From: a bacterium | GTDB taxonomy: Bacteria > Armatimonadota > Fimbriimonadia > Fimbriimonadales > Fimbriimonadaceae | Reading direction: 5' to 3' | NCBI GenBank assembly: GCA_013823945.1 | Contig: PNMZ01000012.1 | Coordinates: forward strand, 1-33,480 | DNA: 33,480 nt | Shown here: positions 1 to 33,480 of the stretch, one piece after another | Numbering within the stretch: the stretch's first letter is position 1 | Layout of the letters: the number at the start of each line of letters is the position of its first letter | The notes under the pieces: generated by a model | Database searches by the model: none | What the model was told of the DNA's origin: nothing | What the model saw: the letters and a program-made list of their open reading frames with translations, nothing else | Translations under genes and position numbers: made by a program

Positions 1-496
1 TCCCAGGAATTAAAGCCAAGCACTGCCACAACCCCATTACCACGCAGTCCTTAATTGTCAAATCTGCAAACCCACGCTGCTTCACCCCCACCCGATCCGC
101 AACTCCCATAAGCAATCCAAATCCCGCCAATGCCCCCGCAACAATCAGCGGACTCCGCAACGTGGTGTCAATCTGATCCTCAAAAAGCAAACCCACCACC
201 GCAATCGGAATTGTCCCCGCCACGACCCCCCAACCCAAATTCCAATCCACCCCAGACCGCTTAGCTGGGTCTCGAAACCCCGCTGTCCACCCGCGCAAGG
301 TCTGGACGATATCCCCCCAAAAGTAAATCAAGACCGCAAGCAAAGTGCCCAGTTGGATGACCGCCGTAAACCCACTCCCCGCATCATCCCAACCAAACAA
401 CGCCGGCACCAACAAAACGTGACCGCTCGAACTAATAGGCAGGAATTCCGTTAATCCTTGCACTAATCCCAGGATAATCGCTTCTAATAAACCCAC
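1..496 (-). CDS. uppP: Undecaprenyl-diphosphatase UppP/BacA (3' end outside window)
   Basis: Recycles the lipid carrier by dephosphorylating undecaprenyl diphosphate at the membrane. Only the first 165 residues are in the window, of roughly 270 in the family. The N-terminus reads MGLLEAIILGLVQGLTEFLP followed by ISSSGH, which is the conserved UppP start with the catalytic Glu region. The fragment runs off the edge at LIPG, where the family's PGxSRS motif would begin. Start is GTG at 496-494, preceded by GAGAGGG as ribosome binding site. It overlaps the wecB 3' end by 13 nt, so the two are probably translationally coupled. Following wecA and wecB, it fits a lipid-carrier glycan operon. Identity is very likely; the missing C-terminus is a window effect. 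Confidence 0.93.
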   Translation of the reverse strand, partial: MGLLEAIILGLVQGLTEFLPISSSGHVLLVPALFGWDDAGSGFTAVIQLGTLLAVLIYFWGDIVQTLRGWTAGFRDPAKRSGVDWNLGWGVVAGTIPIAVVGLLFEDQIDTTLRSPLIVAGALAGFGLLMGVADRVGVKQRGFADLTIKDCVVMGLWQCLALIPG

Positions 497-1620
497 ATCG
501 CCCTCTCAGGACTCTCAATGCCCAAATGCCGGAACGTCGCATATCGAATTCTTGCCGAAGCCTTCCCATCCCCATAAGGCGAAGTCGAATTCGCCATCGC
601 CCCATAAGCTGCATCATCACCCAAAAGTCGCCGCCCCTCGGCAAAAACCACTGCCTCTTCCGTCCCGATTAACTTCGCCGTACCTGCATCAACCCCCTCG
701 GGGCGCTCGGTCGTCGTTCGCAAAACCAAAACCGGAATCCCAAAACTCGGAGCTTCTTCCTGAACCCCACCTGAATCAGTGAGGATCAAATGCGCTCGCT
801 GCATCAACTTCACAAAGTCCGCATAATCCGGCGGCTCAATCAAATCGATACGCCGATGCCCGTCCAAAATCCCCTGCAACGTCTCCCGCACCGCCGGATT
901 CTTGTGCATCGCAACCACAAGCTTCACATCCTCAAATTCATCCACCAACTGGCGCGCCGCCCGAGCAATCTGCTCCTGCGGTGCCCCCCAATTTTCTCGC
1001 CGATGGGTAGTCAGCAACACGATCCGGCCCGGCCAATCTGAATACCAGCGCATATCGTTTGCCTTTGATGTATGCAATACCGCATCAATCCCCGTATTCC
1101 CCGTCACAAAAACCCGCGCTGGATCAATCCCCTCCCGCAACAAATTCTGCTCACTCCACTTCGTCGGTGGAAAATGCAGTGCCGCAAACAACCCCACCGC
1201 CCTCCGATTAAACTCCTCCGGAAATGGATTGAAAATATCTGGAGTCCTCAACCCCGCCTCAATATGTCCATATGGAATTTGTCTATAAAAACTCGCCAAA
1301 CCTGCAACAAACGTCGTAGTCGTGTCCCCCTGAGCAAAAACCATGTCGGGCCGATGCTCTTCCAACAAACCATCCAGTCCCCCCAAAATCTTCTGCGTCA
1401 CCCCCGCCAATGTCTGACCATGCGTCATAACTTCCAAGTCATAATCCGCCTTCAAATCAAACGCCTCTAGCGCCTGCCAAAGCATCTCTCGATGCTGCCC
1501 CGTACTCACCAATACCGTATCCACAAGCTCCGGAAACTGACGAAACTCCCGAACGACGGGAGCCGTCTTGATCGCGTCCGGTCGCGTCCCCACCACAAAC
1601 ATCACCTTCGGCTTAGCCAT
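484..1620 (-). CDS. wecB: UDP-N-acetylglucosamine 2-epimerase (non-hydrolysing)
   Basis: Interconverts UDP-GlcNAc and UDP-ManNAc in the cytoplasm, supplying ManNAc for surface polysaccharide. It is 378 residues, the normal family length. Family signatures seen are GTRPDAIK at 11-18 (usually GTRPEAIK, so a conservative Glu to Asp change), GHIEAGLRT near 118-126, TTHRRENWG, and the UDP-binding LTDSGGVQEEAPSFGIPVL followed by RTTTERPEG. The start ATG at 1620-1618 overlaps the end of the preceding transferase gene by 8 nt, and its own end overlaps uppP. The tight overlaps indicate one transcript with comEB and the wecA-like gene. The alternative symbol mnaA is equally apt. Confidence 0.95.
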   Translation of the reverse strand: MAKPKVMFVVGTRPDAIKTAPVVREFRQFPELVDTVLVSTGQHREMLWQALEAFDLKADYDLEVMTHGQTLAGVTQKILGGLDGLLEEHRPDMVFAQGDTTTTFVAGLASFYRQIPYGHIEAGLRTPDIFNPFPEEFNRRAVGLFAALHFPPTKWSEQNLLREGIDPARVFVTGNTGIDAVLHTSKANDMRWYSDWPGRIVLLTTHRRENWGAPQEQIARAARQLVDEFEDVKLVVAMHKNPAVRETLQGILDGHRRIDLIEPPDYADFVKLMQRAHLILTDSGGVQEEAPSFGIPVLVLRTTTERPEGVDAGTAKLIGTEEAVVFAEGRRLLGDDAAYGAMANSTSPYGDGKASARIRYATFRHLGIESPERAMWVY

Positions 1621-2635
1621 TCTGTCTCACCATAAACAAGATCGCCCCACTCAGCGCAATCGCCACCAAGTAGAGGATCCAAACCGTCTGCTTCTGAGTA
1701 AACCCATATTTCAACAACGTATGGTGCACATGGCGTTTGTCCGGACTCGTAATCGGACTCCCACTCAACACCCGCCGAATCACCACAAACCCGGCATCAA
1801 AAAGCGGAATGCCAAACAAAAACAGCGGCACCAAAACCGCAAACGTCGTCGCCGTCTTCATCGCTCCCACAACGCTCAAGCTCGCCAACAAGAACCCAAT
1901 CAAGGGCGCACCACCACCCAAAAATATCTTCGCTGGATTGTAGTTGTAGCGCAAAAATCCCAAACAAGCTCCTGCAATCGCCATCGCAATCAAGGCCACC
2001 CTTGGCTGACCTTCAATGCTCGCAATCACCGCAATCGTCCCAGCACTGATCGCTGCAATCCCACTGCTCAATCCGTCAATCCCATCAATTGTATCCATCG
2101 TCTTCGTCACAACAAATATATAAACCGCCGTCAGCGGCACCGCCCAAATCCCAAAATCAATCCAATTTCCCGCCAAATTCACCCCCTGAATCTGAACCCG
2201 CCCTACATCACTGTACAAAAACTGAACCCCTACCCCCGCCACCAACATGACCAACATCTGCCACTTTGCCGAGAGCTGGACCACATCATCCACCAACCCC
2301 AATATCAACACCAGAATACTTGCCAAGAATATCCCCACCACATAGTTCGCATAGGGCACCTCTGGATAAGCAAATGGCAATATCACACCAACCGCAACCA
2401 CAACTCCAAGCCAAACCGAAAGCCCACCCCATCTCGGAGTAATCTTAGTGTGTACTCGCCGCTCATCCCGAGTTGGATCATCTACCGCCCCATATTTATG
2501 AGCAAGTTTCATCGCAAAAGGTGTTGTAATCAAAACAACGACCATCGAAATCAAACCCGTCAACAAAGCGGCCCGAAAACCCGGGAAAAAGCCCGAATAA
2601 CCAAAATCAGCCCATAAATCGAAAAGCAAACTCAC
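1613..2635 (-). CDS. wecA: Undecaprenyl-phosphate N-acetylglucosamine 1-phosphate transferase (WecA/TagO/MraY family)
   Basis: A polytopic membrane enzyme that transfers a sugar-1-phosphate, probably GlcNAc-1-P, to undecaprenyl phosphate. This starts a surface glycan. It is 340 residues with about ten hydrophobic segments. Family motifs in order are VDDPTRDERRVHTKITPRWG (51-70, with the DD pair), LGLVDD, the NTIDGIDGL-like TIDGIDGLSSG, and the HIHH-type motif PDKRHVHHTLL near the C-terminus. The start is GTG at 2635, giving a GTGA overlap with the comEB stop. Pairing with a UDP-GlcNAc epimerase favours WecA/TagO over MraY. The exact sugar substrate is inferred. Confidence 0.92.
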   Translation of the reverse strand: MSLLFDLWADFGYSGFFPGFRAALLTGLISMVVVLITTPFAMKLAHKYGAVDDPTRDERRVHTKITPRWGGLSVWLGVVVAVGVILPFAYPEVPYANYVVGIFLASILVLILGLVDDVVQLSAKWQMLVMLVAGVGVQFLYSDVGRVQIQGVNLAGNWIDFGIWAVPLTAVYIFVVTKTMDTIDGIDGLSSGIAAISAGTIAVIASIEGQPRVALIAMAIAGACLGFLRYNYNPAKIFLGGGAPLIGFLLASLSVVGAMKTATTFAVLVPLFLFGIPLFDAGFVVIRRVLSGSPITSPDKRHVHHTLLKYGFTQKQTVWILYLVAIALSGAILFMVRQNG

Positions 2636-3108
2636 CGAGCGAACTCCACCCGCTCCCGCTCACCCGCAACATACCGATAAACCTCAAGCCCCGACTCCTC
2701 AAACAACTCCATCGAAAAATCATCCGGATAATCCCCCTCATAAATCACTTGCGATATCCCCGCGTTGATGATCATCTTCGCGCACATATTGCAAGGCTGG
2801 CAAGTCACATACATCACCGCCCCCTCACAACGAACTCCAATCATCGCCGCCTGCAAAAGCGCATTCTGCTCCGCATGCAAACTCCGAATGCAATGCCCCG
2901 CCCGCATGCAGCCCGTCGGCCAATCATGACTCGGACCCTCTTCTGGACAGTGTTTCAACCCCTTCGGTGCCCCGTTGTAGCCAGTCGCAACGATTCGTCG
3001 ATCCCGAACAACCACCGCCCCCACCTGGCGACGTGGACACGTCGCCCGCGTCTTCACCAGATGAGCAATATCCATGAAGTAGGTGTCCCAACTCGGCCGA
3101 TCGGTCAT
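2632..3108 (-). CDS. comEB: Deoxycytidylate (dCMP) deaminase, ComEB family
   Basis: Deaminates dCMP to dUMP for dTTP synthesis. Zinc-site motifs are LHAEQNALLQAA (His78 and catalytic Glu80 from this start) and TCQPCNMCAK (Cys106 and Cys109). The YNGAPKGLKHC segment is typical of dCMP rather than tRNA or cytidine deaminases. Length is 158 residues, close to the family. ATG at 3108 is chosen; a GTG directly before it at 3111 is equally possible. The gene overlaps the wecA-like gene by 4 nt. Linkage of comEB with wecA and wecB occurs in other bacteria, so this is a conserved neighbourhood without an obvious shared pathway. Confidence 0.92.
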   Translation of the reverse strand: MTDRPSWDTYFMDIAHLVKTRATCPRRQVGAVVVRDRRIVATGYNGAPKGLKHCPEEGPSHDWPTGCMRAGHCIRSLHAEQNALLQAAMIGVRCEGAVMYVTCQPCNMCAKMIINAGISQVIYEGDYPDDFSMELFEESGLEVYRYVAGERERVEFAR

Positions 3109-3163
3109 CACCAGTAATTATGACTGCAACAACATCCCACCAAGCAGACTCAATTCACCAGCG

Positions 3164-5143
3164 TCACTTAAGCGTTGTCCCCCAGGCTTTGCCGACAAGA
3201 TCACCTTTGACCTCCTTACCGTCCAGCATGTACCGAGCTTGCTGAGCATAAGCATAGGAGTTCATCCAACTATCCTTGTTACTCTTGTAACTCCAATGCC
3301 AATCCAACGGAATCGCCAAAATAATCGTCTCACCCGAAGCCATCGTCGGCCCCGCAAAGGATCGTTGGAACAAATCTGCATATTGAGGACTCGTCCCCAA
3401 CAACGACGCGTTGTGCCAAATGCAGCCCACCTTGAGATCAATCACCGGACCCGCCTGTCGATAATCGGCTGGCAGCCCCGCTACCTGGCTCGCCCTCACC
3501 CGGACATAAGCCAAACCCGGCCGAACTGCGAAGTCGGGGTCAGGCGCCAATCCCATTAACTGACTCGAACTTTCCGAAAGATAAGACTGCTTTGAAATCT
3601 CAGATTCGATCACTCCACGCAAATGACCAGACAGAGCTAATCGAGTCTTAGGATCTTTCACATCCAAATCGTCAAGAATCTTAGCCGCAACATAGTCTTT
3701 GCCCTTCGATACATATCTGGGTAAATAATCAACCGCCTGACCTGGAGCTAAATACACATCCGTCGCCTTGTTCCAAGTTTTGACCGCTTGATCGTTAGAT
3801 ATTCCAAGACCTTGCGCGGAGGCCCTATACAAATTGTAGATCAGAATCTGAGCACCTTTCTGTGGACCTGTGATAAGCTGCTGGAGTCCTATTTTGATAA
3901 AATCTAGAACCGTTGCAACGGCCTTAAACACCTTCTTATACCAAGGGTCATCCTTCTTCGGTTCACTCGGCGGCAGAAACACCTTATCCCCAACCGCCGG
4001 AGCCTTCCCAATGATCTCAGTTACATTCCCTTCAATCTTCGCATCCAGCTTTCGCCCCACAACGAAACGATACTGATCAAAGGTATCCCCCAAATAAGCC
4101 GGTTCCCATCCAATCAGCTCAACCGTATAACTCAACTTTTTCTCCGGACCAGAATTGTTTGGCTGAACCACCTGCACGGCTTGCTTGGTCAACTTTATCT
4201 GCCCCGAAGGCATCGCTGCCAAATCTCCCTGCGGAGTCAAACACACCACCCGAGCCACAAAAACCGTCGGATATTTTTGCGTTGCTAAATCCTTCGCCGG
4301 CAAAGCAATCTTTCCCCCCGTCACCTCGCGCCAAACCACTTCGTTCTTGATGTTCCCAAAAAACGACCAGGCTGGATCAAACGAATCACGAGCAATTTGA
4401 AGCCAAACCTTAGACCCGCTCGGCAATCCCGTAAACCGAAAATTCATCGGCAAACTAGCATCACTAAAAGTTCTCTCCATCCCCCATGTCGCAGGAAACT
4501 CAGGCGTACCTGCCTGCGTCTCAATCTCAATTCCTGGAGCCGCACCAGAAGGTTTCGGCTCACCATATTGAAAAACCACCCAATTGCTCGCTCCCCCATC
4601 ATCCGCCACCAACTGAGCCGTGTAATTCAAAGTGCCTGATTTTTCAATCTCGGCCAATGCATCCTTCAAATTCTGGGCGTGCACCGCAGCAGAAATCCCC
4701 GGTGCCGCAGAACTCCCGCCGCCCAACGTCACCAACTTCGTCGGCCAAGGCACAAAATCTTTCAGCTTCACATCAAATCCATTCGCGGGAACCGTGGAAA
4801 TCGGAATACTCGCAACTAATCGTCCGACCTTTGTCATCGGGTTCTTAGGAGCCTCCGGACGAGAACCCGGTGCACCAGCTTCCCGATCAGGTGTCCCAAA
4901 TCCCCAGATATTCAACTTCATCCCAACCCGACCTTCCCGCGCTACTGGTTGAATCTGAAAATTGATCTTCCCCTCCGACCGCCAATTAACAACTTTCGTT
5001 GCGCTCGCAATCGAATCAAGCCGCGCCGTCCCCTCACTCCCTCTCCCTTGAGCCGCTATCACATCGCGAATACGCAACCCAAATTCTGCCTGACCTAAGC
5101 CCATAAAACTCAAACCAACAACCAACACCACAAATCTGCGCAT
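3164..5143 (-). CDS. Secreted protein of unknown function, 659 residues
   Basis: No family is recognised. The N-terminus has two arginines, a hydrophobic core and an AxA-like end (LSFMGLGQA at 11-19), so it is a likely Sec signal peptide with export to the cell surface or periplasm. The rest is soluble and mixed alpha/beta. It includes a Pro/Ala/Gly-rich stretch near 85-100 and a region around 390-430 with repeated K, F and I that could be an amphipathic helix. The C-terminal 100 residues are rich in Trp and Tyr. It lies 52 nt upstream of comEB on the same strand, so co-transcription is possible. A promoter-like pair sits immediately upstream (see 5150-5179), suggesting a leaderless start at ATG 5143. 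Confidence 0.75.
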   Translation of the reverse strand: MRRFVVLVVGLSFMGLGQAEFGLRIRDVIAAQGRGSEGTARLDSIASATKVVNWRSEGKINFQIQPVAREGRVGMKLNIWGFGTPDREAGAPGSRPEAPKNPMTKVGRLVASIPISTVPANGFDVKLKDFVPWPTKLVTLGGGSSAAPGISAAVHAQNLKDALAEIEKSGTLNYTAQLVADDGGASNWVVFQYGEPKPSGAAPGIEIETQAGTPEFPATWGMERTFSDASLPMNFRFTGLPSGSKVWLQIARDSFDPAWSFFGNIKNEVVWREVTGGKIALPAKDLATQKYPTVFVARVVCLTPQGDLAAMPSGQIKLTKQAVQVVQPNNSGPEKKLSYTVELIGWEPAYLGDTFDQYRFVVGRKLDAKIEGNVTEIIGKAPAVGDKVFLPPSEPKKDDPWYKKVFKAVATVLDFIKIGLQQLITGPQKGAQILIYNLYRASAQGLGISNDQAVKTWNKATDVYLAPGQAVDYLPRYVSKGKDYVAAKILDDLDVKDPKTRLALSGHLRGVIESEISKQSYLSESSSQLMGLAPDPDFAVRPGLAYVRVRASQVAGLPADYRQAGPVIDLKVGCIWHNASLLGTSPQYADLFQRSFAGPTMASGETIILAIPLDWHWSYKSNKDSWMNSYAYAQQARYMLDGKEVKGDLVGKAWGTTLK

Positions 5144-5149
5144 TCCAAC

Positions 5150-5179
5150 AGTATAGAATTCAATTCAAGATCAAATCAA
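5150..5179 (-). promoter_or_regulatory. Promoter candidate for the 659-residue secreted protein, placed for a leaderless mRNA
   Basis: On the minus strand a -35-like TTGATT (5179-5174) is followed after 18 nt by a -10-like TATACT (5155-5150). Only 6 nt then separate the -10 from the ATG at 5143. If the spacing is normal, transcription begins at or next to the start codon. No Shine-Dalgarno sequence is visible. Inference from pattern only. Confidence 0.5.
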
Positions 5180-5293
5180 CTCAACTTTGTTAAGGGAAGT
5201 TTGATCCCATACTACAAATTCGCCTGCCGGAAGAATGCAAAATGGACCTCCGCTCCACCCAAAACCTGACAACAACTCAGTATCATAACCATA

Positions 5294-6160
5294 GTGATTA
5301 CACTTATTCCAGAAACTTCTCAACCAGAAATCGACTTTATCAAAACCCACGCTAACACATCCAGATTCACCATTTGCGACTTCCATCCAAAAAATCTTGA
5401 GAATATTGCGACCCCAACAGTCTACGGATGGTCTTACGACGGAATTGATGTCGTTGATCACCACGCACCCGATCGAAGGTTTCAAAAGCCTATCTCCTCT
5501 GGCCCACTCGCGATCGAATATCTCAAGCATCATTCAACTGCTCAAGAAGCCATCATTAACCACACAGATACCGACAGCATCATCTCCTCCGGCATCGTCA
5601 CAGGTCTGCTTCCACCACTTGAAGTACTCGCAGACGCGTGTATCGCCGCAGACCATACCGGCGAAGAAAATGAAATAGCAGACTTCATTCAAGAGCTAGA
5701 AGACAAGCGAGATTTCGATCTTGGTATCAACATCATCTCCGCTTTTTTGGACAATAAACCGCTTCCCCAAATTGCTCTAGAAGCTCGCGAAATTCGCAAA
5801 CGACAGCGAGAAATCGCCTTCGAATTTGCTTCAAATGCGAAAATCCAAGGGCCAATCGCGTCAATTGTCACCACTGAGACAATAGATAGCGTCCTCCTTG
5901 TTCCGTTCCTACCAGAAACACAAATTATCGTCTTAACTATGCCGTTTCGTGGAGATTCAAAACGTGCCGAAGTCAAACTGCGGCTCGGGCGTCAAGCTCA
6001 TACAGAAATGTCACTGCAAAATCTCAATATCCAAAGGTTCCTCAAAACTTACGGAGGACGATGGAACGCAGGCTCGAATCGCCGAGGCGGAGGAATTGAT
6101 CTCACTCCTGCCGACGCGGAGCTATTCGTCGTCACAAATCTGTTAAATCAATTCGCTTAA
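5294..6160 (+). CDS. DHH-like phosphoesterase-family protein with unusual motif order
   Basis: 288 residues, soluble, no signal peptide. Visible motifs are a possible metal-site Asp in FTICDFHP (Asp29), then VDHHAPDRRF (DHH at 55-57), then NHTDTDSIISSG (89-100), then AADHTGE (Asp120, His121). The C-terminal YGGRWNAGSNRRGGG segment resembles the glycine-rich DHHA1 substrate-binding region. In classical DHH proteins the HxxPDxDS-type motif precedes DHH; here it follows, so this may be a rearranged relative. Activity on a phosphodiester or pyrophosphate substrate is inferred only. GTG at 5294 is the only usual start after the in-frame stop TGA at 5267; TATCAT lies 7 nt before it. Its TAA overlaps the stop of the convergent reductase gene by 4 nt. 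Confidence 0.65.
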   Translation: MITLIPETSQPEIDFIKTHANTSRFTICDFHPKNLENIATPTVYGWSYDGIDVVDHHAPDRRFQKPISSGPLAIEYLKHHSTAQEAIINHTDTDSIISSGIVTGLLPPLEVLADACIAADHTGEENEIADFIQELEDKRDFDLGINIISAFLDNKPLPQIALEAREIRKRQREIAFEFASNAKIQGPIASIVTTETIDSVLLVPFLPETQIIVLTMPFRGDSKRAEVKLRLGRQAHTEMSLQNLNIQRFLKTYGGRWNAGSNRRGGGIDLTPADAELFVVTNLLNQFA

Positions 6161-6723
6161 CTTCGATCACTCTCACCAAACCCCCGAACCCGCTCCAACC
6201 ACTCCGCCCGCTGACTCGCCGAACTCTTCAACACCGGACCAAACATCGTTCGCTTCACCTTGCGAATCCCACAAAGCCACAAAACCGCCATCCGCAAAGT
6301 CTTCTCCGCCGGCATCCCAATCATCCACCTCCACAAAAATCCCGGAGTGTCACTCGTATAGATCAAACGCGCCGACTTACCCGCAAGCAATCCCTTCGGA
6401 AATCCATTCTCCTGATATTCAAACGCGAACCCACTCGTAAACACCAAATCCAAAAATCCCTTCAACTGCGCCGGAAATGTCCCCCAATAAACCGGGAACA
6501 CAAAGACTAAATGATCAGCCTCACCAATCGCTGCCTGAGCCGTCGCTATATCAAGCTCAACCGGCGGCTTCTTACCCGGATCACGACCCCAATCGATCTT
6601 CAAATCGCGTAGTGCCAACCGCCGGACGTCGGCTCCATCTGCCCCCTCCGCATAGGCAGCCGCCAAAGCCGAACCCAAACTCCCCGCCCTCGGGTGGCAA
6701 TCCAAAACCAAAATCTTCTTCAT
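6157..6723 (-). CDS. Flavodoxin-fold NAD(P)H dehydrogenase (quinone) / NAD(P)H oxidoreductase
   Basis: A cytoplasmic FMN/FAD oxidoreductase of the NQO1/MdaB/KefF-type flavodoxin-like fold, which reduces quinones or related electrophiles with NAD(P)H. Evidence: MKKILVLDCHPRAGSLGSAL (beta-strand and phosphate loop at the N-terminus), HLVFVFPVYWGTFPAQLKGF (the conserved PxYWG...P..LK.W/F element), and FEY plus LLAGKSARLIYTSDTPG in the second half. It is 188 residues, the normal length. ATG at 6723 is preferred because GGAG lies 8-12 nt upstream; a TTG at 6750 would add nine residues. It is divergent from a TetR regulator, which probably controls it. The physiological substrate is unknown. Confidence 0.88.
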   Translation of the reverse strand: MKKILVLDCHPRAGSLGSALAAAYAEGADGADVRRLALRDLKIDWGRDPGKKPPVELDIATAQAAIGEADHLVFVFPVYWGTFPAQLKGFLDLVFTSGFAFEYQENGFPKGLLAGKSARLIYTSDTPGFLWRWMIGMPAEKTLRMAVLWLCGIRKVKRTMFGPVLKSSASQRAEWLERVRGFGESDRS

Positions 6724-6761
6724 GTCCTTGACTCCGAACCCTTCGATCAACTAAAATCAGA

Positions 6762-6811
6762 AGTGTTCACTGTCAACATCATAAACGGTGAATGGTGACA
6801 ATGTCAACATC
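6762..6811. promoter_or_regulatory. Candidate TetR operator region between the reductase and tetR genes
   Basis: The short divergent gap is full of symmetry. AGTG-TT-CACT lies at 6762-6771 and a perfect 11-bp palindrome TGACA-A-TGTCA at 6796-6806. The 10-mer TGTCAACATC is directly repeated at 6771-6780 and 6802-6811, and TTCAC (6766-6770) pairs with GTGAA (6788-6792). On the minus strand TTGACA (6776-6771) could be the -35 of the reductase gene, with a weak TAGTTG 17 nt on. The regulator could therefore block both genes. Confidence 0.55.
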
Positions 6812-7358
6812 CCCTCCCGAAAGCCCCAAAAAATACCACCACGGCAATCTCCGAGACACTCTCATTACTGCCGCTCTCCCCATTCTCGAAGCCCAGGGCC
6901 CCGACAAAATCTCACTTCGCGAAGTAGCCCGAACTGTCAATGTCAGCCCAAATGCCCCCTACAAACACTTCCCCACTAAGGAAGAATTCCTCGCCGCCCT
7001 CGCCACAAAAGGCTTCCAACAACTTGAACATCTCCTCGCCCCTGCTAAAGACCTCACCACGGGTTGCGAAACCTATATCTCTTTCGCTCTCAATAACCCC
7101 AATCTTTACCAACTCATGTTCTCCCCCATTCTTGCCGCCAACTGCCATGGTTCCGAACTTGAGCAAGCCTCAATCTCCGCCTATAAAACCCTCCTCAAAC
7201 ACTTCAACACCGAAAACCCAAACGACCCCCGAGCTCTCCACGCCTGGGCTCTCATTCACGGAATTGCCACCCTCCGCATCAATGGACTTCTCTCCCACCC
7301 CGTACCATTTGCTGAAATTGCCAAAACCCAACTCTTCCACTCTGATCAGCTAAAATAG
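6792..7358 (+). CDS. TetR/AcrR-family transcriptional regulator with WHG-type C-terminal domain
   Basis: 188 residues. The N-terminal helix-turn-helix is clear: GNLRDTLITAALPILEAQG, then ISLREVARTVNVSPNAPYKH and FPTKEEFLAAL, ending near residue 75. The C-terminal ligand-binding half contains AWALIHGIATLRINGLL, the W-x-x-x-HG signature of the TetR_C_33 (WHG) family. Divergent from a quinone-reductase-like gene, it is probably its repressor, responding to an electrophile or oxidant; this is inferred from context. ATG at 6792 is listed. ATG at 6801 has GGTGA 9 nt upstream and may be the true start, giving 185 residues. The palindromes at the start suggest self-repression. Confidence 0.9.
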   Translation: MVTMSTSPPESPKKYHHGNLRDTLITAALPILEAQGPDKISLREVARTVNVSPNAPYKHFPTKEEFLAALATKGFQQLEHLLAPAKDLTTGCETYISFALNNPNLYQLMFSPILAANCHGSELEQASISAYKTLLKHFNTENPNDPRALHAWALIHGIATLRINGLLSHPVPFAEIAKTQLFHSDQLK

Positions 7359-7367
7359 ACCCCTCGC

Positions 7368-7443
7368 CCGGCTGTAGCTCAGTGGATAGAGCGCTTCCCT
7401 CCGGAGGAAGAAGTCGGAGGTTCGAATCCTCTCAGCCGGGCCA
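7368..7443 (+). tRNA. tRNA-Arg, anticodon CCG
   Basis: A full 76-nt cloverleaf with encoded CCA. The acceptor arms CCGGCTG and CAGCCGG pair completely. The D stem is GCTC/GAGC and the anticodon stem CTTCC/GGAAG, around the loop CTCCGGA with anticodon CCG at 7401-7403, reading CGG. The T arm GGAGG-TTCGAAT-CCTCT has one G-T pair, and the discriminator base is G. It begins 9 nt after tetR. The RHS toxin locus starts 84 nt downstream. tRNA genes are common integration sites, but I saw no second copy of the tRNA 3' end. Confidence 0.97.
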
Positions 7444-7527
7444 TTTAAGTTAAATTTTATACACAATTCATATGTATTTTATATTTATTAAAATTGATTA
7501 ATTTTTAACTCTTATTGATGCCATTCT

Positions 7528-10500
7528 ATGGGAATCGTGCGCTGGCTAACAACTATCTTCCTGGGCATTCTCATCATAACAATTGCTCAAGCCCAAACAT
7601 CTTGGGGACTTCCAATACCCGAAGTCACAACAACACCCGGCAAGGCGAAAATCACCGTAAGCTGGAATTCTGTACACCCCAACGCACACTACATCGTTTA
7701 TCGAAACGGACTCAACGACTACCAACACATCGTCTATTCAGGTTCGCAAGCAGGATCGTTCGATGATACATCTTTAATTAATGGCAACCCGTACAACTAT
7801 CGTGTATTCGCCTATATCCCATTCCAGTCCCCAAGCTCTGAGTCAGCATGGATTACCGCTTTCACCAACCTCAATGCCCCAGCTCACGCCTGGATCGAAC
7901 GAGGGCCAGGAAACTCGTACGTTGCAAAATGGCAACCCGTCGCGTGGGCTGATGAATACGAACTCCAATTCGGCACATCAACACCAAACTCCACCCTGAT
8001 CATTACCAATCTAACTCAGTTCCCTCTCGGAACCTTTGCACCCGGATCCGCAAACGGCGTTATTCGGGTCTTCGCAAAAAACAATGCGGGCTACAGTGCC
8101 TCCTCAAATTGGGCCTACATGAGCGGAGGCACAACCCAATCACCCATCGAACTCCCTCCCCCTCCATTTATCCCGTCCCGAGTCACCCACCCCTTCCGAC
8201 CACACCGTAACGACCCTATTCATGGTGGCCTCCCGGCAGAAGAACCTGGATTCAATCCTATTCATCTCCTCCCTTTTGGGCCGCTACTCACGGGAGACCC
8301 GGTCGACCTCGCCACTGGTCACAACACCTTTAATCCCAGCCCAGACCTCTCTGTCTACAATCCCAACGGCGTTCATGCAGTTTTCAAGCGCGCTTACTCC
8401 TCAGCCCTAGCCTCAAGCACCCAATCTTCCACTCCCGGTTTGACCAGTGGCTGGTCACATAACTACGATATCACCCTCCAAACCATAAACAATACCGATC
8501 AATGGGAACCTATTATTCTCCGCTATCCCCAAGGCGCGAAAGTCGTCTTCACACCCATTCTTAATGCCGGAATACCAACCGGAGAATTCACTTCTCCAGC
8601 CGGGACGCCTCTGATCCTCACCGGAACCCCCGGCGCAACCCTCAACCAATGGACAAACCTATCTCTCCTTCATCAAGACCGAACGCGATGGAATTTCTCC
8701 GCCTCAACTAACGGAGTCCATACCCTCGCCAGCATTAAGAATTCCCTCGGACAAGGCATCTCATTCACCTATATAAGTGACCAAAAGCTCTCGGTAATCC
8801 GCGACTTCGCATCCCAAACGACGCTCCTCCAGTGTAACTACGGAACCAACGATCTCATCGAGTCCGTCTCAGATCGTTACAACCGCCGGGTGTACTTCAC
8901 CTACGAGTCAGGGTTCGCGTCAGGTGGGCTACCTGGGGTTCACCTTGCTGCTCGAACTCAAATCGTCGACGTCACAACGCCAAGGGCCAGTGCGCCCATT
9001 CGCCAACGCTTCTCGTACCAATCTGGCCCAAATGGTGGAGCTCTCCTCAAAGAAATCCGGGTTATCAGTCCAAATCAGCCCGACCGAGTCGGCACCATCA
9101 CATGGGCGACCCACCCCATCCTCGGGACACCCGTCGTCTCTCATACCACCGACGGAAATGGACACATTAACGCCTTCACTTATCTCACCAATGCCACTAA
9201 AGTTGAGGTCAAGTCAAACACCGGAACTGTAATCTCCCACTACGAACAAGGATTCGACACCTTGCTCCGAGGAACAACCCACAAGGATGCATCCGGGTTC
9301 ATCTCTGTAAACAATTTCAACGACCCCGCAAACCCCCATCTCCCATCCAGCCACTTCGATCAAGTTGGCCGACTCACACTTTACACCTATGATCAATTTG
9401 GCAATCTCACCTCAACAACAAAACCAAATGGCCTCACGACAACTAACTCATACGACTACTCCGTGTTCCCGGTGGGCCGACTCATTGCAAACACGATCGG
9501 CACAAACCAAGTTCTGTCATACAGTTATTTCGAGCCATCAGGTCTGATACAGTCAATAACAACTCCAAACCCTGCCATATCAGGCACTGTCTCCACTAAC
9601 TACACCTACGATAGTCTCGGCAATCTCACATCAGTCACCAAGCCAGGTTTCACCATAGGAACAACGGTGACGGAGACGTATAACTACACCACCGACGGCA
9701 CTTACACGCAATCTGCAGCCGTCGGCCAGCCGCTCACCTACACGAATGGACTCGGTAAAGTTCAACGATTCAGATACACCGTCCAAGGCCTGGTTTCTCA
9801 GTCCGCAGACGCCCTCGGCAATACGACATCCAACACCTACAATATTGCCAATCAGCTCGTCTCGCAAACTCTCCCCCCCGCAAGCTTTGGCGCAAATCCA
9901 TATGTTTCATGGAACGAATACGCTTTTCCCGGCAGCCAAATCATGTCCTCGGGAACAACCATTGGCGCGATCCAAATCCCATTTCTAACCACCCTCTATA
10001 CCTATGGAGGCGAAGGTGAACTCCTCGCAACCGCCAGCGGATCAAATAGCCGAACATCGGTCTTCGACCCTTCATACCGAATCACCGCATCAACTGATGC
10101 CGCTGGCCGGACAACTACAATCACATACAACCCACGCGGTCTCCCTCATGTCGTCACCGATCCCCTGGGCCAATCAAAAACTTTCGCCAGCTACTCATCT
10201 ACCGGCCAACCCACCCAAATCATTCACCCCGGTGGGAAAGTCCAAAACCTCAGCTACCACGCCGTAACCGACGAGCTACTGAGCCACACATTCCCGAGCG
10301 ATCCCGCCGGCACAACCACCTACACTTATGACTCCGAAGGAAGAGTTACCTCTGAAGCAAACCCTGAAAGCACCATCTCCACTGTCTATGGCCCCGCCGG
10401 AACCATCGACTCCCAAACCGTAACCCACACCGGCGCCTCCGCCAAGGCAATTCAATTTGCCTACACCCCGAATGCCGCCCTCGCTTCGTTTACAACCTTT

Positions 10501-12528
10501 GCCGGAACCCAATCATTCAACTACGACAACGCGGGCCGAGTTACGAGCCTCACAAATCCGTACTCCGAAACAACAACTTACACCTACCTCGACAACAATT
10601 GGCTCAACATGGTCACCGCCCACAACGGGGCCAAGTCAATTTACACTTATGACGCCCTCGGGCGCCGTACCCTCGTCGAAAATCGACTCGCTAACAATAC
10701 GCTCATTTCCAGCTATTCAATACCAAGCTACTCCACTTCGAACAACCCAACATCTATTGTCTCAAACGTTCCTGGCTACGCCGCCCATACAGGAACCGTT
10801 CATTTCCAATTCGATTCCGAAAACCGCATCTCTCAAGAATCAGGCACGACCGTCGGCGGATTCACCAGCAATTACACCCACGACCTCGCCGGAAATCCAA
10901 CCCAATTTGCCAACGTCACCCGCGCCTACAACACTGTCGGGCAACGCACAAATCCAGGCTACACCTATCTCGCCAACGGCACTCCATCCCTTCACCGAAA
11001 CATTACATTCCAATCAAACGCGCAACGCCATATCACTGCAATCGGAACTCTCACCGCGGGCTATCAAGCCAACGGCATCCGATCGTTCAAACGTGCCGGT
11101 ACCGCCGCCAAGCGCTACTACCTCAACATCGGAAGCTCTCCCATAATTGAGTTCAACAGCTCCAACTCAATCCTCGCCTACAACACATTCGGACCAGACG
11201 GTCTCGTCTCCCGCAGGGCCGGAACAACTTCAACCTACTACAAATTCAATATCCAAGGTGGCACCGCCCAAAGGCTCTCCTCCACAGGAGCCGTCAGTTC
11301 GCGGCATGCGTACAGCGCTTACGGAACACCAATCAACTCCAGCTACCCGACCGATCCCTGGATCAATTTCAAAGCCCAATACGGCTATTACCGCGACTGG
11401 GAGAACAGTATCCTCCTCGCGACTCACCGCTACTACGACCCCGAAGAAGGCACTTGGCTCGCAACCGACCCCATCGGCTTTCATGGCGGACCAAACCTCT
11501 ACCAATACTGCCTCGGCAACCCCATCAGCTACCGCGACCCCAATGGTCAATCACCTCAATTTGAGTACGCAGTTGCCAGCTTCTTCCAAGGAGTTGGCGA
11601 CTCTTTTTCTTTCGGCCTAACACGCGCAATCAATGAGCAATCCGGAGCATTCAGTGTCGTAGACCCGACATCAAACGCATACAAAATCGGTGAAGGAACT
11701 GGTGACCTCCTCGGCTATATCTCTGGTAAAGCCGGAATCGATATCGGAGCAAAGGTAACAAAAAACATATGGGGGAAAATCTCTCAAAAATTCCTCTCCA
11801 AAGCGTCAGGATGCTTCACAGCCGATACTCAAATCCTACTCGCCGACGGCACGACCAAACCCATATCGCGCCTCCAAATCGGCGATCTGATTCGCACGCG
11901 CAACCGACTCGGCGATGAAGACGACCCAGACAGCGTCAGCGTTGTCACCCAACTCTTCACCCTCACCAAACCCGAGATACTCACCCTATCCCTCTCCAAC
12001 GGCTCAACTCTTAACACAACCCCAGAACACCCGTTCTATATCAAAACTGCCGGGTTCATACCCGCCGGAGAAATAAAACCCGGCGACCAAATCGCTACCG
12101 ACTCCAACAACTTCCTCAGAGTCACAAAAACAACCCTCAAAAAAGCACCAACCCAGGTCTACAACTTCGAAGTCCTCGGTACACACACCTACTTCGTCAA
12201 AGCCGGAAACCAATTCGCATGGGTTCACAACCAATGCCGTGAATGGCACCATACCATTCCAAGAATGATCCAAGGAATGGTCAAAGGACGTCTGGACGAA
12301 TTTGACGAAGTCATCAGTGTTCCTTGGTCATGGCATCGCGGAAAGGGGGGACTCCATTCAGGAGAAGGATTCCGAAGTCCCATAACAGGCGAAGCTTACG
12401 GAGGCGGCGCATATAATGGAGAATGGATGAGAAGGTTGTTCCAACTAAAGAAGGATGGCAATTTTGATCTAGATGACATTCGGCATGTTTACAAGTCAAT
12501 GATGAAAGATCTTGAATGGGACGACTAA
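7528..12528 (+). CDS. Secreted RHS/YD-repeat polymorphic toxin with Hint autoprocessing domain and C-terminal HH-motif toxin tip
   Basis: 1666 residues. A signal peptide (IVRWLTTIFLGILIITIAQA) is followed by two Fn3-like beta segments (about 28-200) and a Pro-rich linker. The GDPVDLATG entry motif is near 256, then many YD repeats such as YTYDSLGNLTSVTKPG and YTYDALGRRT. The RHS core ends RYYDPEEGTWLATDPIGF...NPISYRDPNG at about 1301-1340. After a spacer, a Hint domain runs from GCFTADTQILLADG (Cys1429) through TTPEHPFYI to a terminal His1567-Asn1568, with Cys1570 two residues on. Hint domains self-cleave, which would release the last 97 residues. That tip has WHHTIP, then WHRGKGGLHSG and GGAYNGEWMRRLF, resembling HH-type toxin tips such as the myxobacterial SitA6 group (from memory). 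Its target is unknown. No clear ribosome binding site is seen; the 84 bp upstream is very AT-rich. Confidence 0.9.
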   Translation: MGIVRWLTTIFLGILIITIAQAQTSWGLPIPEVTTTPGKAKITVSWNSVHPNAHYIVYRNGLNDYQHIVYSGSQAGSFDDTSLINGNPYNYRVFAYIPFQSPSSESAWITAFTNLNAPAHAWIERGPGNSYVAKWQPVAWADEYELQFGTSTPNSTLIITNLTQFPLGTFAPGSANGVIRVFAKNNAGYSASSNWAYMSGGTTQSPIELPPPPFIPSRVTHPFRPHRNDPIHGGLPAEEPGFNPIHLLPFGPLLTGDPVDLATGHNTFNPSPDLSVYNPNGVHAVFKRAYSSALASSTQSSTPGLTSGWSHNYDITLQTINNTDQWEPIILRYPQGAKVVFTPILNAGIPTGEFTSPAGTPLILTGTPGATLNQWTNLSLLHQDRTRWNFSASTNGVHTLASIKNSLGQGISFTYISDQKLSVIRDFASQTTLLQCNYGTNDLIESVSDRYNRRVYFTYESGFASGGLPGVHLAARTQIVDVTTPRASAPIRQRFSYQSGPNGGALLKEIRVISPNQPDRVGTITWATHPILGTPVVSHTTDGNGHINAFTYLTNATKVEVKSNTGTVISHYEQGFDTLLRGTTHKDASGFISVNNFNDPANPHLPSSHFDQVGRLTLYTYDQFGNLTSTTKPNGLTTTNSYDYSVFPVGRLIANTIGTNQVLSYSYFEPSGLIQSITTPNPAISGTVSTNYTYDSLGNLTSVTKPGFTIGTTVTETYNYTTDGTYTQSAAVGQPLTYTNGLGKVQRFRYTVQGLVSQSADALGNTTSNTYNIANQLVSQTLPPASFGANPYVSWNEYAFPGSQIMSSGTTIGAIQIPFLTTLYTYGGEGELLATASGSNSRTSVFDPSYRITASTDAAGRTTTITYNPRGLPHVVTDPLGQSKTFASYSSTGQPTQIIHPGGKVQNLSYHAVTDELLSHTFPSDPAGTTTYTYDSEGRVTSEANPESTISTVYGPAGTIDSQTVTHTGASAKAIQFAYTPNAALASFTTFAGTQSFNYDNAGRVTSLTNPYSETTTYTYLDNNWLNMVTAHNGAKSIYTYDALGRRTLVENRLANNTLISSYSIPSYSTSNNPTSIVSNVPGYAAHTGTVHFQFDSENRISQESGTTVGGFTSNYTHDLAGNPTQFANVTRAYNTVGQRTNPGYTYLANGTPSLHRNITFQSNAQRHITAIGTLTAGYQANGIRSFKRAGTAAKRYYLNIGSSPIIEFNSSNSILAYNTFGPDGLVSRRAGTTSTYYKFNIQGGTAQRLSSTGAVSSRHAYSAYGTPINSSYPTDPWINFKAQYGYYRDWENSILLATHRYYDPEEGTWLATDPIGFHGGPNLYQYCLGNPISYRDPNGQSPQFEYAVASFFQGVGDSFSFGLTRAINEQSGAFSVVDPTSNAYKIGEGTGDLLGYISGKAGIDIGAKVTKNIWGKISQKFLSKASGCFTADTQILLADGTTKPISRLQIGDLIRTRNRLGDEDDPDSVSVVTQLFTLTKPEILTLSLSNGSTLNTTPEHPFYIKTAGFIPAGEIKPGDQIATDSNNFLRVTKTTLKKAPTQVYNFEVLGTHTYFVKAGNQFAWVHNQCREWHHTIPRMIQGMVKGRLDEFDEVISVPWSWHRGKGGLHSGEGFRSPITGEAYGGGAYNGEWMRRLFQLKKDGNFDLDDIRHVYKSMMKDLEWDD

Positions 12529-12529
12529 T

Positions 12530-13246
12530 ATGGTGAAGCTCTACCACATAGATCATATAGGCCAAGCATTACACCATTTTTTCTGGTTTCCTGATCCAGA
12601 ATTCTACACCGAATGCGATGAAGTTTGTGTATTTTCGGATTCCAATAGATTTTCTTGGGTAAGTAATTTATTTCCTATAATAGAACAAGAAAACGGACTT
12701 GCCGATTTCCTGATGGGAACAAGCCATGTACAGTGTCGAGTCGAAATTGCGCGAGACCTCGCTTCCAGATTTCGTGGTCTTCGCCTCGCCAAAAACTACT
12801 ATCCGCCCAACGTTATCAAAGAATTTCAAGAAATCTATGAACAATATCTCGGCATAGCTGCAGACATTAGAATCGTCCCACGACTCGAATGGGTTGATCA
12901 GCCTGACTATAAGTCTTGCCCAAAATGTGGTCGATTTTATCTTCACTCTAAAACTGTTACTTCGCCAATATCGTCAATTAAAGTCGGCGGAAGATGGGAA
13001 TTGGGACGAGAATACGAGCGCAAACCCGGCGAAGGTTATCTCATACCCCGATCAATCATTGGCAATCACGACGCCATTTACCTCCAAGGCCGAACCCTCC
13101 TCACAGAAAGAGTCAAAAACTACATCGAATTCAAACAATACACCAACGTCGATCTCCTCGAATACGGTGAAATCGTCGAGGACATCCCCTACACTGAACC
13201 AACTAACGACGCAATCCTCGCAAAACTTTGGGAGAACCCATCGTAA
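12530..13246 (+). CDS. Probable immunity protein, CXXCG (SitI6-like) family
   Basis: 238 residues from ATG 12530, one base after the toxin gene's stop, so the two are translationally linked. This is the classic position for a cognate immunity gene. It has one zinc-type CXXCG motif, CPKCGRF (Cys130, Cys133), followed by GYLIPRSIIG and a LLTERVKNYIEF block. That layout resembles the double-CXXCG proteins of myxobacteria, where the second CXXCGR is followed by a TERF segment. The first motif is missing or degenerate: only CDEVC (Cys29, Cys33) is present. There is no signal peptide, so it should act in the cytoplasm against the toxin tip. Family assignment is from remembered patterns. The AT-rich codon use at its 5' end differs from neighbours, suggesting transfer. 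Confidence 0.75.
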   Translation: MVKLYHIDHIGQALHHFFWFPDPEFYTECDEVCVFSDSNRFSWVSNLFPIIEQENGLADFLMGTSHVQCRVEIARDLASRFRGLRLAKNYYPPNVIKEFQEIYEQYLGIAADIRIVPRLEWVDQPDYKSCPKCGRFYLHSKTVTSPISSIKVGGRWELGREYERKPGEGYLIPRSIIGNHDAIYLQGRTLLTERVKNYIEFKQYTNVDLLEYGEIVEDIPYTEPTNDAILAKLWENPS

Positions 13247-13282
13247 TCTCTCAACTTCATATGGAACCATAAAATCTGAACT

Positions 13283-13813
13283 ATGTCCAATTTTCCAAGA
13301 AAACCCACAAACACGACTGTCACCCAAGAAATCTATTGGGAATTCCATATCCCCAACCACAATATCGCCGCCGTAATCGAAGATGACGGAACTTCTTGCT
13401 TCTGCACTTTCTACCGAATCAACCAGCAAATTGAAATCGAAGACCTCATCAAAGTTGTCTGGCTCTACAACGTGATTCCCGCAACCAATCACCCATCGCA
13501 AAGCCCGAAAAGTTGCGCGATCATCGCGCCAAACATCCCGCCGATCAATCCAGATCACCGACTTCAGTCCAAAGAACACCTGACGTTTATCACCGTTTAT
13601 TCAGATTATCACAATGTCGACCAAGTAGTCTTCGCCTACAAAGACAAATTTCTGTCCTGCGCCCTCTCCGACAAGCACGAAACTTACTCCCCCGAAGGGC
13701 ACAACTCGATGTACATCAAGCCACTCACCTCCCAGATCGCAAGCCAATTCGATCCCAATCTGATCCAAGCCCTCCGGTCAAAAGGCGTCAACATCCCAAG
13801 CCAATTCCATTAA
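13283..13813 (+). CDS. Hypothetical protein in the toxin locus, 176 residues
   Basis: Not recognised. It is a soluble protein without signal peptide or membrane segment. It has many short beta-type stretches, an acidic middle (IEIEDLIKVVWLYNVIP) and a His/Ser-rich C-terminal half. It follows the putative immunity gene by 36 nt on the same strand. TAAAAT lies 7 nt before its ATG, which would allow its own leaderless transcript. Its place behind a toxin-immunity pair makes an accessory or second immunity protein possible. That is inference from position alone. Confidence 0.65.
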   Translation: MSNFPRKPTNTTVTQEIYWEFHIPNHNIAAVIEDDGTSCFCTFYRINQQIEIEDLIKVVWLYNVIPATNHPSQSPKSCAIIAPNIPPINPDHRLQSKEHLTFITVYSDYHNVDQVVFAYKDKFLSCALSDKHETYSPEGHNSMYIKPLTSQIASQFDPNLIQALRSKGVNIPSQFH

Positions 13814-13844
13814 CTCCAGATCAAGTAACCTGGAAGCTAACTCA

Positions 13845-15149
13845 ATGCCCCTCCCCACTCTCCCCGGAGAACCCACCCTCAGCCCCGAACAACAAGCCGC
13901 CCTCCAACAAATCCAAGAATCAACCTTCGGAGGCCGACTCATTTTCGTCACCGGACGCGCCGGAACCGGAAAATCCACCCTCCTGCGCCACTTCCGCAAC
14001 ACCCTCGAACTCAAAAGTGTCACCGTCGCCCCCACCGGAATCGCCGCCCTCAATGCCGGAGGGCAAACCATCCACAGCTTTTTTAATTTCCCCCTCGGCC
14101 CCATGGATCCCGAAACCGCCGAAATCCCCCTCTTCCGCGGCGGACACCCCAAATCCCGCCTCATCAACGCCCTTCAACTCATCTACCTCGATGAAATCTC
14201 AATGGTCAGGGCCGACCTCCTCGACGCCATCAGCATCTCCCTCCGCAAAAACCGTCAATCCGAATACCCGTTTGGCGGTGTCCCTATCGTCGCATTCGGA
14301 GACATCTGGCAACTCGAACCCGTCGTCGGATCCCCCGCAGAAAGAGAATTCCTCGCCCACCATTACAATAGCCCCTTCTTCTTCGATTCCCAAATTGTCA
14401 AAGACATGGGCATAGACGTCATCGAGCTCAAAACCGTCCATCGACAAGCCACCGACCCCGATTTCCTCTACGTCCTTGACCAAATCCGGTCCGGCGACCC
14501 TCAAGAACTCGACCTCATCAACTCTCGTGTCGCCCCTCCCGCATCCCCCGAAACCCTCACCCTCACCGTCACCAACGCCCGCGCCAATTTTATCAACAAC
14601 CAACATCTGATGGAACTCCCCGCCACCGAAATCCACTACAAAGCCAAAATCGAAGGCAACTTCGGACGTGAACTCCCCGCCGAAGAAATCCTTCGCCTCA
14701 AACCCGGTGCCCGCGTCATGGTTATCAAAAACAGCACCGAATGGGTCAACGGCTCCCTCGGAACCGTCATCTCAACCGCGGAATCGTCCGTCCAAGTCCA
14801 GCTCGACGAAGACAACAAACTCGTCGAAGTCAAACCCGAACTCTGGGAAAAATCTCGCTACCAGTGGGATCGCTCCCGCAACCAAATTGTCACCGAGCCC
14901 ATCGGCTCATTCACCCAACTCCCCCTCAAACTCGCCTGGGCCATCACCATCCACAAATCCCAGGGCCTCACCTTCGACCAAATCCATATCGACCTCGATC
15001 GCCCCGCGTTTTCCCACGGTCAAGTCTATGTCGCCCTCTCCCGTTGCCGCACTCTCGCCGGAATGTCCCTCACCCGGGCCGTCAATCTTAACGATCTCAT
15101 CATCAACCCCGCCACCCTCGCCTTCGCCCACCAAGCCGGACTTTCATAA
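13845..15149 (+). CDS. Pif1-like / AAA superfamily 1 DNA helicase
   Basis: 434 residues, cytoplasmic. Motifs in order: Walker A FVTGRAGTGKSTLL (about 35-47), motif Ia TVAPTGIAALNAGGQTIHSF, Walker B LIYLDEISM (113-120), motif III FGDIWQLEPVV, the NGSLGTV OB/SH3-like segment, motif V WAITIHKSQGLTFD, and motif VI GQVYVALSRCR. The order and wording fit the Pif1/RecD2-type helicases that unwind DNA 5' to 3' using ATP. It is shorter than eukaryotic Pif1, as bacterial relatives usually are. It follows the toxin locus by 31 nt on the same strand, but its C-rich codon use is like the host core genes. I take it as host, not part of the toxin module. Confidence 0.92.
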   Translation: MPLPTLPGEPTLSPEQQAALQQIQESTFGGRLIFVTGRAGTGKSTLLRHFRNTLELKSVTVAPTGIAALNAGGQTIHSFFNFPLGPMDPETAEIPLFRGGHPKSRLINALQLIYLDEISMVRADLLDAISISLRKNRQSEYPFGGVPIVAFGDIWQLEPVVGSPAEREFLAHHYNSPFFFDSQIVKDMGIDVIELKTVHRQATDPDFLYVLDQIRSGDPQELDLINSRVAPPASPETLTLTVTNARANFINNQHLMELPATEIHYKAKIEGNFGRELPAEEILRLKPGARVMVIKNSTEWVNGSLGTVISTAESSVQVQLDEDNKLVEVKPELWEKSRYQWDRSRNQIVTEPIGSFTQLPLKLAWAITIHKSQGLTFDQIHIDLDRPAFSHGQVYVALSRCRTLAGMSLTRAVNLNDLIINPATLAFAHQAGLS

Positions 15150-15267
15150 TGGGACTTTCGACCTACTGATGGAGGCGGCAAACGGCCTACGTTCGGTTCA
15201 ATTTGAATCTCTGGAGTCAATTCCATAATTTTTAGAAACTCAAGGTCCAATTGGATCGAAATTCGCA

Positions 15268-15300
15268 TATAATCGATAGGTCGTGAGCCTCAACTTGAGG
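15268..15300 (+). promoter_or_regulatory. -10 element and palindrome upstream of the major pilin-like gene
   Basis: A perfect TATAAT lies at 15268-15273, with no convincing -35. A 13-bp palindrome CCTCAA-C-TTGAGG follows at 15288-15300, where the first bases of the transcript would be. AAGGA at 15308-15312 is the likely ribosome binding site for ATG 15324. The palindrome could be an operator or a small 5' stem. Confidence 0.5.
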
Positions 15301-15323
15301 TTCTGGCAAGGATTCATACCAAA

Positions 15324-16223
15324 ATGAAGCGTGCCTTTACACTAATCGAACTGCTCGTCGTGATTGCGATCATCGCAATCCTCGCAGCAATCTTGTTCCC
15401 GGTTTTCGCACAAGCTAAAACCGCTGCTAAGAAAGCCAAGAGCTTGGCTGAAGTCAAGCAATTGGGTACCGCAACCATCATCTACCAAGCAGACTACGAT
15501 GATGTCTTCCCGGCTGCCTACGGTTCATACCTCGGCGTCTGGCGACAGAACTTCTTCCATGATGTTCCTGCTGACCTCCGCTCAACAAACGCAGCATGGG
15601 TCAACTGGCACAACACCCACCCGGTCAACTCCACCCAGCCATACCGCAAGAACTACTCCATCATGAAAATTGATGGCGGTCGAGAATACAACGTCTACAC
15701 CGGTCCGTTCTTGAAAACGCCAGCTGAAGTTGGCTACACCTACAACGGTCTTCTACAAGGTCAAAGCGCAACCTCAGTTAACCGAGTCAGCGAAACACCA
15801 ATGTGGCACGCATACTGGGGTAACTTGAACATGAAGGGTGCAGCGATCACCAGCCCATCACTCTACTGCACGGGTGCAGAAACGACTGCATGCTCCTACG
15901 TTCCCCAAACGCCGACCTGCTCGGGTGCCAACGGAACCTGGACTGTCGTCATCATCTTCGGTACTCAATCTGGCTTCGGTTCTCACCACATCTTCGGAAA
16001 CGGCGAAAACTGGACCTACACCGACTCCTCTGCTAAGTTCAAGCGATTGGGTATGCAAAAGAACGGTGCGTCTGACTTCCGCAACGACCCGTGGACACGC
16101 TACGACAACAGCGCACGACCGGGCGGCGGCTGGTACGACAACAACTACTGCCACCTCTTCAGCTTCACCCCGGATTGGGATGGCGTTCAGCCAACCGCTC
16201 CGTTCGAAGAGGTCTGGTACTAA
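15324..16223 (+). CDS. Type IV pilin-like / pseudopilin with prepilin N-terminal cleavage motif
   Basis: 299 residues. The N-terminus MKRAFTLIELLVVIAIIAIL is a classic type III (prepilin) signal. Cleavage is expected before Phe5 (KRA-F, with Ala in place of the usual Gly), Glu9 (fifth residue of the mature protein) is present, and a hydrophobic helix follows. QADYDDVFP after the helix, and the many aromatic residues in the globular part, match the large DUF1559-like pilins of Armatimonadota and Planctomycetes. Cys residues near 180-198 (YCTGAETTACSYVP, then TC) may form disulfides. It acts at the cell surface or in a secretion/pilus fibre. Codon use is much less C-skewed than in adjacent genes, as expected for a highly expressed gene. 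The small lipoprotein gene starts one base after its stop. Confidence 0.9.
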   Translation: MKRAFTLIELLVVIAIIAILAAILFPVFAQAKTAAKKAKSLAEVKQLGTATIIYQADYDDVFPAAYGSYLGVWRQNFFHDVPADLRSTNAAWVNWHNTHPVNSTQPYRKNYSIMKIDGGREYNVYTGPFLKTPAEVGYTYNGLLQGQSATSVNRVSETPMWHAYWGNLNMKGAAITSPSLYCTGAETTACSYVPQTPTCSGANGTWTVVIIFGTQSGFGSHHIFGNGENWTYTDSSAKFKRLGMQKNGASDFRNDPWTRYDNSARPGGGWYDNNYCHLFSFTPDWDGVQPTAPFEEVWY

Positions 16224-16224
16224 G

Positions 16225-16440
16225 ATGTCGATCCTGGGACGAGCTCTTGCTCTCCTCTGCCTAGTCTCTTCGTTCGCCCTCATCGGGTGTGCGCAAGGTG
16301 AAAAGGTTGAAGAAGGCGACGCCGAAATCGTCAGTCAAACCGAGAAAAACGAGAACCCTGACGCCAAAAGCAAGCGCGAGCAAGCTGGTGGAGGAGCCGC
16401 AAGCGGTGCCACCATGGAGCCGCCACCAGAAGGAAACTAA
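16225..16440 (+). CDS. Small lipoprotein A (71 residues) co-transcribed with the pilin
   Basis: Starts at ATG 16225, one base after the pilin stop, so it is probably co-translated. A hydrophobic leader ends in the lipobox FALIGC, with the lipidated Cys at 22. The mature part is about 50 residues, hydrophilic and low in complexity: EEGDAEIV, then KNENPDAKSKREQAGGGAAS and a PPPEGN end. It shares this pattern with the next gene (16537-16785), so the two are paralogues. Function unknown; linkage suggests a role in pilus or surface assembly. A strong terminator follows. Confidence 0.8.
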   Translation: MSILGRALALLCLVSSFALIGCAQGEKVEEGDAEIVSQTEKNENPDAKSKREQAGGGAASGATMEPPPEGN

Positions 16441-16457
16441 GCCAGAGGCATCTCTGG

Positions 16458-16491
16458 AACCGGGAGTCCGAATTGGACTCCCGGTTTTTTT
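16458..16491 (+). terminator. Rho-independent terminator after pilin and lipoprotein A
   Basis: A perfect 10-bp stem CCGGGAGTCC (16460-16469) and GGACTCCCGG (16475-16484) encloses a 5-nt loop and is extended by two A-T pairs. A run of seven T follows at 16485-16491. This is a textbook intrinsic terminator and closes the pilin-lipoprotein transcript. Confidence 0.93.
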
Positions 16492-16536
16492 GTCAAATCC
16501 ACCACAAATCAAAGCTTGCTAAGGTAACTTCATCAA

Positions 16537-16785
16537 ATGAGCACGATGAAGCTTCTCGTCGCATTTTTGTTCGCTGCCATTGCCTTCACCGCTATCGGAT
16601 GTTCAAACGAACCGCCTGTCACAGAAGGAGACGCTGAAATTATCAAAACAACCCCTAAGAACCTCAACCCACCTGCCAAAGCATTGCGAGAAAAGATGGG
16701 GGCAGGCCCCTCTTCCGGTCCTTTAGGTGGTGGGCAGAACGAAGACCTGTCACCTCCGAAAGAAGAAGGCTCCGAAGGAAATTAA
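16537..16785 (+). CDS. Small lipoprotein B (82 residues), paralogue of lipoprotein A
   Basis: A leader with the lipobox TAIGC (Cys22) is followed by a short hydrophilic tail. TEGDAEII and KNLNPPAKALREKMGAG align with EEGDAEIV and KNENPDAKSKREQAGGG of the upstream lipoprotein, and both end in Glu/Pro/Gly then Asn. It is separated from that gene by the terminator, so it has its own promoter. TAACTT at 16525-16530 sits exactly 6 nt before ATG 16537, a leaderless-type arrangement; AAGG at 16521-16524 is too far for a good ribosome site. An ATG at 16546 is an alternative start. Function unknown. Confidence 0.78.
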   Translation: MSTMKLLVAFLFAAIAFTAIGCSNEPPVTEGDAEIIKTTPKNLNPPAKALREKMGAGPSSGPLGGGQNEDLSPPKEEGSEGN

Positions 16786-16794
16786 TCCCCAGTC

Positions 16795-16832
16795 ACTGTA
16801 ATCAACTAAGAGATTGTCTCGTTGACTACAGT
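16795..16832 (+). promoter_or_regulatory. Long hairpin abutting the permease start codon
   Basis: ACTGTAATCAAC (16795-16806) pairs with GTTGACTACAGT (16821-16832) in 11 of 12 positions. Inside it GAGA (16810-16813) pairs with TCTC (16817-16820) around TTG. Together this forms a stem of about 15 pairs with a 3-nt bulge. The last arm ends at the base before ATG 16833, and no Shine-Dalgarno is seen. No T run follows, so a translational control or operator role is more likely than termination. Confidence 0.6.
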
Positions 16833-18014
16833 ATGAGAGCGATCCTACAAAGCCTCCTAGAAAATGCCCGGAGCACCCTCCTCAGCATGGTCGGGGTGGC
16901 TGTAGGATCAATCGCCATCCTTCTCCTCATCAGTATCGGACTCGGCGTCCAAAAGGACATCACCGGACAAATCGATGACCTCGGTGCCGATCTTCTCATC
17001 GTCGTCCCCGGAAAAGTTGATCTTGGCTCCTTCAACCCCAATCTCGGCGGAAAATCATTCCTTTCTGACCAAAACGCCAAAGACCTCCAACAACTCCCCG
17101 GGATAACCCGCGTAGCCCAATTCTCATTCGCCGGTGGAGGCATCCAAGCCGGAGAGCTCGATGCCTATCCTGTCATCGTCGCATCAACCCCCGAATGGTT
17201 CCAAATGCACCCCAGCACCCTCAAGGAAGGGGCATACTTCACCGCCAAAGATGATGGCCAGCGCGTCTGTGTCCTCGGCTCAATCGCCGCCGACCAAATC
17301 TTCCCCGACACCTCCCCCATCGGCAAACCAGTCACAATCAACGGAGAAACCTACACCGTCAGCGGCGTCATCCAAGACAAAAATGCCGAATCCAGTCCCT
17401 TCTCCGCCTTCAGCCTCGTCAACGTCGTCTATATCCCCCTCTCAACCGTGCGGAAGTACGAGGAAAGCGTCCAAGTCGACCGACTCCTCATCCAAATCGA
17501 CAACACTGTTGAACCCAAGGTTCTCATCCCCAACATCAACCAAGCCCTCCTCAAAACCCTTGAGGACACCCAATTCTCCGTCCTCACCCAAGAAGACCTC
17601 CTCAAACTCGTCTTCGACGTCCTCGGCATTCTCGGAACTCTCGTCGTTGGTCTCACCTCCATTGCCCTCGCTGTCGGTGGACTCGGAATCATGACCGTCA
17701 TGCTCATGTCCGTCGGTGAGCGCACCAAAGAAATCGGTGTTCGTAAAGCCGTCGGAGCTAGCCGCAAACAAATATTCAATCAGTTCCTCGCCGAATCCGC
17801 CCTCATCGGCCTTGCCGGAGTCATCCTTGGCCTCCTTGTCAGCCTTGTTGTCATTCAGATCATTGCGACCACAACTTCAATCAAACCGTTGGTCACCCCC
17901 GCAACCCTAGCCCTGACATTTGCCGTAGGCATTGGGCTAGGATCACTCTTCGGCATCCTCCCCGCCACAAAAGCCGCTCGCCTCGACCCCGTCGAATGTC
18001 TCCGCAACGAATAA
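16833..18014 (+). CDS. ABC transporter permease, MacB/FtsX family
   Basis: 393 residues in the inner membrane. It has an N-terminal membrane segment (about 12-36, LSMVGVAVGSIAILLLISIG) and a periplasmic MacB_PCD-like domain (about 40-260). Three C-terminal FtsX membrane helices surround the conserved loop SVGERTKEIGVRKAVGASRK (about 290-309), and the protein ends ILPATKAARLDPVECLRNE, the standard MacB C-terminus. Such permeases pair with a LolD/MacB-type ATPase for export or lipoprotein handling, but no ATPase gene is in the window. It follows two small lipoprotein genes, which might be substrates; that is speculation. It converges with the pseudopilin gene, with 2 nt between the stop codons. 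Confidence 0.92.
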   Translation: MRAILQSLLENARSTLLSMVGVAVGSIAILLLISIGLGVQKDITGQIDDLGADLLIVVPGKVDLGSFNPNLGGKSFLSDQNAKDLQQLPGITRVAQFSFAGGGIQAGELDAYPVIVASTPEWFQMHPSTLKEGAYFTAKDDGQRVCVLGSIAADQIFPDTSPIGKPVTINGETYTVSGVIQDKNAESSPFSAFSLVNVVYIPLSTVRKYEESVQVDRLLIQIDNTVEPKVLIPNINQALLKTLEDTQFSVLTQEDLLKLVFDVLGILGTLVVGLTSIALAVGGLGIMTVMLMSVGERTKEIGVRKAVGASRKQIFNQFLAESALIGLAGVILGLLVSLVVIQIIATTTSIKPLVTPATLALTFAVGIGLGSLFGILPATKAARLDPVECLRNE

Positions 18015-18016
18015 TT

Positions 18017-18340
18017 CTAAGGGGCCTGGCCCCAAATACTGTGGCTCGCATTCTGCATATTGGAACCAATCGTTATCGTCCCACCGCCATCACATTGCGG
18101 CCATGTTTTGATGTACTCCGGCGAAAGATCAGCCTCCGTTGGAGTTGCGCCCGTCTCCTGATTCGTATCCATCGACCACTGCTGTTTGGCATCATCAATC
18201 ATCCGCAATCCCGACCAGCAGGCCTTTTCATGCGTCGTGCGACGCATTTTCATCCAACCCGGAACCGCGATCGTCAGCAAGATCCCAATGATCAATACTA
18301 CAATCATGATCTCGACCAGGGTAAAGCCTCGCTGTCTCAT
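18017..18340 (-). CDS. Pseudopilin with prepilin-type cleavage motif (107 residues)
   Basis: The start MRQRGFTLVEIMIVVLIIGI is a canonical prepilin leader: cleavage between Gly5 and Phe6, Glu at mature position 5, then a hydrophobic helix to about residue 26. The remaining 80 residues include ACWSGLRMIDDAKQQW, typical of GspG/ComGC-like minor pilins, and one further Cys. AGGA lies 8 nt before the ATG. It converges on the permease gene. The palindrome GGGGCC-T-GGCCCC (18021-18033), in its last codons, could help end transcription in both directions. It is a likely component of a type II secretion or type IV pilus system encoded elsewhere. Confidence 0.9.
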   Translation of the reverse strand: MRQRGFTLVEIMIVVLIIGILLTIAVPGWMKMRRTTHEKACWSGLRMIDDAKQQWSMDTNQETGATPTEADLSPEYIKTWPQCDGGGTITIGSNMQNASHSIWGQAP

Positions 18341-18411
18341 AGGTGGTTCCTAATCGACGTATTCCACGATTTACCGATTTAGTTATGACCGAATCAAGAT
18401 TCCCGCAATTT

Positions 18412-20271
18412 TCAGAGCATTGGTCGAATTCGAGCAACAAACTCAGTCAAGCTCATCGCCCCCAGGTCGCCTTCTTCCCGATCCCGAACGCCAACCGTTC
18501 CCGCCTCTGCGTCATTGTCGCCAACAATCATCATAAACGGCACTTTCGCCCGCTGAGCTTCCCGAATCTTCTTGCCCAATGTCTGACGGCTCCCATCAAT
18601 CGAAACCCGCAATCCTGGTGAATCAACCGTCTCCGTCGCGAAAGCAACCTGTTCATCTTCCGCCACAACCTGACTTGGAAATCCTTGCAACTGCTCCGCC
18701 ACATGCTTCGCATACTCAACGTGCCGGTCTGCAATCGGCAAAATCGCCACCTGAACCGGTGCCAGCCAAAACGGAAACGCTCCCGCATACTGCTCTGTCA
18801 AAAGCCCAATCATCCGCTCCAAACTGCCAAAAGGTGCCCGGTGAATCATGATCGGACGGTGCGGCTTGGAGTCTTCACCAATATATTCCAAATCGAAACG
18901 TTCAGGTAAGTTATAGTCAACTTGCACAGTTCCCATTTGCCACTCCCGGCCAAGCGCGTCCTTAATAATCAAATCTAGCTTCGGACCATAAAACGCCGCA
19001 TCGCCAGGTGATACTTCGTACTCCAAGCCCAACTCATCGCAAGCTTGCTTGATCGCCGATTCCGCCAGTTGCCAATTTTCATCGTGACCCACATATTTAT
19101 CACTACTCGGCTCTTTCGTCCCAACCCGCACCCGGTACTCGTTCAAGCCCAGCTTCTTCAAGACCGCCATCATCAAATCAACCACACCCTTAAACTCCGC
19201 CAACAGCTGATCTGGCCGGACAAACAAGTGCGCGTCATCCTGAGTAAAACCCCGTACCCGAAGCATCCCCGCCAATTCACCGCTCTGCTCATATCGGTAA
19301 ACCGTCCCAAATTCTGCCAGCCGTACCGGCAGATCACGGTAACTTCTGAGCGAAGAGCTGTATATTTCAATGTGAAAAGGACAGTTCATCGGCTTCAGAA
19401 CAAACGTCTCTTTCTCCTCATCCTCCATAAACGGGAACATCTTGTCCCGGTATGTCAAAAGGTGGCCCGACTTCTCATAGAGTTTCGCGTTTGCGATATT
19501 CGGGGTCACAACTCCCTCGTAGCCCCGCCGCGTCTGCTCTTCCTTCAAAAAGTCACACAAAGCGTCCCGCAATGCCGCCCCTTTCGGCAACCAAAGAGGC
19601 AATCCCTGACCAACTCGCTCCGAAAACATAAACAGTCCCAACTCCCGCCCCAGCTTCCGGTGATCGCGCTTCTTCGCCTCCTCCAAGTTATGCAGATAAA
19701 GTTCCAAATCTTCCTTAGTCTCAAACGCCGTCCCATAAATCCGCGTGAGCTGCTTCTGCTTAACATCCCCCCGCCAGTAAGCCCCGGCCAGCGACATCAG
19801 CTTAAAATGCTTGATCTCCCCCGTGCTCTCAATATGCGGCCCACGACACAAATCAATAAACCGCCGCAATTCTCCCTTCTTGTCCGTCGCTTGCTGGTCA
19901 TAAAAGCTGATTTCTTCGCCTTCCGGAACCATGTCCAAAAGCTCTAACTTGTAATGAGCCACCGCTTCCCCTTGCCCAAGCGTACATTCTTCCATAATCA
20001 CTCGCTTTGCCTCATCGCGTGAAGCCGCAACCTTCCGCTCAATCGGCTGATTCAACTTGGCCAGCTCGCGCATCCGGTTCTCAATGCCCTTCAACTCGTT
20101 CTCGCTGACTGGCTCTGGAAAATCTATATCGTAATAAAACCCATTCTCAATCGGCGGCCCAATCGCCAGCCTTGCTCCCGGATACATCTCCGTAATCGCC
20201 TGAGCCATCAAGTGCGCCGCGGAATGCCGCAAGCGGTAAAGGTGCGAATCTTCGTATCGTTCGTGAGTCAT
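18412..20271 (-). CDS. thrS: Threonyl-tRNA synthetase, form lacking the TGS domain
   Basis: Charges tRNA-Thr. It is 619 residues. It begins directly with the editing domain: RLRHSAAHLMAQAI (HxxxH zinc motif), IGPPIENGFYYD, and CRGPHIESTGEIKHFKLM. The class II catalytic core follows: KGAALRDALCDFL, MNCPFHIEIY (zinc Cys), YRYEQSGELAGMLRVRGFTQ then DDAHLF (motif 2), and IHRAPFGSLERMIGLL (motif 3). An anticodon domain starts at LAPVQVAILPI. The usual N-terminal TGS domain of about 60 residues is absent, and no fragment of it is readable upstream. TGS-less ThrS is known in some lineages. GGGAGG lies 8 nt before ATG 20271. No T-box leader was recognised. Confidence 0.96.
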   Translation of the reverse strand: MTHERYEDSHLYRLRHSAAHLMAQAITEMYPGARLAIGPPIENGFYYDIDFPEPVSENELKGIENRMRELAKLNQPIERKVAASRDEAKRVIMEECTLGQGEAVAHYKLELLDMVPEGEEISFYDQQATDKKGELRRFIDLCRGPHIESTGEIKHFKLMSLAGAYWRGDVKQKQLTRIYGTAFETKEDLELYLHNLEEAKKRDHRKLGRELGLFMFSERVGQGLPLWLPKGAALRDALCDFLKEEQTRRGYEGVVTPNIANAKLYEKSGHLLTYRDKMFPFMEDEEKETFVLKPMNCPFHIEIYSSSLRSYRDLPVRLAEFGTVYRYEQSGELAGMLRVRGFTQDDAHLFVRPDQLLAEFKGVVDLMMAVLKKLGLNEYRVRVGTKEPSSDKYVGHDENWQLAESAIKQACDELGLEYEVSPGDAAFYGPKLDLIIKDALGREWQMGTVQVDYNLPERFDLEYIGEDSKPHRPIMIHRAPFGSLERMIGLLTEQYAGAFPFWLAPVQVAILPIADRHVEYAKHVAEQLQGFPSQVVAEDEQVAFATETVDSPGLRVSIDGSRQTLGKKIREAQRAKVPFMMIVGDNDAEAGTVGVRDREEGDLGAMSLTEFVARIRPML

Positions 20272-20626
20272 AATTTTTCCCTCCCAAACAATGGGAACTG
20301 GTTGTGAACCCCGAGGATACCCTTTGCAATTTAGATTGCTCGGAAGAACATCCCGCTCGTCCTGTTACTATCTTCCCTTTGCAAGTTTAGGAAAAGCGTG
20401 ACCCGGAATCTCACCTATCATCATTTGCCGTCTTCCCAACGCAGAGCCTGCCCCGGGCTTGAACCGGTTACTGAAGACGAGGCTGGGCTCAAACTTCACG
20501 GAATTCGTTCGTCCCCCCTCCCCCTCTGGGGGAGGACTTAGGAGGGGGCAATCATTGTGGCATTGTCCCGTTCCACGATTAGAAAAGGTATGCGAAAGCG
20601 ACCCCGACCCCGACCCCCGAAAAAGA
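20272..20626. other. 355-bp intergenic stretch between thrS and ogg1
   Basis: No credible gene. It holds the thrS leader and the 3' flank of ogg1. CCCTTTGCAA is directly repeated at 20320-20329 and 20375-20384. A G/C-rich palindromic element lies at 20513-20548, and three tandem GACCCC units at 20600-20617. No T-box specifier or TGGNACCGCG-type sequence was found on the thrS strand. Confidence 0.6.
20513..20548. repeat. G/C-rich palindromic intergenic element
   Basis: CCTCCCCC (20517-20524) pairs with GGGGGAGG (20528-20535) around a TCT loop. The alternative outer arm CCCCCTCC (20514-20521) pairs with GGAGGGGG (20541-20548), so two mutually exclusive hairpins are possible. It resembles the short CCCCTCC..GGAGGGG palindromes dispersed in many bacterial genomes. 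Copy number cannot be judged from this window. Confidence 0.55.
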
Positions 20627-23495
<2,869 letters not shown>

Positions 23496-23509
23496 CTAAC
23501 CGGAAAAGC

Positions 23510-24520
23510 TCAACCGCCACCCAATATCCGGGCCAAATTAATCCCCCCTGGCACCTGACTCAAAAACATCCCGAGTGTCATCCGCGCCAGCGTCAAATAC
23601 CCGACCCCCTGACTCCAAAGATCCTGCCCCTTGCCCCACAAATCTTTCATAAAACCAACCACTCCTTCATCCTTCTTGACCGGTACTTGCGCAACCGTTC
23701 CCGGCATCGTGAATCCCTTCAATCGAACCGTCAGCTTGGAATCTAGTTTCCGGGTCGTAGACTTGCCCGATTTGATTTCCGTAACCGTGCTCACCGACTT
23801 GTTCGCCATGTCCACCATCGCCGCAACCCCTTTCGCACCATCAAAAATGACCGTACCTTCGCCTGTCAAATCTGTTTTCACCCGAGCAAAGGCCCCCTTC
23901 ACCTCCGGCACAATCTCCAAAGTCTCATCCTCCAAAACCTCGTACGATTGACGAACCTTCACGGCAATCGTCGCGATCGTGCCATTACGCAACTCCTTCA
24001 CCTCACAAGAATATGTCATCGGAGAATCCCCAAACATCCGCGAAAATTCCCACTTCAAACCCGTCTCCAATGCCCGACCATCCAACTCAATTGGCAAATA
24101 TGTAATGTCCGGAAAACGCTTGATGTCCAAACCTGGTAACCGAACAGGCAACAAAATATCCGGCGCATCCGACTTCAAAACTTTCCCTGTCTTGGTCGAA
24201 CTAACCGTAGTCTTCGGGAAATAAACCTTCGCTGAATTCACATCGAGCATCGGCAACTTACCCCCATTAAAACTCAACTCAAAAGCCGTCAACTCGATCG
24301 ATGATCGGAGCCCCAGATCGTCTGGTTCCTGCCCATTCACCTGCACCCCAAACTTCACATCCGCTACCCCTTCGTTCCCTCCTAGAAGAGGCAAAAAACC
24401 GTCAAACACAACGTTTACGTCGTAATCCAGCTTGGTCTTCGCATCAAACTGATACGCCCCCATTGCAACTGCCGCAACCATCATCGTCATCATAATTGAA
24501 TAGTTTGACGCCTTTAACAA
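23510..24520 (-). CDS. Secreted protein of unknown function (up to 336 residues)
   Basis: Not recognised. The N-terminal hydrophobic stretch (MMTMMVAAVAMGAYQF) looks like a signal peptide. The mature part alternates short polar and hydrophobic segments, suggesting a beta-rich fold. The last 60 residues contain VGFMKDLWGKGQDLWSQGVG and a hydrophobic tail rich in Gly and Leu, possibly membrane-associated. The longest frame begins with TTG at 24520; ATG at 24493 (327 residues) would place the signal peptide at the very N-terminus and is more plausible. It sits between ligA and the AI-2E-type transporter with gaps of 20-60 nt, inside the same minus-strand cluster. A role in the envelope is inferred from the signal peptide only. 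Confidence 0.75.
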   Translation of the reverse strand: MLKASNYSIMMTMMVAAVAMGAYQFDAKTKLDYDVNVVFDGFLPLLGGNEGVADVKFGVQVNGQEPDDLGLRSSIELTAFELSFNGGKLPMLDVNSAKVYFPKTTVSSTKTGKVLKSDAPDILLPVRLPGLDIKRFPDITYLPIELDGRALETGLKWEFSRMFGDSPMTYSCEVKELRNGTIATIAVKVRQSYEVLEDETLEIVPEVKGAFARVKTDLTGEGTVIFDGAKGVAAMVDMANKSVSTVTEIKSGKSTTRKLDSKLTVRLKGFTMPGTVAQVPVKKDEGVVGFMKDLWGKGQDLWSQGVGYLTLARMTLGMFLSQVPGGINLARILGGG

Positions 24521-24550
24521 GTTCTCAGGTCAGACCAAACGCCAAAAATC

Positions 24551-25759
24551 CTAACCCAAATCGTTCCGATGTCGCAAAGGCACCGCTGGCAATCCTGCCG
24601 CCGTCGTCACTGGCTTGTTAGTAACATTCAGAACACGCTCCAACACTAACTTAATAACCCCCGCAACCGGATAAGCAACCATCATTCCGACCACCCCAAA
24701 CAAAGCACCACCACAAAACACTACAAACATCCCCACAAACGGGTGCAATTTCACCGCGCTCCCCACAACCCTCGGCGTAATCAAAACATCCCATGTCGTC
24801 GTGATGATAAAGAAAACAAACGACACAACCGCCGCAAACGCCCAGCTATTGGGCAAAGTCAAAAAGAAATTGCTTGTCACTCCGCTCAGACCCGTCATCA
24901 CAAACAGAATCGTAACACTCATCAATCCCCCCAAATTCGGAATCAGATAAAACATTCCCGCCACCACCGCAAAAATGATCGAATAAGGTGCCCCAAACAC
25001 CGTCAAAACTGTCCCTAAAACCACAACGTACAGCGAGATATTCACAATGATCCCGCGCAAGTAATTCTGGAAAACATCCCCCACATCCTCCAAAAATCCC
25101 ATGACATCCATCCGGATCGCAGGCGGTATCCAATTCCGGAAACGACCTCGGAACTCCCGCATGTCCATCATCAAGAAAATCGCAAACAAAGGCGTGAACG
25201 CAAGCAAAATCAGCTGTGAAAAAGCACTACCTAAAAAACCGACCAAACCATTAAACGCCCCTTGAATCCCTCCCGCAATATTCTCACGATACGGATCAAC
25301 ATATTGAGAAGTAAAAGCCCGGCGTGTCGTTGGCAGTGCAAACTGATCCAAAGTAGAACGATAAGTCTCGAGCGTCTTGTCCACTGCCCCGAGGGGCCCC
25401 GCTGGTTTCGCCACTACCGTCGGATTCCAGCGAACAAACGGATTATCGTCCGCCGATTCTTCTGCTAATTTCGTGACAACTCCCTGGACATTCCCCCGCA
25501 AATTATTGACCTGATTACCCACCTTCGGGCCGATCAACCAAACCGCCAGTCCGATTCCCCCAAAAAAAACCAAGCTCAATCCCATTACCGCAACTGGTCG
25601 CGGAACGTTTGCCTTCGCCAAAATCTTCAGTACCGGCTCCAACAAAACCGCAATCAACCAGGCCAACACAAAAGGCAACAAAACGCCCCGCACATTCCAG
25701 AAGAACCAAAGAACCACCGCAACAACGGCGACCCAAAGGAAGATTCTCCAACTTTTCAT
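24551..25759 (-). CDS. AI-2E family transporter (PerM/YtvI-like membrane permease)
   Basis: A 402-residue polytopic inner-membrane protein. N-terminal helices (IFLWVAVVAVVLWFFWNVRG, then LLPFVLAWLIAVLLEPVLK) are followed by a family-typical soluble segment (about 85-190). Five more helices follow, including YLIPNLGGLMS, which matches the conserved P-x-x-G turn of the family, and TPRVVGSAVKLHPFVGMFVV. Members are annotated as AI-2 exporters, ion antiporters or of unknown substrate, so transport specificity cannot be given. It lies 25 nt downstream of the YtxH gene in the minus-strand cluster. Confidence 0.92.
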   Translation of the reverse strand: MKSWRIFLWVAVVAVVLWFFWNVRGVLLPFVLAWLIAVLLEPVLKILAKANVPRPVAVMGLSLVFFGGIGLAVWLIGPKVGNQVNNLRGNVQGVVTKLAEESADDNPFVRWNPTVVAKPAGPLGAVDKTLETYRSTLDQFALPTTRRAFTSQYVDPYRENIAGGIQGAFNGLVGFLGSAFSQLILLAFTPLFAIFLMMDMREFRGRFRNWIPPAIRMDVMGFLEDVGDVFQNYLRGIIVNISLYVVVLGTVLTVFGAPYSIIFAVVAGMFYLIPNLGGLMSVTILFVMTGLSGVTSNFFLTLPNSWAFAAVVSFVFFIITTTWDVLITPRVVGSAVKLHPFVGMFVVFCGGALFGVVGMMVAYPVAGVIKLVLERVLNVTNKPVTTAAGLPAVPLRHRNDLG

Positions 25760-25784
25760 GCGGGGCGATTCAAATGCCTAGCTC

Positions 25785-26018
25785 TTATGCGCCTGCTTCG
25801 TCGGACTCAATTGCCTTCGTGCCGCGCTTTGCCCGCTGCTCAGCAATCCAATCTTCCGTCTTGTGCTTCGCATCCTTCAACTTGTCGCTCAATTCATGTC
25901 GAATCTCATCGCCCGCCTTTGGTGCAAAGAGCAAACCAGCCGCCGCCCCAATAATCGCCCCGAGGCCAAAGCCAGCCAAGAGATACATCAAACCATTCTT
26001 GTCGTCGTTTCCGCTCAT
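25785..26018 (-). CDS. YtxH domain-containing small membrane protein
   Basis: 77 residues. A hydrophobic glycine-rich segment LMYLLAGFGLGAIIGAAAGL (10-29) followed by LFAPKAGDEIRHEL is the YtxH signature (GxxxG helix, then FAPxxGxExR). The C-terminal half is a charged amphipathic helix. YtxH proteins are general-stress-associated, with unknown biochemical role. AAAGGA upstream of ATG 26018 is a good ribosome binding site. It is 2 nt from the preceding coiled-coil gene, so the two are co-translated and may act together at the membrane. Confidence 0.9.
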   Translation of the reverse strand: MSGNDDKNGLMYLLAGFGLGAIIGAAAGLLFAPKAGDEIRHELSDKLKDAKHKTEDWIAEQRAKRGTKAIESDEAGA

Positions 26019-26020
26019 TT

Positions 26021-26371
26021 CTAGTCCTTTGATTCTACACGCGAAGGCAATGCCTTCACCCGTTTCTGCTTAAAGTATGCCGCAAAAAGGCTCGTTCCCA
26101 AAGCAACCAACGTTTTCACCGGCCCGTTTTTGCGGAAACCTGATAAATTCTTTATGATCGTCTGGATCGGATCAGGCTGATCCGAAAGCATTTGCCGCAA
26201 TTCGTTTACCTGCTGCTGCTGAGCTGTAATCCGCTCATCGAGCTTTCCAACCCGAGCATCCATCAGCTTTATCGCCTTCCGCAATTCCAAGGTCGTCCGA
26301 AGCATGAACACAACCCCAACCAAAAGCACAACCGCCAAAACAATATTGAAGATCAACAAAAAGGTCATCAT
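26021..26371 (-). CDS. Membrane-anchored coiled-coil protein of unknown function (116 residues)
   Basis: One N-terminal membrane helix (FLLIFNIVLAVVLLVGVVFM, 4-23) is followed by a heptad-like coiled coil, LRKAIKLMDARVGKLDERIT then QQQQVNELRQML (about 30-63). A basic segment with a weak hydrophobic patch (VKTLVALGTSLFAAYF) ends the protein. The layout is like the DUF948-type partners often found next to YtxH genes, but I cannot confirm that family. Its ATG overlaps the mnmA stop (ATGA), and YtxH follows by 2 nt, so all three are translationally linked. Confidence 0.82.
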   Translation of the reverse strand: MMTFLLIFNIVLAVVLLVGVVFMLRTTLELRKAIKLMDARVGKLDERITAQQQQVNELRQMLSDQPDPIQTIIKNLSGFRKNGPVKTLVALGTSLFAAYFKQKRVKALPSRVESKD

Positions 26372-27444
26372 TTGATTCGTCCTCCCGCAACCACTGTCTC
26401 ACCCCGATAAGCCACCGCAATCTGTCCCGGTGTAACTGCCCGCACCGGTCGATCAAACACGATCACCGGTTCCGGATAACTATAAAGAGTTGCCGGCTCC
26501 GCATCCATGTTGTAGCGAATCTTTGCCATGACCTTCATCGGCATCTCGTGACTATCAAACGCACCCCAGCTCATATCTTCCAGATAAACCTCGCTTTGCA
26601 ACAAGTCATCGTTATTGCCCACGATCACTCTGTTCTCCGCTGGCAACAGGCCAATCACATAAAGCGGAGTCTCCCGTGAAATGCCAATCCCTCGCCGTTG
26701 ACCTACCGTGAAGTCGGCAACCCCCGAATGAGTCCCCACAGTCTTACCACTCGTGTCAACCAGCTCCCCTTCCTCAAAGATTTCTGGCTTGTTCTTGCGC
26801 ATGAACGATCGATAACCACCCGCTTCACTCACAAAACAAATCTCTTGCGAGTCCGGCTTATCTGCCACGGGCAACCCCGCCTCCCGAGCCAGTCGCCGAC
26901 ACTCCGCTTTGTCACCCAACTCACCCAAAGGAAATACAACCTTGCTCAACTGTTCCTGCGTAGTCGCATAGAGAACGTAACTCTGATCCTTGTTCCCGCC
27001 CTTGCTTCGCAATAACCTGTACCGGCTCCGCTCCTTATCAAAACGTATCCGAGCGTAGTGCCCCGTCGCCAACTTGTCACATCCCAGCTCCTGCATCGTG
27101 TCAAGCAATGCATCAAATTTCACCTTCCGATTGCAAGTAACACAAGGATTCGGCGTGCGGCCCTTCGAATACTCATCCACAAATTCGTCAATGACTGTCG
27201 CCTTAAATTGGTCCTTAAAGTTGATGACATAGTGCGGCATATCAAGCATTCTTGCCACTCGCCGAGCATCTTCAACCGCGCCCAAAGAACAGCACCCCGC
27301 ATGACGAGGATCCGTCTGACTCTCTTGCCATATCTGCATCGTCACGCCAATGACATCGTAGCCCCGCTTCTTCAAAAGAAGCGGAACCACACTGCTATCC
27401 ACCCCGCCGCTCATCGCGACGCATATCGTTGGCTTCTTCGGCAT
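26368..27444 (-). CDS. mnmA: tRNA-specific 2-thiouridylase MnmA
   Basis: Makes 2-thiouridine at wobble U34 of tRNA-Glu, -Gln and -Lys. 358 residues, normal length. The ATP-pyrophosphatase P-loop is MSGGVDSSVV (11-20). Catalytic cysteines are Cys101 in TPNPCVTCNRKVKFD and Cys203 in SQEICFV. GHYAR and the GGNKDQSYVLY element are also present. A C-terminal beta barrel contains FTVGQRRGIGI and the ending VTPGQIAVAYRGE. It starts at ATG 27444, sharing one base with the preceding TAA (TAATG), so its translation is coupled to the VKOR fusion. Sulfur transfer by cysteine chemistry next to a thiol-oxidoreductase gene is suggestive, not proof of a link. Confidence 0.96.
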   Translation of the reverse strand: MPKKPTICVAMSGGVDSSVVPLLLKKRGYDVIGVTMQIWQESQTDPRHAGCCSLGAVEDARRVARMLDMPHYVINFKDQFKATVIDEFVDEYSKGRTPNPCVTCNRKVKFDALLDTMQELGCDKLATGHYARIRFDKERSRYRLLRSKGGNKDQSYVLYATTQEQLSKVVFPLGELGDKAECRRLAREAGLPVADKPDSQEICFVSEAGGYRSFMRKNKPEIFEEGELVDTSGKTVGTHSGVADFTVGQRRGIGISRETPLYVIGLLPAENRVIVGNNDDLLQSEVYLEDMSWGAFDSHEMPMKVMAKIRYNMDAEPATLYSYPEPVIVFDRPVRAVTPGQIAVAYRGETVVAGGRIK

Positions 27445-28604
27445 TACTTCAATAGGCTCGCGATTCCCGGCTCCTTAATTGCCGCCTCAAACCCCTCAAA
27501 TCCATATGATTTTGGCTGAACTCCTTCCGGTGCCAAAATAAACGCCGGAGTACCTCCAATCTTCATCTTCTCAACACAATTGAAGAAGTCCGCATTCACT
27601 CGATCCAGCAATGTCGTATCACGATCAACATCCATCTTCTTCTTCAAATCTTCAATGTCTAAACCGACTTCGCCCGCAATCCCATAGAGACCGCTTTCCT
27701 GCTTTACCCGCTCAGTGTTCGACTCATCAAAGACTCGATCCATAAACTCCCAAAACTTGCCGTTATCCGCTGCATATTCCGACATCATCGCCCCCGCAAT
27801 GCTCGTCTCGTGCCCAGGCTTGTTGAATAACGGGAAGTGAATAAAGCTCATTCGCATCTTCCCGGCGTTGTCCGCAAAAATCTTCTTCATCTTAGGATAA
27901 TTCGTGCGACAAGCAGGACAATTGATGTCTGCAACCTCAACTACAAGAACCTTCGCATCTTCCGGACCTTTCATCCTCCCCGGTGAACCCAAAACCTCCT
28001 CCATCGTCACGCCCTCAAAAGTGAATCCAGAACTCGCGCTGAGCAGTTCCTTCCGCATCGAACTGGCCGTCACTCCAAAGGCACCTACCGCCAAAATCGC
28101 CATCGCGGCTAGAACCGTTACATCCCTCCGCGGCCCAACTGATGACGCCGCCTCACCCTCTTCCGCATCTGGCTCTCCGCGCTGAGAAATCATCCCGTGC
28201 ACAATAAACAACACCAGCATCGTCACCGCACTCGCCAAACACCACGCGCACAACTGACCAATCGTCGAAATTGAAATCGTTTGCAAATACAAACTAAAGG
28301 CAACCCCCACCAAAGTAAGCGCAAAACCAGCCTTCGTCACTCTTTGCCACTGAGCCCCTGAAGATCGTCCCCGCAAGACCGCTAATCCCAGAATCACCAA
28401 ATAAGTCACCAACCCCAAATAAGCAACCGGAATCCCAATCAAATAACCAAACGGCGAATTCACAACCGCCGCACAATTCACCGTCGAATCTGCCTTACAC
28501 GGCACCTCAACTCGGGCCGCATGGGAATAACTCAAAACCCCAGCTATGTACACCCCCACCATAGAAAGGGCAATTGCCACGCGGTTCAACAACGTCGGAT
28601 TCAC
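27444..28604 (-). CDS. Vitamin K epoxide reductase (VKOR)-thioredoxin fusion, disulfide-bond formation
   Basis: A membrane protein that oxidises periplasmic thiols and passes electrons to quinone, replacing DsbB and DsbA. 386 residues from GTG 28604. The VKOR domain has loop cysteines Cys36 and Cys44, Ser50 and the active CAWC (119-122) within four membrane helices. A fifth helix (about 161-180) is followed by a DsbA-like domain with CPAC (229-232) and the cis-Pro segment GGTPAFIL. An ATG at 28673 would add 23 residues (MVPGGVDSVESAMG...), unusual before the first helix. The GTG is favoured because a perfect TATAAT (28616-28611) lies 6 nt before it. It is divergent from miaB and is the first gene of the minus-strand cluster. 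Confidence 0.92.
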   Translation of the reverse strand: MNPTLLNRVAIALSMVGVYIAGVLSYSHAARVEVPCKADSTVNCAAVVNSPFGYLIGIPVAYLGLVTYLVILGLAVLRGRSSGAQWQRVTKAGFALTLVGVAFSLYLQTISISTIGQLCAWCLASAVTMLVLFIVHGMISQRGEPDAEEGEAASSVGPRRDVTVLAAMAILAVGAFGVTASSMRKELLSASSGFTFEGVTMEEVLGSPGRMKGPEDAKVLVVEVADINCPACRTNYPKMKKIFADNAGKMRMSFIHFPLFNKPGHETSIAGAMMSEYAADNGKFWEFMDRVFDESNTERVKQESGLYGIAGEVGLDIEDLKKKMDVDRDTTLLDRVNADFFNCVEKMKIGGTPAFILAPEGVQPKSYGFEGFEAAIKEPGIASLLK

Positions 28605-28693
28605 ACCAAGATTATACGTCCTTGAACACCTCCCCATCGCGGACTCAACCGAATCCACTCCCCCAGGTACCATTTTGATCCCGTAATCGAGAA

Positions 28694-30079
28694 ATGAGCA
28701 ACGTCACTCTCCTTCAACCTGGCACAAAACCCGCCGCACCAAAGACAAAGCGAGGCACCTACTTTGTCCAAACCTGGGGTTGCCAAATGAATGAAGAAGA
28801 CAGCGAACAAATGGCCCTCTATCTCCAAGAACTGGGCCTTAAACCCGCCGCCGACTGGCGAGAAGCTCAAGTCGTCCTCCTTAACACTTGCTCCGTCCGC
28901 CGAAAACCCGAAGACAAAGCCTTCTCCCTCCTCGGAGAACTCAATATCATCAAAGCAAACCGACCCGAAGTCGTCATCGGCGTCGCCGGATGCATGGCCC
29001 AGCTTCGCGCCAAAGAAATTCGCCAGAAAAACCCCCTCGTTGATTTCGTCGTCGGTACCGCCCAAGTCAGCGAAATCCCTGGACTCGTCGAAGAAGCCCT
29101 CCAAGGCAAACGATTCCAAACCCGACTCGACCTCCCCGAACGAAAAGGCGTCATCGTCACCCAAATCCCCCAACGCAACCTCGAACGCACGGGAAAAATC
29201 AAAGCCTTCGTCCCCATCCAGTACGGCTGCGATAAATTCTGCACATTCTGCATCGTCCCCACCACCCGCGGACGCGAACGTTCCCGCCCCACCGAACACA
29301 TCGTCGCCGAAGTCCGACGCCTCGCCGAACTCGGCACTAAAGAAGTCACCCTTCTGGGCCAAACCGTCAACTCCTACGGCAAAAACCTTGCCGAAGGCCG
29401 CGTCCCCTTCAGCCAGCTCCTTCAACTCCTCGCCGGAATCCCCGGCATCGAGCGCATCCGCTACACCTCCCCCTACCCAAGAGATTTCCGTACCGATCTC
29501 ATTGAGGTCATCCGCGATGTTCCCCAAGTCATGGAGCACTGCCACATGCCACTTCAAGGCGGCAACGATGACCTCCTCAAACGCATGAAACGACTCTACA
29601 CCGTCGAATCATTCGCCGCTATCGTGGCCGAACTCCGCGAAAAAATGCCCGATGTCGGCCTCACCACCGACATCATCGTCGGCTTCCCCGGAGAAACCGA
29701 AGAAGAATTCGAAGGCACCCTCGCCTGCATGGAACGCTTCCAGTTCGATGGAGCCTATATGTTCCGCTATTCCCCCCGCCCCGGTACCCCCGCCGCCGAA
29801 ATGGAGCAAGTCCCCACCCAAGTCGGCAAAGACCGCCTCAACAAACTCATCGCTTTCCAACAACAAATCACCCTCAACAAAAACGCCGACTGCGTCGGCA
29901 AAACCTACGAAGTCCTCGTCGAGGGCCCTTCCCCCAAAAACCCCAAACTCCTCCACGGGTACAGCCGATGCTTCCGCAAAATCCACTTCCCCGGAGACCT
30001 TGAAAAGTTTCGAGGCGAAATCATCCCCATCACCACCACCGAAGCCCACCTCTGGGGTCTCAGTGGCAAAATTGCATAA
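28694..30079 (+). CDS. miaB: tRNA-2-methylthio-N6-dimethylallyladenosine synthase MiaB
   Basis: A radical-SAM methylthiotransferase acting on i6A37 of tRNAs that read UNN codons. 461 residues. The N-terminal UPF0004 domain has FVQTWGCQMNEEDSEQM (Cys30), NTCSVRRKPEDKAFSLLG (Cys66) and GVAGCMAQ (Cys100), binding the auxiliary 4Fe-4S cluster. The radical-SAM motif QYGCDKFCTFCIVPTTRGRE has Cys179, 183 and 186. A TRAM domain closes the protein. HMPLQGG and TTDIIVGFPGETEEEF are also diagnostic. Together with mnmA across the divergent gap, two thiolating tRNA enzymes lie side by side. No strong ribosome site is seen before ATG 28694. Confidence 0.96.
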   Translation: MSNVTLLQPGTKPAAPKTKRGTYFVQTWGCQMNEEDSEQMALYLQELGLKPAADWREAQVVLLNTCSVRRKPEDKAFSLLGELNIIKANRPEVVIGVAGCMAQLRAKEIRQKNPLVDFVVGTAQVSEIPGLVEEALQGKRFQTRLDLPERKGVIVTQIPQRNLERTGKIKAFVPIQYGCDKFCTFCIVPTTRGRERSRPTEHIVAEVRRLAELGTKEVTLLGQTVNSYGKNLAEGRVPFSQLLQLLAGIPGIERIRYTSPYPRDFRTDLIEVIRDVPQVMEHCHMPLQGGNDDLLKRMKRLYTVESFAAIVAELREKMPDVGLTTDIIVGFPGETEEEFEGTLACMERFQFDGAYMFRYSPRPGTPAAEMEQVPTQVGKDRLNKLIAFQQQITLNKNADCVGKTYEVLVEGPSPKNPKLLHGYSRCFRKIHFPGDLEKFRGEIIPITTTEAHLWGLSGKIA

Positions 30080-30097
30080 ATTCTTTAGAAATATTGT

Positions 30098-30118
30098 CTA
30101 TGTAACGGCTATGTAACG
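30098..30118 (+). promoter_or_regulatory. Two tandem 10-mers before the large lipoprotein gene
   Basis: CTATGTAACG occurs at 30098-30107 and again at 30109-30118, an 11-nt period, i.e. one helical turn. The second copy ends 22 nt before ATG 30141. Both contain TATGTA, which is -10-like. A regulator-binding direct repeat or duplicated promoter element is possible. Confidence 0.4.
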
Positions 30119-30140
30119 CTCATTCATTCACGATGGGAGA

Positions 30141-32567
30141 ATGAGCAACTCCGACAAAAGGTTCGTCTTCTTCCTTTTGATTCTCACATCCCTATTGACA
30201 GCCATGTTTGTCATCGGATGTGGTGGGAGCGGAAACAACCCCCAAAGTACATCTGGATTCACTTTTACAAAAACACCAATACAAGCTCAACTTCAGATTC
30301 CCGCCGGAAGCACCATCTCCGCTTCCTCACTCACCCCCTGGTCTTCCGGAGGTGCAACAAAATTTGATGCCTCCGGTCAATCAAATGTCACGATCTACAA
30401 CAATGGGCCCCAGTATGCTGATGTTCGAAATTCCGAAGGCAAACTCGTCTTCATTAGCTACCTAAGTAACACCCAAACAGTCTTTAATGCCGAAACAACC
30501 GCTACTGCAATGATTTTCTTTGCCATCGGTGGAGCATCTCAAATAGACGAAGGCCCTTCAACTGTCTTGAACGGAATCAAGGACTTCTCTGGATTTAATG
30601 CAGTCGTAAACGAAATATTGAATCAAATTGTCAGTCAAGGTCACGTCTCACTTGCGACAGGAACACTTGCGGCAAAAATTCAGGCCGTTGTCGACTCTGT
30701 AAGAGGAACAACACCACCCGCAGGACGTGGAACCATTGCCGAACCAACTTCCGCATCAGGAATCTTTCTCGATACCATTATCGATGGAAAATTCACAATC
30801 CAAAACAATTACCTTAGGCGAGCATCCGGTTGGCTCAGAAGAGTCGAGTACGTTGACTCCGAAGGCATAAAACACGAAGGACCTGAAGCACAAACTGAAT
30901 ACAAGAAATTCGAAATCAAGCCTCCATCCCGGTACGGAGGATTCACTGGAACTGCTGCAAATATTCTCAAGGGCGAGTTTCTGTGGACTCCTACAGTGTC
31001 AGAACCATATGACATCCCCCTCTATCCTGAAACTGCTCAATCTACGACCTATGAGCTCAAAGTCTATGGTTTCGGAGGGAATGACGGCAACGTTGTAAAC
31101 TTGACTGCCGACGAAATTGATGAAGTTTTGGAGCTTTCATTCAAATCACTCATTCTCGACGCAGCACTTCCAATAATCGCAAATATCATCATCCCGCTCA
31201 AGGGTGGAGCTATTGAAGACTTTTTGAAATTTGCTGGTAGTAGCTCGGCTTTGAGCGACTTAATCAACATTTCACGAGAAACTGCACCCCAACTCGCAGA
31301 CCAACTCTCCCAGGGCCAGGTCGAAGACGCACTCACGACGTTATACGAAACCCTTCTCACGTCAAATACCTTCCTTCCTGCCATGTTAGAAATCGTCATT
31401 GAATATGCGGAATCCAGAAACCTGGATCTCAATACATTCAACACTGGGACTCTAGCAAAAGATGTTGGAGAAAAACTTGCCCTCCTTGGCGTCGTCGATA
31501 TCTTCTTCTCCTCTGCGGACATGATCCTCTACGTTTCAGATATTGCCAGAAGTGGGAGATGTCACCGCTTCTTGATCACAACAACTCCGGGCAAAGTCAG
31601 TATCACCGCCGAATATCGCTCCGTCAGCGTCACAAATTCTTCAGATCTAACTGCCGTTATTCAAAATAAAAACCCAGATGCAGTCTATAAATACGAGTGG
31701 TCTGTTGAAGAAGGTTACGAAATCACTGCCGACAACGGAACAACTTCAAATGCACCAAGTGGCATCCTGACAACAAGCCAAGAAACAGTAGAAATTAAGT
31801 CGCTTACCGAAGAACCAGGGTTCGCAACCGTCAACTGCAAAGTCACTCGTATTGACGGACCCAACGATGTCTTCGTCGCCACCGCTAAATACGATTTCAA
31901 GTTCGTCCCCGATGTAATTGTTACTCCCGAAAGCGTACAGCTGGGAGAGGAGGAACAAGTGACGATCAACACTCAATATGAAGGGGAAGAAGAACTCAGA
32001 TTCATGTTCCAGTACGACCGAAGTGATCTTGGAATCTGGACAAACGGCAATGCTGTAGAAGACAAATCATCCTCGACATTCACAGCGAATGGTCAGCCCG
32101 GATTAGTCACCGTCACTGTCTACATGTTCTTTGTAGAAAATGGCAACCCCAGACCAATCAGCTCAAAAACTGTTCGAATTCAGTGCGGCACAATCACCGG
32201 CACCCGCGTCTATCCACATACGATAAACAGCACCGGTATCGACCAAAACGATGACTTCTGGGGCAAGGCCCAAACACACCTCTTCATTCCCAAATCGCTT
32301 GGATCGGGAACATTTGTCATCTATAGAAACGGCACACCATTCAGGACATTTGACTCCGGAAATCCAAGCTATTCACAACACTTCCAGTCTATTTTTTGGC
32401 CAACAAGTCAATTCAATCACGTCGTGGAGTTCGAGACAAGGTGGCAAGATGGATTTCTAACGAATTACGAGGCTGAAAGTTGGGGTAGACAGCAAGGAAC
32501 GATTCTGTTTGACCTCTACATGGCCTTCCCCAACAACATTTATACTGTACAACTTCAACCCAACTGA
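30141..32567 (+). CDS. Large lipoprotein of unknown function (808 residues)
   Basis: No family recognised. The leader KRFVFFLLILTSLLTAMFVI ends in the lipobox FVIGC (Cys27), followed by GGSGNN, so the protein is probably lipid-anchored at the cell surface. The first 230 residues are Ser/Thr-rich and beta-like. The middle (about 330-480) is helical and hydrophobic, with acidic stretches such as LADQLSQGQVEDALTTLYET. The C-terminal 300 residues look like immunoglobulin-like beta domains (VSITAEYRSVSVTN, then VIVTPESVQLGEEEQVTINT and VTVYMFFVENGNP). GGGAGA is only 1 nt before ATG, too close for a normal ribosome site. Codon use is less C-skewed than in miaB, which may mean later acquisition. It ends at a hairpin (32580-32610). 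Confidence 0.8.
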   Translation: MSNSDKRFVFFLLILTSLLTAMFVIGCGGSGNNPQSTSGFTFTKTPIQAQLQIPAGSTISASSLTPWSSGGATKFDASGQSNVTIYNNGPQYADVRNSEGKLVFISYLSNTQTVFNAETTATAMIFFAIGGASQIDEGPSTVLNGIKDFSGFNAVVNEILNQIVSQGHVSLATGTLAAKIQAVVDSVRGTTPPAGRGTIAEPTSASGIFLDTIIDGKFTIQNNYLRRASGWLRRVEYVDSEGIKHEGPEAQTEYKKFEIKPPSRYGGFTGTAANILKGEFLWTPTVSEPYDIPLYPETAQSTTYELKVYGFGGNDGNVVNLTADEIDEVLELSFKSLILDAALPIIANIIIPLKGGAIEDFLKFAGSSSALSDLINISRETAPQLADQLSQGQVEDALTTLYETLLTSNTFLPAMLEIVIEYAESRNLDLNTFNTGTLAKDVGEKLALLGVVDIFFSSADMILYVSDIARSGRCHRFLITTTPGKVSITAEYRSVSVTNSSDLTAVIQNKNPDAVYKYEWSVEEGYEITADNGTTSNAPSGILTTSQETVEIKSLTEEPGFATVNCKVTRIDGPNDVFVATAKYDFKFVPDVIVTPESVQLGEEEQVTINTQYEGEEELRFMFQYDRSDLGIWTNGNAVEDKSSSTFTANGQPGLVTVTVYMFFVENGNPRPISSKTVRIQCGTITGTRVYPHTINSTGIDQNDDFWGKAQTHLFIPKSLGSGTFVIYRNGTPFRTFDSGNPSYSQHFQSIFWPTSQFNHVVEFETRWQDGFLTNYEAESWGRQQGTILFDLYMAFPNNIYTVQLQPN

Positions 32568-32579
32568 TATCAAACAATC

Positions 32580-32620
32580 TCCACCGCAAGCACTTCAAGC
32601 TTGCGGTGGATTAAATTATT
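32580..32620 (+). terminator. Strong hairpin after the 808-residue lipoprotein, probable terminator
   Basis: TCCACCGCAAGC (32580-32591) and GCTTGCGGTGGA (32599-32610) form a perfect 12-bp stem with a 7-nt loop, then TTAAATTATTT. The T run is broken, so termination is likely but not certain. A second small inverted repeat, ATTTACA (32618-32624) and TGTAAAT (32631-32637), follows directly. Confidence 0.75.
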
Positions 32621-32709
32621 TACATGCGATTGTAAATTCAAAAACCAAACGTGCCCGAACATTCCTCAAAACTCAACTAGCTAACCATTGGGCTCATCTT
32701 TGCCGATCA

Positions 32710-33480
32710 TCAATACCCCCGCTCCAAATCCACCGCCCCACTCAAATCTCCCGCCAAAACTCGATCCAAAACTGCCCGAACCGCTCGCCACCGCGCCATC
32801 TCCCCCACCCCCGTCCCCCCGCGATGCGGAGTCATCACCACATTCCCCAAGCTCGCCCAATCACACTCACCTGGCCAAACCCGATCCTCAGCCGTTTCCG
32901 GATACTTCCACCAGACATCCAACCCCGCCCCAAAAAACCGACCCGACTCCAACTCATCAAATAGAGCCCGCTCCTCAACCACCGCCCCACGACCAACATT
33001 CACAAACACTGCTCCATCCGGCATCAAACTCAGCCGCTTCCGATCCAAAATCCCCCGCGTCTCAGGGGTCAAGGGCAAGCAACACACGCACACTTCCGCC
33101 CTCTCCAATGCTTCATCAAGCCGCTCAATCCCCCAAACATCCCCCCGCTCCTTCCGCGCCACCCCAATCACTTCCATCTCCATCGCCCGCAAAATCGCCG
33201 CCACTTGTGTCCCAATCGCCCCCATCCCCAAAACGACCGCCGTCAGACCTGTCAAATCCAAAGTCTCTGCCCCCTCAAATCGCGCCCGCCAACTCCCCGC
33301 CCGGAACTCACGATCCATCCCCACCACATCCCGCGTCACCGCCAAAAGCAGTCCCACCGCCGTCTGAGCCGTCGCCTCCGCATTGTGATGTAAGTTAAAA
33401 ACCGTCAGCCCCCGCGCCTTCGCCGCCTTCATCACTAACCCTCCAACCCCCGCCCAAGGCACAACCACAACCCTGAGACT
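32710..33480 (-). CDS. D-isomer-specific 2-hydroxyacid dehydrogenase, NAD-binding part (5' end outside window)
   Basis: An NAD-dependent oxidoreductase of the family that includes phosphoglycerate, lactate and glyoxylate/hydroxypyruvate enzymes. 256 codons are in the window, open to the right edge, so the N-terminal substrate domain is partly missing. The Rossmann motif is TAVVLGMGAIGTQVA, with later CLPLTPETRGIL, the catalytic-Arg region FVNVGRGAVVEE, FGAGLDVW and the catalytic His in VVMTPHRGG. The exact substrate cannot be told. Lys and Tyr replace common residues after DVW (DVWWKYPE), so SerA is less likely than a general 2-hydroxyacid dehydrogenase. A GTG at 33468 lies in frame but is internal to the domain, not the start. 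Confidence 0.9.
   Translation of the reverse strand, partial: SLRVVVVPWAGVGGLVMKAAKARGLTVFNLHHNAEATAQTAVGLLLAVTRDVVGMDREFRAGSWRARFEGAETLDLTGLTAVVLGMGAIGTQVAAILRAMEMEVIGVARKERGDVWGIERLDEALERAEVCVCCLPLTPETRGILDRKRLSLMPDGAVFVNVGRGAVVEERALFDELESGRFFGAGLDVWWKYPETAEDRVWPGECDWASLGNVVMTPHRGGTGVGEMARWRAVRAVLDRVLAGDLSGAVDLERGY

Follow-up and report, generated by a model that had tools for sequence, protein, structure and literature searches.

The window, a stretch of DNA of 33,480 nucleotides, contains at 5294..6160 (+) a gene for a protein of 288 residues in which the familiar active site of the DHH phosphoesterases appears to be built in a new chain order. The protein shares the motif II-III region with these enzymes, has a DHHA1 fold and carries a motif I-like sequence behind the DHH, and the proposed ligands are invariant in all aligned members of its family. 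With a probability of about 0.78, we regard it as a DHH-DHHA1 phosphoesterase relative with the motif order II-III-I-IV, whose displaced unit is proposed to lie in its original place in the sheet and whose two-metal site would act on a small nucleotide.

If true, a catalytic beta-alpha unit has been relocated inside the domain while its metal ligands were kept. This would be a non-circular permutation, of a kind that to our knowledge is rare, and would show in a natural case how much reordering of its chain a two-metal enzyme tolerates. A likely chemistry would also be gained for an unannotated family, consisting of the window protein and 12 homologues, and perhaps for DUF6687. No description of a permuted DHH enzyme or of DUF6687 was found in a library of open-access papers, with few subscription papers and no bioRxiv. 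PMC7824862 and PMC2876114 deal with permutations of other proteins, and the main text of a survey of NrnB (PMC12709177) does not contain the string 'permut'.

A thinly distributed gene family

The frame begins with GTG, and the same frame is used in the homologues. Judged by its retention there and by its invariant motif residues, it is a real gene. Its counterparts are 53% identical in a second genome of the genus and 39% identical in one of the family (matches in 3 of 61 genomes, counting its own), and it is present at 10 loci in genome_contigs, one of them the 53% homologue again. The titles of these loci are Fimbriimonadaceae, Acidobacteria, 'bacterium', Woesearchaeota, Desulfuromonadales, Jorgensenbacteria, Paceibacterota, Gemmatimonas, Bacteroidetes and Deltaproteobacteria. 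As the scan of genome_contigs used two short patterns derived from three close members, it favours near relatives. The 12 homologues that were aligned with the window protein range from Armatimonadota to Patescibacteria and Woesearchaeota. In the resulting count of 13 members, L002, the contig of L004, is included once, and L001, L014, L015 and L019-L027 are omitted as repeats of other loci. An unrooted maximum-likelihood tree of the 13 members places the four rows of the window's own family together across a branch with a support of 85/85.

Generally, the distribution looks thin and patchy. In the own phylum, 4 of 291 genomes carry the family, including that of the window. Samples of three other phyla, with 286, 45 and 247 genomes, revealed no new members: the matches were G295 and G768 in the first, G299 and G292 in the second and G291 in the third, and all of these except G768 were already known as members. 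G768, from Patescibacteria, was rejected, since its match over profile positions 5-108 is to an ordinary NrnA-type protein.

Common annotation resources do not recognize the protein. It has no Pfam match above the cut-off, with a single DUF1493 match below it (E 0.093), no family matched in NCBIfam, and comparisons with PDB sequences, phages and plasmids gave nothing usable. The same holds for L012 against plasmids, L009 against phages, all 13 members against PHROGs and PADLOC, and two scans of viral_contigs. Matches to Csx16 and a cyclase in PADLOC (E 0.012-0.046) were discarded as chance, and a match of the family profile to Lon protease (E 0.00038, residues 124-187) was dropped, as it was judged to reflect helix composition. 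Ordinary profile annotation misses the family, plausibly since such profiles presuppose the common order of the motifs.

Invariant residues and layout of the motifs

Residues D29, D55-H56-H57, S69, A73, N89-H90-T91-D92, D94, S95, A115, A119-D120-H121, G123, D130, R172, R230, R256, N258-A259-G260 and R264 are identical in all 13 members, and NHTDxDS is positioned behind the DHH in every one of them. Between H57 and D92, the alignment of the 13 members contains no invariant Asp or Glu. The original prediction had placed VDHH (54-57) ahead of HTDTDSIISSG (90-100), and had also named D29, D120 and H121. All of these are found at these residues of the 288-residue frame, with C28 before D29, N89 before H90 and A119 before D120, and the order is kept in 13 of 13 members.

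Motif II comprises the strand 25-28 and C28-D29-F30 (5366..5383, +), with D29 as the second-motif Asp according to its invariance and to hhalign. Behind the strand 51-54 follows motif III, V54-D55-H56-H57 (5453..5464, +), which is also detected by the canonical-DHH HMM described below. After the DHH, DSSP assigns a helix to residues 69-79 of the predicted model (5498..5530, +; SSG/T..LA..Y), which includes the invariant S69 and A73 and would be the counterpart of the post-motif III helix of NrnA and RecJ. The displaced motif I extends over 5549..5599 (+), with the strand 86-88, N89-H90-T91-D92-T93-D94-S95 and the helix 93-102; its assignment draws on invariance, the HMM, PF01368 and the model. 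At the end of the helix 110-122 lies A119-D120-H121-T122-G123 (5648..5662, +), with invariant A119, D120, H121 and G123. From its position and a resemblance by eye to the VADV.. of RecJ, this segment is probably motif IV; in hhalign, the stretch 105-180 that contains D120 has no profile match of its own. Sequence and model together thus suggest that the beta-alpha unit with motif I is placed between the post-DHH helix and the helix of the probable motif IV.

A linker helix (residues 159-180 by DSSP on the model; 5768..5833, +), with the invariant R172, connects the DHH domain to the DHHA1 domain (residues 183-288; 5840..6157, +). The latter is identified by VIA-align rows and by C-Ala domains among the Foldseek matches. 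It contains the invariant R230 (5981..5983, +) in K-L-R-L-G, a candidate for the phosphate-binding Arg of motif VI, and G254-G255-R256-W257-N258-A259-G260 (6053..6073, +), with R256, N258, A259 and G260 invariant, a candidate motif VII that may replace GGGH. The latter belongs to a C-terminal glycine segment, residues 254-267, with the sequence GGRWNAGSNRRGGG.

Profile comparisons place motif I behind motifs II and III

In hhalign, the native family profile was compared with a profile of 11 NrnA-type proteins, where its residues 5-63 align with NrnA 77-134, i.e. motifs II-III (E 5.3e-5). With RecJ (9 proteins), its residues 25-61 align with motifs II-III (E 7.1e-4). These native alignments cover motifs II-III only. 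A canonical-DHH HMM was built from 25 ordinary DHH domains, which remained of 27 canonical loci after the exclusion of L057, which had no frame that passed the filter, and of L043, whose chosen frame looked wrong; the DHH lies at about 115-117 of this HMM. It matches the II-III region above 3 bits in 12 of the 13 members, with no match in L016 and with motif III alone matched in L005, L006 and L011. Behind this region, motif I (HMM 18-56) is matched in six members (L003, L006, L009, L010, L012 and L013) at residues 84-117 of their own numbering, with low scores of 3.1-7.6 bits; in the window protein and the six other members, the HMM finds no motif I. In the printed alignments, the canonical motif I D-x-D falls onto D92-x-D94 of the window numbering. 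When residues 80-125 were shuffled (300 times per member), a motif I match of at least 3 bits, starting at HMM position 27 at most and ending at position 40 at least, was obtained once in 3,900 cases; since the members are related, this frequency cannot be read as a p-value of independent events.

PF01368 (gathering cut-off 28.1 bits) matches 8 of the 13 members, all below the cut-off and at best with 21.1 bits, and does not match the window protein. Among the ten members scanned for their best stretch (the window protein, L004 and L008 were left out), this is the motif I end of PF01368 in five and the II-III end in three, while two have no PF01368 match. The motif I stretch extends from position 2 or 3 to 26-50, and the E-values of all PF01368 matches range from 0.00041 to 0.19. 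Two NCBIfam models of RecJ match weakly, one in two members (best E 0.03) and the other in one (E 0.0027).

In all six members in which the profile matches both parts, II-III is followed by I, and the order I-II-III-IV was not encountered. Hence, the sequences are best read as II-III-I-IV, with the position of IV depending on the probable assignment of that motif. Of the two explanations offered by the original prediction, a permutation holds insofar as the HMM and PF01368 identify HxDxDS as a motif I displaced behind the DHH. It does not hold as a plain circular one: ADHxG (119-123), the best reading of motif IV, follows motif I, and a simple circular order II-III-IV-I therefore does not describe the family. 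The other explanation, a separate metal-site arrangement, is unlikely in view of the match of the segment to motif I in register in 6 of 13 members.

Rearranged family profiles

When residues 80-109 of the family profile were moved to the N-terminus, the hhalign score with NrnA rose to 56.5 (42.6 native) and that with RecJ to 44.6 (37.1 native). A full rotation at motif I gave 43.7 (NrnA, 42.6 native) and 36.6 (RecJ, 37.1 native), and moving the stretch 80-165 alone to the front left the score unchanged. For control, 258 segments of 30 residues were moved one by one, along with 100 column-shuffled segments. With RecJ, the maximum of 47.8 was reached by the segment starting at residue 79, while the 222 starts outside residues 60-95 gave at most 40.9 and the column-shuffled segments at most 39.4. 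Start 62 (residues 62-91), which contains neither D92 nor D94, also scored 45.0. With NrnA, start 115 was highest at 65.1, ahead of start 82 at 63.5, and 56.5 was reached by 10 of the 100 shuffled segments. The rearrangement test is thus largely specific for RecJ and non-specific for NrnA, so the claim of a displaced motif I rests on the HMM and on the RecJ comparison, including the caveat of start 62.

Predicted fold

The AlphaFold2 model, calculated with the window protein and 10 homologues, has a pLDDT of 95.0 and a pTM of 0.90. A Foldseek search of the PDB with the whole model returned 44 chains at E<=0.001. By title or known identity, 42 of these are DHH-type enzymes or C-Ala (DHHA1) domains of alanyl-tRNA synthetase; the remaining two belong to 6mtz, titled as an uncharacterised H. 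pylori protein. Among viral models, 17 matched at E<=0.001, and each of the seven with a functional name is a phosphohydrolase, phosphoesterase or NrnB. In VIA-align, the whole model reached Z-scores up to 11.8 (RecJ-Cdc45, 244 residues, rmsd 4.5). Many rows span the DHHA1 part alone (about 166-288; Z about 10, rmsd 2.5-2.9), such as NrnA 5j21 against residues 166-288 (Z 10.4, rmsd 2.5, 105 residues). A PDB family absent from these lists of fold matches is not thereby excluded. In agreement with the original prediction, the protein is a relative of DHH enzymes, given the mostly DHH-type and DHHA1 chains retrieved with the whole protein and the hhalign match of motifs II-III, and the glycine segment at its C-terminus, which had been called DHHA1-like, is part of a region that matches DHHA1 domains.

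When residues 1-158 were folded alone, the DHH part was again predicted with high confidence (pLDDT 95.5). Foldseek found no PDB match to it at E<=0.001, the best DHH row being 7bjq with an E-value of 0.43; the scores of the whole protein therefore owe much to DHHA1. The top 12 VIA-align rows of the DHH part, all DHH enzymes by title or known identity, have Z-scores of 4.2-5.5 over 120-125 residues (rmsd 3.8-4.1), below the Z of 8 under which VIA-align warns of common arrangements; the 13th row is the nitrogenase Fe protein with a Z of 3.2. Such a poor sequential alignment fits a rearranged chain, as would be expected, and is no positive proof of it.

The strand 86-88, the N-H-T-D-T-D turn and the helix 93-102 form in the model the strand-turn-helix expected of motif I. 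In the 12 rows of the DHH part, residue 1 of the model pairs with chain residue 28, 55-56, 66-67 or 103. This lies beyond motif I, which is at 35-37 in M. jannaschii RecJ2, at 45-47 in RecJ-Cdc45 and at about 79-83 in D. radiodurans RecJ; these motif positions are chain indices that may differ from the numbering of the entry. At least two of the 27 whole-protein rows that begin with residue 1 of the model (9r7o, from 13, and 8y30, from 83) are estimated to start before the motif I of the chain. The pairing of residue 1 after motif I is thus not universal among the VIA-align rows.

Proposed active site and alternative explanations

The protein is most likely a two-metal phosphoesterase for small nucleotides. 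The displaced motif I unit would pack at the same position of the sheet as in ordinary DHH members, so that D92 and D94 (motif I), D29 (II), D55-H56-H57 (III) and D120 (IV) could hold two divalent metal ions, probably Mn2+, which would activate a water molecule. The DHHA1 domain, through R230 and R256, may grip the phosphate of a small nucleotide that occupies the interdomain cleft; candidate substrates are pAp, short linear dinucleotides and related alarmone products. For PyapApase, a pAp phosphatase, PMC8268124 gives D10 and D12 (I), D59 (II), H78 (III) and D126 (IV) as predicted ligands of two metal ions, and R259, G285 and K287 as predicted to bind the substrate. That paper reports a strong impairment of the D77A and H79A mutants and next to no effect of H78A on activity. 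By analogy, D92, D94, D29, D55-H56-H57 and D120 would be the counterparts of the metal ligands, and on the side of DHHA1 the corresponding residues would be R230 and G255/R256; R230 may correspond to PyapApase R259 and NrnA R266 (PMC8268124). For the GGRWNAG segment, a role as motif VII is a candidate assignment.

The same observations could be explained in other ways. If the chain were fully circularly permuted (II-III-IV-I), another residue would serve as motif IV and ADH(120) would be part of a new element. Such a permutation requires motif I to lie behind motif III, as it does, D130 is invariant like D120, and motif IV has no profile assignment. Yet a whole rotation at motif I barely alters the scores, moving the stretch 80-165 in front changes nothing, and there is no motif IV candidate ahead of motif I, because no invariant Asp or Glu lies between H57 and D92; we consider a full circular permutation very improbable. 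A loss of motif I is also conceivable; the HTDTDS strand-turn-helix would then be an insertion of unrelated origin and provide a metal site of a new arrangement. The ordinary DHH enzymes read here lack a comparable unit at this location, and much of the gain with NrnA is owed to the removal of the segment as such, since copies with the shuffled segment reach a median of 50.4 compared with 42.6 for the native profile. This explanation is unlikely in view of the register shared with canonical motif I (HxDxD, S and a helix of small residues), found in 6 of 13 members compared with the single shuffled match, and of PF01368 itself placing its motif I end on the HTDTDS segment in half of the ten members scanned.

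Cdc45 is an inactive DHH relative and appears among the fold matches, and a protein of the DHH fold that is no longer an enzyme, e.g. a nucleotide-binding or structural subunit, would also suit a family as patchy as this one, with 4 of 291 genomes in its phylum. On the other hand, none of the proposed metal ligands varies among the 13 members, which come from distant phyla; a loss of catalysis is therefore unlikely as well, because this invariance is hard to explain otherwise.

Relation to known families and to DUF6687

With the DHH-DHHA1 phosphoesterases (NrnA/PAP phosphatase, RecJ, GdpP and CnpB), the permuted DHH-DHHA1 protein described here has in common the content of motifs I, II and III and a probable motif IV, as well as the linker helix, the DHHA1 domain and invariant Arg residues on the substrate side. 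It differs from them in the order of the motifs, which is II-III-I-IV in the family and I-II-III-IV in theirs, in having GGRWNAGS or close variants instead of GGGH, and in PF01368 scores that all remain under the gathering cut-off. PpaC, a family II pyrophosphatase of the DHH-DHHA2 type, has a motif I that resembles HxDxDS. It shares the DHH with the family but differs in motif order, and the C-terminal domain here is DHHA1-like and not DHHA2.

PF20392 (DUF6687, gathering cut-off 27 bits), a family of unknown function, matches two members in the region between the DHH and HTDxDS: L009 with 11.6 bits (profile 25-80, from the DHH to HTDxDS) and L012 with 18.1 bits, the best score (profile 37-82, from just after the DHH to HTDxDS). 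The window protein has no match to PF20392. Five DUF6687 proteins were retrieved from the phylum to which G298, the source of the Bacteroidetes locus L012, belongs, in a search of 198 genomes. By eye, L028-L031 contain VD, SHW or AHW, NHFDxDG and GDF in that order, and L032 lacks these motifs, so the order is present in four of the five Bacteroidota proteins read. DUF6687 thus has SHW or AHW where the window family has DHH, while the order is apparently alike. In hhalign, the family profile aligns with DUF6687 with a score of 25.9 (probability 3%, E 0.014); without L032 the score is 23.8, and the highest of 200 column shuffles reaches 24.1. The canonical-DHH HMM found no match above 2 bits in the DUF6687 proteins. 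In the own phylum, DUF6687 was found in 0 of 291 genomes, and as the control genomes also gave 0, absence is not implied. These data are suggestive of a permuted order shared with DUF6687, which we treat as a lead only. One ancient, non-circular transposition of the motif I unit may have founded a DHH branch comprising the window family and DUF6687, with a working two-metal site and a role in turning over nucleotide signals, which some members would share with HD_4 hydrolases; we put this forward tentatively and hold it to be somewhat less probable than an even chance. At four of the five DUF6687 loci (L029-L032), the gene is located between QueG-like and thioredoxin-reductase-like genes, identified by Pfam for L030 and by eye for the others.

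Gene neighbourhoods

The window gene has no adjacent partner on the same strand; of its two flanking genes, both on the opposite strand, one is unnamed and the other flavodoxin-like. Among the homologues, for which selected neighbours were compared with Pfam, L003:262-1482 (G023) continues in the same frame, uninterrupted by a stop codon, into an HD_4 domain (25.1 bits, below the cut-off of 27.2), followed by about 310 residues without a Pfam match; from the sequence, this is possibly a DHH-HD_4 fusion. In L005, the gene that immediately precedes the homologue, in the same orientation, is an HD_4 gene (L005:1945-2607, 71.8 bits). HD_4 includes guanosine-alarmone hydrolases, so these partners are weakly in line with a role in small-nucleotide turnover. 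The homologue of L008 comes after a calcineurin-like phosphoesterase gene and that of L007 after an inositol-monophosphatase-type gene (25.9 bits, under the cut-off of 27). By eye, the listed genes of the other nine members include no common neighbour of these kinds.

Near the homologue in L008, a gene for an OLD-like TOPRIM ATPase is followed by a further large gene (L008:4109-8025), an arrangement that looks defence-like. A role in defence, raised by this ATPase downstream of the homologue, was dismissed, as no repeat of the arrangement was seen by eye at other loci. In L006, the homologue has an N-terminal extension of about 190 residues (L006:5401-5976); its part 5431-5976 and the gene upstream of the homologue are both without a Pfam match. 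In the window itself, positions 3164-5143 (-) code for a protein of 659 residues that is probably secreted, judged by eye, and has no Pfam match, and positions 7528-12528 code for a protein of 1666 residues with RHS-type repeats and, near its C-terminus, a Hint/intein-like segment, both recognized by eye.
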